64,000 nucleotides of DNA from Cognaticolwellia sediminilitoris (GTDB lineage: Bacteria > Pseudomonadota > Gammaproteobacteria > Enterobacterales > Alteromonadaceae), in the NCBI GenBank assembly GCA_002104535.1, contig NBOG01000006.1:361817-425816 (forward strand). The letters run 5' to 3'. This document shows positions 1 to 64,000 of the stretch, in pieces; position 1 is the first letter of the stretch, and every line of letters begins with the position of its first letter. Below the pieces are notes generated by a model. It was not told the origin of the DNA. It ran no database searches and saw only the letters and a program-made list of their open reading frames with translations. A program made the position numbers and the translations under genes.

Positions 1-44
1 TGTACAAAAGGCTAAGCCTGGCTTTTATTTAATAAAAGGCAATA

Positions 45-76
45 AAAAACCTGTGTAGTTTCCTACACAGGTTTTT
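45..76 (-). terminator. Rho-independent terminator of the rpsP-rimM-trmD-rplS operon
   Basis: A perfect 14-bp stem (45-58 with 63-76) closes a 4-nt loop. It has A-runs on one side and T-runs on the other, so it can work in both directions. It lies directly after the rplS stop codon on the minus strand. Bases 1-44 hold another short GC-rich repeat (ggctaagcc) that may belong to a gene outside the window. Confidence 0.9.
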
Positions 77-112
77 CTCAAGCTTTTAAACAGTATTCTA
101 TTTAAAGAAAGA

Positions 113-466
113 CTATCTTTTTGCCAATTTCTCTTTGATACGTGCAGACTTACCTGAACGCTCACGAAGATAGTAAAGCTTAGCTTGACGTACATCACCG
201 CGACGTTTGACTTCAATTGAGTCAACGATTGGGCTATGTGTCTGGAATACACGCTCTACACCAACACCGTTCGAAATTTTACGAACCGTGAATGCAGAAT
301 TGATGCCGCGGTTTTTAATAGCAATAACAACACCTTCAAATGCTTGAAGACGTGATTTATCACCTTCTGTAACTTTTACTTGTACAACAACTGTATCGCC
401 TGGGCTATACGCTGGTACATCTTTTTTCATTTGCTCAGCTTCAAGCTGCTTAATAATATTACTCAT
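113..466 (-). CDS. rplS: 50S ribosomal protein L19
   Basis: This is a structural protein of the large ribosomal subunit at the 30S-50S interface. The 117-residue product matches the usual length of about 115. It shows the family pattern: an N-terminal helix ([20 protein letters not shown]), then the basic beta core with the [11 protein letters not shown] segment and the C-terminal [17 protein letters not shown] tail. It is the last gene of the rpsP-rimM-trmD-rplS operon, 12 bp after trmD, and is followed by a strong terminator. Confidence 0.98.
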
Positions 467-478
467 AATACCTTCTTC

Positions 479-1288
479 CTAGGGTTCACAGTCATCAGTA
501 GCATTTTTGTTATCAGCTTTAATGGCCGTTAACATTTTTTGCTGCTCTGCTGTCAGAGCTAGGTTAGTTAATAGTTCTGGTCTTCTAGTCCACGTTCTTT
601 CTAACGACTGATATTGGCGCCATTGCCTAATATGTTCGTGGTTACCACTTAACAGCACTTTAGGAACAGACTTTGTTTCACTTTCTGAAACGTCCATTAC
701 TTCTGGCCTAGTGTAATGTGGACAATCTAATAAGCCGTCAGAAAATGAATCCTGCTCAGCCGATTGTTGATGTCCTAATACGCCAGGCACAAAGCGTGCT
801 ACGGCATCGATTACGTTCATCGCTGGCAATTCACCGCCACTTAAAACATAATCGCCGACCGACCATTCTTCGTCAATTTCAGACTCAATTAGTCGTTCGT
901 CTATACCTTCATAACGTCCTGCTATAAATATCAGTCGGTCATGTTGTGCTAATTCACGTACACCAGCTTGGTCCAATTTCCGTCCTTGCGGCGACAAATA
1001 TATAACCTTCGCTTTGCCCTTTTCTTTAATAAGATCGGGACTACTATGTTCATCTGCAGCTTTTCTTGCAGCTTGTATAGCATCTCGTAATGGTTGTACC
1101 ATCATTAACATCCCAGGTCCGCCGCCGTAAGGTCGGTCGTCCACTGTACGATGTTTATCATGAGTAAAGTCTCTTGGGTTCCACTTGTGAAACTCAATTA
1201 AGCCATTACGAATCGCTCGGCCTGTCACCCCATACTCAGTAATTGCGTCAAACATTTCGGGAAAAAGGCTTATCACCCCTATCCACAT
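479..1288 (-). CDS. trmD: tRNA (guanine-N1)-methyltransferase TrmD
   Basis: TrmD methylates G37 next to the anticodon, using S-adenosylmethionine, and so prevents +1 frameshifting. The SPOUT-fold knot motifs are visible: [12 protein letters not shown] near the N terminus, then [21 protein letters not shown] and [12 protein letters not shown]. The open frame extends 23 codons upstream and would overlap rimM. I chose the ATG at 1288 because nearly all family members begin MWIG(I/V)ISLFPEMF. This gives 269 residues, slightly longer than E. coli (255); the extra length lies in a loop near residue 80 and in the C-terminal tail. Third gene of the ribosomal operon. Confidence 0.95.
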
Positions 1289-1331
1289 TTTCTTATTGCT
1301 AAGCTTGTTTGTTACGACACTATTACTCAAG

Positions 1332-1862
1332 TTAGAAACCTGGGTCCCAGTCAACACAAATTTGTTTATTTTCAGTACTCACCGAAAGTATAACTTGGTC
1401 CATTAAGTAAGGAATTAACCTTTCTTTCTTCCCAAAGCCATCCTTTAAGTTAGCTTTTACAACCAGTACATCGTTAGCGCCTGTTTCCATTATGTCGGAA
1501 ACATGACCAAGGTCGTAACCTTTGTCAGTAACTACAGCCATGCCGATTAGATCACGCCAATAAAACTCACCCTCAGGTAAGTCTGATAACGCATCTTCAT
1601 TAACAAATATTTCTGAACCGACAAGCTTTTGGGCTACGTCACGATCATCAATACCTGCAACTTTAACAACAAGACCATTGTTATGTTTGCGCCAATCGGT
1701 AATATCTACTGATTGAATATTATTCCCTAATTTTAAAGACCAAGGGAAATAGTCTAGTATGGCTTCTTGGTCATCTGTGAATGAATGAATTTTCAACCAA
1801 CCTTTGATTCCGTAGACTGCGCCTACTTTACCTAAAGTGACTTCTTTACCAATAACTTCCAC
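1332..1862 (-). CDS. rimM: 16S rRNA processing / 30S maturation factor RimM
   Basis: RimM binds ribosomal protein S19 and helps mature the 30S head. The 176-residue protein has the N-terminal RimM beta-barrel ([20 protein letters not shown]), a PRC-barrel beginning around residue 95 ([10 protein letters not shown]), and the family-typical ending with an LIPYL motif and VDWDPGF. It sits between rpsP (29 bp upstream) and trmD (43 bp downstream of its stop), as in most gammaproteobacteria. Confidence 0.97.
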
Positions 1863-1891
1863 AACTAACTCCTAAAACCTACCAAAATTAA

Positions 1892-2140
1892 TTAAGCTGC
1901 TTTTTGAGCATCTTTAACTAACTTGGCCACACGATCAGATACAGTTGCACCTTGACCAACCCAATGGTTGACACGGTCTAGGTCTAAACGTAATTTTTCC
2001 GCTTGACCTTGCGCTGTAGGGTTGAAGAAACCAACTTTCTCGATGAAACGACCATCGCGAGAGTTACGGCTATCTGCAACAACAACCTGATAGAATGGAC
2101 GCTTCTTTGCGCCGCCACGAGCTAAACGAATGGTAACCAT
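1892..2140 (-). CDS. rpsP: 30S ribosomal protein S16
   Basis: This is a small-subunit structural protein. At 82 residues it has normal length and shows the hallmark [20 protein letters not shown] start and the [19 protein letters not shown] segment. It is the first gene of the rpsP-rimM-trmD-rplS operon. The operon promoter must lie in the 240-bp gap shared with the divergent DMT transporter at 2381; I could not assign convincing -35/-10 boxes there. Confidence 0.98.
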
Positions 2141-2380
2141 ATCGTCCTCTATATAATTTAAGTGTTAAAACGAATTTTCCAGACATTTCTATCGACTAAG
2201 CGACAGAAAAGCTCGCGTATTTTACGCTTTTTTGCTGACAAAGCAACCTAAAGCTAGCCTTAGATGAATTATTTTATGAATTAGTTATCACTATTAAAGA
2301 TATAACTATATAATCGACGCCTGCAAAACTAAGCGCCATATCGGTTGCGCTTTAATTAGCCTTTTCTGGCTGGATACATT

Positions 2381-3361
2381 ATGACTCAATTAGCGAACAG
2401 TAGTGCAAAGGGATTAATGCTGGCGATGATCACCGCAATTATGTGGGGTATTCTGCCGTTAGCGCTTAAATCTGTCTTATTATTAATGGATGCTTATACC
2501 ATTACTTGGTATCGATTTGCCTTTGCCGCATTCTTTGTTGCCCTATTCTTATTTACTAAGAAAAAAATACCCACGACGCTTTTGCAAAAACCGAGTTTAA
2601 TGAAAAGACTACTGTTGGCAGCAATTTTTTTAAGCCTAAATTACATTTTGTACTTAATTTCTTTGCATTATATTCCAGCAGAAACTGCCCAAATGCTGAT
2701 CCAAATGGCGCCATTTCTTATGTTGATCGGTAGCGTTGTTTTCATGAAAGAAAGCTTTAGCCGAGGCCAAATGGTCGGTTCTTTCGTACTTATTACCGGT
2801 TTGTTATTATTTTTCAATCAACAATACATTGATAGAAGCAGCATTAGCAATGATGACTTTTTGTTGGGTTTTCTTATCATGTTTGGCGCTGCCATCACTT
2901 GGGCAGCCTACGCCATTATGCAAAAAGATATGTTACGCCATTACAGCTCTAATCAAATTATGTGGTGTATATATTTATTAAGTGCAATGTTCTTTTTACC
3001 GCTTGCAAGCCCTGAAAAGATATCGACGCTTGATACAACCGCATTATTATTATTATTATTTTGCTGCGCTAATACCCTGATAGCCTATGGCACCTTCGCC
3101 AAGTCGTTAGAATATTTACCGACGGCAAAAGTTAGCGCAACTTTAGCAGTAACGCCTTTACTCACCGTACTATTTGCCACAATTGCAGAACAGCTTTGGC
3201 CAGCATCATTTCAGGCACAACACTTGAACCTTTTAGCATATATTGGTGCAGGGTTAGTTGTCATGGGTTCAATGCTAACAGCACTTGGTGATAGAATTTT
3301 AAGTAGAAGTAATATCAATCGACTAAAAGGCTATGTCGGATTTAAAAGTAAAAGCGCTTAA
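2381..3361 (+). CDS. EamA/DMT-family inner-membrane transporter
   Basis: This is a polytopic permease of the drug/metabolite transporter superfamily. The 326 residues contain two EamA halves with about ten hydrophobic helices. The first helix carries the characteristic MWGILPLALK pattern, and the second half (about residues 160-300) repeats it as GAAITWAAYAIMQK, ending with AYIGAGLVVMGSML. The substrate cannot be read from sequence; RarD-like or amino-acid/metabolite export is possible. The gene stands alone, divergent from rpsP. Confidence 0.85.
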   Translation: MTQLANSSAKGLMLAMITAIMWGILPLALKSVLLLMDAYTITWYRFAFAAFFVALFLFTKKKIPTTLLQKPSLMKRLLLAAIFLSLNYILYLISLHYIPAETAQMLIQMAPFLMLIGSVVFMKESFSRGQMVGSFVLITGLLLFFNQQYIDRSSISNDDFLLGFLIMFGAAITWAAYAIMQKDMLRHYSSNQIMWCIYLLSAMFFLPLASPEKISTLDTTALLLLLFCCANTLIAYGTFAKSLEYLPTAKVSATLAVTPLLTVLFATIAEQLWPASFQAQHLNLLAYIGAGLVVMGSMLTALGDRILSRSNINRLKGYVGFKSKSA

Positions 3362-3452
3362 TCAGGCCTATTTTACTGATACTTTATAAAGTGTAGCCTT
3401 TATGCTGCATATCTTTATATAAAGAGCCGCTTGAACTGATAAAAATCGGGCA

Positions 3453-3478
3453 ATAAAAAAGGTAGCCGAGCTACCTTT
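3453..3478 (-). terminator. Terminator of ffh
   Basis: A 9-bp stem AAAGGTAGC/GCTACCTTT with a 3-nt loop is followed on the minus strand by a run of T. It lies 30 bp after the ffh stop codon. It may also end transcription of the convergent DMT transporter. Confidence 0.85.
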
Positions 3479-3507
3479 AATGTTCATTTCATATCGCTGT
3501 TGCGCTA

Positions 3508-4893
3508 TTAACGACCAAACATGCCGCCGCCCATACCACCGCCGCCAGGTGGCATCATACCTTTCATTGAACGCATCATTTTTTGCATGCCACCTTTACC
3601 TGACATTTTTTTCATCATTTTTTGCATTTGTGTGAATTGTTTAAGCAGCTTGTTAACATCTTGTATTTGTGTTCCTGAACCAGCTGCAATTCTGCGCTTG
3701 CGTGAGCCTTTGATAATATCAGGACGTTGTCTTTCTGCTGGAGTCATTGAGTTAATCATCGCTTCCATACGAATGGTAACTTTGTCATCCATTTGGCCTT
3801 TAACTTGTTCTGACATGTTGCCCATACCGGGTAACTTATCCATAAGGCCCATCATGCCGCCCATGTTTTTCATTTGAACTAATTGGTCGCGAAAATCTTC
3901 TAAATCAAAACCTTTGCCGCTTTTTACTTTTTTCGCTAATCTTTCCGCTTGTTTACGGTCGACTTTTTGCTCAACTTCTTCAATTAACGACAGGACATCG
4001 CCCATGCCCAAAATTCGTGAGGCTATTCGGTCAGGGTGAAAAGGCTCTAAGGCTTCAATTTTTTCGCCCCCCCCCATAAACTTAATTGGCTTACCGGTAA
4101 TATGACGAATTGATAAAGCAGCACCACCGCGGGCATCACCATCAGTTTTCGTTAAAATTATACCGGTTAAAGGCAAAGCATCATTAAATGCTTTAGCTGT
4201 GTTAGCAGCATCTTGTCCGGTCATAGCGTCAACCGTAAACAAGGTTTCTATAGGATTAATAGCTGAGTGTAACTGTTGAATTTCAGTCATCATCTCGCCA
4301 TCTATATGCAAACGGCCAGCGGTATCAACGATAACGACATCAAAAAAGTTTTTCTTAGCGTGATCAATAGCAGCATTAGCAATATCGATAGGTTTTTGCT
4401 TTATGTCACTTGGAAAGAAGCCAACATTGATTTCAGTGGCTAACATTTCTAATTGTTTAATAGCGGCAGGACGATAAACATCAGCACTGACCACTAAAAC
4501 TTTTTTCTTTTCACGTTCAGTTAAAAACTTAGCTAGCTTAGCAACGGAGGTCGTTTTACCCGCGCCTTGCAAACCAGCCATCAAGACAACAGCTGGAGGA
4601 GTCGCTTTTAAATCAAGCGCTTCATTAACATCCCCCATGGCAGCTTCAAGTTCTTTTTGAACAATTTTTACGAACACTTGCCCTGGCGTTAAGCTTTTAG
4701 AAACGTCTTGGCCAACAGCACTTTCTTTTACTTTCGCAATAAACTCTCGAATAACAGGTAAAGCAACGTCAGCTTCAAGTAATGCCATACGCACTTCACG
4801 TAAAGTATCTTTGATATTGTCTTCAGTTAGGCGGCCACGACCACTGATATTTTTTAATGATTTAGTTAAACGATCGGAAAGATTCTCAAACAT
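3508..4893 (-). CDS. ffh: Signal recognition particle GTPase Ffh (SRP54)
   Basis: Ffh binds 4.5S RNA and signal sequences of nascent inner-membrane proteins and docks with FtsY. Domains in order: an N-terminal helical bundle (about 1-85), a GTPase domain with G1 GLQGAGKTTS near residue 109, DTAGR (G3) and TKTDGDARGG (G4 region), then a methionine-rich M domain from about residue 330 (KMMKKMSGKGGMQKMMRSMKG). The C terminus is a Gly/Met-rich tail. The 461 residues match the family. A run of nine C on the plus strand (4067-4075) encodes the GGG of the GGGEK motif. It is divergent from ypjD, as in E. coli. Confidence 0.98.
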   Translation of the reverse strand: MFENLSDRLTKSLKNISGRGRLTEDNIKDTLREVRMALLEADVALPVIREFIAKVKESAVGQDVSKSLTPGQVFVKIVQKELEAAMGDVNEALDLKATPPAVVLMAGLQGAGKTTSVAKLAKFLTEREKKKVLVVSADVYRPAAIKQLEMLATEINVGFFPSDIKQKPIDIANAAIDHAKKNFFDVVIVDTAGRLHIDGEMMTEIQQLHSAINPIETLFTVDAMTGQDAANTAKAFNDALPLTGIILTKTDGDARGGAALSIRHITGKPIKFMGGGEKIEALEPFHPDRIASRILGMGDVLSLIEEVEQKVDRKQAERLAKKVKSGKGFDLEDFRDQLVQMKNMGGMMGLMDKLPGMGNMSEQVKGQMDDKVTIRMEAMINSMTPAERQRPDIIKGSRKRRIAAGSGTQIQDVNKLLKQFTQMQKMMKKMSGKGGMQKMMRSMKGMMPPGGGGMGGGMFGR

Positions 4894-5323
4894 AAAGGAC
4901 TCAAATATTAACTTTGCGCAAAAAATTAGCTCTATTATACCTGTACAGTTAATTAGCGAAAGTAGAAGTTATGCTTTTAACATAATGGCGACATTTTCTA
5001 ATACAAGTGTTAAATAGAATAAACAACAATATTGAGCAATATTTTTCAGCGCCATTTTATATATAAATTGATAAAAAATTGAAGGTAATCTGTCGATAAT
5101 CACTTTACTGATAACACTACAGGCTATGTTTAAGGTAAAGATTGAATTATTTGTCTCGATAAAAGCTAGAGCAAGTAACTAGCCAAGATAAAAATCTCAC
5201 CTAAACTATTGAATCTAAAATAAACGATAGTTATGGTGTCTATAGGCTAATCTGCTAGAATCGCCATATTAACTAACCGTGTTAATTAGTTAGTAAGCTG
5301 TTTTTATTTTTTCGGAGCACTTT
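4894..5323. promoter_or_regulatory. 430-bp divergent intergenic region, ffh / ypjD
   Basis: No gene is visible here. The region is AT-rich and must hold the ffh and ypjD promoters. A TAGAAT hexamer at 5256-5261 could be the ypjD -10 box, but no clear -35 hexamer pairs with it. A CGGAG Shine-Dalgarno just upstream of 5324 supports the GTG start of ypjD. Confidence 0.4.
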
Positions 5324-6124
5324 GTGGAATTTACAACTATTAGTTCATTTACTGCCTTTATTTGCTATAGCATCGCTACGTTATCAATTTTAGCACGACT
5401 GTTTCACCCAAAAGGCCCGAACTTAATTATTACTTTGTTATTTGCTAGTTTAGCGATAATTTTTCATATCTTAAGTAGCTCACAATTTTTATTTAGTCAT
5501 AACAACCTTAACTTTTCGTTGCCTAATGTGGTGTCGTTAGTCAGTTTGATTATCACTTTAGTCATTTCAACCGTGGCACTGCGCTTTAAAGTTAACTTAT
5601 TACTGCCGGGAATATATGGCTTTGCCGGCCTCTGGCAGCTCAGTATGATTTTTATTTCGCCGATGGGAAATATGGAAATTGTTGCCGATAAAATGGCGAT
5701 ATTAAGTCATATTACTTTAGCAATTATCGCTTATTGCATTTTAGTTATTGCAACCTTATATGCTTTTCAAGTCTCATATATCAATATGAAATTAAAGAGT
5801 AAAAATATTCAAGCGGTTAATCACTTACCACCTTTAATGCAAGTTGAACGACAACTGTATATTATTTTACTGTTGGGGAGTTTGTGCTTGTTACTCAGCC
5901 AAATATTAGGCTTTGTCTTTCTTGATGGCATGATTTCAAAAGAAAATGCCCATAAGACTATACTTTCTCTTGTCGCATGTGTTTTGTACTTCGTCACACT
6001 GTGGGGGCATTTCAAACTCGGTTGGCGAGGTCAACGAGTGCTGACTCTAACTTTAACTGCAACCTTTATCCTAACTTTGGCTTATTTTGGTAGCCGATTT
6101 GTGAAAGAATTTCTCTTATTATAA
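5324..6124 (+). CDS. ypjD: YpjD/CorE inner-membrane protein, cytochrome c assembly (CcsA-like) family
   Basis: This is a polytopic membrane protein of the CcsA/HemX-like cytochrome c assembly family. The Salmonella homologue (CorE) was linked to Co2+/Mg2+ handling; the true role is unsettled. The 266 residues contain about eight hydrophobic helices. Family marks seen are PNVVSLVSLI, the MPPL-like segment LPPLMQVERQLY, and the C-terminal LWGHFKLGWRGQRV...LAYFGSRF. It starts with GTG, chosen for the preceding CGGAG site. It is followed by corB, the same ffh/ypjD/yfjD order as in enterobacteria. Confidence 0.9.
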   Translation: MEFTTISSFTAFICYSIATLSILARLFHPKGPNLIITLLFASLAIIFHILSSSQFLFSHNNLNFSLPNVVSLVSLIITLVISTVALRFKVNLLLPGIYGFAGLWQLSMIFISPMGNMEIVADKMAILSHITLAIIAYCILVIATLYAFQVSYINMKLKSKNIQAVNHLPPLMQVERQLYIILLLGSLCLLLSQILGFVFLDGMISKENAHKTILSLVACVLYFVTLWGHFKLGWRGQRVLTLTLTATFILTLAYFGSRFVKEFLLL

Positions 6125-6211
6125 CTTTTAGGGTATAAGTTAACCTAGTATTGCTTTTCCAAATTGGACTGATGATACAGCGCATTAAATAACTCAAATA
6201 GGATCCCTTTT

Positions 6212-7495
6212 TTGGATAACATCTCTACCGATATGCTGTTTGTCGTACTTGGCATTCTCATATTTATATCAGCCTATTTCTCAGGCTCTGAAACTGGCAT
6301 GATGTCGATCAATCGATATCGGTTAAAGCACTTAGAAAAACAAAATCACCGCGGCGCAAAGCGAGTGAGTAAATTACTGGCAAAGCCAGATAAGCTGATC
6401 GGCTTAATTCTTATTGGTAATAACTTAGTTAATATTTTCGCCACCTTGATCACGGGTATTATTGCCCAGCGATTATATGGCGACGCTGGTGTTTTTTATT
6501 CAGGTTTACTGCTCACCTTAGTGATCTTAATTTTTGCTGAAATCACCCCAAAAACATTAGCCGCTCTTTACCCCGAAAAAGTGGCATACCCAAGCTCATT
6601 TATCCTCACTATACTGCTTAAAATTCTTTTACCTTTCGTTATTGCGATAAATTGGATCACTAATGGCATATTAGCCCTCTTAGGCATTAGCTCTGAACAA
6701 CGCGAACAGCATAGTTTAAGCTCTGAAGAATTACGCACAGTGGTCAATGAATCTGGCGCATTATTGAAAGCTCGCGATCAGGACATGTTAGTTGGCATAC
6801 TCGACTTAGAAAATGTCACGGTCGAAGATATTATGATCCCACGTAACGAACTGGTTGGCATCGACATCAATGATGAATGGAAACGTATTCAAAAGCAGTT
6901 AACACAATCAAACCATACGCGCGTGTTACTTTATCGAGATAATATCGACGACGTGGTTGGATATGTTCACATGCGTGATGCATTGCGCTTAGTGTCTAAA
7001 GAACAATTCACCAAAGCGACTTTATTACGCGCCGTACGAGAAATTTACTTTATACCTGAAGGTACGCCACTTAACGTGCAACTACTCAAGTTTCAACGTG
7101 CAAAAGAGCGTATAGGACTTGTTGTAGATGAATATGGTGATATTCAAGGTTTAGTGACATTAGAAGATATTCTTGAAGAAATCGTCGGTGATTTCACCAC
7201 GACAATGACGCCAACAACCAGTGATGAAGTTAACATTCAACCTGACGGTAGTTATTTAGTTGATGGCAGTGCAACAGTTCGTGATGTTAATAAAGAGATG
7301 ACTTGGAGTTTCCCAACTGATGGCCCTAAAACCATCAACGGCCTGATTCTTGAGTACCTTGAAGATATCCCAGAAGCCAACTTAAGTGTCAGAATTTCTG
7401 GCTATCCACTGGAAATAATCGAAGTCAAAGATAACATGATCAAAACCGTCAGAATCTTACCTGATTTTTACGACGGGGATGTTCCTGAAAGCTAA
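6212..7495 (+). CDS. corB: CorB/YfjD, CNNM-type HlyC/CorC family membrane protein
   Basis: This protein is linked to divalent cation (Mg2+/Co2+) efflux. The 427 residues comprise an N-terminal DUF21/CNNM membrane domain with the SAYFSGSETGMMSINRYRL signature and about four helices, a paired CBS domain (about 200-340, with DIMIPRNELVGID and LVVDEYGDIQGLVTLEDILEEIVGDFT), and a C-terminal CorC_HlyC domain. It closely resembles E. coli YfjD throughout. The start is TTG at 6212, preceded by AGGA; no nearby ATG fits the conserved N terminus. It is probably co-transcribed with ypjD. Confidence 0.93.
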   Translation: MDNISTDMLFVVLGILIFISAYFSGSETGMMSINRYRLKHLEKQNHRGAKRVSKLLAKPDKLIGLILIGNNLVNIFATLITGIIAQRLYGDAGVFYSGLLLTLVILIFAEITPKTLAALYPEKVAYPSSFILTILLKILLPFVIAINWITNGILALLGISSEQREQHSLSSEELRTVVNESGALLKARDQDMLVGILDLENVTVEDIMIPRNELVGIDINDEWKRIQKQLTQSNHTRVLLYRDNIDDVVGYVHMRDALRLVSKEQFTKATLLRAVREIYFIPEGTPLNVQLLKFQRAKERIGLVVDEYGDIQGLVTLEDILEEIVGDFTTTMTPTTSDEVNIQPDGSYLVDGSATVRDVNKEMTWSFPTDGPKTINGLILEYLEDIPEANLSVRISGYPLEIIEVKDNMIKTVRILPDFYDGDVPES

Positions 7496-7540
7496 AACTT
7501 GACTCATACAGATAAAATTTCAGCTCGCTTTAGAACATTT

Positions 7541-7577
7541 AAAAGGCACAATTGACACTCACTCAATTGTGCCTTTT
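7541..7577. terminator. Bidirectional-type terminator after corB
   Basis: A perfect 15-bp stem (7541-7555 with 7563-7577) closes a 7-nt loop. The stem ends in four A/T pairs, followed by a short T-poor tail (CTG). It lies 45 bp after the corB stop. Confidence 0.8.
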
Positions 7578-8111
7578 CTGTATTGAACAGCTTAACTATT
7601 CACTCAACAAAAACAGGTACTTTTCATCCGTACTACTATGGTACCACTTCAACGAATAACTCGTTAAAACCCTTAAACTCAAAGTAAAACCCAATTATTC
7701 AGCCTTAACTTGCCAATTATTTTGTGGATAGAACAACAAGTACAGAAAGTTAATAACAAAGTTATACACAGCTTTAGATCAGAGGATCAATTCTCCACAA
7801 TTTCTGTGGATAACAAATGCGAGCCCTGCTAGAAATAGACTTTGTATTTTGCAATCGATATTTCGAAAAAAATTGAAGTTTTTTTATAATGTTTTATTGC
7901 TTATTTCCTAAGCCTTATTGCACCTAGAGTTTCAAAAAAACATCTTCAATTAAGGTAACTTTGGCAAGGTGTATGCAGTAAGTTTTTGCAAGTTATTATT
8001 GGATTTTTGATCAATGATAACTAATGACAACAAGTGCCATTAGTTATGCACTTTTAATAGATAATTATATTATTAGAATGCTCTTGTTTAAAATATTCTC
8101 ACCAAGCTACC
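7578..8111. other. AT-rich intergenic region between corB and the SLT-like lipoprotein
   Basis: This 534-bp gap between convergent genes has no open frame of note. It holds the DnaA-box cluster (7723-7813), an A/T-rich tract (7840-7915), and a perfect 10-bp inverted repeat ATAACTAATG/CATTAGTTAT (8017-8026 and 8038-8047). That repeat lies just downstream of the lipoprotein stop and has no T-tract. Confidence 0.5.
7723..7813. other. Cluster of four DnaA-box-like sites
   Basis: Two sites match TTATNCACA exactly: TTATACACA (7762-7770, plus) and TTATCCACA (7805-7813, minus). Two more have one mismatch: CTATCCACA (7723-7731, minus) and TTCTCCACA (7791-7799, plus). The last two sites face each other across 5 bp. 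Two GATC sites lie between them (7777-7780 and 7785-7788). The flank at about 7840-7915 is very AT-rich. There is no dnaA, dnaN, mioC or gidA nearby, so a DnaA-titration or reactivation locus is more likely than oriC. Confidence 0.55.
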
Positions 8112-8741
8112 TTAATCGCCAAAAAATAATCGCCATAACCAGCCATGATTTAACTCTTCTTCACAGCTTTTAAGTTGACTACTATATCGCTTTGCGCGGT
8201 TATCTACTTTGCGCGCCACTTTGACCAGCCAGGCTTTTTTCTTATAAGTTTTACGTTTAAAGCCGCCCCAGCCTTCATGATAATTTAAGTATTGATTGTA
8301 AGCGTCCCATTTAGACACTTTGTTAATTTTTTGAGTTTTATAGATAAACCAACCCATAAAGTCGATAGCATCTTCAAAATCATCACGATCAGCGCCTGAG
8401 CTATCTGTCTCTCTAATATAATCATCCCAAGTCATTGTCTTGGCTTGTGAATAACCAGATGCTGTACTAACACGCCCCCAAGGAATAAAACCCAGTAAAA
8501 AATCTCTCGGCGGCAAAGCATCAGCTTTAAAAGAGCTCTCTTGATACATCATGCTCATGGGAACATGAATGGGCACTCCCCAACGTTCACGCATATCTTT
8601 TGACGCAAAATACCAATCTCTATGCTCTCGAAATATTTCGCATAGATTTTCAGGGTTCTTCGGCGGACTAGTCGCGCAGCTCGATAATGTTAAACACGCT
8701 AATGCAGAAATGATAAGGATTTTAAAAAATGTCATGAACAC
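8112..8741 (-). CDS. Putative SLT/lysozyme-like domain lipoprotein
   Basis: The product is 209 residues and begins with a lipoprotein signal peptide (hydrophobic core, then LTLSSC lipobox, Cys about residue 22). The rest resembles the goose-lysozyme/SLT transglycosylase fold: a MYQESSFKADA segment holds the expected catalytic Glu, ASGYSQAK stands where transglycosylases have G-L-M-Q, and YNQYLNYHEGWGGF stands at the AYNxG position. I infer a peptidoglycan lytic transglycosylase in the envelope. It could instead be a non-catalytic relative because the motifs are atypical. It is transcribed alone. Confidence 0.65.
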   Translation of the reverse strand: MFMTFFKILIISALACLTLSSCATSPPKNPENLCEIFREHRDWYFASKDMRERWGVPIHVPMSMMYQESSFKADALPPRDFLLGFIPWGRVSTASGYSQAKTMTWDDYIRETDSSGADRDDFEDAIDFMGWFIYKTQKINKVSKWDAYNQYLNYHEGWGGFKRKTYKKKAWLVKVARKVDNRAKRYSSQLKSCEEELNHGWLWRLFFGD

Positions 8742-8941
8742 AGTGATTTAGTTAGTAATGATAATATCATGCCAGAATGCAGGGTAATATTCAGGTTAAA
8801 ATTGTAAATATTTCATTTATGTCGTCAGGTTAATCTGATTTTGTTGCGAAGAGAATAACGCGGTGATTAGATCATTAAGCTTATATTTTACCTTAACAAT
8901 TATTGTTTTTTTAAATCACCAAAAATAAATCGAACAAAATT

Positions 8942-8969
8942 TGAACTATTTTGGAGTGTGTTAGTCATA
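8942..8969 (+). promoter_or_regulatory. SigmaE-like promoter of the candidate small RNA
   Basis: TGAACTA (8942-8948) resembles the sigmaE -35 GGAACTT. TCATA (8965-8969), 16 bp later, resembles the -10 TCTGA/TCAAA. A start at about G8976 would fit. It is read by eye only. Confidence 0.45.
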
Positions 8970-8975
8970 TACTTT

Positions 8976-9042
8976 GAAAGCTAACTCTCCCTGGACTGCT
9001 TTCTTATTTTTTACAGCGCGTTGCCCTAACGCGCTTTTTTTT
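8976..9042 (+). ncRNA. Candidate small RNA (about 67 nt), micA-like position beside gshA
   Basis: A strong orphan terminator on the plus strand (perfect 8-bp stem AGCGCGTT/AACGCGCT, 5-nt loop, then eight T, 9015-9042) has no plus-strand gene upstream for 1.5 kb. A sigmaE-like promoter lies about 67 nt before it. The predicted 5' end GAAAG equals that of E. coli MicA, and the locus is just downstream of gshA on the opposite strand, which is the E. coli micA position. The unpaired 5' part carries CTAACTCTCCCTGGACTGC, a CU-rich stretch able to pair with ribosome binding sites. Sequence identity with known sRNAs is otherwise low; this is an inference. Confidence 0.5.
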
Positions 9043-9129
9043 GCCTTAAATCTAACGTTCATCAAACTTGTAGCAATTCAAATTATTAATTCCAGGCAAA
9101 AAACCAAAGCATCCAGTACTAGGGCACCA

Positions 9130-10713
9130 TTATGAAAAATAATTCTCGAGAAAAGTATCAAAATCTACTTTATCACTCAGTTCAATCTCTCGTTGTTTTT
9201 GCAATGAATTTGCCACCGACTCAGTAAAATACTGCTCTGTAAACGCTTGATAATCTTTCGCAATAAGTTGCTGACGATAATCTGTTGCTTTTTGCAATGC
9301 CGTTTTAGTTAATGATTGATTATTCTCAACCACCGCCTCCAAAATTTGCGCTGAAGGAGTTAAGTTAGCGTCGTTAACTTTAGCTAACTCGGCAGCTAAA
9401 ACTTCTTGATATAATTGGCTATCATTCGCTTGATCTAATAATTTTGCAATCTCAGCCATTTCAGCGAAAATTTCCCCGCCCCATTGCTTAACTGACTTTT
9501 CTTGATTGTTGTCTCGTAATAATAATTTCGGGTCTCGACCACGAACAACAATAGCATCCATATTTTCTTCGGTGATGCACTGCTCGCTAATATCCTGTTG
9601 GCTACAATCAAGCACTGGGCTACTTTTGAGCATACAGAAGGTTAGGAAAGTATCTAAAAATCGAATTTGTTCAACGGTTATTCCGGTAGCTGAAAACGGG
9701 TTTACATCAAGTGCTCGAACTTCAATATATTCAACACCACGATTTCTTAACGCTTGAGATGGTTTTTCACCCGGTTTAGCAACACATTTTGGTCGCACTG
9801 GCGCGTATAATTCATTTTCGATTTGCAAAACATTGCTGTTGAGTTGTTGATATTTACCATCAACTTTAACACCTATTTTTTCAAATTTTTTCGAAGGTAA
9901 ATTGATGGCATTTTTCACGCCATCTAAATAACCTGATAAATTGTTATAGCAAATTTTTAAAGAAGACTGCTCACTATTGGTATAGCCTAAATCACTCATT
10001 CGCAATGAGGTTGCATACTCAAGGTACATATAACCTTTACCAGATTTTTTAAACGGTAAATCTGTCGGTTTATTCTTTAAAAATGAGCCGCAAATAGCCG
10101 GCGAGCTACCGTATAAGTATGGAATTAACCAACAATAACGCTTGTAGTTTCTTAGCAGTGCAAAATATTTATCTGAAATATAATCATCAAGTGAATCTGT
10201 ATTTTGCTCAATAGCTTGTAGCGATTGAAAAAAGCTTTTTGGAAATGAAAAGTTAAAATGTATGCCTGAAATCACTTGCATCATACTGCCGTAGCGGTTT
10301 TTCAAACCTTGACGGTATACTGTTTTCATTTTACCAATGTTTGACTTACCAAATTGCGCTAACGGTATTTTATCATCGTCATCGACAAAGCATGGCATGC
10401 TCATTGGCCATAATAACTCATCATCAAGTTGGCTCAGGGTAAATTTTTGTACATCTTCAAGCTGTGCGATGGCAGTTTCTGGTGTATGACTAACTGGCGT
10501 TATAAATTCGAGTAAGGTTTCAGAGTAATCGGTAGTTATATTTGGGTGCGTTAACGCTGCACCTAATCGCTCACTATGCGGTTTTTCTGATAAACGTCCT
10601 TGGGGCAATACGCGCAATGCTTCACGTTCTATACCTCGGCCAAGCTGACTCAATGAAGAGATATGCTTTTTTTGAGCAAAAGCCGCGATATATTCGTTTA
10701 ATGATAATGTCAA
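9130..10713 (-). CDS. gshA: Glutamate-cysteine ligase (type 1, GshA)
   Basis: GshA catalyses ATP-dependent joining of glutamate and cysteine, the first step of glutathione synthesis. The 527 residues fit the proteobacterial type-1 family (E. coli 518). Visible family features are GIEREALRV near the N terminus, the TTDYSETLLEFITP segment, SGIHFNFSFP, and GVEYIEVRALDVNPFSATGI in the second half. No terminator with a T-tract is seen directly after it on the minus strand. The gene stands alone, with luxS absent from the usual downstream place. Confidence 0.97.
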   Translation of the reverse strand: MTLSLNEYIAAFAQKKHISSLSQLGRGIEREALRVLPQGRLSEKPHSERLGAALTHPNITTDYSETLLEFITPVSHTPETAIAQLEDVQKFTLSQLDDELLWPMSMPCFVDDDDKIPLAQFGKSNIGKMKTVYRQGLKNRYGSMMQVISGIHFNFSFPKSFFQSLQAIEQNTDSLDDYISDKYFALLRNYKRYCWLIPYLYGSSPAICGSFLKNKPTDLPFKKSGKGYMYLEYATSLRMSDLGYTNSEQSSLKICYNNLSGYLDGVKNAINLPSKKFEKIGVKVDGKYQQLNSNVLQIENELYAPVRPKCVAKPGEKPSQALRNRGVEYIEVRALDVNPFSATGITVEQIRFLDTFLTFCMLKSSPVLDCSQQDISEQCITEENMDAIVVRGRDPKLLLRDNNQEKSVKQWGGEIFAEMAEIAKLLDQANDSQLYQEVLAAELAKVNDANLTPSAQILEAVVENNQSLTKTALQKATDYRQQLIAKDYQAFTEQYFTESVANSLQKQREIELSDKVDFDTFLENYFS

Positions 10714-11116
10714 AATAATTCCTGATGCGTAACGCCAGTGAGTTACTGTTATTTAAGGGTGAAAGCTGAAATTTCAATGCCTACAATGATTTATTATCAT
10801 CTAAAACTGAGTTAGGTCAAACTAATAAAGTGTAGTTAAAGTGTTAATATGTAATAACTCACTTTAAATTCACCACCTTACACTGATAAAATATAGTCTA
10901 ACTGCTTATATTTAACTTAACTGATGCAATGATATTATTGTAACCAGACCTGACTAAGCCACAATTGATTACAATGATAATGAAATGCCTAAAAGTTGAT
11001 TCAGCAATTCAGTTTCTTATTAGCTGAGCTTACGGTAAAGTTCACTGATGTTTGATTTTTACAATACCTGTAAAAACCTAATAACCTTAAGATAAAAAAA
11101 ATTATAAAGGTCACTT
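10714..11116. promoter_or_regulatory. 403-bp divergent region gshA / NhaC-type antiporter
   Basis: This is AT-rich sequence without a gene. The clearest element is the perfect 8-bp inverted repeat at 11056-11076 (separate entry). Promoters for both neighbours should be here, but I see no convincing hexamer pair. Confidence 0.4.
11056..11076. promoter_or_regulatory. Operator-like inverted repeat upstream of the antiporter gene
   Basis: TTTTTACA (11056-11063) and TGTAAAAA (11069-11076) form a perfect 8-bp dyad with a 5-bp spacer. It ends 40 bp before the ATG at 11117, where a repressor or activator of this transport gene would bind. The half-site order is the reverse of the TyrR box, so I do not assign a regulator. 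Confidence 0.45.
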
Positions 11117-12475
11117 ATGACAGACAGCGCTTTTAGCTTACTTCCCCCACTTGTTGCCATCATTATTGCTATTTGGCGAAAAAACGCCCTTTTCGCACTT
11201 TTCTGTGGTGTGGCACTTTGTCATTTGATGATCGCCAACGGTCACCCCATTGATAGCTTAACCGGTACTGTTTTTGGTGTTACTGGTGTATTTGGCTCAC
11301 TAGGCAATGTCTATATTATCAGTTTTAGTTTACTTATCGGGGCACTGGTTACTTTAATGAATCAATCCGGTGCAGTGAATGGTTTCATTAACAATCTTGC
11401 ATCGCTTAATTTAGTTAAAAATAGCCGACAAGCTAGCATGTTGCCGACGGTTATTGGCACTACCATTTTTACCGATACTAATCTCAGCATGTTTACAGCT
11501 GGCATGGCGAGTCAAAAACTATTCGACCATCACAAACTTAGCCGAGCCCGTTTGGCTTATTTAGTCGATTCCACTTGTGCTCCTGTCAGTATCTTATTTT
11601 TAATTAATGGTTGGGGGGCTTATGTTTTAGGGCTACTTGACGGTTATTCATTTAGTGACCCTGTTGGTATTTTAATTGGCACAATTGGCTACAATATTTA
11701 CGCAATTGTGGCCGTACTTTTGGCTTATTACACCGCATTTAGCGGTAAAGTATTCGGCCCAATGAAACATGCTGGATCATTAATGAATGAAAACCAACAG
11801 CCGACAGTAGATCATGTTGCTCCTGCCAAAATTATGTGGCTACCGATGTTAACGTTACTTATTGGTACCTTTATTTTGTTGTGGATTACCGGTGACGGCG
11901 ATATTCGTCGAGGCTCAGGGGCTTTTTCTGTATTTTGGTCCGTTGTAATTTCCCTAACATTGTTAATTTTGTTACTTATCGGCCACAAGCTGATGTCATT
12001 CTCCAACATCGTCAAAGCTTCAATTACTGGTATTAAATATATGTCGCCAGCCGTTGCGATATTAGTCTTATCGTTCGCCTTTGGCGATGCTATTAAAGCT
12101 TTAGGCACTGGTGTCTATGTTAGCCAATTAATTAATGTTGAAGTACCGCTATTTTTAATGGCACCCATTCTATTTATTGCTGCAGCGATTATGGCTTTTG
12201 CTACCGGCACTTCTTGGGGCACATTTGCCATACTAATCCCTATTGCTGTACCCATTGCACAACAAAGTGGTTTACCGATTGAATTTTTAGTTGCGGCTGT
12301 TTTAGGTGGTGGTATTTTCGGTGACCATGCTTCGCCTATTTCTGACACCACGGTAGTTGCTTCTCTTGCAAGTGGTTGTGACCATTTCGAGCATGTTAAA
12401 ACACAATTACCCTATGCTTTAGTCGGCGCTGTTATCACGTTAATTGTCTATATTCTTATCGGCCTTAGTTTTTAA
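11117..12475 (+). CDS. Na+/H+ antiporter NhaC-family transporter
   Basis: This is an integral inner-membrane protein of the NhaC antiporter family (PF03553 type). The 452 residues have about eleven hydrophobic helices. Typical family segments are TDTNLSMFTAGMAS, YLVDSTCAPVSILFLINGWGAY, FATGTSWGTFAILIPIAVPIA and GGGIFGDHASPISDTTVVASLASGCDHFEHVKTQLPYAL. Some members of this family carry amino acids or organic acids rather than H+, so the substrate is open. The stop codon overlaps the start of the pseudouridine synthase gene (TAATG), which implies translational coupling. Confidence 0.88.
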   Translation: MTDSAFSLLPPLVAIIIAIWRKNALFALFCGVALCHLMIANGHPIDSLTGTVFGVTGVFGSLGNVYIISFSLLIGALVTLMNQSGAVNGFINNLASLNLVKNSRQASMLPTVIGTTIFTDTNLSMFTAGMASQKLFDHHKLSRARLAYLVDSTCAPVSILFLINGWGAYVLGLLDGYSFSDPVGILIGTIGYNIYAIVAVLLAYYTAFSGKVFGPMKHAGSLMNENQQPTVDHVAPAKIMWLPMLTLLIGTFILLWITGDGDIRRGSGAFSVFWSVVISLTLLILLLIGHKLMSFSNIVKASITGIKYMSPAVAILVLSFAFGDAIKALGTGVYVSQLINVEVPLFLMAPILFIAAAIMAFATGTSWGTFAILIPIAVPIAQQSGLPIEFLVAAVLGGGIFGDHASPISDTTVVASLASGCDHFEHVKTQLPYALVGAVITLIVYILIGLSF

Positions 12476-13182
12476 TGGCCGAGTTAGAACTAACGATTGT
12501 TGATCACCAAGAAGACTTTGTCATTATCGATAAACCGCACAATGTTAGCTTTCATGATGAAGATGACATTGGCAGTGGTTTATTTTCCCTCATTAAAGCG
12601 CAGCTTAAATCACAGTTCGGTTTAACTGAGCTTTACCCTGTACACCGCCTAGATAAAATTACTTCTGGCTTAATAATCGTCGCAAAAAGTAGTGAAGCTG
12701 CGAGAGCATTTCAACAGTTATTTCAACAGCATCAGGTAGAAAAATATTACCTTGCTATTGCTGATGGAAAGCCTAAAAAGAAACAAGGCTTAATTAAAGG
12801 CGATATGGTTAAAAGCCGTCGAGGTATGTGGAAGTTATTACGCACAGTGGACAACCCTGCTGTTAGTCAATTTTTCTCCTATCCATTAGCGCCTAAACAA
12901 CGACTTTATTTAATTAAACCTCACTCAGGTAAAACCCATCAAATTAGGGTCGCACTCAATAGCATTGGCGTACCGATACTTGGCGACCCACTTTACAGTA
13001 GTAATGATGGTGATTCTGAACGAGGCTATTTACACGCATTTGCACTTGCCTTTAACTTAAATAACAAACACTATCAATATTGTTTAGCGCCAAGTTCCGG
13101 CGCAGCGTTTAAGAGCCCTGCAGCGCTTGAAGTGATTACTAGCCTTTCCCCACCATGGCAGCAAAACTGGCCTGCTCTATAG
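12475..13182 (+). CDS. RluA-family pseudouridine synthase (TIGR01621-like)
   Basis: The enzyme isomerises uridine to pseudouridine in RNA. The 235 residues hold the catalytic motif HRLDKITSG (Asp is the nucleophile), the KxYLAI-like segment VEKYYLAIADG, and the C-terminal HSGKTHQIRVALNSIGVPILGDPLY block. There is no S4 domain. It resembles the small single-domain RluA group called TIGR01621, whose RNA target is not firmly known. Its ATG overlaps the previous stop. Confidence 0.88.
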   Translation: MAELELTIVDHQEDFVIIDKPHNVSFHDEDDIGSGLFSLIKAQLKSQFGLTELYPVHRLDKITSGLIIVAKSSEAARAFQQLFQQHQVEKYYLAIADGKPKKKQGLIKGDMVKSRRGMWKLLRTVDNPAVSQFFSYPLAPKQRLYLIKPHSGKTHQIRVALNSIGVPILGDPLYSSNDGDSERGYLHAFALAFNLNNKHYQYCLAPSSGAAFKSPAALEVITSLSPPWQQNWPAL

Positions 13183-13220
13183 TATTATCAGTAATCCAAC
13201 CAGAGTAAGTATTATCGAAA

Positions 13221-13250
13221 AAAAATGGCCGCTATTATGCGGCCATTTTT
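13221..13250. terminator. Bidirectional terminator
   Basis: A 12-bp stem (13221-13232 with 13239-13250) with a 6-nt loop and A/T runs on both sides lies between the convergent pseudouridine synthase and NSS transporter genes. Confidence 0.9.
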
Positions 13251-13269
13251 ATGAACTAACGTGGTGACA

Positions 13270-14616
13270 TTATAACGAATGCCAAAATACAATGGCTATT
13301 GCTGTTGGACAAACGAACTTAGTATACCAAGGCCATATTTTCCAAAACAATGAATGTTCAACCATATCATTACCTTGTTTAAGTTCAGTTAAAATGTCGT
13401 TGCGATACCAAATCCAACCAACAAATACACAACACAACATAGCAATCAGTGGCTGTCCATAAACGGTAGAGATTGAAATAGCCAAACCAAATAGTAAATC
13501 AAAGTTAAACACGATTAATGCACTTAATATAAAAATACCGATACCAATAAAGGTCGTCGCTTTTTTACGTTCAACATTATGACGCTCTACAACAAAAGAA
13601 ACGGGGCCTTCTAACATTGAAATACTGGAGGTTAACGCGGCAATTGACATTAAAACAAAAAAAGCAAAACCAACAAATAAACCAATAACTCCCATGCCAT
13701 TAAATAAAGTAGGAAGCACATCAAAAACTAAATTAGGCCCAGAAATAAGATTGCCATCCACATCAAAAATAGCAACGCCTTGTGCCTGTGCTACATACAT
13801 AGACGGAATGATTAACAATCCAGCTAAGAATGCGATTGAGACATCAATCAGGGTAACTTGCGCGCCTAACGTGACTAAGTTTTCCTTCTTGGAAATATAC
13901 GAGCCGTATATCACCATCACACTGGTACCTAATGACAAAGAGAAAAACGCTTGCCCTAAAGCACTAATTAACAAGTCAGGTTCAAACACCCGTGAAATAT
14001 CTGGATTCAAATAAGCGGCAAAGCCTTCTTTTGAGCCCTCTAAAGTAAAGACATAAATAATTAATAAAATCAGTAAGCCTATTAACGTTGGCATTAAGCG
14101 CTTAGACCATTTTTCAATGCCTTGCTCAACACCTCTGCGAATAATAGATATTGTCAACATCATAAACAATGCGGTGAAAATTAAGTTACGTTCCACCGAT
14201 TGCGACGTAAGCCAGCTTGAGGCTTCATTGAAACCTAATACCGATGTGATAGGTTCAATAGCGAACGACATCATCCAACCAGCTAAAATGCCATAAAAAC
14301 TTAAGATCAAAGCCGCACAAATAATACCGCCAAAACCGACAACAAATGCAAAGCGTTTATGAAAGATATTTCGTGATATTTTTTGTAGTGACGTTACCGC
14401 ATTCGCCTGACCATAACGGCCGATCAGTAATTCAGCCATAAAGGCCGGATATGCCAATGAAAACGCAAGCACTAAATAAACAAGTACAAAAGCAGCGCCA
14501 CCATTGCTCGCTGTTTGTGTAGGAAAACCCCATATATTACCCAAGCCTACCGCGGAACCCGCAGCAGCCATGATAAAACCTATACGAGAACTGAACGCAC
14601 CTCTAGAAGCAGCCAT
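13270..14616 (-). CDS. Sodium-dependent neurotransmitter:sodium symporter (NSS/SNF) family transporter
   Basis: This is a LeuT-fold symporter in the inner membrane, probably importing an amino acid with Na+. The 448 residues show the family start FSSRIGFIMAAAGSAVGLGNIWGFP (unwound TM1 with Na+/substrate contacts), GGAAFVLVYL in TM2, and about eleven to twelve helices. Bacterial 11-12 TM members of this size include tryptophan and tyrosine transporters, but specificity cannot be read here. It is monocistronic, with a long 5' region. Confidence 0.92.
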   Translation of the reverse strand: MAASRGAFSSRIGFIMAAAGSAVGLGNIWGFPTQTASNGGAAFVLVYLVLAFSLAYPAFMAELLIGRYGQANAVTSLQKISRNIFHKRFAFVVGFGGIICAALILSFYGILAGWMMSFAIEPITSVLGFNEASSWLTSQSVERNLIFTALFMMLTISIIRRGVEQGIEKWSKRLMPTLIGLLILLIIYVFTLEGSKEGFAAYLNPDISRVFEPDLLISALGQAFFSLSLGTSVMVIYGSYISKKENLVTLGAQVTLIDVSIAFLAGLLIIPSMYVAQAQGVAIFDVDGNLISGPNLVFDVLPTLFNGMGVIGLFVGFAFFVLMSIAALTSSISMLEGPVSFVVERHNVERKKATTFIGIGIFILSALIVFNFDLLFGLAISISTVYGQPLIAMLCCVFVGWIWYRNDILTELKQGNDMVEHSLFWKIWPWYTKFVCPTAIAIVFWHSL

Positions 14617-15044
14617 TTAAAACCATCTTATTATTATTTCAATGAAGCTTAATTTACTTAAACTCCTACCAAAAAAACAGCATTTATTAACAATAACCGT
14701 CATCAAAGTTGTTTTAATGATGATTTTGACCGTAAAGATTTAATTACTGTCTAAATTACAGCCAGATTTTTATTCTCTGAGAATGCTTATTGAGGGCTGT
14801 GATTTTTAGCTCTTGATCGGTATTAGCTTATAAAAATATAATCAATAGACGGGTTTAAGTGATTATATAATTTTTGATATCGACGCAAAATGAAACGATA
14901 AAATTCCAGCGATTAAATTGCTTCACTTATCATCAAAAAGTAGTGAGACCAACAGAGTAGATTGCCCCACTAAAATTTACAGGTGAATTGCAACAAGCTA
15001 CACTCTTTGGATAATGATGATATTTAAACATAAAGGATTATGAA
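14617..15044. promoter_or_regulatory. 428-bp divergent region with a nested inverted repeat
   Basis: No gene is seen. A nested structure lies at 14758-14800: outer arms ACAGCC/GGCTGT enclose the dyad ATTCTC-T-GAGAAT (14772-14784). It could be an operator or a structured 5' leader of the NSS transporter, whose ATG is 140 bp away. No known riboswitch consensus was recognised. Confidence 0.35.
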
Positions 15045-15491
15045 ATGTTCAAGCTGCTGTTAATTTGCTTCACAGTATTTACCACTCATGTTTTTGCTAA
15101 CGATGTCTACGACTCGAATACAGGAAAAAACATTCAATCCATTTACTGGCTGAGTAATAATCAGGATGGAGCTGTTGTTTATGCAAGACATCATGGATTT
15201 TTTCAGTTAAAAAATTTTGTCGACACCGCCATTCTCACTAGCAATCTAGCTAAAAGTACTGAGTTCAACTTCAAAGAGGCTGAACAACTTTTATTGATGC
15301 TACCCTCAGCGAAAAAATGGTTCGTGGTTTATCTCGCTAAAGATCAACTCTCATTTAACGGCAAAATCTACAGCGTTGATGCAAACCTTGTAAAAGAGAT
15401 GGTTGAAATGAATAGTTACCGCAAAAACAAAGGCGATACTATTTCTCGTAAATCATTAACAAAAGCTAAAAACAAGTTCGGCTTGTCATAG
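15045..15491 (+). CDS. Small exported protein of unknown function
   Basis: The family is not recognised. The 148 residues start with a typical Sec signal peptide (MFKLLLICFTVFTTHVFA, cleavage after VFA-ND). The mature part of about 130 residues is rich in Lys and aromatic residues, without Cys or metal motifs, and ends with a basic stretch (RKSLTKAKNKFG). An AAAGGA site lies 7 bp before the ATG. It is probably periplasmic and is a single-gene unit. Confidence 0.6.
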   Translation: MFKLLLICFTVFTTHVFANDVYDSNTGKNIQSIYWLSNNQDGAVVYARHHGFFQLKNFVDTAILTSNLAKSTEFNFKEAEQLLLMLPSAKKWFVVYLAKDQLSFNGKIYSVDANLVKEMVEMNSYRKNKGDTISRKSLTKAKNKFGLS

Positions 15492-15651
15492 AATCAGCTT
15501 ATGAAATATAAATTTAATTTAGAAAATGTACTTTCAACAAAGTAAAAGCCTGACAGCCTTCTAGTGCGAGCATTAGCATTCTTTAGCTATTGAAAGCTAC
15601 CGAAGTTGGTACTCAAAAAATGAATTATAGATCTAACTTTGATCCTAAAAT

Positions 15652-15690
15652 AAAACCCCGTCAACGACTTAAGCCATTACACGGGGTTTT
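15652..15690. terminator. Bidirectional terminator between convergent genes
   Basis: AAAACCCCGT (15652-15661) pairs with ACGGGGTTTT (15681-15690) across a 19-nt loop. It lies between the small exported protein and yajQ, which converge here. Confidence 0.75.
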
Positions 15691-15754
15691 AAGATAACTT
15701 TAATCGCTTTAAAGCGACCTTCTCATTAAAGAAAGTATTTAACTTAACTAAACA

Positions 15755-16237
15755 TTAGTCTTTAAAATTATCAAATTGAAATGACTGTTCCATTTCAGTT
15801 TCTCTCAGTAACTGCATAACTGCTTGCAAGTCATCACGCTTTTTACCGGTAACACGCACCTTTTCACCTTGAATCGCCGCTTGTACTTTTAACTTACTGT
15901 CTTTTATTAGTTTGACGACTTTTTTAGCAACCGGTTGTTCGATACCTTCTTTAAAGGTTGCCACTTGCCTAAAGTTACGACCTGAACTTTCAATAGTGCC
16001 TAACGTTAAGGCTTTAGCATCAATTTTTCGCTTAACTAATTGGCCACGCAACAGATCGGTCATTTGCTTTAAACGTTGCTCCGAGTCACCTTTCATCGTC
16101 ACTGCAGGGCTTTTCCATTCAAAGCTAGCATCTACATCACGAAAATCGTAACGAGTCGCCATTTCTCTCGTTGCATTTTCAGTTGCATTTTTTACTTCTT
16201 CCAAATTAATTTCGGAAACGATATCCATTGAAGGCAT
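15755..16237 (-). CDS. yajQ: YajQ-family cyclic di-GMP/nucleotide-binding protein
   Basis: This 160-residue cytosolic protein of the YajQ family (UPF0234) contains two ferredoxin-like domains. Family marks are [18 protein letters not shown] at the start, the RYDFR segment, [12 protein letters not shown], and [22 protein letters not shown]. Relatives in Xanthomonas and Pseudomonas bind c-di-GMP, and E. coli YajQ is an abundant nucleotide-binding protein. The window also encodes a GGDEF protein, but a functional link is not shown. Confidence 0.93.
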
Positions 16238-16448
16238 GATGATTCTCTATCTAAAAAAAATTAACGATATATTATCAATTTATACGATTAATACCAATGC
16301 TATGTTGTTTGCTTTCAAAGAGAAAATAAATAACATACGACAAAATACTGTAAATTTGCCGCTTGAAATATCAGTGATAGTTTTCGTTACTTAGCCCTGA
16401 TATGATGATTGCCATCATAAGTCGCAATTTACAACTTCTAAAACCTCA

Positions 16449-16817
16449 ATGAAAAGTCGCTATCATTTATTAACTCTAATCGTTATCGTCATACTGTTTT
16501 TTTGTCTTTACTTTATTTCTGAAGACTTTCGACGCGTGGTTTTCCGTAGCACAGAAATTGACTCAATTGGCCACATCATTAGTTTTTTCTGCTTAACTTG
16601 GGTGTTGCATAGCATTCTTAAACTGCCGCTATTTAATACTATGTTAACCGTGGGGTTTTACGGCATGCTTACCGAGCTCGGTCAGTTATATCTGGGCTTT
16701 CGCAGTGCACAAATGAGTGACTTTATTTCCGACATTATCGGCATTAGTTTATTTGGTGTAATTCGTTGGTCGATACTGATGTACCGAAACCGTTCGAGCA
16801 ACAAACCAGCTTTATGA
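16449..16817 (+). CDS. VanZ-like small membrane protein
   Basis: The 122-residue protein has four hydrophobic helices in the VanZ-like arrangement. The signature is DSIGHIISFFCLTWVLH, then GMLTELGQLYLGFRSAQMSDFISDIIGISLFG, matching the E-x-x-Q and D-x-x-x-N/D-x-x-G positions of the family. The role of small VanZ-like proteins in Gram-negative bacteria is unknown. Its stop overlaps the panE start (ATGA), so the two are translationally coupled. Confidence 0.75.
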   Translation: MKSRYHLLTLIVIVILFFCLYFISEDFRRVVFRSTEIDSIGHIISFFCLTWVLHSILKLPLFNTMLTVGFYGMLTELGQLYLGFRSAQMSDFISDIIGISLFGVIRWSILMYRNRSSNKPAL

Positions 16818-17710
16818 GAATTGTCATTGTTGGCCAAGGCGCGATAGGGCTACTTTGGTATCATCATTTAGCAAGAACCGCAGCTAATCGTGTTAGTTTG
16901 CTGTGCTCAAAGCGAATAGAAAATCCCCCAAAAAAATATTCTTTTACTGATATTAATAATCACAGTACTGAGTTTTCGTTAAAGCTGGCGAGTGATACTG
17001 CAATTGCTGAAGCTGATTTGATCATTGTTTGTGTAAAGTCTTATCAAGTCAAAGATGCTATAAAATCTATCCAGCACAATTTACCAGCTAAAGCGATTGT
17101 AATATTTTGCCATAACGGTATGGGCGCATTGGAAAACTTAGCTTCATTGACACAACCTGCACTAGTATTACTGACTACTCATGGTTGTAAAGTTGAGAAG
17201 CCTTTTCATGTAGTCCACACCGGCATAGGTCACAATAACCTAGGGCTACTTTATGGCCAACTGACAACAACGATCAAAGAAACAATGACTACTACCCTTG
17301 AACAGGCTTTACCTTCACTATTATTTGTCGATAACATTCAAGAAAAACAATGGCTAAAGCTCGCTATCAATTGTGTCATTAACCCACTAACAGCGCTTTA
17401 CAATATTGATAACGGCCAGTTACTCGAAAGCAAATATAATGAAATAGTTACTGAATTAATTAACGAGATAATCACTGTTGCAAGCGCGGAAGGCATAAAG
17501 TTTGAGTTTGATAATTTACAACAACAACTAAGGTTAGTGGCTAAAAACACGGCTAATAACTGCTCTTCAATGCGAGCAGATGTTCTACAAAATCGTAAAA
17601 CTGAAATTGACTATATCAATGGATACATTGTTAATTTAGCTGAAAAGCATAAGATTTGTGTACCTGCGAATGAAAAACTATTGCTGAAAGTTAAAGCATT
17701 AAACTCATAA
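16814..17710 (+). CDS. panE: 2-Dehydropantoate 2-reductase (ketopantoate reductase)
   Basis: The enzyme reduces ketopantoate to pantoate with NADPH in coenzyme A synthesis. The 298 residues open with the Rossmann motif MRIVIVGQGAIGLLW. They carry DLIIVCVKSYQ with the conserved Lys, the HNGMGA segment, and a C-terminal ApbA_C domain with KLAINCVINPLTAL and SSMRADVLQNRKTEIDYINGY. The frame opens 16 codons earlier, but ATG at 16814 matches the Rossmann start and forms a 4-bp overlap with the VanZ-like gene. Confidence 0.92.
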   Translation: MRIVIVGQGAIGLLWYHHLARTAANRVSLLCSKRIENPPKKYSFTDINNHSTEFSLKLASDTAIAEADLIIVCVKSYQVKDAIKSIQHNLPAKAIVIFCHNGMGALENLASLTQPALVLLTTHGCKVEKPFHVVHTGIGHNNLGLLYGQLTTTIKETMTTTLEQALPSLLFVDNIQEKQWLKLAINCVINPLTALYNIDNGQLLESKYNEIVTELINEIITVASAEGIKFEFDNLQQQLRLVAKNTANNCSSMRADVLQNRKTEIDYINGYIVNLAEKHKICVPANEKLLLKVKALNS

Positions 17711-17737
17711 TCACGATAACTTTAGAAAAGACATTAA

Positions 17738-17770
17738 AAAGCCCTTAAATTGTACGAATTTAAGGGCTTT
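17738..17770. terminator. Bidirectional terminator between panE and thiI
   Basis: A perfect 14-bp stem (17738-17751 with 17757-17770) and a 5-nt loop separate the convergent panE and thiI genes. Confidence 0.9.
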
Positions 17771-17793
17771 AAATTTTTGATTATATGGTGTTT

Positions 17794-19248
17794 TTAAGGA
17801 CGATAAACTTTAACATTCGTAAAGCCGGCACCTGATAAATATAGCGCCTGTAATTTACTCATCACACCTTGGTCACAATACAACAAGTAATCTTTCGATT
17901 TATCTAAATCACCAAATTGGGTCGCTAATTTATAGAAAGGCAAATGAATGACTTCAACACCGTCTAATTCAAGCGGGTTTTCATCTTCTTCTTCGGGGCT
18001 ACGAATATCAAGCACAACCGCATTAGCTGGAATATTATCTAAAGTATCGACCGCTTGAATTTCTTCTTCACTTTCTTTACCGATATCGCGAATATCATAA
18101 ACTCGCGTTTCTGCTACAACTTTATCTAAAATTGAAAAGTCGAAATTAGCTTCTTCAGCTTCTACTTTTGACAACACCGCTTTAACTGTTGGCTTTTTAG
18201 AAATAACACCACAATATTCTGGAATTGTTTTAGCGAAATCTTCAGTACCAATTTTACGAGCAATATCAATGATATCTTGTTTGTCGTAAGCCGCTAACGG
18301 ACGTAAAATCAAGGTTTCGGTGACACGGTCAATAACATTCAAGTTAGTTAAGGTTTGGCTAGAAACCTGCCCTAATGCCTCGCCTGTTATTAATGCTTGA
18401 ATGCCCATTTTTTCTGCTACTTGTGCTGCAGCACGCATCATCATGCGTTTTAGCACAACGCCCATTTGGCCGTTTTCGATATTTTCTAAAATTTCAGCTA
18501 CAACAGGTTCAAAGTCTACGGCGAAAAATTTAACGCGATGAGACGCGCCATATTTATTCCATAAATAATAGCTCACTTGCTTTACGCCAACTTCGTGCGC
18601 TGCACCACCTAAGTTAAAGAAGCAATAGTGTGTACGCGCACCTTTTTTAATCATCTGAAAACTAGCAACGCCAGAATCAAAACCGCCAGACATTAGCGAC
18701 AACACATCTTCTTGTGTGGCAATTGGGAAACCACCTAAGCCTTGGTGCTTTTCGGTAACGATAAATAAGTTTTCGTTTTTAATTTCTAAATGCACTGTAA
18801 CGTCAGGTTTTGTTAACTTAACGCGAGCAGACTCAACCTGTTGATTTAATCCGCCGCCAACGTACTGCTCAACCTTAATAGAATTAAAGTCGTGCTTGCC
18901 AGTACGTTTAACTCTGACACAGAAGCTTTTATTTTCGATATTTTTAGCATGAACCGCTAAGGTTTTTTCATAAATATCGTGCAAGTCAGTAAAGGTGGTT
19001 TGTTGAACTTCAAGGAACTGTGGAACACCTGGAATACATTTTAAAGTTTCGATTAACTTTAAACGATTTTCTGGCGAGTCGTTTTTAGTGTTAACTTCGA
19101 TATTGTCCCAGTTCATACGCGTAGTGACTTGGTCATCAACACGACGTAAAACATTTTTAACGCTCGATTCTAAAATCTTAGTAAAACGTTTACGCACTGG
19201 ACGGCTTTTAATGGTAATTTCAGCCTGTAACTTAACAATAAATTTCAT
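17794..19248 (-). CDS. thiI: tRNA 4-thiouridine synthetase / sulfurtransferase ThiI
   Basis: ThiI makes 4-thiouridine at tRNA position 8 and supplies sulfur for thiazole synthesis. The 484 residues contain a ferredoxin-like/THUMP N-terminal part (1-165), the PP-loop SGGFDSGVA near residue 190, [10 protein letters not shown] (Cys at the position equal to E. coli C344), and a C-terminal rhodanese domain whose YCDQG loop holds the catalytic Cys. Length and domain set equal the enterobacterial full-length type. It follows pomAB on the same strand but has a terminator before it. Confidence 0.96.
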
Positions 19249-19344
19249 TTAACAATAACACCGACATCTAGAATGGCGCGCATTATATACCCGTTCCACT
19301 GTAATATGCAATTTCAGGGCATTGTTGCTCACAGCCAAAACAAA

Positions 19345-19371
19345 AAAGGAGCGCTTACCAAGCGCTCCTTT
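19345..19371 (-). terminator. Terminator of pomAB
   Basis: A 12-bp stem AAAGGAGCGCTT/AAGCGCTCCTTT with a 3-nt loop is followed on the minus strand by six T. It separates pomB from thiI. Confidence 0.9.
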
Positions 19372-19427
19372 AATTTTAATTGTTGACCCATACTAGATCG
19401 AAGTCATGTTACTAGAAAAACCAGTAA

Positions 19428-20366
19428 TTATTCTTTAATAGATATTTGTTCAGTTTCCTTGGCTTTACCTTGGTTAATGGCAATTTCAACACGACGATTT
19501 CGGCGACGATTCATTCGATTAGTATTCGGCACTAAAGGTCTTGTATCGGCATGGCCAACAACAAGTAATCGTGATTGGTCAAAATTAGGTACTTTTATTA
19601 TCTCATGTGCGATCGCTACAGCACGCTTACTCGACAAATCCCAGTTAGAAGTAAATAACTCTGAACTGATACCACGGTTATCGGTGTTGCCAGAGATCAT
19701 GATTTCGCCTGGAACTGTATTTAGTAAAACGCCAATTTCACGAATAATAGGTTTAAATTGTGGTTGTAAGAATGCAGAGCCTGATGGAAATGAACCATTT
19801 TCACGGATACGAATGATCACTTGCTGACCTAAAGACTCTAACTCAATAGCACCATCTTGAATTTGCTGTTCCAATTGATCGGCTATTTTTTTAACCAAGT
19901 CATTTACTTGCTCTTGGGATGCCTTTTCCATTTCGTCTTTTGCTTGTTGCATTGCTTGTTCAGACAATGCATCTTCAGTACTTTGTGATTGACCACCACG
20001 TTCAGTACCTCGCTGTTCTTGTCTACCACCAGCAGAAGTTTCATCACCCGCTTGAAACTCCAACATTTGTTGAGTCATTTCCATGGTTTGTTGTTGAATA
20101 ACTTCAATCGGAGTGGGTTCTGGCTTACCTGGGCGAAATTCCTGGGCAATAATACTGGTACCTTTAGGAATATCTTTAACTTCAATTTTATTTTGTACAC
20201 CAAATGCAAACTTCATTGAGCCTGCAATTTGCTTGAACTTCAAAACATCCATTTCAGAAAATGACAAAAGCAGTACGAAAAAGCACATCAACAGTGACAT
20301 TAAGTCAGCGAATGTTCCCATCCATGCTGGTAGCCCTGGAGGTGGGCATTTACATTGTTCGGCCAT
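19428..20366 (-). CDS. pomB: Flagellar motor stator protein PomB (MotB family)
   Basis: This is the stator subunit that anchors to peptidoglycan and carries the ion-binding Asp. The 312 residues have a short cytoplasmic start (MAEQCKCPPPGLPAW), one helix with the ion-site FADLMSLLMCFFVLLLSFSE, a long Gln/Glu-rich linker (about 85-150), and a C-terminal OmpA-like domain with MISGNTDNRG and RRNRRVEI. Sequence and length fit the Na+-driven PomB of Vibrio. It lies 12 bp after pomA. Confidence 0.94.
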   Translation of the reverse strand: MAEQCKCPPPGLPAWMGTFADLMSLLMCFFVLLLSFSEMDVLKFKQIAGSMKFAFGVQNKIEVKDIPKGTSIIAQEFRPGKPEPTPIEVIQQQTMEMTQQMLEFQAGDETSAGGRQEQRGTERGGQSQSTEDALSEQAMQQAKDEMEKASQEQVNDLVKKIADQLEQQIQDGAIELESLGQQVIIRIRENGSFPSGSAFLQPQFKPIIREIGVLLNTVPGEIMISGNTDNRGISSELFTSNWDLSSKRAVAIAHEIIKVPNFDQSRLLVVGHADTRPLVPNTNRMNRRRNRRVEIAINQGKAKETEQISIKE

Positions 20367-20378
20367 AATTAACTCCCG

Positions 20379-21143
20379 CTATTCGTCAGTGGTATCAACA
20401 GCCCGCTTACCTTCAGCAAGATAGTTTTTCAGCAAACCTTCAATAACGCGTGGGTTTTGTCCGTCTTGAATACCTAACACAGCATCCAGTATTAACTCCT
20501 GATTCATTTTTTCTTCAGCCATTCTTAATTGTAATTTTGAGGCGATTGGAATCGCAATTACGTTTGCTAAGAAGGCACCATATAATGTTGTTAAAAGTGC
20601 TACCGCCATCGCAGGACCAATAGCCTTAGGGTCATCCATGTTTGATAACATAGCAACCAAACCTATCAGGGTACCAATCATGCCCATTGCAGGAGCAACA
20701 TCGGCAAGTGCCATCATCATATTTGAACCAGTTTCATGACGTTCAGTGGTCAAATCAATATCTTTTTGCATAGTTGAACGAACAACATCGGCATCATGGC
20801 CATCCACGAGTAAATCGACGCCTTTTTGCATAAAAGAGTTTGATATTTCAGCTTCTTCTAGCGCTAAAAAACCGCCTTTGCGAGCCGCATCAGCCATTTC
20901 AACAGCTTTCTCAATTAATTCTTCCGGCTGTTCCATTTTAAACATGAAAGATTTACCGATAATTTTACCAATACCAAAAAATTGGCCTAAATTATAATTG
21001 GATAAGACGACAAAAATTGAGCCACCAAATACAATGATCACTGATTGTGCATCTATAAACATGCCAATGTCACCAGCTAGTAACATCGCCATAACCAGTA
21101 ACCCTATTGCACCGACTATGCCTATTAACGTTGCTAAATCCAC
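20379..21143 (-). CDS. pomA: Flagellar motor stator protein PomA (MotA family)
   Basis: This is the ion-channel stator subunit with four membrane helices. The 254 residues show the PomA pattern MDLATLIGIVGAIGLL, the cytoplasmic loop with the charged rotor-contact region (about 70-140), ALADVAPAMGMIGTLIGLVAML in TM3, and LLTTLYGAFLANVIAIPIASKL in TM4. It is of Na+-type size (Vibrio PomA 253 residues). It is divergent from xseB-ispA-dxs, a Vibrio-like arrangement. Other flagellar genes are outside this window. Confidence 0.94.
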   Translation of the reverse strand: MDLATLIGIVGAIGLLVMAMLLAGDIGMFIDAQSVIIVFGGSIFVVLSNYNLGQFFGIGKIIGKSFMFKMEQPEELIEKAVEMADAARKGGFLALEEAEISNSFMQKGVDLLVDGHDADVVRSTMQKDIDLTTERHETGSNMMMALADVAPAMGMIGTLIGLVAMLSNMDDPKAIGPAMAVALLTTLYGAFLANVIAIPIASKLQLRMAEEKMNQELILDAVLGIQDGQNPRVIEGLLKNYLAEGKRAVDTTDE

Positions 21144-21377
21144 AAATGCCTCCGATAAATTTTCTTTGATATACTCACTAAGCTGATAATACCTGATGAA
21201 CAGGTGTTAGGCGAATACTAATATTTCATGCTGTTCTACTATTATCGCCCATATTGTCAATAACTTAAAAGTTAAGCAGAAATTTTTAATATTGACAGCT
21301 CAACATCAATAATTGACCCAGCGCCTTAGCTAAGGTAAGTTTGCGCCTAGAGTTCATTTCAACCTATAAATAAGTCC

Positions 21378-21632
21378 ATGGCCAGAAAAAAAATTGAAAA
21401 CTTAAGCTTCGAAGAATCAATCGTTGAATTAGAAACTATTGTCCAGAATTTAGAGCAAGGCGACCTTGATCTCGAAGACTCAATGGCACTTTTTGAACGT
21501 GGTCTTCACCTGAGTAAGCATAACCAAGAAAAACTAAAAGGTGCTGAGCAACAAATTAATATTTTACTCGAAAAAAACGGCCAAGCACGATTAGAAAAGT
21601 TTACTACTGAAGAGACTTCTATCAGTGACTAA
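21378..21632 (+). CDS. xseB: Exodeoxyribonuclease VII small subunit
   Basis: This is the small helical subunit of ExoVII. The 84 residues carry the family motif FEESIVELETIVQNLEQGDLDLEDSM...FERG and the LEKNGQARLEKF ending. It is the first gene of xseB-ispA-dxs and overlaps ispA by 8 bp. Confidence 0.96.
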   Translation: MARKKIENLSFEESIVELETIVQNLEQGDLDLEDSMALFERGLHLSKHNQEKLKGAEQQINILLEKNGQARLEKFTTEETSISD

Positions 21633-22515
21633 ACTTGTAAATATTGATGCTGTGCAAACTCGCATTAACGATTATCTCGCCAATAAACTTGAAAGCTTAC
21701 CCATTAATGACGAGAAGTTATTAGCCGCAATGCGTTACGGCTTGCTTATTGGTGGTAAACGCATGCGACCATATTTAGCCTATATCACAGGTGCTGCTCT
21801 TAATACTCAAGAAAGGGATATTGATGGTATAGCTGCTGCGATAGAGTGTATTCATGCCTACTCGCTTTTACACGATGACTTACCTGCCATGGATGATGAT
21901 AACTTGCGCCGAGGCCAGCCGACATGCCATGTAGCTTTTGATGAAGCGACAGCTATTTTAGCTGGTGATAGCTTACAAACCTTGGCTTTCGACATTATTG
22001 CCAATCATGATTTTTCTGAAACGGTGAGTGCAAAACGTATCAATTTATTACGTCATCTAGTTAATGCAGCTGGTTATCAAGGTATGTGTGGTGGCCAAGC
22101 ATTAGATTTAGCCGCTACTAACAAAGCCATTACACTTGCAGAGCTAGAAAACTTACATTCTTTAAAAACTGGCGCATTACTCGAAGCTTCAGTCATAATG
22201 GCGGCAGAGTGTAGCCATCAAGCAACAGAAACTGACAAAAAGCAGTTAGCGCTTTATGCAAAACTTATTGGTTTGGCCTACCAAGTCCGCGATGACATCA
22301 TCGATATTACATCAACAGAAGAAGAATTAGGTAAACCAGCAGGCTCAGACCTTGCTGCCAACAAAAGTACCTACCCTGCGTTGCTAGGTTTGCAGGGCGC
22401 ACAAGAAAAAGCAGACAACTTATATCAACAAGCGCTTCAAGCTTTAGCCACTTTGCCCTACAATACGCAAAGCTTGTCCGATTTTGCGACTTTCATTGTT
22501 AGCCGCAAACACTAA
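21625..22515 (+). CDS. ispA: Farnesyl diphosphate synthase IspA
   Basis: IspA condenses dimethylallyl/geranyl diphosphate with isopentenyl diphosphate to farnesyl diphosphate. The 296 residues hold GGKRMRPYL, the first Asp-rich motif DDLPAMDDDNLRRGQPTCH (near residue 86), and the second QVRDDIIDIT (near residue 220). The start is GTG at 21625, inside the xseB end. The family start includes this N terminus, and the overlap is typical of the operon. Confidence 0.96.
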   Translation: MTKLVNIDAVQTRINDYLANKLESLPINDEKLLAAMRYGLLIGGKRMRPYLAYITGAALNTQERDIDGIAAAIECIHAYSLLHDDLPAMDDDNLRRGQPTCHVAFDEATAILAGDSLQTLAFDIIANHDFSETVSAKRINLLRHLVNAAGYQGMCGGQALDLAATNKAITLAELENLHSLKTGALLEASVIMAAECSHQATETDKKQLALYAKLIGLAYQVRDDIIDITSTEEELGKPAGSDLAANKSTYPALLGLQGAQEKADNLYQQALQALATLPYNTQSLSDFATFIVSRKH

Positions 22516-22537
22516 TTTTTAAATTTAATAGAATAAT

Positions 22538-24424
22538 ATGATTATAAACCTAGCTGAATACCCTTTATTGGCCGATATTAACTCTCCTGATGATTTGAGA
22601 AAATTAGACCAAAACCAACTTGCAAAAGCCAGTGAAGAACTCAGGCGCTATTTACTTAATTCAGTGAGTAAAAGTAGTGGCCATTTTGCCTCTGGTCTGG
22701 GTACTATTGAATTAACGGTTGCTTTGCATTATGTCTATAACACTCCTTTTGATCATCTAATTTGGGATGTTGGCCATCAAGCTTATCCACACAAAATATT
22801 AACTGGACGTCGCGACCAATTACACACCATTCGTCAAAAAGACGGGCTACACCCATTTCCATGGCGTGAAGAAAGTGAATATGACGTGCTCAGTGTCGGG
22901 CATTCAAGTACATCCATTTCAGCGGCATTAGGTTTAGCGGTTGCGGCAGAGCAAGAAGAAAAAAATAGAAAAGTTGTTGCTGTTATTGGCGATGGCGCGA
23001 TGACAGCAGGTATGGCATTTGAAGCCTTAAACCACGCCGGTGATATTAATAAGGACATGTTAGTTATCTTAAATGATAATGAAATGTCGATATCAGAAAA
23101 TGTTGGTGCCTTAAATAATCATTTAGCGAAATTACTTTCAGGTAGCATATATACCGGTATTCGCGAAGGAAGTAAGCGCATACTTAATAACATTCCTCCT
23201 ATTAAAGAATTAGCCAGTCGTGCTGAAGAACATTTAAAAGGTATGGTTGTACCTAGTACCTTTTTTGAAGAACTAGGTTTTAACTATATTGGCCCCATTG
23301 ATGGTCATGACGTTAATGGTTTAGTCGACACAATTAAAAATATGCGCAGCCTTAAAGGTCCGCAGTTATTACATATTGCGACCAAAAAAGGTAAAGGTTA
23401 TCAACAGGCTGAACAAGACCCTATTAAATACCACGCCGTACCTAAATTTGATCATACTGAAACTTCTTTGCCAAAAAGCGCTCCAAGCTTGCCAACGTAT
23501 TCGGCAATTTTCGGTGATTGGCTATGTAAAATTGCTGAGCAAGATTCAACACTTGCTGCCATAACTCCTGCAATGCGTGAAGGTTCTGGTATGGTGCAAT
23601 TTAGCCAACGTTTTCCAGAGCAATATTTCGATGTTGCAATTGCTGAACAACATGCCGTGACATTTGCCGCCGGTTTAGCTATTGGTGGACGTAAACCTGT
23701 AGTAGCTATCTATTCTAGTTTCTTACAGCGCGGCTATGACCAATTTATTCATGACGTGGCTATTCAGAATCTACCGGTTTTATTTGCTATCGACAGAGCC
23801 GGCATTGTTGGCGCTGATGGTCCGACTCATCAAGGTGCGTTTGATTTAAGCTTTATGCGCTGTATACCTAACATGACGATTATGACGCCGTCTGACGAGC
23901 GTGAATGTCAGCTAATGCTTAATACTGGTTATCAACTCAATGCTCCTGCTGCGGTTCGCTATCCTCGTGGTTGTGGTAATGGTGCAGAACTTCCAGCTAT
24001 TGACGAAACCATTGAAATTGGTAAAGCAGTAAAAATTCGCGCTAGCGATGACAGCACATCAGGTGATACCAAGCTTGCATTGCTTAACTTTGGCACTACT
24101 CTCGCCGAAGCTAAAGTAGCAGCTGACACCCTTAATGCAACTCTTGTCGATATGCGTTTTGTGAAACCTTTAGATAGCCAGATCATCAAAGAACTATGTG
24201 CCAGCCATGATTGTATTGTTACCATAGAAGATAATGCTATCGCTGGTGGTGCAGGCTCAGGAGTAAATGAATATATTCTCGGCCAAGGTATCGCGATAAA
24301 AGTATTAAATATCGGTCTACCAGACAGTTTCATTAAACATGGGACACAGGCAGAAATCCATCAAGAGCTTGGCCTAGACAGTCAGGGTATCATTGAAAAA
24401 ATTCGTCAGTTTACCACTAGGTAG
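22538..24424 (+). CDS. dxs: 1-Deoxy-D-xylulose-5-phosphate synthase
   Basis: Dxs is the thiamin-diphosphate enzyme that joins pyruvate and glyceraldehyde-3-phosphate, the first step of the MEP isoprenoid pathway. The 628 residues include [31 protein letters not shown]-type N-terminal sequence, the ThDP motif [18 protein letters not shown]...NDN (near 150-182), [15 protein letters not shown] (catalytic Glu region), and a transketolase C-terminal domain. It is last in xseB-ispA-dxs, 22 bp after ispA. Confidence 0.97.
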
Positions 24425-24446
24425 TATTTCAACAATAAATCTCCCC

Positions 24447-24476
24447 CAAGCCGATCATTCTATCGGCTTGTTCCTT
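24447..24476 (+). terminator. Terminator after dxs
   Basis: A 9-bp stem CAAGCCGAT/ATCGGCTTG with a 6-nt loop is followed by a weak T-rich tail (TTCCTTC). It lies 22 bp after the dxs stop. Confidence 0.6.
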
Positions 24477-24741
24477 CAGCGTTATAATCGCATTAATATA
24501 AATGTATAACCTTGATATCTTAATTAAAGCCGACATTAAAAATAAAAACACATGACCGCAAAGCAAAAAATATCTAATCCAATTACGACATTAGTATTTT
24601 AATAAACTTGTCACCTTGATTCGCAAAGATTCTGCACAATATTTTATTTTATTAACCTCCCCCTTACTTTAAGTTGAATAGTACAATATATGTGCTTTAA
24701 TTGATGAAGAATTATTTTAATCAATTAAAAGGAAATATTTG
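24477..24741. other. Intergenic leader of the large lipoprotein gene
   Basis: With the dxs terminator this gap is 317 bp. It is AT-rich and contains no gene. The promoter of the lipoprotein gene should lie here. AAAGGAAATATTTG directly precedes its start and serves as ribosome binding site. Confidence 0.35.
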
Positions 24742-27700
24742 ATGAAGCTTAATAAAAGTCTACTATTACTTGCACTTTTATCTGTTCTTAGTGCTTGTGG
24801 AGGGTCAAGTTCAAGTAAAACTCCAGTTAAAGTACCCACACCAACTCCAGCACCTGCTCCCATCCAAACAACGATTGAAGGTAAAGCCATCAAAGGCATT
24901 ATGTCTCAAGCGATAGTAACTATTTATAAATATGTTGACGGTGTTGCAACTATACTTGAAGGGGATGAGCTATCTGAGGCCTCAATCATTACCCAAGAAG
25001 ATGGCAGCTATTCCATTACAATAAATGATTACGAAGGCCCAATAAAAGTAGAATTATCGGTCGGTGAAAACACCACAATGATATGTGATGCTCCTATTGG
25101 TTGTGGTGAAATCAGTTTTGGTAGTCCAATTCCATTATCAACGATTGATCCAAACTTAACACTTCTAGCTATCACTTCGGTTGGCACAGAAAATAACGGG
25201 AACACTATTGTTAACGTTTCAGCTTTAACGCACTTAAGTGCGGCACTAATTGAAGCTGACGAAGATGGTGTCAATGCCGATTCAATCCAAGAGCAATCAT
25301 CAATTATCGCTAATAGCTTTAATTTAAGCGGAAATTTAACTCAATTAGAACCTACCACAGTTGATAATCCGACAGCCGTCGCCAGTGAGGATAACTTTGC
25401 TGAATTGCGCTACGGTTTAATAAACTCTGGCATCATGTCTGCCTTATTTTCAGGTCATAGTGCCAGTGAAAACGTCCTTTCTGGTAATTTAACTAATGCA
25501 GTAAACGACTTAGTTGCCAATGATGGTGCGCTACTAGTGAATCAAGATGAAAATGTCGAGGGCTTCGAATTGTCTTTAATCGACGTTCTTGACGGTGCGA
25601 GTGCTGCGGCAAATGCAGCTGCTGTTGCAATTGCTGCGGATCCTGAACTCGCAGGAAATGCTGAAATACTTGCCCAGCTTGAGCAAGAAGAAACAAATTT
25701 AGAAAATCAGGCTGAGTTTGCGGCAACAAACGCTGGTGAAAATGGCCGTGTTGACCCTGTTTCAGAGCAACCAACCCAAGGCGATGCTATTGCCAAAGCC
25801 AAAGCGATGGTAAATGACATTCGTTTATTTACCCACTTATTTGAAATTGATACCGAATCAAATAGCGCGATAGCAGGTGAAGGCGCTTTGTATCTATCAC
25901 TTATTAATGATGCAGGGGTGATGGTTGAAGCTGAAGCTGCAAGTTTTCTATTACTTGCAGAAGTAGCGGATGCAATCACGCAACTGAGTATTATGTATGA
26001 AGCTGGAACATTAACAGGCACAGAATTTCCTATCAACGAATACCTAAGTTTGGAGGGTGCAGAAGGCATAGTAACCTTTGATGAAGAAACTTCAAACGGT
26101 GGTATGCTCTTCACGATTAATGCAACTTCTGGCTCTGAAATAATCAACTTAAGTATTGAAGCTATTATTGCTGAAGACGGTAAAAACGTAAATTTAAATC
26201 TTTCTGGTGCAATTGAGAGTGCTAGCGCTAAACTAGCGCTAGCTGAAGGCAGCATTGCCAAGGTCACACTTGATAGTGTCATTAACAGAGCCTCACTTGA
26301 AGATGACAGCTTTGATGGTGAAATAGTTTCTGGAGCACTGGAACTAACCTTAACATTAGAGCAAAAAGCAACTGATGGCGTTACTAACCCAGTTAAGTTT
26401 ACCGGTTTGGTAAAGACAAAGTTAATACCTGTATCAGTAGCTTCATTATCGGTTGAAGGCGGTTGGGATGATAATAGTCAATCAGAGAATTATTCATTTA
26501 CGCCAAGAGTTGAAACCATTATTTTACCTGAAATGCTAACTTTAAGCGGTGGCTTTAGCTCTGCCCAAGGCAACTTAATACAGGCCACTTTAACGGCTAA
26601 AATTAAAGACCTCGAAAGTTATCAAGCTCCTGACTTTAAATATATAGGTAAAAAAGTAGAGAGTCTTGCCAATATCAGCTTTTCTGATGATAAAAACACC
26701 ATTGTGATCACAGAATCAGATCAGGTTAGTAAAGAACAGCAAAGCACTGAAACTCGCATCTATACACCTGGCGCCCAAATAGGCGAATGGTCTGCTACTA
26801 GTAGTGTTGCTGCAGCCTTCCCTGATGAACATTATTGGGGCACAGGTATTGAACGTAAAATTATTACTAAACGTTTTGACTCAGGTATTACTGAGCAAGG
26901 TGTTACCTACACCCGTGCTTATGTTACTGGCGAAGCTGAAAATAATTTTGGCGTAAGATCGGTGAGAATTACCCCGAAAGATCATAATGATGATAATTTA
27001 ACTGATAGCTATCAAATTGACGTTCTCGGCACTTGGGATGACAAAGAGTATGATGGTACGAGTTTAAGTACCTTAATGGATGACAACGGCAATGTACTTA
27101 CCAGTGACGGTAATGTCCATCCTTGGGATACGGCTTGGTTTACGGGAGAACACGCCAGTATTGACCAGTTCATGCGGGATTATAACTATCTGTTAATTGC
27201 GAATCCTTTAACAGTAAGTAATGGCGCAGAGCTATTAGCTCAAACTATATCTAACTGGTGGCAAAACCAACGTAGTGTAAGCTATGATGATATTGGAGTA
27301 GTAACAACCTTCTTCTCGGAGGAAGATTTAGTTGCGATTGCTAACGGTCCTGAAGGCGACTTAGCCCTTGATACTTACCTCACTAAACCATTACTGAAAG
27401 ATGCATTTACCGTTAATGTAAGTGCCGACAGTAATACCGTGATAGTAAAGGATGCTACAGTAACAAGAACTTTTAATGTTGATTATACCAGTGAAGGAAA
27501 CTTTGTTTTTGATCGACAAGTTAGCAATCGTGGCGAAATAGAAATTCACGATAACCGTAGTTTTCGAACCATTGATTCAGGTTTAGATATACCTGAAATT
27601 ATTATGTTACGAACTTATACTTATGATGATACTTATTATTTGTTAGTACGTACCATTCCGGTTGATACTGATGGTGATAACTTTGCAGATCACTTTGACC

Positions 27701-28419
27701 GAGCTATTACATACAGTGACTTTATCGATTCAGATGGGGTTTTAGTTGACGAAAGCGGTAACCCAATAACAGAAAATCGTTATTTTCAAAGCGATGCTTA
27801 TGCCGATACTTTCGGTGATTGGGCCATACCGTTTGATGTTCTCGCTGTCGAAAATGGTTTGCAAGCATATAAAAACTGGCTAACCAACATCAGAGGCTCA
27901 ATGTTATATACCTATATCGATGATATTGGTAACGTTGATGTTGAGTTATCAGAGTCCGAAATTGCTTCATTAATCGCAGGTGAAACGACTGCATTTGATG
28001 CTTATGTGACTTACCCAGCAGCAACTGAATCACTTGAGAATAAAGATGTTTTCTTAGGTATTAACGCCGCACTTTCATTAGAAACGACCCTAGGTGATTA
28101 TCAAGTGAACCTTAAGTTATCTGGTGACCGCACGGGGTTTGATGATGGTAAACTTACTATTGATATGCAATACATGTTACCTGGTGACGATGCTATGCGT
28201 AAATTTTCTGTTCATATGAAAACAGATAAGGTTGGCAGGCTTACTGCTAACAATAGCGAAGGTGTACTAATTGTCCTAAAAGAGCCAGTTGATGGTTCCG
28301 ATAGTAATGTTATAGGCACAATAGTGGTTGGAGCATCAGCGGAGAAAGTCGCTGATATCGAAGATCGCGATGGTATTATCATGATCGTTTACTCTGATTC
28401 AACTACTGAAACATTGTAA
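24742..28419 (+). CDS. Large surface/periplasmic lipoprotein with duplicated C-terminal modules
   Basis: The family is not recognised. The 1225-residue product has a lipoprotein signal peptide (LLLLALLSVLSAC, then GGSSSS and a Pro/Thr linker). Then follow a beta-rich domain of carboxypeptidase-regulatory type (about 40-110), a helical Asn/Ala-rich region (150-340), a beta-rich lipid-binding-like middle (390-640), and two related modules (about 646-888 and 890-1104). Each module has an S-x-D-x-NT-VIV start, a Ca2+-type Asp loop (DHNDDNLTDS in one, DTDGDNFADH in the other), an N-WW/W-L helix and a YDDIG/IDDIG strand. A TTG three bases upstream is an alternative start. It is followed by its own terminator and an outer-membrane barrel gene. 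Confidence 0.75.
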   Translation: MKLNKSLLLLALLSVLSACGGSSSSKTPVKVPTPTPAPAPIQTTIEGKAIKGIMSQAIVTIYKYVDGVATILEGDELSEASIITQEDGSYSITINDYEGPIKVELSVGENTTMICDAPIGCGEISFGSPIPLSTIDPNLTLLAITSVGTENNGNTIVNVSALTHLSAALIEADEDGVNADSIQEQSSIIANSFNLSGNLTQLEPTTVDNPTAVASEDNFAELRYGLINSGIMSALFSGHSASENVLSGNLTNAVNDLVANDGALLVNQDENVEGFELSLIDVLDGASAAANAAAVAIAADPELAGNAEILAQLEQEETNLENQAEFAATNAGENGRVDPVSEQPTQGDAIAKAKAMVNDIRLFTHLFEIDTESNSAIAGEGALYLSLINDAGVMVEAEAASFLLLAEVADAITQLSIMYEAGTLTGTEFPINEYLSLEGAEGIVTFDEETSNGGMLFTINATSGSEIINLSIEAIIAEDGKNVNLNLSGAIESASAKLALAEGSIAKVTLDSVINRASLEDDSFDGEIVSGALELTLTLEQKATDGVTNPVKFTGLVKTKLIPVSVASLSVEGGWDDNSQSENYSFTPRVETIILPEMLTLSGGFSSAQGNLIQATLTAKIKDLESYQAPDFKYIGKKVESLANISFSDDKNTIVITESDQVSKEQQSTETRIYTPGAQIGEWSATSSVAAAFPDEHYWGTGIERKIITKRFDSGITEQGVTYTRAYVTGEAENNFGVRSVRITPKDHNDDNLTDSYQIDVLGTWDDKEYDGTSLSTLMDDNGNVLTSDGNVHPWDTAWFTGEHASIDQFMRDYNYLLIANPLTVSNGAELLAQTISNWWQNQRSVSYDDIGVVTTFFSEEDLVAIANGPEGDLALDTYLTKPLLKDAFTVNVSADSNTVIVKDATVTRTFNVDYTSEGNFVFDRQVSNRGEIEIHDNRSFRTIDSGLDIPEIIMLRTYTYDDTYYLLVRTIPVDTDGDNFADHFDRAITYSDFIDSDGVLVDESGNPITENRYFQSDAYADTFGDWAIPFDVLAVENGLQAYKNWLTNIRGSMLYTYIDDIGNVDVELSESEIASLIAGETTAFDAYVTYPAATESLENKDVFLGINAALSLETTLGDYQVNLKLSGDRTGFDDGKLTIDMQYMLPGDDAMRKFSVHMKTDKVGRLTANNSEGVLIVLKEPVDGSDSNVIGTIVVGASAEKVADIEDRDGIIMIVYSDSTTETL

Positions 28420-28441
28420 CCTTTAAGTCATAAGCATGACC

Positions 28442-28471
28442 AAAGCCAGCTAAAGTATTAGCTGGCTTTTT
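28442..28471 (+). terminator. Terminator of the large lipoprotein gene
   Basis: A 12-bp stem AAAGCCAGCTAA/TTAGCTGGCTTT with a 4-nt loop and a T run lies 22 bp after the stop codon. Confidence 0.9.
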
Positions 28472-28558
28472 ACTTTGCTCCAGGCACGAAATCAAAAAAC
28501 TGATATTATAGGGCCTGTTAAAATTTCAGTTTATTTAGGTAGAAATTAAGGACAATTA

Positions 28559-29638
28559 ATGATGATACGCCTGCCTTTGATAGCAACATTACTTACTGTA
28601 CTATCAATTAATGCGAATGCTTCAACCAAAGTTGAAGCATTCACTACTAGCCACTCATACAGTAATATCTTACCGATAAAGCAACTTATTGATGATGATT
28701 GGCAACAGCCACCTGATCAAGGAGCTAGCGATGCTTTCACACAAAGTGAAGTGGGAATAAGAGCTTATATTGATAATTTTTCATTCAGTGTTTCTCAACG
28801 TTATGACTACTTTGTCAAAACTGAGCAGCAAACCGCACAAGCATTTTATTTGAATCGAAATGACCTCGCGCTGAACACTTTAGATGAATACAAAATAAAT
28901 TTTCAGTTACTCAATCAGCGCAGTAACGGTATAAAAGTTGGCTATAAATTTCAATACAATAACTTTACTACAGATATTAGATTGGGTTACTGGCGCTTAT
29001 TAGCAACACGTGATTCTTATCTAAATGGTGTTATTTCCGGTGATGATAATGGCAATATTTCTGCCAGCGCGCAACTCAATGAGTTTTATTCAACAGATAA
29101 TTTTTTAAAGCGTAGAAACAGCGACGATTGGAATACACAAGGTACCGGTTTAACAGTCGATCTTCACATGCGTTGGCAACCAAGCTCTAATATCGATTTA
29201 AAACTATCTATAACAGATCTTTATGCTGAATTTACATCTAAAAATACGGGCTATTCTGCTGGTAAATTGGATACTGATGGTACTTTTATTAATAGTATAG
29301 GTGGCATTGCTTATGTACCGCTATATAGGGGGATAGAAACAAGTGCAGAGCATCAATTTTCAATTCCTGTAACGATTAACCTTAACGCCCTGTATCGTAC
29401 TAAAAAACTAACTTATGTCACTCAATTCTTACGTCAAAGTGATATAAATTTTTACTACGTTGGCGTACAATTCGAACATGAAAATAGCTCCACTAGATTG
29501 TTATTGGATATTGAAAATACCGCACCTGAAATTCAATTTCACCACCCTTGGATAACCGCTTATTTTTCGATTGATGATACAGATTTCAATCAAGCCATGT
29601 TATTTAAATTAGGCATTAATTTACACCTAACCTTTTAA
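28559..29638 (+). CDS. Predicted outer-membrane beta-barrel protein
   Basis: The 359 residues begin with a Sec signal peptide (LPLIATLLTVLSINANA). The mature part is an alternating hydrophobic/polar pattern with many Tyr, Asn and short amphipathic strands, and the last residue is Phe in an LHLTF ending, the usual BAM signal. I infer an outer-membrane barrel of about 14-16 strands. No channel or enzyme family is recognised. AAGGA lies 7 bp before the start. It follows the large lipoprotein gene by 140 bp with a terminator between, so the two may work together but are not one simple operon. Confidence 0.65.
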   Translation: MMIRLPLIATLLTVLSINANASTKVEAFTTSHSYSNILPIKQLIDDDWQQPPDQGASDAFTQSEVGIRAYIDNFSFSVSQRYDYFVKTEQQTAQAFYLNRNDLALNTLDEYKINFQLLNQRSNGIKVGYKFQYNNFTTDIRLGYWRLLATRDSYLNGVISGDDNGNISASAQLNEFYSTDNFLKRRNSDDWNTQGTGLTVDLHMRWQPSSNIDLKLSITDLYAEFTSKNTGYSAGKLDTDGTFINSIGGIAYVPLYRGIETSAEHQFSIPVTINLNALYRTKKLTYVTQFLRQSDINFYYVGVQFEHENSSTRLLLDIENTAPEIQFHHPWITAYFSIDDTDFNQAMLFKLGINLHLTF

Positions 29639-29673
29639 CGCTATTTGGCCAACTTTGATACAAAATTTAAACT

Positions 29674-29712
29674 AAAAAAAACGCTTAGATATTTATCTTA
29701 AGCGTTTTTTTT
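29674..29712. terminator. Bidirectional terminator
   Basis: An imperfect hairpin with an ACGCTTA/TTAAGCGT core has an A8 run on one side and a T8 run on the other. It separates the convergent barrel gene and ribBX. Confidence 0.88.
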
Positions 29713-29738
29713 CAAACTAAGTAACCTCAGTTAAACAT

Positions 29739-30848
29739 TTATTCAGAAATATATTCAACTACTTCTAAACCAAAACCAGAAAGTGAATGGTATTTAGTTT
29801 GCGAGCTTAACAAGCGCATTTTACTAACACCTAAGTTAGCTAAAATTTGTGAGCCAACGCCAACGTTGCGTGAGCCAACATGACGCTTCACTTCTTTGAC
29901 TGTTTCGCCAGCATCCAATTTTGCATACTTCTGTACTTGAGCAATTAATTCTGCAGCCGACTCATGCTTGCCTAAAAGGACTAACACACCACCTTCTTCA
30001 CCAATTTTTTTCAATGCTTCTGCCATTGGCCATTTAGCAACACTTTCACGTTGACTAAACAACAGGTCTCTAAAAGTGTTCTCTAGGTGCACACGCACTA
30101 AGGTTGGCTCTTCAGCTTTGATTTCGCCTTTAGTCAAAGCAAAGTGTGCTTGACCATCAATGGTGTCTTTAAACACGGTTAAATCAAAGTCACCGAATTC
30201 AGTCGGGAGTTTACATTGCGAAATACGTTCAATAGTAGTTTCGTTAGCATTACGGTATTCAATTAAATCAGCAATGGTGCCCATTTTAATACCATGTTTC
30301 TCGGCAATAATCTCTAAATCAGGACGACGCGCCATGGTGCCATCTTCATTTAAAATTTCAACGATCACTGCTGCGGCCTCAAAACCAGCCAAACGCGCTA
30401 AATCAACACCAGCTTCGGTGTGGCCTGCACGGTTTAATACGCCGCCATCTTTAGCAATTAAAGGGAAAATATGGCCGGGTTGAACAATTGAATTATGGTC
30501 TGCATCTTTACCGACTGCAGCTAATACAGTTGTAGCACGATCAGCTGCTGAAATTCCGGTAGTTACCCCTTCTGCAGCTTCAATTGAAACAGTAAAGTTA
30601 GTGGTAAATTGCGCATCATTTTTATCAACCATCAACGGAAGTTTTAAACGTTCACAACGCGCTGCTGACATCGGCATACAAATAAGACCACGGCCATGAG
30701 TTGCCATAAAGTTAATCGCTTCTGGCGTAACTTTTTCTGCCGCCATAATGAAGTCACCTTCATTTTCGCGATCTTCATCATCCATTAGAATGACCATTTT
30801 ACCCTGAGCTATATCGTCGATAATCTCTTGTGGGGTGTGTAAATTCAT
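29739..30848 (-). CDS. ribB: 3,4-Dihydroxy-2-butanone-4-phosphate synthase with degenerate GTP cyclohydrolase II domain (RibBX type)
   Basis: The N-terminal half (about 1-205) converts ribulose 5-phosphate to dihydroxybutanone phosphate for riboflavin. It has [21 protein letters not shown] and the [13 protein letters not shown] motif. The C-terminal half aligns with GTP cyclohydrolase II but lacks the zinc Cys cluster (C-D-C-G type), so it should not be a cyclohydrolase. This fits the RibBX hybrids described in Shewanella and relatives. I place the start at 30848 ([11 protein letters not shown]), giving 369 residues and no overlap with ribE. Last of nrdR-ribD-ribE-ribB; ribH is not beside it. 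Confidence 0.92.
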
Positions 30849-30858
30849 GACAACCTCT

Positions 30859-31518
30859 TTATTTAATAAAACCATTACGCGCTAATAACGCATGCGTAAC
30901 ACCTGAATCTACTTGTTTTTCAGGTGACTGCTGGGTAAGTAATCTTTCTATATATCGGGCAATTAAATCAACTTCGACATTCACTTTCGTGCCCACTTGG
31001 TATTTACTGATAATTGTTTCTTGAGTGGTATGCGGCACAATAGTTAAACGAAATTGTTCCGTTGTTAAACTATTCACCGTTAGACTTGTACCATCAATAG
31101 TAATCGAGCCTTTTTCGGCAATATAAGGGGCTAATTCAGCGGGCATACTTAACCAATACTCAATGCTATTACCTTTGTGCTCAATGGCCTTAATTTCACT
31201 TACACCATCTACATGGCCAGAAACCATATGGCCACCAAAACGTGTAGTTGGCAGCATAGCTTTCTCAAGATTGACACTATCTCCAACTTGATAATGTGCT
31301 AAACCTGAACGCTTAATGGTTTCACTCGATACGTCAGCACTAAAACTGGCACTATCTAATGCGGTTACGGTTAAGCAAACACCATTAGTGGCAATTGAGT
31401 CGCCTAATTTAACATCTGATAAGTCTAATGATGCAGTATCAATAGTGATGCGCGCACCATCACCTGAAGTATTTATTGCTCTTAAGCGCCCAACGGCTTC
31501 TATGATCCCTGTAAACAT
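30859..31518 (-). CDS. ribE: Riboflavin synthase (alpha chain)
   Basis: The enzyme dismutates two 6,7-dimethyl-8-ribityllumazine molecules to riboflavin. The 219 residues show the internal duplication of the family: [10 protein letters not shown] at the start, [26 protein letters not shown] between halves, then [16 protein letters not shown] in the second half. It is called ribE or ribC depending on species. It lies between ribD and ribB on the minus strand. Confidence 0.96.
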
Positions 31519-31614
31519 TATTTATCTCATCGTTTATTTGACATTAATTTTTGCAAACTATTGTCTATGGGTATTAGTTAAATTTTTTGGCGATTTAAGC
31601 CATTAACGACTAAT

Positions 31615-32742
31615 TTATCGATTAAATTTTGCCGTTATTCTAATATCTTTTCCAATCATACGTATATCTGTAATATCGACTGTTTTGGCTTCAGATAACG
31701 TTACTATTTCTGGCATATTCACTAGACCTTTGCCGTCATTTCCAATCAGCTTTGGTGCCTGAAACAGAATGAGTTCATCAACTAAATTTTGACGAATAAA
31801 AGCACCGGCTAATTGCGAACCTGATTCAATTAACACATCGTTCAGCCTTTGTTGAGCCAAGTAAGTTAATAGTAACTTCAGATCAATATATTCACTATCG
31901 CTTGCTTTAGGAATAATGACCTGTTCTACAAAATGAGGCCAACTTACGTTATTTTCAATGCCCTGCCGAATTAATAATATTTTGCTGTCTGTTTTGAAGA
32001 TAGCGAGATCCGGTGTCAGGCGATTTTTACTGTCAATGACAATACGAACAGGCTGCCTTACATCTACTTCTGGGTAACTGTTTTTTAATTCGCCTAAAGC
32101 TTGCCAACGCACATTCATCTGAGCGTTATCAAAAATAACTGAATCTGCGCCACAAATAACACCGCAACTCTGTGCTCTTAGCCTTTGTACATCAGTACGC
32201 GCTTCAACACCGGTGATCCACTTGCTTTCGCCAGAAGCCATCGCTGTTTTACCATCTAATGTGGCCGCGAGCTTGCAGCGAACATAAGGCCGTTTAGTGG
32301 TCATTAACTGAATAAAACCAGTATTTAGTGCTCGCGCATCTTGTTCAAGTAAACCGAATTGAGTAGTAATCCCTGCTGCGCCTAGCAATTCAAGGCCACG
32401 ACCGGAAACTTTAGGGTTTGGATCAACCATTGCGGCTATAACGTGACTAACTTGAGCTTTAATTAACGCTTCGGCGCAAGGTGGTGTTAGACCGTAATGA
32501 CTACATGGCTCTAAAGTGACATAAGCCGTTGCACCTTTAGCCTTTTCACCGGCCTGTTTCAGCGCGTGAACTTCGGCATGCCCTTGACCTGCTTTTTGAT
32601 GAAATCCTTCACCAACAATTTCACCGTTTTGCACAATGACACAGCCAACACGAGGATTAGGCGACGTTGTATAATGGCCTCGCTTAGCTAAGCTAATGGC
32701 GCGTTGCATAAATTGGTGATCATTTAATGAAAAATTGCTCAT
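31615..32742 (-). CDS. ribD: Bifunctional riboflavin deaminase/reductase RibD
   Basis: RibD deaminates and reduces the pyrimidine intermediate of riboflavin synthesis. The N-terminal cytidine-deaminase-like domain has HAEVHAL and PCSHYGLTPPCAEALI (zinc His/Cys/Cys and catalytic Glu). The C-terminal DHFR-like reductase (about 146-375) contains KLAATLDGKTAM and ESGSQLAGAFI. The 375 residues match the E. coli length of 367. It is 38 bp after nrdR. Confidence 0.96.
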   Translation of the reverse strand: MSNFSLNDHQFMQRAISLAKRGHYTTSPNPRVGCVIVQNGEIVGEGFHQKAGQGHAEVHALKQAGEKAKGATAYVTLEPCSHYGLTPPCAEALIKAQVSHVIAAMVDPNPKVSGRGLELLGAAGITTQFGLLEQDARALNTGFIQLMTTKRPYVRCKLAATLDGKTAMASGESKWITGVEARTDVQRLRAQSCGVICGADSVIFDNAQMNVRWQALGELKNSYPEVDVRQPVRIVIDSKNRLTPDLAIFKTDSKILLIRQGIENNVSWPHFVEQVIIPKASDSEYIDLKLLLTYLAQQRLNDVLIESGSQLAGAFIRQNLVDELILFQAPKLIGNDGKGLVNMPEIVTLSEAKTVDITDIRMIGKDIRITAKFNR

Positions 32743-32780
32743 TATACGGCTCAGTTTAAACCCAAGTTAATTGTACTAAG

Positions 32781-33236
32781 TTAGTCATCATCGCCTAAGC
32801 GAGCAATTTCCTCTCCAAACTCTTTAATATCTTCAAACGAGCGATAAACTGAAGCAAAACGGATATAAGCCACTTTATCTAAACTTTTTAGCTGTTCCAT
32901 AATAATCGTACCGAGCATTTCGCTCGATACTTCGCGCTCGCCAGTTGCCCGCAATTGTGATTTAAGTTTATTTATCGACAATTCCATTTCTTCAGTACTG
33001 ACCGGTCTTTTTTCTAAAGCGCGTAAAAGACCATTGCGCATTTTATCTTCGTTGAAAGGTTCACGAGAACCATCACGTTTAATAATGCGCGGCATTACCA
33101 GTTCAGCACTTTCAAAGGTAGTGTATCTTTCATGGCAGGCCAAGCACTCTCGACGACGACGTACTTGGTGACCATCAGAAACTAAGCGTGAATCGATAAC
33201 TTTAGTATCGTTAGCTGAACAAAAAGGGCAATACAT
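32781..33236 (-). CDS. nrdR: Transcriptional repressor NrdR
   Basis: NrdR is an ATP/dATP-sensing repressor of ribonucleotide reductase genes. The 151 residues have the zinc ribbon CPFC...CLAC (residues 3-34), the [18 protein letters not shown] motif, and an ATP-cone domain starting with [15 protein letters not shown]. First of the nrdR-ribD-ribE-ribB group, downstream of glyA in the same direction. Confidence 0.97.
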
Positions 33237-33399
33237 TTATATGTTCCGTTGTTTACAAGTCATGGGCAATAAGAAAAACCAAGCTATTATTTTAATCGCT
33301 TGGTATTAATGCCAGTATTTTAATTGAAAACAGCGCATTAAGCTAAAAATCTTACCAACAATATAAAATTAAACTTGAGTGTCCGAGTTTCGCAAATAA

Positions 33400-33423
33400 A
33401 AATGGCCACTAATGTGGCCATTT
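33400..33423 (-). terminator. Terminator of glyA
   Basis: A 10-bp stem AAATGGCCAC/GTGGCCATTT with a 4-nt loop is followed on the minus strand by TTATTT. It separates glyA from nrdR. Confidence 0.85.
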
Positions 33424-33476
33424 AACGCTGTTTTTGCTGAACTTATTCAACAAATTTCGACGTTGTTATTAATAGT

Positions 33477-34733
33477 TTACTTGTAAACAGGAAAACGAGC
33501 ACAAAGCTCACTCACGCCAGCTTTAACTTTAGCGATAACGTCTTCGTTTTCGATATCATCTAAAATATCACAAATCCAAGCAGTAATCGTTTTGGTTTCT
33601 TCAACACCAAAGCCACGACGAGTAATTGCCGGTGTACCTAAACGTAAGCCAGAAGTTACAAATGGTGAGCGAGGATCATTTGGTACTGAGTTTTTGTTCA
33701 CTGTGATGTGAGCACGGCCTAGGGCGGCGTCAGCATCTTTACCTGTAATATCTTTATCAATTAAATCAAGTAATAACAGATGGTTTTCAGTGCCGTTAGA
33801 AACAACTTTATAACCACGCTCTTGTAATACCGCCACCATAGCTTTGGCATTATCTAACACATTTTGCTGATAAACTTTAAATTCAGGTTGTAGCGCTTCT
33901 TTAAATGCCACCGCTTTTGCCGCGATAATATGCATTAATGGGCCACCTTGACCACCTGGGAATACTGCACTGTTTAATTTTTTGTAAACGGCTTCGTCAT
34001 CACAACCTGAAACAATTAAACCGCCACGTGGGCCAGCCAATGTTTTATGAGTTGTAGTCGTTACTACGTGCGCATGTGGTACCGGGTTAGGATATAAACC
34101 TGCCGCGACTAAGCCTGCAACGTGAGCCATATCAACGAAGAAGTAAGCGCCAACTTTATCAGCAATGGTACGCATACGCGCCCAATCAACAATGCCAGAA
34201 AAAGCCGAGAAACCACCGATGATCATTTCAGGCTTATGCTCGATTGCTAAACGCTCTAATTCAGCATAATCGATATCACCTGTTTCAGGATGTAATCCAT
34301 ATTGAATAGCTTCGTAAGACTTACCTGAAAAGTTAACATGTGAACCATGAGTTAAATGCCCACCATGCGCTAAGCTCATGCCTAGTACTTTTCCACCCGG
34401 AGAAACTAACGCTTGAAAAACCGCTGCGTTTGCTTGTGAGCCAGCATGTGGTTGTACGTTTGCATAAGTAGCACCAAATAACTCTTTTGCACGATCAATT
34501 GCTAACTGCTCAGCAACATCAACATATTCACAACCACCGTAATAACGCTTACCGGGGTAACCTTCAGCATATTTATTAGTCAGCTGTGAACCTTGGGCTT
34601 CAAGTACACGTGGGCTACAGTAATTTTCTGAAGCGATGAGTTCAATGTGCTCTTCTTGTCGAACAACTTCTTTGCTCATTGCTTGATAAAGTTCTGGATC
34701 GAAATCAGCAATATTCATATCACGTGTAAACAT
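33477..34733 (-). CDS. glyA: Serine hydroxymethyltransferase
   Basis: This PLP enzyme interconverts serine and glycine with tetrahydrofolate, the main source of one-carbon units. The 418 residues (E. coli 417) show [46 protein letters not shown] and the PLP-lysine motif [16 protein letters not shown] (near residue 230). The 290-bp gap upstream (34734-35023) should hold its promoter and shows no other gene. Confidence 0.98.
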
Positions 34734-35023
34734 GTTAAATCCTCAAATAGTCTGCTATCTGCAGTACTGGGCGTTGGCGTAAGTGCAAAATTAATTGCGG
34801 CATATTTTGCCTGAACTTATAGGGCTTGTACACGGTAAAACCATGCTCTTTTAGTTCATTTAGCAATCAAATATGCCTTAAAGTAAGCAATAAAAAGTAA
34901 AGTCACTTAAACAAAAGCATAATTGAGTACAATATACTTTCTAAAAAACACAAAAACAACAAATTAAATACAACTAAACATCATAAAACAAAATTTATAA
35001 CGAAAAACAACAGCAGCTACCGT

Positions 35024-35650
35024 TTATTTGATTTTCAATAGTTTCTGATATTCACTCTTACGTTTACGATGTAGATGCTCGACAACAAGGTAGGTAACAA
35101 CGATTAATCCGTTCGCCATTAAATATGCTGGTAAAGCATCTTTGTTATTTGTTTGGCTTACCGTATAAATATACCAATTGATTAAAGGTAAGAAGGGTAA
35201 AAATGAAATTTTTGTGATTAACATATATTTTATCGATGCTTTACTTAACGCTATCGCATTTTCAATCGCTTTGTCAGGACTATCTGATATTTGTGTCCAT
35301 GTGGTTAAGCGTAATTTGGTCTCGAAAGAAACAAAAACTACAGACATTAGCCCCCCTAATCCTAAATAGATATTGAACGGTTCGCCCCATTGACCATCAT
35401 AAACACCATATAAAAAAACGATGATCAAACCTAGGGTCGCAATAATATTTGCCGAAAAACATAATTTCGCCATACGCGTTCTTTTACGTGTGTTTTTAAC
35501 AAGCTCGTCCAAGTCGGCTTTAGGTGTCGATTGACTTTGCCAATCTTGGCTTAACTCTGCCCAAGTATCGTCTTCAATCGCTAATTTTTCATTATTACTT
35601 TCTAATTGTTGTGATTTTGTAGTGATAGTTTTTTGCTCTTCTTCGCTCAT
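35024..35650 (-). CDS. Membrane protein, putative anti-sigma factor partner of the ECF sigma gene
   Basis: The family is not recognised by name. The 208 residues have a polar N-terminal cytoplasmic part (1-65, with the WAELSQDWQSQSTPKADLDEL segment) followed by about four membrane helices (66-86, 92-110, 143-160, 172-190) and a basic C-terminal tail. It overlaps the ECF sigma gene by 4 bp (ATGA). This coupling and topology suggest that it holds the sigma factor at the membrane, but no zinc-binding anti-sigma motif is present, so the role is inferred. Confidence 0.55.
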   Translation of the reverse strand: MSEEEQKTITTKSQQLESNNEKLAIEDDTWAELSQDWQSQSTPKADLDELVKNTRKRTRMAKLCFSANIIATLGLIIVFLYGVYDGQWGEPFNIYLGLGGLMSVVFVSFETKLRLTTWTQISDSPDKAIENAIALSKASIKYMLITKISFLPFLPLINWYIYTVSQTNNKDALPAYLMANGLIVVTYLVVEHLHRKRKSEYQKLLKIK

Positions 35651-36249
35651 AAAGCCTCCAACAATTGCATTAACTTTGCCTTTGCTCTTTGTAACCGAAC
35701 ACCGACTAAGTTTGTTGATATAGCCAATACGTCAGCGATATCTTGATAACTCATGCCCTCAAGTGCCAATGTAATCACTTGCTGTTGCTCGAGCTTTAAT
35801 TGCCGAATAGCTTGTGCAAGTCGCTGTTGTTTTTGCTGCTGATTTAAAGATTGATACGGAGTCGGCTGTTGGCATAAAGCAACATCGTTATCTGCTACGG
35901 AATCTGTGGTGCTTACATCATTGCTTGATTCTGTTTTTACGGTCTTAACTGCCTTAGCCACATGGGTTGCTAAAACGTTATGGGCAATACGAGCTATAAA
36001 GGTTTTAACTGCTGAATCCGCACGAAAATTAGGTAAAGCACGCCAAATGTTTAACGCGATTTCTTGAAAAAGCTCTTCTTGAATCGCCGGTTTGGCCTCA
36101 AAGCCGTTGATGATATGTCGGAGCAGTTTTTCATGCTCTGAAATCCATTTAATAAAGATGTCTTGATTGCTCAATGAATAACCCAGTTGTGTTTTAGCTG
36201 TTTCGAAACAGTCTTTTTTTAGTCTGACTGATTCTACTGGGTTATTCAT
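35647..36249 (-). CDS. ECF-type RNA polymerase sigma-70 factor
   Basis: The 200 residues hold sigma region 2 (LLRHIINGFEAKPAIQEELFQEIALNIWRALPNF, then FIARIAHNVLATH) and region 4 with the helix-turn-helix LALEGMSYQDIADVLAISTNLVGVRLQRAKAKL. A Gln-rich linker joins them. It redirects RNA polymerase to an unknown regulon. It sits after an ABC exporter and before a coupled membrane protein on the same strand, 31 bp after the permease gene. Confidence 0.85.
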   Translation of the reverse strand: MNNPVESVRLKKDCFETAKTQLGYSLSNQDIFIKWISEHEKLLRHIINGFEAKPAIQEELFQEIALNIWRALPNFRADSAVKTFIARIAHNVLATHVAKAVKTVKTESSNDVSTTDSVADNDVALCQQPTPYQSLNQQQKQQRLAQAIRQLKLEQQQVITLALEGMSYQDIADVLAISTNLVGVRLQRAKAKLMQLLEAL

Positions 36250-36280
36250 ATATTACAATCCTAGTGCTGGCTAACTCTGA

Positions 36281-37444
36281 TTAACTTAATGACATCACTA
36301 CTTTTTCAGAGGTTAAGCGCTTGGCTAAAATAAGCACTAATCCTACCGTTAATGCAATGGTTGCCACACTGGTAAATAGCAATGCACTCCAGTCGATAGG
36401 CAAGCCTTTAAAAACGTCTTCCATCAACAACGATTGTCCAGAAATAGGCACCCATTCGACCCAAGCAGGTTTATCATCCATTAACATTAATGCAAATGGA
36501 ATAAAGCTTGGCGCCATTATTAACATAGTTACGGTAGATTGCGCTTCTTTAAAGCTTTTAGCCTGAAAAGCAAACAAAAGCTGTAATGATGCGGCAAGAA
36601 AACATATCGGCACTAGTAAAAGTAGCAAGATGACAAAGGTATTAGCGTCAATGCTAAAGGTTGCGCCGATTTTTGTCAGATCGACGAAGTTCATCGCAAC
36701 GGATGTTAAAAACAACATTAAAATAATTGAAATGATTGAAATTGCACTTGCACAACTTAATTTCGCTAAAACAATTTTTAAAGTACTTACAGGCTGGCAC
36801 AACAACATCTCTAGCACATTACGCTCTCGCTCCCCTGCACTTGAATCGATAGCTACCGGTAAGCCAGACATAAATGCGGCCATCATTAAATAAACCCCTA
36901 AGATTAATGAGATCATAACGGCATTACTACTTGGTAACGAAGTGTCTTGCTCAAGTAACTTAATAGGTTGCAATAACTTGGTATCAATACCGCGTACCAG
37001 CAAGCGCTTGTAACCAATGAGCAATGAATGGTCTCTGACCACTTCTTTAATTCGACGAATAGGTGAAGATAACGACTTTTCATTAAAGTCAGCCCGTAGG
37101 GTTAACTCAATGGGTTTACCATCGGCCATATCTATAGCAAAACTTTCAGGAATGGTGAGTTCAATATTACGCTCATTCCAGTTTCGCTCTTCATCTTCAG
37201 GTACATCGGCAAAAGATAAAATGTTTTCATCTTTTAGTGCTTTAATAAGCTTTGGTGCATGTTGTTCACCGGTATACTTAACATAAACAGCTGGGTTATC
37301 TACCGCTTCTTTAATTGCAACTTTTAGCATGACCATGATCATCACTGGCATTAATAACGCCATGCTCATCGCAACCATTAACGCACGTCTATCTCGAAAC
37401 GCTTCTTTAAATTCTTTAACCATTAAGGCTTTTAATTGCATCAT
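36281..37444 (-). CDS. ABC exporter permease, NatB-like (ABC-2 type)
   Basis: The 387-residue permease has an N-terminal helix (about 20-40), a large external domain (45-175), and five further helices from about residue 178 (VMISLILGVYLMMAAFMSGLPVAIDSSAGERERN...LLCQPVSTLKIVLAKL, the ABC-2 signature). It resembles NatB, the Na+ exporter permease of Bacillus, and related bacterial ABC-2 permeases of unknown substrate. It overlaps the ATPase gene by 4 bp. Confidence 0.85.
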   Translation of the reverse strand: MMQLKALMVKEFKEAFRDRRALMVAMSMALLMPVMIMVMLKVAIKEAVDNPAVYVKYTGEQHAPKLIKALKDENILSFADVPEDEERNWNERNIELTIPESFAIDMADGKPIELTLRADFNEKSLSSPIRRIKEVVRDHSLLIGYKRLLVRGIDTKLLQPIKLLEQDTSLPSSNAVMISLILGVYLMMAAFMSGLPVAIDSSAGERERNVLEMLLCQPVSTLKIVLAKLSCASAISIISIILMLFLTSVAMNFVDLTKIGATFSIDANTFVILLLLLVPICFLAASLQLLFAFQAKSFKEAQSTVTMLIMAPSFIPFALMLMDDKPAWVEWVPISGQSLLMEDVFKGLPIDWSALLFTSVATIALTVGLVLILAKRLTSEKVVMSLS

Positions 37445-38187
37445 GCTGCTACTCCCTCATCAGAGCCAATCAATTTAACGAAGGCCTCTTCCAATAATTT
37501 CTCCCCCGCTAAGTCACATAATTCTTGCGGAGTTCCTTGTGCTGCCAGCTTTCCGTTTGCAACAATTATTACCCGATCACATAGCGCAGCAACTTCTTGC
37601 ATCACATGAGATGAAAATAAAATACAGTGACCTTTTTCTTTAAATTTAGCTAAATGGTTACGTAAAATACGCGTACTCATAACATCCAAACCACGAGTCG
37701 GTTCATCAAGAACAAAGTTCTTTGGTTGGTGCACCAGTGCTTGCGCTAGGGTAACCTTCATGCGTTGGCCTTGTGAAAACCCCACGGTTTTACGGTGCGC
37801 TAATTCTGTCATATCCAGGTCTTGTAAAATTTGCTCAATCGCAGCGTGCTTATTAGCCCCCTGCATGCCATGGATACTGGCAAAGTAGTCAATTTGCTCA
37901 TAAGCAGTTAAACGCTCATATAAACCAAATTTATCTGGAAATATCCCGAGTAACTTTCTTGCTTCAATCGGCTCCTCGGTAACTTTAATACCGTCAATAG
38001 TTGCGTAACCTTCATCTGCTCGCAACAAACCGTAAAGAGTCCGCAAGCAAGTAGTTTTCCCGGCACCGTTCGGACCTAATATACCCGTAATTTCGCCATC
38101 TTTAGCGGTAAACGATAAGCCATCTAGCGCTTTAACGGTATTTTTTTTACTGACAAAGCTTTTATGTAAATTATTAACTTCTATCAT
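37441..38187 (-). CDS. ABC exporter ATP-binding protein, NatA-like
   Basis: The 248-residue ATPase has the Walker A GPNGAGKTT (near residue 38), Q-loop FGLYERLTAYEQ region, the signature VGFSQGQRMKV, Walker B FVLDEPTRGLD, and the H-loop LFSSHVM. It drives the NatB-like permease encoded next, with which it overlaps. The substrate is not known. Confidence 0.92.
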   Translation of the reverse strand: MIEVNNLHKSFVSKKNTVKALDGLSFTAKDGEITGILGPNGAGKTTCLRTLYGLLRADEGYATIDGIKVTEEPIEARKLLGIFPDKFGLYERLTAYEQIDYFASIHGMQGANKHAAIEQILQDLDMTELAHRKTVGFSQGQRMKVTLAQALVHQPKNFVLDEPTRGLDVMSTRILRNHLAKFKEKGHCILFSSHVMQEVAALCDRVIIVANGKLAAQGTPQELCDLAGEKLLEEAFVKLIGSDEGVAA

Positions 38188-38190
38188 GAC

Positions 38191-39693
38191 TTATTCCTTT
38201 GCTTCTGTTGGCATAGTGTTGGCCGTGTCTAATGTGGCAGCGCCACCATTTAAACCAACCATAAATGACTCATCGGGTATTTCAGCTAAACACGACTCAT
38301 CAAGTTCCTTTGGTGTTTGCTTTTCTAAGAACTCATTAACAATGTTTATTCCACAAGGAGTGGACGCCACGATGTGCGCATTATTTTTAGAAATAATATG
38401 ATGACTATTAGGTAGATGAGCATGAGACTTGTCACCGTTGCTCGCCGGAGTAACAGGATCAAGTTCTCCTGACATAATTAATGTTGGAATATCAGCTTTC
38501 ACCGTTTGATAAAAATCTGCACTTGGTTGGTATTTAGGCCATGTTGAACAAACAAGCCCGATCATATCTAAGCTCATGCCTTTGGCAAAATTATTATCTG
38601 CATCTTGAGCTTTCATCTCGGTTGATATTTTTGGATAGTCTTCATTACAAACAATATTATAAAGCAACCCTACATAAATCCCCATGCCGCCTTCTCCTTG
38701 CGCAATGAGTCCTGCTAAAGGCTTATAATTGCCTAAATAAGCTTGGTGAATTAACAAAGGTACTAAAGTGCGAGTTTCCATCGAATACAATTGCATCTGT
38801 ATAGTTGAAAGAAACTTAATTGTGCTAATAGTAAAAGAGGTATGTGTTCCAAGTCTTGGATGGTCTATTTCCACAGTGACAGGTGCTTTTGATAGTCGCT
38901 GTTTAATTGTCGCAAACTCTTTAGTTAAATCAGGGTATTGAGTTGAACAGCTTTGTTCATTCTGACAGTTCTCTAACAACTTAGTAAATGACTGATCTGC
39001 ACTTTGACCAAATAATCCAATTGGCACCTCTATAGGCCCAACACTGTCAAGCACGACACTCTTCAATGACTCCGGAAACATCCGCATATACACTAAGCCG
39101 GCACGGGTACCATATGAACCACCGTAAATATGCACCTGCTTGTGACCTAGCGCTGCTCTAACAGCATCGAAATCTCGAATAGAGTTTTCCGAATTGTATT
39201 GGCTTAAATCACTAGTAAATAGTGATAGGCATTGCTCAACATCTGATACGGAGATGTTTTCCGGGATACTGGTATAAGGGTCTAATTCTAATGAGTCTTC
39301 ACACTGCAATGGGTGCGACTTGCCAGTGCCACGTTGATCAATAAGAATTAAATCACGGGTTTTTCTAATTTCATTAAAGCCACGATATATTTGACCAGCA
39401 AGTTCAGTCGCGGCTTGTCCTGGCCCGCCGGCTAAAAACATAAATGGCAAATTTTCTTTGCTGCTGTCTATCGCTGGTAAAACTACGATATTAATATCAA
39501 TTTTTACACCATCTGGTTTGGTATAATTCTCAGGAACAGCCAAAGTGCCACATTGAACTTGTTGCCTAATACCTTTAACGTGGCAACTCGCTAATGTTAA
39601 CTTTTGCTCAGAAATATCTTCTGCAAAACTGTTCGGGCTTAATCCAATAACTGCAATAAGCAAACTTGTACTCAATACGTTTTTCAAATTCAT
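38191..39693 (-). CDS. Secreted alpha/beta hydrolase, S33 peptidase (tripeptidyl/prolyl aminopeptidase-like) family
   Basis: The 500 residues start with a Sec signal peptide (LLIAVIGLSPNSFA). The mature enzyme has the oxyanion segment FLAGGPGQAA, DQRGTGKS, the nucleophile elbow YGGSYGTRAGL (Ser near residue 195), the Asp motif SGELDPVTP and His in NNAHIVAS. A C-terminal TAP-like domain is present. It probably cleaves short peptides in the periplasm. First gene of the unit with the NatAB-like exporter and ECF sigma factor, with 3 bp to the ATPase gene. Confidence 0.85.
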   Translation of the reverse strand: MNLKNVLSTSLLIAVIGLSPNSFAEDISEQKLTLASCHVKGIRQQVQCGTLAVPENYTKPDGVKIDINIVVLPAIDSSKENLPFMFLAGGPGQAATELAGQIYRGFNEIRKTRDLILIDQRGTGKSHPLQCEDSLELDPYTSIPENISVSDVEQCLSLFTSDLSQYNSENSIRDFDAVRAALGHKQVHIYGGSYGTRAGLVYMRMFPESLKSVVLDSVGPIEVPIGLFGQSADQSFTKLLENCQNEQSCSTQYPDLTKEFATIKQRLSKAPVTVEIDHPRLGTHTSFTISTIKFLSTIQMQLYSMETRTLVPLLIHQAYLGNYKPLAGLIAQGEGGMGIYVGLLYNIVCNEDYPKISTEMKAQDADNNFAKGMSLDMIGLVCSTWPKYQPSADFYQTVKADIPTLIMSGELDPVTPASNGDKSHAHLPNSHHIISKNNAHIVASTPCGINIVNEFLEKQTPKELDESCLAEIPDESFMVGLNGGAATLDTANTMPTEAKE

Positions 39694-39718
39694 TTTATTT
39701 TATGCTCCTTTAAAATAC

Positions 39719-39754
39719 TGTTCACATAGTCTTAGCGTTTTAAGATTTATTACA
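39719..39754 (-). promoter_or_regulatory. Possible ECF-type promoter of the hydrolase-ABC-sigma unit
   Basis: On the minus strand TGTAATAAA (39754-39746) is followed after 14 bp by GACTAT (39731-39726), 33 bp before the hydrolase ATG. The TGTAA core resembles -35 elements used by some proteobacterial ECF sigma factors. An AAAGGAG ribosome site follows. It is a weak by-eye call. Confidence 0.3.
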
Positions 39755-39973
39755 GTTTTCTGAAAAAATATAAAAATAGTTTTCTTTCTATAACAACATT
39801 AAAGATTTAAGCGATAATTTTTCTCTCTATTTACGCTCGTTTTTTTACTTCTAAATGGTTTATTGAAGTAAAAACGCGTAAATATATTAAATAACAAAAT
39901 TAATCATTCACATAACGCTAAAATAACGATAGAGTCTGTTCTAGGTACTATTCACCAAATAAGAGGATGACTG

Positions 39974-40192
39974 ATGGAATTAAATCAGTGGGTTGATGAA
40001 CTATTTGAAGTGTTTGATGAAGATAAAGACGGTGTTATCAATAGAAGTGAATTTGTTGAATTGATAGACTGCTTATTGCAAGATAAAGGTATTCGTATGT
40101 GCGAAACTATCTTCAATCGCTTTGACAAAAATCACGATAATTCAATATCAAAAGATGAATTGCGTGAGATGGTTATTGATCTAGCGCTATAG
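39974..40192 (+). CDS. Small EF-hand calcium-binding protein
   Basis: The 72-residue protein consists of almost nothing but two EF-hands: DEDKDGVINRSE (about 16-27) and DKNHDNSISKDE (about 52-63), each with the 12-residue loop and the Glu at position 12. There is no signal peptide, so it should be cytosolic, perhaps a calmodulin-like sensor or buffer. It forms a single-gene unit with a GAGGATG-type ribosome site and a terminator behind it. Confidence 0.85.
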   Translation: MELNQWVDELFEVFDEDKDGVINRSEFVELIDCLLQDKGIRMCETIFNRFDKNHDNSISKDELREMVIDLAL

Positions 40193-40242
40193 CTCCTCTT
40201 ACCTACGCTAATATAAATATAATTTTTCAGCGTATTCTAAAG

Positions 40243-40266
40243 CACCAGATTCATGGTGTTTTTTTT
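40243..40266 (+). terminator. Terminator of the small EF-hand gene
   Basis: A short stem CACCA/TGGTG (with an outer G-T pair) and a 6-nt loop is followed by seven T. It lies 50 bp after the EF-hand stop. Confidence 0.7.
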
Positions 40267-40507
40267 ATGCGCGAAACTTCTTCGATTTGTTCTATCACTC
40301 TGTTTTCAAAAAATAAAATTCTCTTTTTTTTTAATAATCACCCTTTTTTAGCAGCTTTATTCTAGCTTGACACCACTATTGATTTTGCCATCTACTACAA
40401 TTATTTACCCCTAGAGAATGGCGCAGAGGTCAGACCACTAGTAATACCACAAACACTTTGCTATTATAACCAGCGTACACGTGTACACTGAAATAGGAAT
40501 ATATAAC

Positions 40508-41143
40508 GTGCAAACTCCAGATTACGGCTTAGCCGAAGAAATTGTTAATGCGATAAGTCATGGCTTGGCGGCTTTACTCAGTGTCGCAGGCTTAACACTT
40601 CTAGTCACATTAGCTTTATTACAAGATGATTTTGTCAAAGTCTTCAGCTTCAGTATTTATGGCGCTAGCCTTGTTTTACTTTTTAGCGCTTCAACGCTTT
40701 ACCATGCTTTATTACATGAAAAAGCAAAGCGGTTATTCAAACTTTTTGATCATTGCGCAATATACCTATTGATAGCAGGAACTTATACACCACTGATGTT
40801 AGTAACCCTAGCCGATGATGTGGGTATAGTGATATTAGCGATAATCTGGGCTTTAGCCCTGTTAGGAATTGTTTTTAAAGTTAAATTTGGCAACAAGTAT
40901 AAGAAAATATCATTAGCTACTTATTTAGGTTTAGGCTTAATCTCACTAACATTTATTGAGCAACTCAATGCTAAGCTAGCCTTTGAAGGTATGGTGCTAC
41001 TGGCATTAGGCGGGATTATTTATGCTTTAGGTACTATATTTTATGTGCAAAAAAATAAAAAATACAGTCATGCTATTTGGCATATATTTGTATTTGTCGC
41101 AGCCGTTTGCCATTTTTTTATGATGTTTTATTACGTACTTTGA
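40508..41143 (+). CDS. trhA: TrhA/hemolysin III family membrane protein
   Basis: This is a seven-helix membrane protein of the hemolysin III/PAQR-like group. E. coli TrhA affects membrane fluidity. The 211 residues show YGLAEEIVNAISHGLAALL, SASTLYHALLHEKAKRLFKLFDHCAIYLLIAGTYTPL-type sequence with the conserved Ser, His and Asp, and a C-terminal HAIWHIFVFVAAVCHFFMM. The frame also opens at GTG 40481, but GTG 40508 follows an AGGA site and matches the family N terminus. A palindrome GTACACGTGTAC lies at 40475-40486. Confidence 0.9.
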   Translation: MQTPDYGLAEEIVNAISHGLAALLSVAGLTLLVTLALLQDDFVKVFSFSIYGASLVLLFSASTLYHALLHEKAKRLFKLFDHCAIYLLIAGTYTPLMLVTLADDVGIVILAIIWALALLGIVFKVKFGNKYKKISLATYLGLGLISLTFIEQLNAKLAFEGMVLLALGGIIYALGTIFYVQKNKKYSHAIWHIFVFVAAVCHFFMMFYYVL

Positions 41144-41217
41144 TTATTACATACTTTGATATATTAAAAATTAGAAGCTTCATATTTGAGATAAGCTAAC
41201 AGTATGACTGATAGGCT

Positions 41218-42378
41218 TTAAAGCCTATCAGTAGTGATTGATAACAAAAACTTATCAAATTTTTCTAATGTATTGGCAAAGCTTTTTTGGCCTAAACCGA
41301 TACGAAAATAGTTACCCGGCAAACCAAAAAGCTCACTAGGCAGTGCCAACACGCCACTTTTTTTCACCAAATTTTCTGCCCCATCCATCATTGAGTCAAT
41401 ATTATTAACTTCTACTAACGCCAAAGTCCCCGCTTTCGGCGGGTGCCAACTTAGCAATGATTGATGTCGAGAAATAAACGCTGCAAATAGCGCTATATTA
41501 TCAACTATGATGTCGTTATTAACCGCGATTATTTCCGCACTACTTTGCAGTGCTATTGTCGCGAGAGTTTCGTCTATTTTCGAGCAACAAATTGACTGTT
41601 TTGCTTTCATAGCGAGCAAATTGTTTACTATTACCTTGTTCGGCGTTACTGCCCAACCAATTCGAACGCCAGCTAATCCTAAGCTCTTAGACATGACTCC
41701 TACAATGATGCTGTTTTCATAATCAAGATAGCGATGTGCTAATGCTAGCTCTAAATAATTACTCGCTTGAGAAACATCATCACTTAATAAAAAACACTGA
41801 TATTGTTGAGTCAATACTAATACTTGTTCAGCCAGTATTGAATCAATAACACTACCGGTTGGATTATGAGGCGAGTTAAGCACAATCATGCGTGTTCTCT
41901 CACTAATAACACCTTTGAAGTCTTCGATATCTACTTGCCACTGCTTCTCGGGCTTAAGAGCAACCTCCTTGACAACAACGCCCATCGACTTTGCCATATT
42001 AACTAAAGATGGATAACTCGGTGTCATAACAATAATTTCATCACCTGCAGACAACACGGCTTGATAAATAGCAAATAGCGCTTCTTGTGCACCGCAAAAA
42101 GTGACAGCATCTTCTGCGGATAACTCACGGCTATGACAATTAAAGCTTTGGTGAAAGTTTACTATTTCAGTGCGCAAGGCTTTATAACCTTGCACAGGTG
42201 AATAATCGAGACGAATTGCGCCAATATCAATCGAACTAAACCGACACAACTGCTCTAAAGTTAAAGCCTGTGCCGTTGAATCACTTAGATTACACTTAAC
42301 AAACCGCGCTAAATTTTTACTAAAAGCAATATGTTTTGGCAATGCCTGCAAAGCTATTGCAACGTTATCATCCGCCAT
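41218..42378 (-). CDS. PLP-dependent fold-type I enzyme next to ovoA; aminotransferase or OvoB-like C-S lyase
   Basis: The 386-residue protein belongs to the class I/II aminotransferase fold: NSPHNPTGSV, LLSDDVSQ (the Asp that contacts the pyridine N), the lysine motif VMSKSLGLAGVRIGW and YFRIGLG near the end. In ovothiol synthesis the sulfoxide made by OvoA is cleaved by OvoB, a PLP lyase of this general type. The gene starts 1 bp after the ovoA stop, so OvoB is a good candidate. A plain transaminase acting on a thiohistidine cannot be excluded. The longer frame (to 42447) would overlap ovoA and is not used. Confidence 0.7.
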   Translation of the reverse strand: MADDNVAIALQALPKHIAFSKNLARFVKCNLSDSTAQALTLEQLCRFSSIDIGAIRLDYSPVQGYKALRTEIVNFHQSFNCHSRELSAEDAVTFCGAQEALFAIYQAVLSAGDEIIVMTPSYPSLVNMAKSMGVVVKEVALKPEKQWQVDIEDFKGVISERTRMIVLNSPHNPTGSVIDSILAEQVLVLTQQYQCFLLSDDVSQASNYLELALAHRYLDYENSIIVGVMSKSLGLAGVRIGWAVTPNKVIVNNLLAMKAKQSICCSKIDETLATIALQSSAEIIAVNNDIIVDNIALFAAFISRHQSLLSWHPPKAGTLALVEVNNIDSMMDGAENLVKKSGVLALPSELFGLPGNYFRIGLGQKSFANTLEKFDKFLLSITTDRL

Positions 42379-42379
42379 A

Positions 42380-44488
42380 CTATTTTGCCCGCCAAGCGGT
42401 AAAATGACTGCGAGATAAAGTAAAGTTGCGTGCGGACTCTTTAACAACCTGTGTTAATTCCTGTTCCGTTATCAGCTCAAACATACTGCCAAGTTGCTCA
42501 GTTAAGGCATCAAAACCTGATAAATTTTCACCGTTAACTTTTATTCCTCCCAACCATTTAGCTTTTTCAGTGGTTTGTTCTAGATATTGATAGTCTGAAA
42601 TAACTATCAATATGCCTTTTGAATTTAACCGACTAACGGCATTTGATAATAAACGCTTGGGATCATAACTTTGCTCTAACGCATGTTGGATCAAAACAAC
42701 ATCATATTCATTGAAGTTTTCTTTGAGGTTACAGCCATCAGCTTGGCTAAATAATATCTGCTTAGGCTTCGACTCCATAACGGTTTTAGCTAAGCTAATT
42801 TCATTATATTGACAAATGTCACCTTCAACCTTGCTGGTATAGCGGACATTCTTGCCAGATTGAAGTTGTACGCCATGTTGGATGGTACGAGCAGAAAAAT
42901 CAACCGCATCAATATGTTGAAAATACCGACTGAGTTCAAATGCTACTCGCCCGACACTACAACCTAAATTTAACAAACGTTGTGTTCCAACACTTTCTGT
43001 ATTGATCACACTGGAAACTTGTTGCGCAATTTGCTCGCCATAGTTTTCAAAACCCAAGGCACTATTACCAAAATAACAATCAAGTTGTTGGCAAATGTCA
43101 TCACTTTTTTCGTAGCTATTAATCGGCAGTTGAGCGTCGCTTCGTTTATCGCTAATGACATACCTAAAACCGGCATGTTGATAAAAATGACGACGAAAAG
43201 CATAGCGAGATGATGCTAATGTTTCATTACCCGTTGAGATCCAAGATCCCCCTTTAATTAAATTGTGTTTTGAGTCAAAAGTAGGGGTTGAAAAGTCATC
43301 GTACAGCGGATGTACACTAAAGCCTGTAAAACCATCAATTGCTGATTGTGTCCATTGCCATACATTACCGATAATATCGAAAAATTCCCCCTGCCGATGA
43401 ACATTCACTGGGCATGAGGATGCATAATAGGATAAATCTAAATTACCGGGTACTTCATGCCATTGATGTTGATCGCCTTCAACAAAGTCACGAAGACAAT
43501 ACCATTGCGCCTCGGTAGGTAAACTAATATATCCTGTTATACTTTTTTGACGCCACTGACAATACGCTTTCGATTCAAGGCAGTTTACTTCTACAGGCCA
43601 ATCAAGCGGTAATGGCATTTCGTTAAGTAAATTTCTTTGATAATATTGACCATCACGTTGGAGCCAAAATTTAGGCATTTCGGCTTTAGTAAACTCTAAC
43701 CACGCTTGCCCTTCTTGACACCAATACTTCTTTTCCTTATATCCACCAGCTTCAACAAACGCTAGGTATTCTTGATTCGACACTAAATATTTTGCGGCAC
43801 TAAAATCATCAACCTTGACTGATTGCTGACCATACTCATTATCCCAACCATAGGTGTTATCTTGAGATTTTTTACCTAATAATAAAGTACGCCCTTTTAC
43901 AGGTATTAATTCATTTTTTGGCGCTTCACCAGATTGTAAACACGGTTGCCATAGCGGGTTAGCATTTAACTTATTTAACGGTAACATGCGCATGATCACA
44001 GATGATGTTTCAAGATGAATACGTTCATGTTCACAGCCCATTAGAATGATCCAAGCCAGCGAGTCTTGTTTGATTGGTAACGTTAATTCCATGGTTTCAA
44101 TCAAGTTTAAAACTAAGTCATAAACTTGTTGTCTATATTTTCGTACTTCATCAACGCTTGGCCAATCATAATGCTCGCTGTTCAAGTCATCCCAACTCAT
44201 TTCATCAACACCGACAGCACATATAGCTTCTATTCGACTATTGACCCTATGGGTAATGTATTTTCCAAGTATCAGTTTATTTACGTAAAAAGTCGCGGTA
44301 TGTCCAAAGTAAAACACCAGCGGATGTCGCAGGGGTTCAGGGCGGAGGAAGTAGGCATCGTCATGATTGATAAGAGAAAATAAAGACTCATAAGTCGACC
44401 ACGTATTTTTAAAATAGGCGCTTAACTCTTGTCGTTTTTCAGTAATAGAGATGCCATCAAGTGTTGGCGTATTTAGTTGCTTAATCAT
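42380..44488 (-). CDS. ovoA: OvoA: 5-histidylcysteine sulfoxide synthase / thiohistidine N-methyltransferase
   Basis: OvoA is a non-haem iron enzyme that joins cysteine to histidine C5 with O2. Its C-terminal domain later methylates the imidazole to give ovothiol A. The 702 residues contain a DinB-like domain with the iron ligand motif HERIHLE (H154, H158, E160) and H63, an FGE-sulfatase domain (about 195-450, with SLPTEAQWYCLRDFVEGD and IIGNVWQWTQSA), and a SAM methyltransferase domain (about 480-700, LLNLGCSVGRVAFEL, VDFSARTIQHG). Both halves are intact. It lies between a GS-like gene and a PLP-enzyme gene. Confidence 0.93.
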   Translation of the reverse strand: MIKQLNTPTLDGISITEKRQELSAYFKNTWSTYESLFSLINHDDAYFLRPEPLRHPLVFYFGHTATFYVNKLILGKYITHRVNSRIEAICAVGVDEMSWDDLNSEHYDWPSVDEVRKYRQQVYDLVLNLIETMELTLPIKQDSLAWIILMGCEHERIHLETSSVIMRMLPLNKLNANPLWQPCLQSGEAPKNELIPVKGRTLLLGKKSQDNTYGWDNEYGQQSVKVDDFSAAKYLVSNQEYLAFVEAGGYKEKKYWCQEGQAWLEFTKAEMPKFWLQRDGQYYQRNLLNEMPLPLDWPVEVNCLESKAYCQWRQKSITGYISLPTEAQWYCLRDFVEGDQHQWHEVPGNLDLSYYASSCPVNVHRQGEFFDIIGNVWQWTQSAIDGFTGFSVHPLYDDFSTPTFDSKHNLIKGGSWISTGNETLASSRYAFRRHFYQHAGFRYVISDKRSDAQLPINSYEKSDDICQQLDCYFGNSALGFENYGEQIAQQVSSVINTESVGTQRLLNLGCSVGRVAFELSRYFQHIDAVDFSARTIQHGVQLQSGKNVRYTSKVEGDICQYNEISLAKTVMESKPKQILFSQADGCNLKENFNEYDVVLIQHALEQSYDPKRLLSNAVSRLNSKGILIVISDYQYLEQTTEKAKWLGGIKVNGENLSGFDALTEQLGSMFELITEQELTQVVKESARNFTLSRSHFTAWRAK

Positions 44489-44535
44489 GTAATTTCACTT
44501 GGTATTATTATTCGCTTAATTTGGCTTTAGCCCTG

Positions 44536-45633
44536 CTAAATATAGATTTTAGGCCGCTGAAATTTTTGTAAATATGCTTGCTTAATTTGTTGTCCTACAC
44601 TCAAACCAGAGTTCGCTGTGTCATGTTTAATTTTATCAATTAGTACTCTATCAATCGTTTTATTAAACCAATCATTATTGGCAAATAATGCAATTGCCCC
44701 TGGCGTGTCTTGTTGATCATATAACGAGGTTGGTAGTGCACTATTACTCGAATATGTAACATCATTAGATGTATCATCGATGGTATCAATAACATTTAAT
44801 AAAGCATAAATAACATTAAGGTAAGCATTATAATGGACGCTAGATGCACCTAACCGGTGCTCTATTCTGGCTGTTTTATGCCAATTTTCATGGCTGACCA
44901 GAACGTTATTTCTATTGTCGTATAACAAGGGTTCAAGCCCCATCTTTTGATTGTGCTTACCAATATCTCGATATAAAGCGATACTGCCTTGATGGCCACC
45001 AGAAATATCAACCGGTGAACATAATTCTTCTGCTAAACCGTATTTTGACTTTAACATTAAACGTTCAAAGGCATCTTCTTCGGGTAAATACAGTAAACAA
45101 CAGGCTAAACTAGTTTGTAAAAAATGGGCTTGTAAGCGCTCGCCGAAATCACCTGAAACAAGTAAATTATTCCCTTGTTTATCTTGCACACTAACATTAA
45201 TTTGTATCGCATTAGGAATATGGACAGCACGATTATCGCCACTAAATATATTCTCACATCCGATTGCTAACTTACCTTTATCTCCAGACCATACTACCGG
45301 TTTAATCAAAGTATTTTTCACACCTTGTGCAGCAAATAAACTGGGTAATAAATTAATAGCCCTATGCAGGTTTTGCGCTTCTTTTAATGGGCTTTGGCCA
45401 TTAAAGAGTGAAACATACTCCCACTGATTGCTCCAATACTCAGCGACTACTTCTCCATCAATACCAAAGGCTAATAACTTCTTGTTTAGCGCTTTGTAAT
45501 CAATTGGTTTATTGAAAGGCTTTTGATAGCAGCCTTCTAGCTCAAAGTGGATTAATGCACGAAACCCGCGTTCACTAATGTACGTTTGTAAACTAGAAAT
45601 TATTGTTTCTAATAGCTGATTAAAACTATTCAT
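44536..45633 (-). CDS. Divergent glutamine-synthetase-fold protein upstream of ovoA
   Basis: The 365 residues resemble the catalytic half of glutamine synthetases. ALIHFELEG (about 26-34) stands at the E-x-E strand. VVAEYWSNQWE (62-72) stands at the E-(x)5-Q-x-E metal site. LHRAINLLPSLFAAQGVKNTLIKP follows as in GS, and ARIEHRLGASSVHYNAYL (255-272) matches the R-x-E-x-R and NPYL region. The NGSGMHxH nucleotide loop is replaced by NAIQINVSV, so activity is uncertain. An ATP-dependent amide ligase acting on a glutamate or thiohistidine substrate is one inference. First gene of the putative operon, 47 bp before ovoA. Confidence 0.65.
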   Translation of the reverse strand: MNSFNQLLETIISSLQTYISERGFRALIHFELEGCYQKPFNKPIDYKALNKKLLAFGIDGEVVAEYWSNQWEYVSLFNGQSPLKEAQNLHRAINLLPSLFAAQGVKNTLIKPVVWSGDKGKLAIGCENIFSGDNRAVHIPNAIQINVSVQDKQGNNLLVSGDFGERLQAHFLQTSLACCLLYLPEEDAFERLMLKSKYGLAEELCSPVDISGGHQGSIALYRDIGKHNQKMGLEPLLYDNRNNVLVSHENWHKTARIEHRLGASSVHYNAYLNVIYALLNVIDTIDDTSNDVTYSSNSALPTSLYDQQDTPGAIALFANNDWFNKTIDRVLIDKIKHDTANSGLSVGQQIKQAYLQKFQRPKIYI

Positions 45634-45694
45634 GATGTAAAAACACTTGGATGTTGAAAATTCCTGTAATTTTTAATTAATGTAAGTTAATTAC

Positions 45695-45706
45695 GTGATA
45701 AATCAC
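45695..45706. promoter_or_regulatory. Short palindrome upstream of the ovoA cluster
   Basis: GTGATAAATCAC has 5-bp arms (GTGAT/ATCAC) around a 2-bp centre, 62 bp before the GS-like ATG. It looks operator-like. The spacing does not fit CRP or FNR sites, and no regulator is assigned. Confidence 0.3.
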
Positions 45707-45812
45707 TGGGCAGTACGATTAAAACTTGAGATTAGCTTTCTTTAAATCACTTGTTTTATAACTCAGCATTATTCTCGAGTACTTAGTTATACGAAACATG
45801 ACGACATTTAGA

Positions 45813-47672
45813 TTAAAAAACACAAATTTGATTTTTACCAAGATGCTTGGCTTGATAAAGTGCTTGATCAGCATTGATATATAATTGGTTGGCATCGACT
45901 GATTGGGCTGAGTGTGCGGCAATACCAATACTGACAGTGACAGACTGTTCATTATCCTTCAGCAATTGAGAGACATTAATCAACGCGAGAAAACGCTCTG
46001 CGATTTTTTTTGCTTTAATAATATCAGTTCTAGGTAAAACACATAAAAACTCTTCGCCACCAATACGACCGAAAATATCATCTTGTCGAAATACCTCCTG
46101 GCCTAGTTTTGCGATTTGTCGAATCACATCATCGCCGACAGGGTGGCCATAAGTATCATTAATTTTTTTAAAGTCATCAATATCGATTAAAATTATCGAT
46201 AGTTGTATTTTGTCAGGATGACTACCAGCTAAAGCAGAATGTAAATAATCAAAAATGTAACGACGATTGAACAAACCAGACAATGAATCTTTCGTTGATA
46301 ATAAATGCATTTTTTTATTGGTGCGGTATTGTGACAAGATCACCAACAAAACAAGTAAAGCTAGCCCCAAAACAAAAAACTTAAAGTAACGCTCTTGGCT
46401 ATTAAACCTTTGCCTTTTATCTTTCTCTAGCATTGTAACTTGTGAACGTTTCTCTGCTAACGTTTGTGCTAATTCTTGACGTTCAATTTCCATCCGAGCT
46501 CTAACTTTATGTAAACGCTGAGACGCATTAACTAATAATAGATTGGTGTATTTTTCATGATATTGTTCAAGCATGTTGTAGCTAACGTCATATTGACCCC
46601 GTGCATATGCAAGCTTGCTTGAAATTTTTATTACTTCAAGTTGCCATGTTGTGCCCATTAATTCAGGTATGTTTGCAAAAATACTGGCAGCATTAAAAAT
46701 TGACTTTTCGGCTTTATCCAATTGCCCTAACTCTATTAAACAAGTTGCCTTACGTTTATAAAGTTCCGCGTTGTAATCAATTACACCTTTGAGTTTCAAT
46801 GCTTGGTCTATAATGGGTATTGCTTGATCGCAATCCCCCTTTTCAGCCAAGGTCATACCAATGCCGTAAGCCGAAAAAAATTTTATATTTGAATTTGGAG
46901 TATAGTCAATTTGTTGTCCATATTTTTCAAAATACTCAATAGCGAGATCATATTTTTTCCAGTATCGATAAGTAGATGCTAAGCCATAAATGGCTTCGGC
47001 AACATGGGCTGGATAATTTAAGGTTTGATAGGCTTCAAATGCTTTTTGATAATAATCGATCGACTTTTTATAATCGTTTAAATAGCCATAGATAGCACCA
47101 TAGGTTTCATTTATTGAAGCAATTAGAAACTGATCTTTTAAAGCGAAAGCTTCAACGTAAGCTTCTTGAATGTCCACCATGGAAGTTTCAAAGATTTCTG
47201 TCAGGGTTTTTGTGTAAGCTAGCTCTTGTTTACCAAAAACATATAAACTACTTAGGTTAGCTTCTTTTGCCTGCAATAGTGACTTGGAAAGTAATTCTTG
47301 TGAACGACTGTATTCACCTTGCCTTCGATTAATTAATCCTTGAAATAAACTTAAACGCGCTTGAATAGCTAAGGGCGTTTGATGAGTGACTAGATTACTA
47401 GCTTGTTCAACTGAGCGATTAAAATCATCGTAAAAATAAATTAGGTTTTCTGTCTGTGCTTTTCGCAGTAACCACCACAAATAGGTTAATTCATCGTAGG
47501 ATTGAGCGGCAACCTGTAAATCCATCAATTGTTGATAAGACTGCCAAGGGTCAAGATAAATACTATGATCCATTTCGACAAAATTAATTTCATCATCTGC
47601 GACTGCAAATAATGAGCAACTAAACAGTATTAAAAATAAGGTTGTGTAATAAGCTTGCAAAGCTTTCTTCAT
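45813..47672 (-). CDS. TPR-containing diguanylate cyclase (GGDEF)
   Basis: The 619-residue protein makes c-di-GMP. It has a signal peptide (ending FAVADD), a periplasmic region of helical tetratricopeptide-type repeats (about 80-370), a coiled-coil stretch, one membrane helix (about 424-442, FFVLGLALLVLLVIL), and a GGDEF domain with active-site GGEEF (near 538-542) preceded by an RxxD inhibitory site (RQDD). It is therefore likely active and product-inhibited, sensing a periplasmic protein or ligand. It is transcribed alone. Confidence 0.92.
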   Translation of the reverse strand: MKKALQAYYTTLFLILFSCSLFAVADDEINFVEMDHSIYLDPWQSYQQLMDLQVAAQSYDELTYLWWLLRKAQTENLIYFYDDFNRSVEQASNLVTHQTPLAIQARLSLFQGLINRRQGEYSRSQELLSKSLLQAKEANLSSLYVFGKQELAYTKTLTEIFETSMVDIQEAYVEAFALKDQFLIASINETYGAIYGYLNDYKKSIDYYQKAFEAYQTLNYPAHVAEAIYGLASTYRYWKKYDLAIEYFEKYGQQIDYTPNSNIKFFSAYGIGMTLAEKGDCDQAIPIIDQALKLKGVIDYNAELYKRKATCLIELGQLDKAEKSIFNAASIFANIPELMGTTWQLEVIKISSKLAYARGQYDVSYNMLEQYHEKYTNLLLVNASQRLHKVRARMEIERQELAQTLAEKRSQVTMLEKDKRQRFNSQERYFKFFVLGLALLVLLVILSQYRTNKKMHLLSTKDSLSGLFNRRYIFDYLHSALAGSHPDKIQLSIILIDIDDFKKINDTYGHPVGDDVIRQIAKLGQEVFRQDDIFGRIGGEEFLCVLPRTDIIKAKKIAERFLALINVSQLLKDNEQSVTVSIGIAAHSAQSVDANQLYINADQALYQAKHLGKNQICVF

Positions 47673-47841
47673 ATAGTATCCATGGCTAGGGCCTACTTTG
47701 CTTTAACGACAATTTATCATAATAAAAACAAATAAACGACTAAAAATCAAACAACTTAACGTTATTTCACACACTAGAATCAACGCTAAGTTCACAATGC
47801 TGTCGATGAAACATCTAGCACTCGATGCTTAGATAGAATCG

Positions 47842-48069
47842 TTAGTCTTGATAAAGTTTGTTAAAATTTTTGATATTAAAGCCGTTCAGTATTTGGTCAC
47901 CAATTTTTAATACTGGTACTCCTCGCATGTTCAGCTTAGAAAACTCTTTTTGGCCTGCCGGGGTTTTAATATTACACAAACGAAATGGAATTTTTTTTTC
48001 TTCGAGATAGCGTTTTGCCGCCTGACAATGAGGACAGTGATTCATAGTGTAAAGAATAATGCGTTTCAT
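47842..48069 (-). CDS. Small glutaredoxin-family protein
   Basis: The 75-residue protein is a minimal thioredoxin-fold disulfide reductase. It has CPHC at residues 12-15, the cis-Pro motif RGVPVLKIGDQ and a C-terminal helix. It has no signal peptide, so it is cytosolic and presumably works with glutathione made by GshA. It is transcribed alone, downstream of an FAH-family gene in the same direction. Confidence 0.88.
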   Translation of the reverse strand: MKRIILYTMNHCPHCQAAKRYLEEKKIPFRLCNIKTPAGQKEFSKLNMRGVPVLKIGDQILNGFNIKNFNKLYQD

Positions 48070-48156
48070 AAAGCGAGGATCTACAAATAGTTTGACGTAA
48101 TTATCTCACAGCTTGGCAAGATTAAATAACCTGAAATTAAAAATAGATATTAAAGG

Positions 48157-48768
48157 CTACTTTGCTTGCCATATTTTACTGACAAGGACCTTGTCCTGGC
48201 TTAAAACTCGACCTTCAAAAATATCCCCAGTGACGACTTCACCAACACCTGCCGGTGTTCCTGTCATGACAACATCACCATCTTCTAACTCAACAAAAGT
48301 TTGAATTTCACGCAATATATTCTGTGGTGTATGTAACATGTTTGCAATAGAGCCTGACTGACGGCATTGACCATTAATGCTAAGCTCTAATGACAATTTC
48401 GGGTCGATTGCAGCAATATTAACAAAATCACTAAAAAGTGCTGAACCTGAAAAGCCTTTAGCACGTTCCCATGGTAACCCCTTGGCTTTTAATTGCGATT
48501 GCTGCGATCTTTTTGTTAAATCTAAGCCTATAGCAACTGCTGAAAATTTGCCTTGTTGATACAAGAAGCAAAGCTCAGCTTCATAATGTAGGGTTTCATG
48601 ATGGAATGCTTGAAGTTGCTCACTAATAGCAGCATTGGATTTAATAAAAAGCACCATATCATCTGGGATTTCATTACCTAATTCTTCAATATGCTGTACG
48701 TAATTTCGGCCCACACAAACAATTTTTGAGGGCATGACGTAACTATTATTCACTTTAACCGATTTCAT
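48157..48768 (-). CDS. Fumarylacetoacetate hydrolase (FAH) family protein
   Basis: The 203 residues are a compact FAH catalytic domain: PSKIVCVGRNYVQHIEELGN at the start, HYEAELCFL (metal-binding Glu residues), GLDLTKRSQQSQLKAKGLPWERAKGFSGSALFS, and the end MTGTPAGVGEVVTGD. Relatives are acylpyruvate hydrolases or oxaloacetate tautomerases/decarboxylases, such as YcgM. The exact substrate is not known. Confidence 0.88.
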   Translation of the reverse strand: MKSVKVNNSYVMPSKIVCVGRNYVQHIEELGNEIPDDMVLFIKSNAAISEQLQAFHHETLHYEAELCFLYQQGKFSAVAIGLDLTKRSQQSQLKAKGLPWERAKGFSGSALFSDFVNIAAIDPKLSLELSINGQCRQSGSIANMLHTPQNILREIQTFVELEDGDVVMTGTPAGVGEVVTGDIFEGRVLSQDKVLVSKIWQAK

Positions 48769-48825
48769 CTAACTAAGTCCTCTATCAACTCAATTAGTAT
48801 TCTAAAACGGAATCAGCTTAGTTTA

Positions 48826-49176
48826 CTATGCTTTTACTAATTTTAAGTCGGGTTTAATACGATCAATCGCCGGTACTTTAACGGTATCAGATACTCTGCG
48901 TTGTTGTTTAAAGCGATCAAAGTTCACTGTATCCAATCCTAGTTTTTGGCTCATTTTTACGAAGGATTGGTAGTCTTCACGTGTGAAGTCTTCCCCTTCT
49001 CTAGTTAATAAACCATCGATATATGCACTATTACCATTTAACGTTAAATTAGCGATAGCAGAATATGGTTTACCAAAATCATTAACGCGGATGGCTCGAA
49101 CTGATTTGACTTCAAAAATCCATTGATCAATTTGAACGAAACGAGATAAAGCTTCAGGAGTAGAATCGGAGTTCAT
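48826..49176 (-). CDS. Conserved hypothetical protein, 116 aa
   Basis: The family is not recognised. The soluble 116-residue protein has no signal peptide or membrane helix. It starts with an acidic region, has a beta-rich centre (FVQIDQWIFEVKSVRAIRV, NLTLNGNSAYIDGLL), then a helical part with a basic KQQRR motif and the C-terminal KVPAIDRIKPDLKLVKA. It has a ribosome site AAAGGTCC before the ATG and lies 98 bp downstream of the EF-hand gene, separated by a terminator. Confidence 0.6.
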   Translation of the reverse strand: MNSDSTPEALSRFVQIDQWIFEVKSVRAIRVNDFGKPYSAIANLTLNGNSAYIDGLLTREGEDFTREDYQSFVKMSQKLGLDTVNFDRFKQQRRVSDTVKVPAIDRIKPDLKLVKA

Positions 49177-49195
49177 GTAAGGACCTTTAATTTAA

Positions 49196-49241
49196 ATAAA
49201 AAGGGTCGGCTGCAGGGTTGGGAATAAGCGCAGCAGCCGAC
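49196..49241 (-). terminator. Terminator of the exported EF-hand gene
   Basis: A 9-bp stem GTCGGCTGC/GCAGCCGAC (49205-49213 with 49233-49241) has a 19-nt loop and, on the minus strand, is followed by CCTTTTTATTT. It lies 34 bp after the EF-hand stop codon. Confidence 0.8.
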
Positions 49242-49274
49242 AAAAAGAGCATAGAGCTCAACAAGGGAAACTAG

Positions 49275-49580
49275 TTATGTTAATGATTTTCTTAAGCTGG
49301 CTAAATATTGATTAAATTCTTTTTCATTAATTTCTTTGTTGCCATCAAGATCAAGTTGGTTGAAAATTTTGCTTAACTTATCGTTTTTCACTAACTCTTT
49401 TTCACTTAAGCTATTACTTTTATCCGTATCATAATCTGTAATTAATTGAGAGAAGTAAGACGTTTCTTCAACTACTTCAGGTAATGTTTTGCTAACATCA
49501 TTGTTAGCAAAAACAAAGTTTGAAACTAATGAGGCGACAACAACAGTAATTGATAGATTTTTTAAGCTAATATTATTCAT
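49275..49580 (-). CDS. Exported EF-hand protein, predicted GlrR/sigma54 target
   Basis: I take the ATG at 49580 because TAAGGAGC lies just before it. The frame opens 28 codons earlier without a ribosome site. The 101 residues have a signal peptide (LSITVVVASLVSNFVFA) and two EF-hand loops, DTDKSNSLSEKE and DLDGNKEINEKE, near the C terminus. It should bind Ca2+ in the periplasm. A sigma54 promoter and GlrR-type sites lie upstream, and it is divergent from the glrK operon, so it is a likely target of that two-component system. Confidence 0.8.
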   Translation of the reverse strand: MNNISLKNLSITVVVASLVSNFVFANNDVSKTLPEVVEETSYFSQLITDYDTDKSNSLSEKELVKNDKLSKIFNQLDLDGNKEINEKEFNQYLASLRKSLT

Positions 49581-49657
49581 AATTTGCTCCTTAAAATTGA
49601 TTAATAGCACATCAACAAATATGCCAACCATGGCTTTCGCCACATACAAGCTTAGAT

Positions 49658-49674
49658 TGCACATCTCATGCCAA
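49658..49674 (-). promoter_or_regulatory. Sigma54 (-24/-12) promoter of the exported EF-hand gene
   Basis: Reading the minus strand, TTGGCATGAGATGTGCA has GG and GC exactly 12 bp apart and agrees with TTGGCACG-N4-TTGCA in most positions. The predicted transcript would start near 49647, about 67 nt before the ATG at 49580. Confidence 0.7.
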
Positions 49675-49846
49675 ACATTTAACCAGTTGATTTATAATGA
49701 ATTTAAATGAAAGTAGCAGATGACCCTGTCACCATTTAGCAACACTTTATTAATGTGAAAATTTATCATTTTAAAAATAAATAAATAAAACGAAAAATAT
49801 CAAATTTAAACAATAACTTAGAGAACCTTCTTTGAGTCGGACTTTT

Positions 49847-49864
49847 TGTCTCTAATTTGAGACA
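49847..49864. promoter_or_regulatory. GlrR-type activator site TGTC-N10-GACA
   Basis: TGTCTCTAATTTGAGACA fits the TGTC-N10-GACA consensus known for E. coli GlrR sites at glmY, and it is in fact a 6-bp dyad. It lies about 200 bp upstream of the predicted sigma54 start for the EF-hand gene and 74 bp before glrK. A half-matching site TGTC-N10-AACA is at 49727-49744. Confidence 0.65.
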
Positions 49865-49937
49865 GTATTGTTTTATTCGCATTTTTAGCTAACACTAGTT
49901 AAGTATCTCAGCGATAAAAAAGACGAAAACACGCATT

Positions 49938-51446
49938 TTGAATAACTTGATAGCAACAACAATTAAGCTTTATAAAAAAAGCTTTTTAATTACTAATTTA
50001 TCAATTAAATCATTAACTTTATTAGGTTTTGGTTTAGTTGCTATCCCGTTAGTTGTGGCATTAATTTTTGGTGCTTCTCAAGTGAATGCGTTAGCAAAAA
50101 AAAGTGCAGGTGCAATTACAGATATCGCTGAAGTCTTAGAAAAACAGCAACTACTCAAGAGTAGCCAAATAAAAATGGAGCGCAGTGCTGCACAATATTT
50201 AGTATTGCGAGATCCCAAGTTAGCATTGAGCTATAACGAACAAAGCCAGCAAATATTGCACTTAGCACAACAGTTAATGACAAGTAGTGATGATGAAAAA
50301 TTATTACATTTACTAAAACAATATGCAGAAACTATAGCTGAGTTAATCGAAGTAACCATGCCTGAGGCAGAAAGAAAGGCACCTTCTGATAGCGATATAA
50401 TCAAACCGATACAAGTTAAGTTTAATGCCTTAACCGCTATTTATGAGCAAGTGTCTTTTCGAAGTAATGAACTTAATACATTAAACATCACGCACATTAA
50501 ACAAGCAGCTCAAGAAGCGCGTGACATTATGATCCAGAGTTTAGTCATAATTCCGATCAGTATTGTCATTGCAGCTATATTTATTTTCCTTATCACCAGT
50601 CCACTGAAAAAATTAACCCATAGTATATTTCGCTTACAACAAGGCAGTTTTGACCGCGAAATAAAAGTCGTTGGCTCACCAGAAATTCAAGAAATAGTGC
50701 AAGCTTTAGAAAATATGAGAACACGCTTACAAGCATTAGAGCTACAAAAGTCGAGCTTTATTCGTCATATTTCACATGAGCTTAAAACACCACTAGCAGC
50801 GATTAGAGAAGGTACAGAATTGTTGTATGATAATAGTGTCGGGGAATTAAATGCTGAGCAACAAGAAATATCCCACATCATTAAAGACAGTGTGTTTCGC
50901 TTACAGCAACACATTGAAGATTTACTAGATTTTAATATTGTCCTCGACTCAACCAGTTTACAAGATTCTGAGTCGATGCAAATTAATGACGTAGTCAAAC
51001 AAGTACTCTCTGATCGTAAATTAGACATAAAGCGCAAGAAGCTCACTATACATAAAAAGCTTGGTGATATTTCACTGTTCAGTAATCGTAAACAGTTGGC
51101 GGTGATAATTGATAATATTCTCTCTAACGCGATAAAATACTCACCAGATGAAGGTGTGATCGACATTTCATCAAGGTTAAAAAATCAACAGCTACAGCTG
51201 CTTATCAGCGATCAAGGAATTGGTATCGCTAAAGAAAGCCAAGACAAAATATTTGATGCATTTTATCAAGGTACGCCACCAACAGATAATGCCATAAAGG
51301 GTAGTGGCTTAGGGTTAACGATAGTAAAAGATCTATTATTGCGCTTAAATGGCAGTATAGAAATATTGCCTGAAACATTGAGGCAGCAAGGCACAAGCAT
51401 AAAAATCACCTTACCACGTGCTTTTCGCCAACAGGAGCAAACCTAA
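49938..51446 (+). CDS. glrK: GlrK/QseE-type sensor histidine kinase
   Basis: The 502-residue membrane kinase has two helices (about 27-50 and 196-219) flanking a helical periplasmic sensor, a HAMP linker, the H-box FIRHISHELKTPLAAIREG (near residue 281), N-box DNILSNAIKYSP, and GIGIAKES / GSGLGLTIVKDLL in the ATPase domain. It phosphorylates the response regulator GlrR two genes downstream. The start is TTG at 49938 and has only a weak ribosome site; a start slightly downstream is possible. The stop overlaps the next ATG. Confidence 0.9.
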   Translation: MNNLIATTIKLYKKSFLITNLSIKSLTLLGFGLVAIPLVVALIFGASQVNALAKKSAGAITDIAEVLEKQQLLKSSQIKMERSAAQYLVLRDPKLALSYNEQSQQILHLAQQLMTSSDDEKLLHLLKQYAETIAELIEVTMPEAERKAPSDSDIIKPIQVKFNALTAIYEQVSFRSNELNTLNITHIKQAAQEARDIMIQSLVIIPISIVIAAIFIFLITSPLKKLTHSIFRLQQGSFDREIKVVGSPEIQEIVQALENMRTRLQALELQKSSFIRHISHELKTPLAAIREGTELLYDNSVGELNAEQQEISHIIKDSVFRLQQHIEDLLDFNIVLDSTSLQDSESMQINDVVKQVLSDRKLDIKRKKLTIHKKLGDISLFSNRKQLAVIIDNILSNAIKYSPDEGVIDISSRLKNQQLQLLISDQGIGIAKESQDKIFDAFYQGTPPTDNAIKGSGLGLTIVKDLLLRLNGSIEILPETLRQQGTSIKITLPRAFRQQEQT

Positions 51447-52006
51447 TGGTAAAAAATAAACTAACATCACCGATATTGATAAGTTTAAGCATAATTTTAC
51501 TGTTATTAGCTGGCTGTCAATTGACTCAAAATAAAGCTATTAATAGCACTAACTATGGTCAATATTATCTATCATTACAGTACCTTTCAGAGCAACAGCT
51601 CAGCGCTGAAATACAAAAGCATCAATTTAGCTTGAGCCAACCCCAACAAGAAAATAGTCCAAATAAATATGATCTACAAATAAAAATGTTACTGCTTTAC
51701 AGTTTACCAAAATCGCCCATTTATAATACTTTCAACGCAAAAGCATTGTTAAACCAAATGCAGCAAGACGGTGACAATGCAGCATTAGCTCATATTGATC
51801 ACAATGATCAAGCTTTTATTACATTGCTGCGCGACCAATTAAATCAAAGATTATTGATGCGAAATCGATTATTGCAGCAACAAAAAGCGCAAAAGCAGCA
51901 AGCATCGCAACTGCAGCAACAACTGATAGAGCAAGTGAGTTTACTAGAGCAAACCATTAAACAGTTAAAAAACATCGAACAAACTATCGACAATAGAGAT
52001 CAATAA
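51446..52006 (+). CDS. QseG/YfhG-like outer-membrane lipoprotein
   Basis: The 186 residues have a lipoprotein signal (ILLLLAGC lipobox, Cys near residue 24) and a helical, Gln-rich C terminus (QQKAQKQQASQLQQQ, likely coiled coil). Sequence likeness to QseG is low and it is shorter than E. coli's 237 residues. Its place between glrK and glrR is the basis for the name. QseG in enterobacteria activates the kinase and anchors to the outer membrane. Start overlaps the glrK stop. Confidence 0.7.
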   Translation: MVKNKLTSPILISLSIILLLLAGCQLTQNKAINSTNYGQYYLSLQYLSEQQLSAEIQKHQFSLSQPQQENSPNKYDLQIKMLLLYSLPKSPIYNTFNAKALLNQMQQDGDNAALAHIDHNDQAFITLLRDQLNQRLLMRNRLLQQQKAQKQQASQLQQQLIEQVSLLEQTIKQLKNIEQTIDNRDQ

Positions 52007-52096
52007 CCCGCAGCAAAATATTTCCTCAAACCTGCGCCGAGGAATTGGCAAAGGCGCCATTTTGCTAAGTAATAGAATTTAAGTTGAGAATTACCC

Positions 52097-53470
52097 ATGA
52101 GTGACCAAAGCCCATCTATCGTTGAAGACAATAGCAAAGTGCTTATCGTAGATGACGACCCAAGCTTATTACGTTTACTGGGTATTCGTTTATCCGCTGC
52201 CGGCTATCAAGTTGAATCAGCCAAAAATGCTAAAATTGCTTTAGGGCGCTTAGAAAGTTTTCATCCACAATTAGTCATCAGCGATTTAAAAATGGAAGGT
52301 ATGGATGGCATGGCCTTATTTGAACAAATAAGAGCAAGGCACCCTCATATTCCAGTTATAATTATGACCGCACATGGCACAATTCCTGACGCGATTAATG
52401 CCACTAAACAAGGTGTATTTAGTTTTCTTACCAAGCCTTTTGAAAGCAAAGAGTTATTAGAAATTGTTCAACAAGCGATTAGGCTACAACCGGCAGAGTT
52501 AAATTATAGTCAAGCTGATCACCAGTGGCGCGATAAAATAATAAGTCGCAGTACGATTATGGAGTCACTTTTACAACAGAGTAAACAAGTGGCAAAAAGC
52601 GATTTCAGCTTACTCATTCAAAGTGAAAGTGGTACTGGTAAAGAATTACTAGCAAAAGCTATTCATTTAGCAAGCCCGAGACACCAGCAAAAATTTACTG
52701 CGATTAACTGTGCCGCGATACCTGAGCAACTGTTAGAGTCTGAGTTGTTTGGTCACAGTAAAGGTGCTTTTACTGGCGCTGAAAAGAACCATATTGGTTT
52801 ATTTCAAGCGACAGATGGCGGGACTTTATTTTTAGATGAAATTGGTGATATGCCAATGAGTTTTCAGGTGAAACTACTACGAGCATTACAAGAGCGCGAA
52901 GTGCGGCCTGTCGGAAGTACTCAATCCATCAAAGTTGATGTCAGAATAATCTCAGCTACCCATAAAAATTTACAACAAGCCATTATTGATAAAACATTTC
53001 GTGAAGACTTGTACTATCGCCTTAATGTTGTTGAATTAGAGCTGCCACCTTTGTCTGAACGAAGAGAAGATATCCCACTTCTTGCACAGCATTTTTTAAG
53101 TCAATCGACTGAACAGTCCCACATTAATATTACTGGTTTTTCACAAGAGGCGATGGAAATGCTGATCAGTGCAGATTGGCCAGGCAATATCAGACAATTA
53201 CAAAACGTTGTTGAGCAAACCGTCGCGTTATCGACAGAGTCATTAATCAGCGAAATGTTGGTTAAAAATGCCCTGCGCGATAAAACCACTATTTTGCCGT
53301 CATTTGTTCAAGCTAGAGATAAATTTGAACGCGACTATTTAGCAAAGTTATTAAAAATTACCGCAGGAAATGTTTCGCAAGCCGCTAAAATTGCACAACG
53401 AAACCGGACTGAGTTTTATAAATTACTTAATAGACATCATTTATCTGCAGAGGCTTTTAGGGAAGACTAA
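52097..53470 (+). CDS. glrR: Sigma54-dependent response regulator GlrR (QseF)
   Basis: The 457 residues have a receiver domain (KVLIVDDDPSLLRLLG, phospho-acceptor Asp in LVISDLKMEGMDG, Lys in LTKPF), an AAA+ sigma54-activation domain with Walker A ESGTGKELLAKAIH, the GAFTGAEK loop that contacts sigma54 and DEIGDMP, and a C-terminal Fis-type HTH (GNVSQAAKIAQRNRTEFYKLLNRH). It acts on promoters with TGTC-N10-GACA sites. Two such sites, one a near match, lie upstream of glrK. It is 90 bp after the lipoprotein gene. Confidence 0.95.
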   Translation: MSDQSPSIVEDNSKVLIVDDDPSLLRLLGIRLSAAGYQVESAKNAKIALGRLESFHPQLVISDLKMEGMDGMALFEQIRARHPHIPVIIMTAHGTIPDAINATKQGVFSFLTKPFESKELLEIVQQAIRLQPAELNYSQADHQWRDKIISRSTIMESLLQQSKQVAKSDFSLLIQSESGTGKELLAKAIHLASPRHQQKFTAINCAAIPEQLLESELFGHSKGAFTGAEKNHIGLFQATDGGTLFLDEIGDMPMSFQVKLLRALQEREVRPVGSTQSIKVDVRIISATHKNLQQAIIDKTFREDLYYRLNVVELELPPLSERREDIPLLAQHFLSQSTEQSHINITGFSQEAMEMLISADWPGNIRQLQNVVEQTVALSTESLISEMLVKNALRDKTTILPSFVQARDKFERDYLAKLLKITAGNVSQAAKIAQRNRTEFYKLLNRHHLSAEAFRED

Positions 53471-53474
53471 TAGT

Positions 53475-53507
53475 AAAAAAACCGTTAAACAAAAGTTTAA
53501 CGGTTTT
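53475..53507 (+). terminator. Terminator of glrK-qseG-glrR
   Basis: A perfect 13-bp stem (53478-53490 with 53495-53507) with an AAAA loop lies just after the glrR stop. Confidence 0.92.
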
Positions 53508-53543
53508 AGGGACGCATTAATTTATCGAACTCGTAAAGTCAAT

Positions 53544-54017
53544 TTAGTGAATAGCGAGTAATTCAACATCAAAAATCAATAATGATCCTGGAGGGATTTT
53601 ACCACTAGCATTATTACCATAACCTAGTTTAGCAGGTATGAATAAGCGTGTTTTTTCACCCTCAACCATCAACTGCAATCCTTCAGTCCAGCCTTTAATA
53701 ACTTGGTTTAAGCCAAAGCTGATCGGTTCGTTTCGCTCAACCGAGCTGTCAAAAACGGTACCGTCAAGTAATGTACCGTGATAGTGCACTTTAACTTTTG
53801 AACTTGCCATTGGGTGAACTTCGCCATCACCTTTATTTAAAACTTGGTATTGAAGGCCAGAAGCCGTTTCCATGACACCTTCAACTGACTTATTAGCTAG
53901 TAAAAATTCGGCCGATTTAATCGCGTTAGCTTTCGCCGCTTCGTTATTGGCATTATTGCGGATAAAATAGCTAACAATTAAGCCGAGTATAATCACGAGC
54001 ATAATAATTTTGGTCAT
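53544..54017 (-). CDS. FKBP-type peptidyl-prolyl cis-trans isomerase
   Basis: The 157 residues begin with an uncleaved-type hydrophobic segment (IIMLVIILGLIVSYFI), suggesting inner-membrane anchoring with the domain outside. A helical stretch follows, then an FKBP domain (about 50-157): VKVHYHGTLLDGTVFDSS, VIKGWTEGLQLM, IPAKLGYGN and IPPGSLLIFDVELL. The active-site Tyr, Asp, Phe, Trp and Ile positions are present. It is transcribed with rsuA 50 bp upstream. Confidence 0.92.
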   Translation of the reverse strand: MTKIIMLVIILGLIVSYFIRNNANNEAAKANAIKSAEFLLANKSVEGVMETASGLQYQVLNKGDGEVHPMASSKVKVHYHGTLLDGTVFDSSVERNEPISFGLNQVIKGWTEGLQLMVEGEKTRLFIPAKLGYGNNASGKIPPGSLLIFDVELLAIH

Positions 54018-54068
54018 TTTTTTTCCTTATTATTGTTTTAATTAGTGGCTTCCAGTAACGAAAGCGGG

Positions 54069-54779
54069 TTATTTATCAATTTGGTTAATTTCAATAGCGG
54101 TTAGTTTTCTACTTTCCCCTTCAGCTAAACTTTCATCCAGTTGTAGATTGCCAATACTGCTGCGATGCAAAGCTGTGACGGTATTTCGAAACCGGCCAAA
54201 CATTCGTTTTATTTGATGATAGCGACCTTCCACCAACTCAACTTCAGCCTGATAGTCAGAAATAATCGTCAACTTAGCAGGCTTAGTAGTGAGATCTTCA
54301 AAAGCGAAATACATCCCATCAGCAAAAGCGCTAATATAATCTTGGTTAAGTTTGTTTTTCAAGCTCACTGAATAACGCTTTGGCACTTTGCGATCAGGTA
54401 ACGTTAGGCGTTCAGACCAACGGCTATCATTAGTCAGTAAAACTAAACCCGAGGTATTAAGATCTAGCCGACCGACAATATGTAGCTCATTTTTAAATGG
54501 GTAATCAAGTAAGTCAATAACAGTCTTATGTTGTTTATCGCTCGTGGCGCTAACAACGCCAATCGGCTTATTGAGCATAATATAATAAGCCGTATTCGCC
54601 TGAAGCACTTTATTGTCGAAGGATATATGGCTAAAGTTATCGATAATTTCATCAATATTAAGTGCTACCACACCATCGATTTTCACACGTTTTTGCGCCA
54701 AAATCAGTCGTACATCTTTGCGACTGATCTGACAATGTTGAGCAAGGAATCGATCTAACCTTGCCTTATTTAACGCCAT
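54069..54779 (-). CDS. rsuA: 16S rRNA pseudouridine(516) synthase RsuA
   Basis: The 236 residues contain an S4 RNA-binding domain (1-60, RLDRFLAQHCQISRKDVRLIL), the catalytic GRLDLNTSGLVLLTND (Asp nucleophile near residue 102) and EVELVEGRYHQIKRMFG near the C terminus. This fits RsuA/RluE-type enzymes; E. coli RsuA has 231 residues. The target is assigned from family resemblance. Confidence 0.88.
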   Translation of the reverse strand: MALNKARLDRFLAQHCQISRKDVRLILAQKRVKIDGVVALNIDEIIDNFSHISFDNKVLQANTAYYIMLNKPIGVVSATSDKQHKTVIDLLDYPFKNELHIVGRLDLNTSGLVLLTNDSRWSERLTLPDRKVPKRYSVSLKNKLNQDYISAFADGMYFAFEDLTTKPAKLTIISDYQAEVELVEGRYHQIKRMFGRFRNTVTALHRSSIGNLQLDESLAEGESRKLTAIEINQIDK

Positions 54780-54802
54780 GTCGAAACATCAAACATTAAA
54801 GG

Positions 54803-55720
54803 TTAATCCAGCTCTTTAATAAGATGAATATCGCGTTGTGGGAACGGAATTTTAATATTAGCGCTATCAAGGGTTAAATAAATCGCTTTATAGGCTTTGT
54901 ATTTTGAACTATATAAGTTCTCTGTTGGTGTCCACAGTCGAATACCAATATTAATTGCGCTATCAGCAAAGGCATCAATACCAATTTGCGTTGTTCGAGA
55001 CTTACTAACAATACCGAGTTTACCAATCGACTCTTCCAACATTTCAATAACTTCTATCGGATTTTCACTATAATCGATACCAACACTGAGCTCTAATAAA
55101 GAGTCATGCCTTGAATTATGTAGAACTTCACCGACGATATGTTTATTTGGAATAGTGATTTCGACACCATCTTCATCCGTTAAAATGGTATAAGCTAATA
55201 AAACTTCTTTTACCAACCCCGTAACACCTTGCACGGTAATAGTATCTCCAACGACGAATGGTCTAATAATAATGATATTAAAGCCGGCCGCATAGTTAGA
55301 TAACAGACCTTGCAGAGCTAAACCGGCGCCAAGTGAAATGGCACCAATAGCGGCGATAAATGGCGTAACACTTATGCCTAACTTACCTAAAGCGATAATC
55401 GCAATCATCACCACAATTAACATTTTACTGGTATTGGCTAAAAATCGACTCAAGGTAACATCTAGTTTATGCCGCTCACATAAATTCAACACTACTTTGG
55501 CAATTTTTCCCGCCAAAATAAAACCAATGATCAAAATAATTATCGCGCCAATTAATTGAAAACTATAATTGGTAAAAAACTCAACAATGATGTTGTAAAT
55601 GCGACTTACTTGATCCAGTTCACTCTTTAGTATGCTTGCGGGGTCTAAGGTTTTAATTACCTGTTCAGTGGTACTTTCGGGGCTAGATTCAGCCATAAAT
55701 TCATTCCATAGTAGAGACAT
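54803..55720 (-). CDS. mscS: Small-conductance mechanosensitive channel (MscS family)
   Basis: The 305-residue protein opens under membrane tension. It has three N-terminal helices (about 45-70, 85-115, 118-145). The third is the Gly/Ala-rich pore helix (AAIGAISLGAGLALQGLLSNYAAGFNIIIIRPFVVGD), followed by the beta domain (ITVQGVTGLVKEV, ITIPNKHIVGEVLHN) and a C-terminal alpha/beta vestibule. The N terminus is about 20 residues longer than E. coli MscS. Confidence 0.93.
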   Translation of the reverse strand: MSLLWNEFMAESSPESTTEQVIKTLDPASILKSELDQVSRIYNIIVEFFTNYSFQLIGAIIILIIGFILAGKIAKVVLNLCERHKLDVTLSRFLANTSKMLIVVMIAIIALGKLGISVTPFIAAIGAISLGAGLALQGLLSNYAAGFNIIIIRPFVVGDTITVQGVTGLVKEVLLAYTILTDEDGVEITIPNKHIVGEVLHNSRHDSLLELSVGIDYSENPIEVIEMLEESIGKLGIVSKSRTTQIGIDAFADSAINIGIRLWTPTENLYSSKYKAYKAIYLTLDSANIKIPFPQRDIHLIKELD

Positions 55721-55830
55721 TGGTCAGTAACGCTATATTACGACAATTTACGACAGAATTTACAATATTATTAGCCCTTAATGTTCAAAAACTGATTAAA
55801 GCGGCACAAGTAAACCGAAACCAAACTAGC

Positions 55831-56463
55831 TCACTTAGTCATCGCAATCACTTCTGGGTGGTGAATAAATTCATCCAGTTCATCTTGGGCATTAGGGAAT
55901 TTAGCTCGGTGTTGCTGCAAAGTGGCAATAGCATTACTGACATCTGATCGTGATTCAGCGCTAAATTCAGGTATCTTTTGCTCGGTTTCATCGCTAATGC
56001 TTTTTAGGTGAGTGCGAATAAAGTCCATATCAATTTTATGACCAGGGCATGACTTACTTGTGCGATAACGTGTTGAAATAATATCTTGTTGCACTAAGTC
56101 ATTTAATTCACGATGACCAATAACTTTACTAACCGGTATTGAAAATTCTGCCATCAACTTTTGCAGTAATTTATACAAACTTTCGTATTGCTTGGCAGTA
56201 AAGTCATCTTTGTCGCCATGGCCAATGCAACAGATACCTAAAGATCGACTATTTAACCCTAAAGCATGAGCACCGGCTGTATTTGTCGGCCGGCCATTCT
56301 CGACTGTTCCATCAGCCTTTTGGCTATGGTTATCATTTAAAATGACAAAATGATAACCAATACCTGACCAGTTCCGAGCTTTGTGCCATTGATCAATCAT
56401 ATCTCGATCACAGTCTTTGCCGCTAAATGCCGCAGTATGCACAACAATGTATTCTGGATTCAT
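55831..56463 (-). CDS. Phage/T7-lysozyme-like N-acetylmuramoyl-L-alanine amidase (amidase_2)
   Basis: The 210-residue enzyme should cleave the amide between MurNAc and the stem peptide. The amidase_2/PGRP pattern is visible: IVVHTAAFSG (zinc His near residue 9), SGIGYHFVI, NTAGAHALGLN, VIGHRELN and KSCPGHKIDMDFI (zinc His and Cys). No signal peptide is present, so it acts in the cytosol as AmpD does or is released like an endolysin. About 60 helical residues follow the domain. It lies beside a decayed tRNA-Leu, possibly a relic of an integrated element. Confidence 0.85.
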   Translation of the reverse strand: MNPEYIVVHTAAFSGKDCDRDMIDQWHKARNWSGIGYHFVILNDNHSQKADGTVENGRPTNTAGAHALGLNSRSLGICCIGHGDKDDFTAKQYESLYKLLQKLMAEFSIPVSKVIGHRELNDLVQQDIISTRYRTSKSCPGHKIDMDFIRTHLKSISDETEQKIPEFSAESRSDVSNAIATLQQHRAKFPNAQDELDEFIHHPEVIAMTK

Positions 56464-57062
56464 GATAATTGTCCTGAATTAATTTTCATTGAGGCAAGTA
56501 ATAATCACAATTCTGTATAAAATCATTTGGTTGCGAATATTGCTCATCAGGTGAATAACCTTAAAAGTCTCACTTTTATCAGGCTTTGTATTTGGGTGAT
56601 ACCCGTTAAGGTTAGTATGATTATTGTACAAAACAATTTTATCTTTTCTTGAGGTATGAAATTATCGATTAAACTTTAGGTTTTTTATTAACGGTTTTAA
56701 CTTTACGAGATTTAGACACAAAAAAACCGACAGAAAAAAACGGCTTATTTTTGATAGAACTTTAAGAACAAGGGAAGAGTGGTACCCACGGTAAGACGCT
56801 AACCGAAACCTATTTCGACAGTGGATTTTGAATCACACACCTAAACCAACATCACCAAATAAATGATATTGAGTATACTTTGAGTTTCGAAAGGCGCCAA
56901 TCACTATGCTGGTTTGCAATATATTCAGTGGTAGTCAGAATTCCTACTTTACTTTTTCTACACTGATAACGCCACATATATTCTAGGAGTCAGCAATTAA
57001 TTGACACAAATAGTATTAAGCTAATTTAAGTACTTAACAATAATCGCATGGCTAATTGCAAA
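56464..57062. other. 599-bp intergenic region with a tRNA relic
   Basis: No protein gene is seen. Besides the tRNA-Leu relic (56780-56864), there is a degenerate terminator-like repeat at about 56728-56750 (aaccgacag / cggctt) that matches the position of the terminator after the intact tRNA. A short AT-rich dyad TAAAAGT-CTC-ACTTTTA sits at 56562-56578. Confidence 0.5.
56780..56864 (-). pseudogene. Decayed tRNA-Leu copy
   Basis: The minus strand aligns without gaps to the intact tRNA-Leu at 57498-57582. It keeps the 3' TGGTACC block (plus-strand 56780-56786), the TTTCGACAG variable-arm segment and the GATTCAAAATCC anticodon stem-loop core, at identical spacing. By eye about two thirds of positions agree. 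The acceptor stem and T arm are broken, so it should not fold or be charged. It is probably an ancient duplicate. Confidence 0.75.
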
Positions 57063-57341
57063 TTAAGTCCGATAAAGCACTTTAATAACATGCCAACCAA
57101 ATTTAGTTTTAACAAGGTGAGGCTCTAATATTGCGCCGCTGAATGCGACTTTATCAAACTGAGGTACCATTTGACCCCTTCTAAATTCGCCTAAATCGCC
57201 ACCTTTTTTACCTGATGGGCAGTTTGAATATTTTTTAGCTAAGGTTTGAAACTTAGCCCCCTTACCTAACTGCTTAATAATATCTTCTGCAATTTCTTTA
57301 TGCTTAACCAATATGTGAAGTGCGTGCGCTGTAGCTGCCAT
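57063..57341 (-). CDS. ppiC: Parvulin-type peptidyl-prolyl isomerase PpiC
   Basis: The 92 residues form a single small parvulin domain: [48 protein letters not shown] and [15 protein letters not shown]. It matches E. coli PpiC (93 residues), including the CPSGK loop. I start at 57341 ([11 protein letters not shown]); the open frame extends seven codons further, but AGGA fits this ATG. The gene lies between the intact tRNA-Leu and its decayed copy. Confidence 0.93.
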
Positions 57342-57459
57342 AAGAGATATTCCTAAAACCATTGATTACTAAACTTAAATTGAACAGATTTATACTTAGC
57401 TTGTAAAGGTCTTATATCGATTAATAACGAACCTATTAAAGTACTCTTTTAAGTATAAA

Positions 57460-57489
57460 AAAGCCCCGACTCTTTCGAATCAGGGCTTT
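57460..57489 (-). terminator. Terminator of tRNA-Leu
   Basis: An imperfect hairpin around GCCC...GGGC is followed on the minus strand by six T. It is just downstream of the tRNA CCA end. Confidence 0.8.
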
Positions 57490-57497
57490 ATAAATAA

Positions 57498-57582
57498 TGG
57501 TACCAGCGGTCGGACTCGAACCGACACGTCTTTCGACAGGGGATTTTGAATCCCCCATGTATACCAATTTCATCACGCTGGC
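57498..57582 (-). tRNA. tRNA-Leu (anticodon CAA)
   Basis: The minus strand folds into an 85-nt tRNA with an encoded CCA: acceptor GCCAGCG/CGCTGGT plus discriminator A, anticodon stem GGGGA/TCCCC with loop TTCAAAA (CAA), a long variable arm as in Leu tRNAs, and T arm with GGTTCGAGTCC. It has the same length as E. coli leuX. It decodes UUG. Confidence 0.95.
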
Positions 57583-57880
57583 AAAGGCTTTACGCCCGTT
57601 TTGCAATTTGCAAAGAAGTCTTTTTTCAATTTAAAAAATGATTTCTTTGGAAACTATTTACATCTAGTTATCTTACTAAATAATGCCTAATTATCGCTAC
57701 TGTTCTTTGTAAATCCTAAAAGGCTCAACAAGTACTATTTCATCACACTAGCATTACTTTTCTATAAGGTACTCTAGCATGTCAAAATCATAAACATCCT
57801 TAAGAGGCAGGCATTATACGAAAATTAACACTGATGGCAATAGTTTTTATCTTAATATCGTTTGAGTGTTGGTTATTTGT
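57583..57880. other. 298-bp region upstream of tRNA-Leu
   Basis: The region is AT-rich and should hold the tRNA promoter on the minus strand. A TTGAAA hexamer occurs there (minus strand, about 57630), but I see no good -10 box at a usual distance. No gene is seen. Confidence 0.3.
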
Positions 57881-58288
57881 TCACGTGGAGACAGTCGTTT
57901 TTTGCAATATTTGCTCTAACCAAAGTCTGGCATCGAAAGCATTATCGAAGAAGGCATGTTCGATACCTGCCGCTCGATACAATTTAGTGAACAGGTTTTC
58001 TGTTAATAACGAGGTGGTACAATGGGCTAGATTCAGGGAAATAGCTTGAGTGTTTCCACGCCGTAAAAATCTTAAATGATATTCAAGCCCTTCTTCAACA
58101 CTTATCGCCTCACCTTTTGGAGTGAATAAAACCCCATAATTATTATGATCAACTTGAGTAACCGCTTTGCTCAACTCTTGATGCAAATACTCAATATACT
58201 CTATATTCCACGGGCCTTGCGCTTCTAGTAGAATGATGTTTTCTTCTATGGCTAGCTTCAAAGTTCCGTGCGGATTAAAAAGGGTCAT
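57881..58288 (-). CDS. Hypothetical protein, possibly SpoIIAA/STAS-like
   Basis: The family is not firmly recognised. The 135 residues are soluble with no signal. An alternating beta/alpha pattern (NIILLEAQGPWNIEYIEYLHQEL, YGVLFTPKGEAISV, ISLNLAHCTTSL, AGIEHAFFDNAFDARLWLEQIL) suggests a SpoIIAA-like fold. The frame begins with TTG two codons upstream; ATG at 58288 follows AGGA at a normal distance. Confidence 0.6.
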   Translation of the reverse strand: MTLFNPHGTLKLAIEENIILLEAQGPWNIEYIEYLHQELSKAVTQVDHNNYGVLFTPKGEAISVEEGLEYHLRFLRRGNTQAISLNLAHCTTSLLTENLFTKLYRAAGIEHAFFDNAFDARLWLEQILQKTTVST

Positions 58289-58409
58289 TAACAAACATCC
58301 TGTCCTGTCTTTTTGATCTACAAACCTAAAAATTATAAATTACTCTTAGTTACTTATACTTTTATAAGCCTTTTGTTAAACTAGCGCAAATTTTTTCATA
58401 GATCTAACT

Positions 58410-58910
58410 ATGTCACTAATAACTAAATCAACTTTTCCTCGTGCAGGCTTTCGTCGTCGTTTTGCTTCATGGGTATATGACGTGTTACTCGCAATTGCTG
58501 TTTACATGACCGCAGGAGCAGCTTCATTTTTAATTATTACTTTATTAGTACGTTACGGGGCATTTGATTTACAAGGCTACCAGCACTTAAGTGACACTAT
58601 CAGTAATACCTATTGGTTGCTTTGGCCCAATGAGTTTTGGAAGTTAGCTTGGGTGGCATTTTTCTTTATTTGGTTTTGGTCTAAAAGTGGTCAAACTTTA
58701 GGTATGAAAGCATGGCGTTTAAAAGTCCAAAACCAAGACGGCAGTCTAATCAGTAAAACGACTGGATTAAAGCGCTTGTTACCAACGTTGCTTGGCTTAG
58801 GTAATTTTGCGGTATTGGTCGATAGAAAACATAAATTGAGTCTGCAAGACCGCTTAACCGACACCGAAGTTGTCCTGTTAACGCTTGAGGCAAATAAAGG
58901 CAGGCTTTAA
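58410..58910 (+). CDS. RDD-family membrane protein
   Basis: The 166 residues carry the RDD domain: FPRAGFRRRFASWVYDVLLAIAVY (R and D of the name), two further hydrophobic helices, GQTLGMKAWRLKVQNQDG and LQDRLTDTEVVLL. About three membrane helices are predicted. Function is unknown; RDD proteins are often near transport or lipid-export genes. The gene converges with lptG. Confidence 0.9.
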   Translation: MSLITKSTFPRAGFRRRFASWVYDVLLAIAVYMTAGAASFLIITLLVRYGAFDLQGYQHLSDTISNTYWLLWPNEFWKLAWVAFFFIWFWSKSGQTLGMKAWRLKVQNQDGSLISKTTGLKRLLPTLLGLGNFAVLVDRKHKLSLQDRLTDTEVVLLTLEANKGRL

Positions 58911-58941
58911 ATCGCTTAGTTGTAATTTCAACTAGAGTAAT

Positions 58942-58983
58942 AAAAAAAGAGTTAAACGATACTAGTCGTTCAACTCTTTTTTT
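58942..58983. terminator. Bidirectional terminator between the RDD gene and lptG
   Basis: Near-perfect arms GAGTTaAACGA/TCGTTcAACTC with a 6-nt loop are flanked by A7 and T7 runs. Confidence 0.9.
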
Positions 58984-59028
58984 ATGCTTAACTTCTGAAA
59001 ATAATAAACCCTCAGGGTATTTTTGGCA

Positions 59029-60096
59029 TTAACTGGATCGTTTTTTCATTAAATACAAGGCAACGCTGACAAAAATAACACTCGGCATAAATGCCCCGAA
59101 TATGGCAGGTAATTGATAGACTAAACTCAATGACCCTAATACTTCGTTTACAATAAAGAATAGAATCCCCGTTGCCACCCCCATCATAATTCTTGCGCCC
59201 ATTGATACCGAACGTAATGGACCGAAGATAAACGAAAGTGCCACTAATAACATGACAGCCAAAGTGATTGGTTGAGCTACTTTTCGCCAAAAAGCCAGTA
59301 AATATCGACTCGGATCTTGTTTGTTTGCTTCGAGGTAATCTAAATAATCATTCAAACCTCGCAGCGATAATGACTCTGGTTTAACCGTTACTACGCCTAA
59401 TTTGTCAGGCGTTAATGTAGAATTCCAAACCATAACATCTTGATTGGTGGTTGTGATTTCTTCAGCCGCTATTGTTGTTTCAGTAACATCCCGTAATTGC
59501 CAAGCGTTTTTTTGATAAATCGCACTGTTTGCTGACACCCAACTTGAAAGTTTAAGTTGCTCATTAAAGCGGTAAACTTGTATGTTTTTTAGTGAACCTT
59601 GATCTTGTACTTCACCAATGTGGACAAAGTAATCTCCGTCTTTTGCCCACGTACCGCCAGTTGCCGAAATTAAACTACCTCCGGATATAGCTTGTGCTCG
59701 AACTTGTCGGGCAGCTGCCTCACCTTGAGGTGCTAACCATTCACCAACCGCCATACTAACGATGATTAGCAATAATGCTGACTTCATTACTGATTTAATA
59801 ATATCAAGGCGAGATAAACCTGCAGCTTGCATTACCACTAATTCACTACTACTTGCCATCATCCCCATACCGATTAAGCCGCCAATAAGCGCTGACATCG
59901 GGAAAAATAACGATACGTCTTGTGGGATTGCGTACAAAACGTATAAAGCAGCATGGGCCAAGTCATAATTGCCTTTACCTACTGACTTCATTTGTTCAAC
60001 AAACTTAATAATGCCGCTTAAGCTAACAAAAACAGCCAAGGTTAGAAAAGTAGTCGACGCAATGACGCGGCCTATGTACATGTCTAAAATACGCAT
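59029..60096 (-). CDS. lptG: Lipopolysaccharide export permease LptG
   Basis: LptG is a permease subunit of the LptB2FG transporter that extracts LPS from the inner membrane. The 355 residues (E. coli 360) begin MRILDMYIGRVIASTTFLTL, with six membrane helices split by a large periplasmic beta-jellyroll (about 135-265) and LRSVSMGARIMMGVATGILFF near the end. It starts directly after the lptF stop. Confidence 0.95.
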   Translation of the reverse strand: MRILDMYIGRVIASTTFLTLAVFVSLSGIIKFVEQMKSVGKGNYDLAHAALYVLYAIPQDVSLFFPMSALIGGLIGMGMMASSSELVVMQAAGLSRLDIIKSVMKSALLLIIVSMAVGEWLAPQGEAAARQVRAQAISGGSLISATGGTWAKDGDYFVHIGEVQDQGSLKNIQVYRFNEQLKLSSWVSANSAIYQKNAWQLRDVTETTIAAEEITTTNQDVMVWNSTLTPDKLGVVTVKPESLSLRGLNDYLDYLEANKQDPSRYLLAFWRKVAQPITLAVMLLVALSFIFGPLRSVSMGARIMMGVATGILFFIVNEVLGSLSLVYQLPAIFGAFMPSVIFVSVALYLMKKRSS

Positions 60097-61221
60097 TTAC
60101 ACAGCCACCTTGGTTTTAGCAATTTTAGCTTTAAATATTCGGCCACTTTTTCGCCCTTTGACTAACAAACTTAGACCTAGCACTAGCACTATAAAATGCA
60201 CCGGCCATAAGCCAACACTTTGTGGTACCGAGCCTTTTTCGATACCGGATCGTAGAGCCGTTAGTAATAAAAAGTAACTTAGAAATAGTAATAACGCAGG
60301 TAACATTTTACCAAATTTACCTTGGCGTGGGTTAACAACACTTAACGGCACAGCAACTAAGGTCATAATAATACAGGCCAGTGGAAACGCGATACGCCAT
60401 TGGCTTTCGGCACTCGCTTCTAAGGTTTGTTCTTGATAAAGCTCAGACGTGGGTATGGCACTGAGTTTACGGCGTTTGTGAGCCACTTTTTGATCTTGGA
60501 TCTGAATATAGTATTTATCAAAAGCAACCTGACGAAATTCTTTGTTTTTTACGTCATTTTGATAGCGCGTTCCAGCTGATAAAATCAGCCGTTGTGAGCC
60601 CGTTTCTTCTTCAACAACTTGACCTGTTGCCGCGTAAACTAAACTTGAATCAATGACACTAGCATTCGGGGTGTTTTCATCAGGTAACTGAGCAACAAAT
60701 ACCTTTTCAAAAGTATTGTCATCGCGATTTTTATCATGAATAAAAACCACGGCTTTTTTATTACCTGTAGTTTGAAAGCGCCCTGCAATAAGTGAGCTTA
60801 AACCTGAGTCTGCTGCTATTTGATCTTTAACTTGATATTCATACTCTGCCGCCATAGGCGAGAGATAAAGTGTAAACATACCGGTAATAATGGCGGTAAC
60901 AACACCTAAAATTAGAGTAACCCGCACGACATACCATTCACTTACACCACAGGCGTGCAAAACGGTCATTTCATTTTCAGCGTAAATTCGCCCGTAAGCC
61001 AATAAAACCCCGAGAAAAAAACTCAAGGGTAAAATCATCCCGGCTAGATCGGGGATTTTCAGACCAATAAACGTCATCACTAAATGCCCCGGAATTCCGC
61101 CTTCAGAAGCGTCATCGAGTACACGTACGAATTTATTGCTGATAAAAATTGTCATAATGACAAGAAATACCGCCAATTGGGTTTTAGCAACTTCTTTGAG
61201 CAAATAACGAAATATAATCAC
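60097..61221 (-). CDS. lptF: Lipopolysaccharide export permease LptF
   Basis: LptF is the second permease of LptB2FG. The 374 residues (E. coli 366) begin MIIFRYLLKEVAKTQLAVF and contain DLAGMILPLSFFLGVLLAYGRIYAENEMTVLHACGVS, a periplasmic domain (about 130-260), and three C-terminal helices ending in a basic tail. It forms an operon with lptG and is divergent from pepA, the arrangement common in gammaproteobacteria. Confidence 0.95.
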   Translation of the reverse strand: MIIFRYLLKEVAKTQLAVFLVIMTIFISNKFVRVLDDASEGGIPGHLVMTFIGLKIPDLAGMILPLSFFLGVLLAYGRIYAENEMTVLHACGVSEWYVVRVTLILGVVTAIITGMFTLYLSPMAAEYEYQVKDQIAADSGLSSLIAGRFQTTGNKKAVVFIHDKNRDDNTFEKVFVAQLPDENTPNASVIDSSLVYAATGQVVEEETGSQRLILSAGTRYQNDVKNKEFRQVAFDKYYIQIQDQKVAHKRRKLSAIPTSELYQEQTLEASAESQWRIAFPLACIIMTLVAVPLSVVNPRQGKFGKMLPALLLFLSYFLLLTALRSGIEKGSVPQSVGLWPVHFIVLVLGLSLLVKGRKSGRIFKAKIAKTKVAV

Positions 61222-61459
61222 AAAGTGATCCTATAAAAACTTAGTTTTTCCTGACATACAGCCATTTTTTAAGTAAACTTGTCATTTTAAGCATTAATGA
61301 AATGTAAGCTTGTCAGCTAATGCGGTGCAATCCGCCTATAATTATAGCCTTTAGGGGTATACATTTAAAAGCAAGCTTAGCGATTATTTACTATTTTTAG
61401 CAAGTTAAATAGTATATTTTCAATAAAACATACCCATTTGAGTCAAATTAGGAGACATC
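61222..61459. promoter_or_regulatory. Divergent promoter region lptF / pepA
   Basis: This 238-bp AT-rich gap has no gene. AGGAGA lies just before the pepA ATG. Promoters were not assigned. Confidence 0.35.
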
Positions 61460-62965
61460 ATGGAGTTCAGTGTAAAAAGTGGCAGTCCGGAAAAACAACG
61501 TAGTGCCTGTATTGTCGTCGGCGTTTTCGAACCACGTCGTTTGTCGGCTATAGCTGAACAACTAGATGAAATCAGCGAAGGTTATATCAGCAATTTATTA
61601 CGCCGTGGCGATCTCGAAGGCAAATCGGGTCAAATGTTGTTATTGCATCATGTTCCTAACATTTTAAGTGAACGCGTTTTATTAGTAGGTTGTGGTAAAG
61701 AACGTGAGCTAGACGAACGTCAATATCGCCAAATTATCAGTAAAACCATTAATACATTGAATGAAACCGGTTCAATGGAAGCGGTATGCTTCTTATCAGA
61801 ATTACATGTTAAAGGTCGCGATACCTACTGGAAAGTACGTCAAGCTATTGAAGCAACACAAGATTGTCTTTACAGTTTCAACAGTTTAAAAACACGTAAA
61901 GAAGAGGCTCGTCGCCCGTTACGTAAAATTGTTTTTAATGTTCCAACACGACGTGAGCTGCCTATTGGTGAACGTGCTATTAGCCATGGCTTGGCCATCG
62001 CTGAAGGTATTACCACCTGTAAAAATGTGGCTAATATGCCGCCAAACATTTGTAACCCAGCTTACTTAGCGGAACAAGCACAAATTTTGGCTAACGATTA
62101 CGACAATGTCAGTACGCAAATTGTTGGCGAAAAAGAAATGGAAGAACTCGGCATGGGCTCATATTTAGCCGTGGGTCGTGGTTCAGTCAATGAATCGTTA
62201 ATGAGTATCATTAAATATAGTGGTGCTGATGATGATTCAAAACCACTGGTATTAGTCGGTAAAGGTTTAACCTTTGACAGTGGCGGTATTTCTTTAAAAC
62301 CAGGCGCAGGCATGGATGAAATGAAATACGATATGGGTGGTGCGGCTGGCGTGTTAGGTGCGATGCATTCATTAGCAGAGCTTCAGCTTCCAATAAACGT
62401 TATTGGTGTTTTAGCTGGCTGTGAGAACATGCCAAGCAGCAATGCTTATCGACCTGGTGACATCTTAACCACTATGTCGGGTCAAACTGTTGAAGTACTT
62501 AATACCGATGCTGAAGGCCGTTTAGTGTTATGTGACGCGTTAACCTATGTTGAACGTTTTGATCCTGAACTTGTTATCGACGTTGCAACTCTTACTGGTG
62601 CTTGTGTTGTGGCTTTAGGTGCACATGCAACTGGCTTGCTTAGCAGTCATAACCCGCTAGCTCATGAGTTATTAAATGCCTCTGAGCAAAGTGGCGACCG
62701 TGCTTGGCGTTTACCTTTATGGGATGACTATCAAGATCAACTAGAAAGCCCGTTTGCTGATTTTACCAATTTAGGTGGTAAAGAAGCCGGTACTATTACC
62801 GCCGCGTGCTTCTTATCTAAATTTACCAAAAAATATCATTGGGCTCATTTAGATATTGCTGGTACAGCATGGCGCAGTGGCAAAAACAAAGGCTCAACCG
62901 GCCGACCTGTTAGTATGCTAACGCAATTTTTATTAAATCGTTCTGGCGCTGAGCTAGGCGAATAA
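61460..62965 (+). CDS. pepA: Leucyl aminopeptidase PepA (M17)
   Basis: PepA is a dizinc/manganese cytosolic aminopeptidase; in E. coli it also acts in XerCD recombination and carAB regulation. The 501 residues hold an N-terminal macro-like domain (1-165) and a catalytic domain with [17 protein letters not shown] (metal Lys and Asp), [10 protein letters not shown] and the signature [16 protein letters not shown]. First of pepA-holC-valS. Confidence 0.96.
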
Positions 62966-62995
62966 GTCGTTATTGAGCTTTAAAGCGGAACCGTT

Positions 62996-63472
62996 ATGCA
63001 AACCCAAGCCATGTTCTACAGCATTGAAGAACAAAGTAAAGTTAGCGGTGTAACTGATGAACAGTTACACCTGCACTATGCGTGTCTGCAAGCCGCTCAT
63101 TTCTATCGACAAAACCAACGCGTATTTATTTACACGCAAGATCAACAAAGTGCTCATGACATTGATGAAATGTTATGGGCTTTTGAACCAACAAGTTTTG
63201 TGCCGCATAATTTAATTGGCGAAGGTCCAAAGCAAGGTGCAGCTGTTGAAATCAGTTGGCAAGCACCGACTAATCGCCGCGCAGTACTCATTAATTTAAC
63301 CAGCAATGTACCTAACTTTGCTAACCAATTTTCGTATCTGATAGATTTTGTTCCAAGTGATGACGTGCAAAAAGAACAAGCCAGAAATCGCTTTCGCACT
63401 TGCAGACAATGGGGCTTCAAAGTAACCCACCAAGTTGCAAGCGCACCACAAACTATCGATACCGCAAGTTAA
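62996..63472 (+). CDS. holC: DNA polymerase III chi subunit HolC
   Basis: HolC links the clamp loader to single-strand-binding protein. The 158 residues (E. coli 147) have [68 protein letters not shown] and [14 protein letters not shown], as in the family. It is 30 bp after pepA and 22 bp before valS. Confidence 0.94.
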
Positions 63473-63494
63473 AACTCTTCTGACGGAAACTCTG

Positions 63495-64000
63495 ATGGAA
63501 AAAACATTTAACCCCTCTGACATTGAACAATCCCTTTACAAAAGCTGGGAAGAACAAGGTTACTTTAGCCCGACAAGCGAAGGTGACGGCTATTGTATTG
63601 CCATTCCACCACCCAATGTCACCGGCAGTTTGCACATGGGCCACGCCTTTCAACAAACGATTATGGATACCCTAATTCGTTATCAGCGTATGCAAGGTAA
63701 AAGTGCTTTGTGGCAAACAGGTTGTGATCATGCTGGTATCGCCACACAAATGGTGGTTGAGCGTAAGTTAGCCGCAGAAGAAGAGAAAACTCGCCATGAC
63801 TATGGTCGTGATGCTTTTATCGATAAAGTCTGGGAATGGAAAGAACAATCTGGCGGTACTATCAGCGAACAAATGCGACGCTTAGGTAACTCAATTGATT
63901 GGTCTCGTGAACGTTTCACCATGGACGACGGTATGTCTGAAGCCGTTCAAGAAGTCTTTGTGCGTTTATTTGAAGATGACTTGATTTATCGCGGTAAGCG
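63495..64000 (+). CDS. valS: Valyl-tRNA synthetase (N-terminal part, cut by window end)
   Basis: The first 168 codons of the class I synthetase are present. The start is ATG ([20 protein letters not shown]), followed by [16 protein letters not shown] (HIGH-type motif HMGH), [16 protein letters not shown] and [12 protein letters not shown]. Gene order pepA-holC-valS confirms it. The frame is open at 64000, so the rest lies outside. Confidence 0.96.

Follow-up and report, generated by a model that had tools for sequence, protein, structure and literature searches.

A gene for a glutamine synthetase (GS)-like protein is strictly linked to ovoA in Cognaticolwellia sediminilitoris and its relatives. 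ovoA adjoins this gene in 53 of the 53 genomes of the window's family that carry it, and in a wider scan 64 of 65 loci show the two genes as neighbours on one strand, the remaining locus ending at a contig edge; in view of these two counts, the adjacency is not a matter of chance. The window is the whole stretch of DNA that was analysed, 64,000 nucleotides in length. As judged from profile-profile alignment and a predicted structure, the protein shows ancestry in the GS superfamily and keeps the metal carboxylates typical of GS. By its residues it is no ordinary GS, as it has no N-terminal domain and has replaced His269, His271 and the NGSG motif. The findings suggest that Colwellia-group marine bacteria convert an antioxidant thiohistidine to a new product.

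According to the available text of a 2025 report (PMC12631010), finding enzymes that utilize 5-thiohistidine is a critical prerequisite to grasping the role of such thiols, and besides its own 5-thiohistidine N-acetyltransferase (5THNAT), OvoA alone is known there to recognize a 5-thiohistidine derivative. The GS-like protein, never seen apart from OvoA in the genomes surveyed, found in two proteobacterial classes and equipped with a GS-type metal site, makes a strong candidate for the next 5-thiohistidine enzyme. A literature search by title and start of abstract, incomplete in its coverage, returned no paper on a GS-like neighbour of ovoA, and within that literature the protein is undescribed. 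If the proposed role is true, marine bacteria would have a low-molecular-weight thiol system next to those of glutathione and ovothiol A, and a GS-superfamily protein would be seen to manage without the domain by which the active site of GS is completed.

Linkage of the GS-like gene to ovoA

The three minus-strand reading frames are intact and arranged as an earlier note on this DNA had described them, with gaps of 47 and 1 bp, the latter between ovoA and the gene of the pyridoxal phosphate (PLP)-dependent enzyme (Table 1). A TTG start of the PLP gene upstream of its ATG would run into OvoA. The description of the locus as an ovothiol-type cluster is likewise supported.

Table 1. Features of the ovoA locus, with positions in the window.
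Feature	Position	Strand	Description
GS-like gene	44536..45633	-	365 aa; GS-superfamily catalytic domain only; unnamed family tied to OvoA
GS-like gene/ovoA gap	44489..44535	-	47 bp, read from sequence
ovoA	42380..44488	-	702 aa; 5-histidylcysteine sulfoxide synthase and C-terminal thiohistidine N-methyltransferase domain
PLP-dependent enzyme gene	41218..42378	-	386 aa; GntC/PRK07324/VioD-like; candidate C-S lyase (OvoB role)

Among 196 genomes of the window's family, 53 carried both genes, 13 carried OvoA alone and none the GS-like gene alone (Fisher test of co-occurrence, 7e-36, with kinship among genomes ignored). "Family" here means the collection's own unnamed group, and the genome samples are biased by relatedness; the listings of GS-like, ovoA, PLP and PatB genes over this set were matched up by eye. 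The 65 loci were obtained by scanning 84,980 species genomes with two short peptide patterns, so more diverged relatives of the GS-like gene would escape the scan. Over the 64 loci the gap to ovoA ranged from -41 to 103 bp (median 21), the two genes shared a strand in every case (64/64), and the GS-like gene stood ahead of ovoA at 62. The pairing that the earlier note had read from one locus is thus kept in relatives. The conserved co-occurrence of three genes that it had proposed to look for is strict for the GS-like gene and ovoA and does not extend to the PLP gene, a looser partner present at 27 of the 65 loci and in 36 of the 53 GS-positive genomes. Divergence of the GS-like protein and of OvoA is correlated (r 0.86-0.87, shared species history included).

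OvoA is the only constant neighbour of the GS-like gene, and no other partner gene is fixed. A link to nitrogen metabolism through PII (glnK) and amtB genes behind ovoA was considered and rejected, as these genes are found at only 10/65 loci, 199-304 bp off. One same-genus genome (G143) has the GS-like gene broken over two frames, and one draft genome (G032) has ovoA and lacks the GS-like gene.

The GS-like family spans two proteobacterial classes. In two Robiginitomaculum MAGs (Alphaproteobacteria) the gene lies beside an OvoA without a methyltransferase domain, and no such domain above cut-off was found elsewhere in these MAGs, for which completeness is not given; thiohistidine methylation thus seems unneeded for the GS-like partner. 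Profile searches at class level (369 genomes) and at phylum level (398 genomes) detected no members beyond the window's family. In 27 ovoA carriers that lack the GS-like gene, a search of the whole genomes gave a single chance match (E 0.24) and no member, and plasmids and viral contigs likewise yielded no relative. Over the 398 genomes, profile A2 had one out-of-family match (G645, E 8.8e-4, which is weak over so many genomes). The matched protein is a GS relative and not a member of the GS-like family, and its best NCBIfam model, below cut-off, is gamma-glutamylputrescine synthetase.

Ancestry and active site of the GS-like protein

The GS fold of the window protein is invisible to single-sequence family searches: Pfam gave no hits, NCBIfam a single chance match (E 0.12), a search of PDB sequences another (E 0.059), and a PDB profile search nothing significant. 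When 52 members (the window protein and 51 relatives) were scanned with Pfam and NCBIfam, none could be named, the matches being weak and scattered (best E 0.0091 and 0.002, respectively); Gln-synt_C matched two of the 52 (best E 0.036) and not the window protein. Profile-profile alignment with hhalign matched the family to GS at 92.9% (E 3.6e-7, residues 9-325), compared with at most 1.2% for decoy profiles. An AlphaFold2 model (pLDDT 88.3, pTM 0.90), with its lowest confidence at residues 207-214 beside the active site, gave a best Foldseek E of 2.7e-11. The best 50 matches listed per search were all GS or GS relatives, NpaA1 and GmaS structures included, and superposition reached only a TM of about 0.57 with an rmsd of 7-10 A. 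The alignment and the structure comparison thereby bear out the GS fold proposed in the earlier note, while its term "ATP-grasping" ligase was the wrong label, the GS superfamily not having the ATP-grasp fold. Matches to methylaspartate ammonia-lyase, seen for 4/52 members (Pfam E 0.0091) and in the PDB profile search (E 0.34), were taken as chance because they span only residues ~12-80 and clash with the predicted fold.

The N-terminal beta-grasp domain that carries Asp50 is absent, residue 9 of the GS-like protein aligning with GlnA residue 105, and the open frames listed at 30 loci (372-436 codons) reach at most 53 codons ahead of the family start. In GS, this domain is supplied by the adjoining subunit and completes the active site. 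Of the six metal-site residues, five are retained: E31, E33, E65, E72 and E258 align with GS E129, E131, E212, E220 and E357, the last of which we take to be a metal ligand, and are kept in all readable rows of a 66-member alignment. R191 (the counterpart of R321, which concerns glutamate in GS), R256 and E203 are found in 66/66 members and R260 in 65/65 readable ones. The five glutamates, the flap-like Glu203 and the three arginines persist down to about 40% identity, and K226, H227 and Q229 are invariant in the family. Alignment A3 was made without L093, which contains runs of X.

Other parts of the site have changed. All 66 members have Gln144 in place of the metal ligand His269 and Asn146 in place of the ADP-phosphate ligand H271; the counterpart of R344 (ADP phosphate) is lost, with no Arg at its place; the glutamate-holding NGSG (N264/G265) has become IPNA; and an extra hairpin is inserted ahead of the IPNAIQIN strand. 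Since the counterparts of His269, H271 and R344 are replaced or lost, ATP binding would need remodelling. The available text of PMC5403932 gives E129, E131, E212 and E220 as metal ligands of GS and places the glutamate pair at 207/214 in GlnA3 and 180/187 in PauA7 (spacing 7), against 212/220 in GSI. The spacing of E65 and E72 in the GS-like protein is also 7, as in GlnA3 and PauA7. Like the gamma-glutamylamine/polyamine synthetases PauA7, GlnA2/GlnA3 and NpaA1, it has the metal-site glutamates and a counterpart of R321. Unlike these synthetases, it is a protein of 365 aa without the beta-grasp domain and with the inserted hairpin, it has Q for H269, N for H271 and no R344 counterpart, and aligned identity is 12-20%.

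OvoA and the PLP-dependent enzyme

The OvoA of the window, which the earlier note had called intact, exceeds the curated cut-offs of both the sulfoxide synthase model TIGR04344 (656 bits, cut-off 400) and the methyltransferase model TIGR04345 (246 bits, cut-off 170), and its best PDB match is 8khq (E 2e-216). On these domain matches it is a full ovothiol synthase with a methyltransferase domain. Some OvoAs of this domain layout have no GS-like partner. Comparison of 65 sequences with and 25 without the partner gave 9 group-specific positions, none of them in the methyltransferase domain (L132 and L156 were omitted from this count; the OvoA tree excludes L157 and L158, two OvoA-like proteins that score under the cut-off). 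Two GS-less OvoAs inside the partner clade each have 5/9 of these positions. The Robiginitomaculum OvoA has a partner, yet 0/9, so no OvoA change tracks the GS-like partner. The idea that a changed OvoA substrate site indicates a ligase acting before OvoA was dropped, the nine positions marking the clade and not the partner.

The PLP-dependent protein matches PF00155 (145 bits) and Alliinase_C (25.1 bits, cut-off 22) in Pfam. Its best NCBIfam models are GntC (228 bits), PRK07324 (208 bits) and VioD (192 bits), compared with 109 bits for eukaryote-type tyrosine transaminase and 97 bits for HisC, all under cut-off, and it thus stands apart from the histidinol-phosphate and aromatic aminotransferases that the earlier note had weighed. 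The PatB-type C-S lyase model TIGR04350 gives 101.5 bits, below its cut-off of 340. From linkage and from complementarity with PatB, the protein is plausibly the OvoB of this lineage. All 36 close relatives (E <= 1e-80) in the 196 genomes lie directly behind ovoA, and a PatB-type lyase is found in 7/36 genomes with the PLP gene versus 20/30 ovoA genomes without it (Fisher 1.4e-4, kinship ignored), or 7/36 versus 8/17 among GS-positive genomes only (p 0.053, kinship ignored). At least three GS-less ovoA genes have a PatB-type lyase gene directly behind them. Behind another GS-less ovoA (L134) lies a distant relative (27% identity) from the class of the window's PLP protein; that genome (G065), which encodes a PatB-type lyase too, is one of the 30 ovoA genomes without the PLP gene.

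The protein may instead be a transaminase or other tailoring enzyme, with general lyases cleaving the C-S bond. This fits the absence of a close relative from 17 of the 53 GS-positive genomes, nine of which also lack a PatB-type lyase, and the nature of the best NCBIfam models, which are cyclodehydratase-like or unspecified aminotransferases and of which none reaches its cut-off. We consider it unlikely given the invariable position behind ovoA, the complementarity with PatB-type lyases and the same-class relative behind L134. The locus resembles known ovothiol biosynthesis (OvoA, OvoB, OvoC domain) in its two-domain OvoA and in the PLP enzyme directly behind, and differs from it in a third gene fixed by ovoA, of a family unnamed in Pfam and NCBIfam, and in a PLP enzyme that is not PatB-type.

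Possible reaction of the GS-like protein

We regard it as possible, stopping a little short of probable, that the GS-like protein is a diverged metal-dependent carboxylate-amine ligase that acts after OvoA and forms an amide of 5-thiohistidine or ovothiol. The first steps would follow the known route: OvoA would couple His and Cys to the sulfoxide, from which a PLP lyase, here probably the product of 41218-42378, would free 5-thiohistidine. The GS-like protein may then divert 5-thiohistidine into a new step, converting a carboxylate to an acyl phosphate and joining it to an amine, with 5-thiohistidine or ovothiol as one of the partners. We infer the use of ATP, the ligation, the substrates and the action after OvoA. 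The linkage to ovoA, the GS ancestry, the conserved metal glutamates, the GlnA3/PauA7-like spacing of 7 and the lone out-of-family profile match (G645), a GS relative whose top NCBIfam model, under cut-off, is gamma-glutamylputrescine synthetase, count for a ligase, and the lack of an OvoA change that tracks the partner favours action after OvoA. The lost His269, H271, R344 and NGSG, the missing N-terminal domain, the Foldseek TM of about 0.57, the low model confidence beside the active site, the weak matches to methylaspartate ammonia-lyase, the lack of a constant partner gene besides OvoA, and the genomes G143 and G032 count against this reading.

The nearest guess at the product would be a gamma-glutamyl or other aminoacyl thiohistidine. 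The GS relatives aligning best with the family are six non-GlnA proteins, not proven gamma-glutamylamine ligases, and two of the six, scanned as partial sequences, fall under all cut-offs. The gamma-glutamyl guess is soft because these six are unproven and yield a more diverse profile than GlnA does. It is somewhat doubtful that the protein stands for a ligase family new to the GS superfamily, made up of a catalytic domain that lacks the beta-grasp domain and has a remodelled metal and phosphate site, devoted to thiohistidine metabolism only and forming an amide such as gamma-glutamyl-5-thiohistidine or beta-alanyl 'thio-carnosine'. The 5THNAT of Proteiniphilum is similarly an ovoA neighbour, sometimes with a methyltransferase-less OvoA, and has 5-thiohistidine as its substrate; unlike the GS-like protein, it is a GNAT-related acetyl-CoA enzyme of Bacteroidota, and its fold is unrelated (PMC12631010, available text).

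The loss of His269, the ADP-phosphate ligands and the N-terminal domain, together with divergence correlated with that of OvoA (r 0.87), would also suit a GS-fold subunit without catalytic function, serving to bind or stabilize OvoA. Such a role is rather improbable, as the five metal-site glutamates, Glu203 and R191/R256/R260 would be unneeded in a scaffold, and as OvoAs of the same domain layout do without the partner.

A ligase might also work upstream of OvoA. In mycobacterial ergothioneine synthesis gamma-glutamylcysteine is the feed of EgtB, and EgtA, a GS-superfamily gamma-glutamylcysteine ligase, serves this sulfoxide synthase. Here too a GS-superfamily protein is found alongside a sulfoxide synthase, with its gene mostly ahead of ovoA (62/64 loci), and a gamma-glutamyl or other derivative of Cys or His could be the substrate of OvoA. 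We hold this improbable, since OvoAs with and without the partner differ little in sequence and the nine group-specific positions are shared in part by GS-less OvoAs of the clade (5/9 each) and lacking in the partnered Robiginitomaculum protein (0/9). Unlike EgtA, moreover, the GS-like family has no GCS2/EgtA-type profile match (hhalign 0.3%, with 6 usable GCS2 sequences of 12).

Another GS-superfamily reaction on thiohistidine or the sulfoxide, such as the phosphotransfer to nitrogen of guanidino kinases, would agree with the remodelled phosphate-binding residues, the invariant K226, H227 and Q229 and the lack of the beta-grasp domain, which the superfamily's kinase and GCS branches share, and is very improbable, as both sequence and fold are closest to GS, including all of the best 50 Foldseek matches listed per search (GS or relatives).

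As for the ligase acting after OvoA, aminotransferase and beta-keto-acid genes are found behind the GS-like gene in Robiginitomaculum, and would fit a 'thio-carnosine'.

Linkage of a glutamine synthetase-like gene to ovoA

The glutamine synthetase-like (GS-like) gene, ovoA and the PLP gene are all intact and follow one another in the same orientation on the window's minus strand, within a 3.84-Mb genome (Cognaticolwellia; Alteromonadales, Colwelliaceae in NCBI taxonomy), and the 47- and 1-bp gaps between them reported in the earlier note were confirmed in the sequence. The sulfoxide synthase and methyltransferase domains of the ovothiol synthase OvoA both score above curated cut-offs, making its identification as an intact OvoA unambiguous; the solved structure nearest to it by sequence is 8khq. 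We regard the locus as an ovothiol cluster in which OvoA has a new, constant partner. No account of such a partner was found in the literature searched, which covers work on bacterial OvoA distribution and structure incompletely, and there is a realistic chance that it represents a new ligase family.

Coordinates of the cluster, its neighbours and related loci (L, locus handle; G, genome handle)
Feature	Coordinates or loci	Strand	Remarks
GS-like gene	44536-45633	minus	encodes P0003
ovoA	42380-44488	minus	
PLP gene	41218-42378	minus	
TPR-GGDEF protein gene	45813-47672	same as GS-like gene	179 bp upstream of GS-like gene
PII protein gene and amtB	L060, L061, L063-L067, L090, L091, L094	same as ovoA	behind ovoA
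Class III aminotransferase and beta-keto acid cleavage genes	L096 11146-13312; L097 11144-13310		Pfam on L096
GS relative	L189 427-1818 (G645)		
GS-like gene in two pieces	G143:C1:1249917-1251016		same genus

Conserved linkage of the GS-like gene to ovoA, the lack of which in relatives the earlier note named as refuting its reading, was borne out at two scales. In 196 genomes of the window's family, the GS-like gene occurs in 53 and OvoA in 66, and all 53 fall inside the 66, with adjacent coordinates (overlap compared by eye; Fisher 7e-36, uncorrected for relatedness). A scan over 84,980 species genomes yielded 65 loci, at 64 of which OvoA adjoins the GS-like gene; the 65th (L077) stops at a contig border. 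The paired genes share a strand in 64 of 64 cases, separated by -41 to 103 bp (median 21), and their divergences are correlated (r 0.87; 0.86 without Robiginitomaculum; uncorrected for shared ancestry). The next commonest neighbours in the fetched flanks are a GGDEF protein family (39/65) and the PLP enzyme (27/65), with all others at 19/65 or fewer; the TPR-GGDEF family provides the closest upstream ORF at 30 of 64 loci.

In a FastTree phylogeny of 92 OvoA sequences, the partnered enzymes fall in one 68-leaf clade (support 0.99) that includes just three OvoAs without a GS-like partner. One of these, at L132, still has a GGDEF-type gene upstream of ovoA, and so fits a loss of the GS-like gene. 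Whole-genome searches of 27 genomes with an unpartnered ovoA, the clade's three included, gave no GS-like member (one chance match, E 0.24).

Other genes recur behind ovoA. At 10 of 65 loci a PII protein gene with amtB lies 199-304 bp behind it on the same strand (Pfam on L064), reflecting either a link to nitrogen metabolism or chance. An FAD monooxygenase-like gene lies behind ovoA at seven Paraglaciecola loci (L074, L080, L081, L082, L084, L088 and L095); as a gene similar to it by eye lies upstream of the unpartnered ovoA of L130, its presence does not depend on the GS-like gene.

Fold and active site of the GS-like protein

P0003 gave zero matches in Pfam and only chance matches in NCBIfam and the PDB. 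When 52 GS-like members were scanned singly, the best models were methylaspartate ammonia-lyase in Pfam (E 0.0091, 4 members) and a copper oxidase in NCBIfam (E 0.002, 2 members), and Gln-synt_C was matched by two of the 52 (E 0.036). Judged by sequence, the protein is a member of a family without a name. Despite these empty family searches, the GS fold claimed earlier proved right. Against 17 glutamine synthetases and relatives, the profile of 66 members gave a co-linear alignment over residues 9-325 (92.9% probability, E 3.6e-7); decoys (15 families of neighbouring proteins plus three GS alignments that had been reversed) reached at most 1.2%, and the GCS2 family (six usable sequences) 0.3%. 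Six non-GlnA relatives scored 86.5% versus 4.1% for 11 GlnA sequences, a split that names no GS branch, since the six-sequence profile is more diverse and the two of these relatives that were scanned, as partial sequences, fell under every NCBIfam cut-off. Foldseek with an AlphaFold2 model (pLDDT 88.3, pTM 0.90) returned GS-superfamily structures only among the 50 matches listed (best E 2.7e-11, probability 1.00), as did an earlier model among the matches listed, and a TM-score of 0.57 with an rmsd of 7-10 Å makes the protein a distant relative of that superfamily.

E31, E33, E65, E72 and E258 (GS E129, E131, E212, E220 and E357), together with R191 (R321), R256 and R260 (R355 and R359), are kept in every readable row of the 66. 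An invariant Glu203, within ELCSP, occupies the place of the flap residue E327. The GS N-terminal domain (~100 residues, bearing Asp50) is missing, H269 and H271 are replaced by Q144 and N146 in 66/66 members, the NGSG motif reads IPNA, and R344 has no counterpart; K226, H227 and Q229 are invariant and new. This pattern would suit a metal site of GS type, putatively catalytic, whose substrate pocket differs. Apart from E357, R339, R355 and R359, which are general background on GSI, catalytic numbering is that of Salmonella GSI in PMC5403932, where the counterparts of E65 and E72 in GlnA3 and PauA7 are likewise 7 apart.

The GS relative at L189 is weakly matched by the GS-like profile (E 8.8e-4) through its C-terminal part, and its best NCBIfam model, below cut-off, is gamma-glutamylputrescine synthetase. 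The two-piece gene in G143 matches as overlapping fragments in different frames, through sequencing error or decay.

The PLP enzyme as candidate OvoB

The PLP enzyme is probably the OvoB, or C-S lyase partner of OvoA, of this lineage. This earlier proposal gains from the position of its 36 close relatives in the 196 genomes, all within ~230 bp behind ovoA, and loses from 17 GS-positive genomes without one. The top-scoring NCBIfam models, GntC, PRK07324 and VioD, all stay under their cut-offs; neither HisC, which had been the concern about an ordinary aminotransferase, nor PatB is among them, and the Pfam Alliinase_C cut-off is narrowly passed (25.1 vs 22 bits). A PatB-type lyase occurs in 7/36 genomes with the PLP enzyme versus 20/30 ovoA genomes without it (Fisher 1.4e-4, uncorrected for relatedness), and in GS-positive genomes only, in 7/36 versus 8/17 (p 0.053), the other nine of the 17 having neither enzyme. 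Behind one unpartnered ovoA (L134) lies a same-class relative of the PLP enzyme, in a genome carrying a PatB-type lyase as well.

At three further unpartnered ovoA loci (L135, L137 and L141, in G068, G100 and G168), a different PLP enzyme with a sub-cut-off PatB match lies directly behind, and PLP enzymes beside the unpartnered ovoA of L150-L152 resemble these by eye. Recruitment of C-S lyases may have happened repeatedly.

Proposed pathway and the Robiginitomaculum outgroup

In the most economical reading, OvoA and a PLP lyase would produce 5-thiohistidine, which the GS-like ligase would then convert to an amide. OvoAs with and without the partner (65 vs 25 sequences) differ at only nine group-specific positions, none in the methyltransferase domain. 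Two unpartnered OvoAs of the same clade each have five of the nine and a partnered Robiginitomaculum OvoA has none, so these positions mark the clade and not the partner; differences so few suggest a ligase acting after OvoA. A precedent for such a step is 5THNAT, an ovoA neighbour that N-acetylates 5-thiohistidine according to PMC12631010, although it is unrelated to the GS-like protein.

In two Robiginitomaculum MAGs (Alphaproteobacteria), OvoA is 470-478 aa long without a methyltransferase domain, and elsewhere in both (completeness not given) no OvoA-type methyltransferase scored above cut-off; the GS-like partner thus tracks the sulfoxide synthase rather than methylation. The GS-like gene follows OvoA by 4 bp, and two further genes come next, one for a class III aminotransferase and one for a beta-keto acid cleavage enzyme, a possible hint at the ligase co-substrate. 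The GlnA3/PauA7-like spacing and GS ancestry suggest gamma-glutamate as a soft guess, and the Robiginitomaculum neighbours beta-alanine as a looser one. Behind these neighbours, on the opposite strand, lies a gene that by eye resembles a TonB-type receptor.
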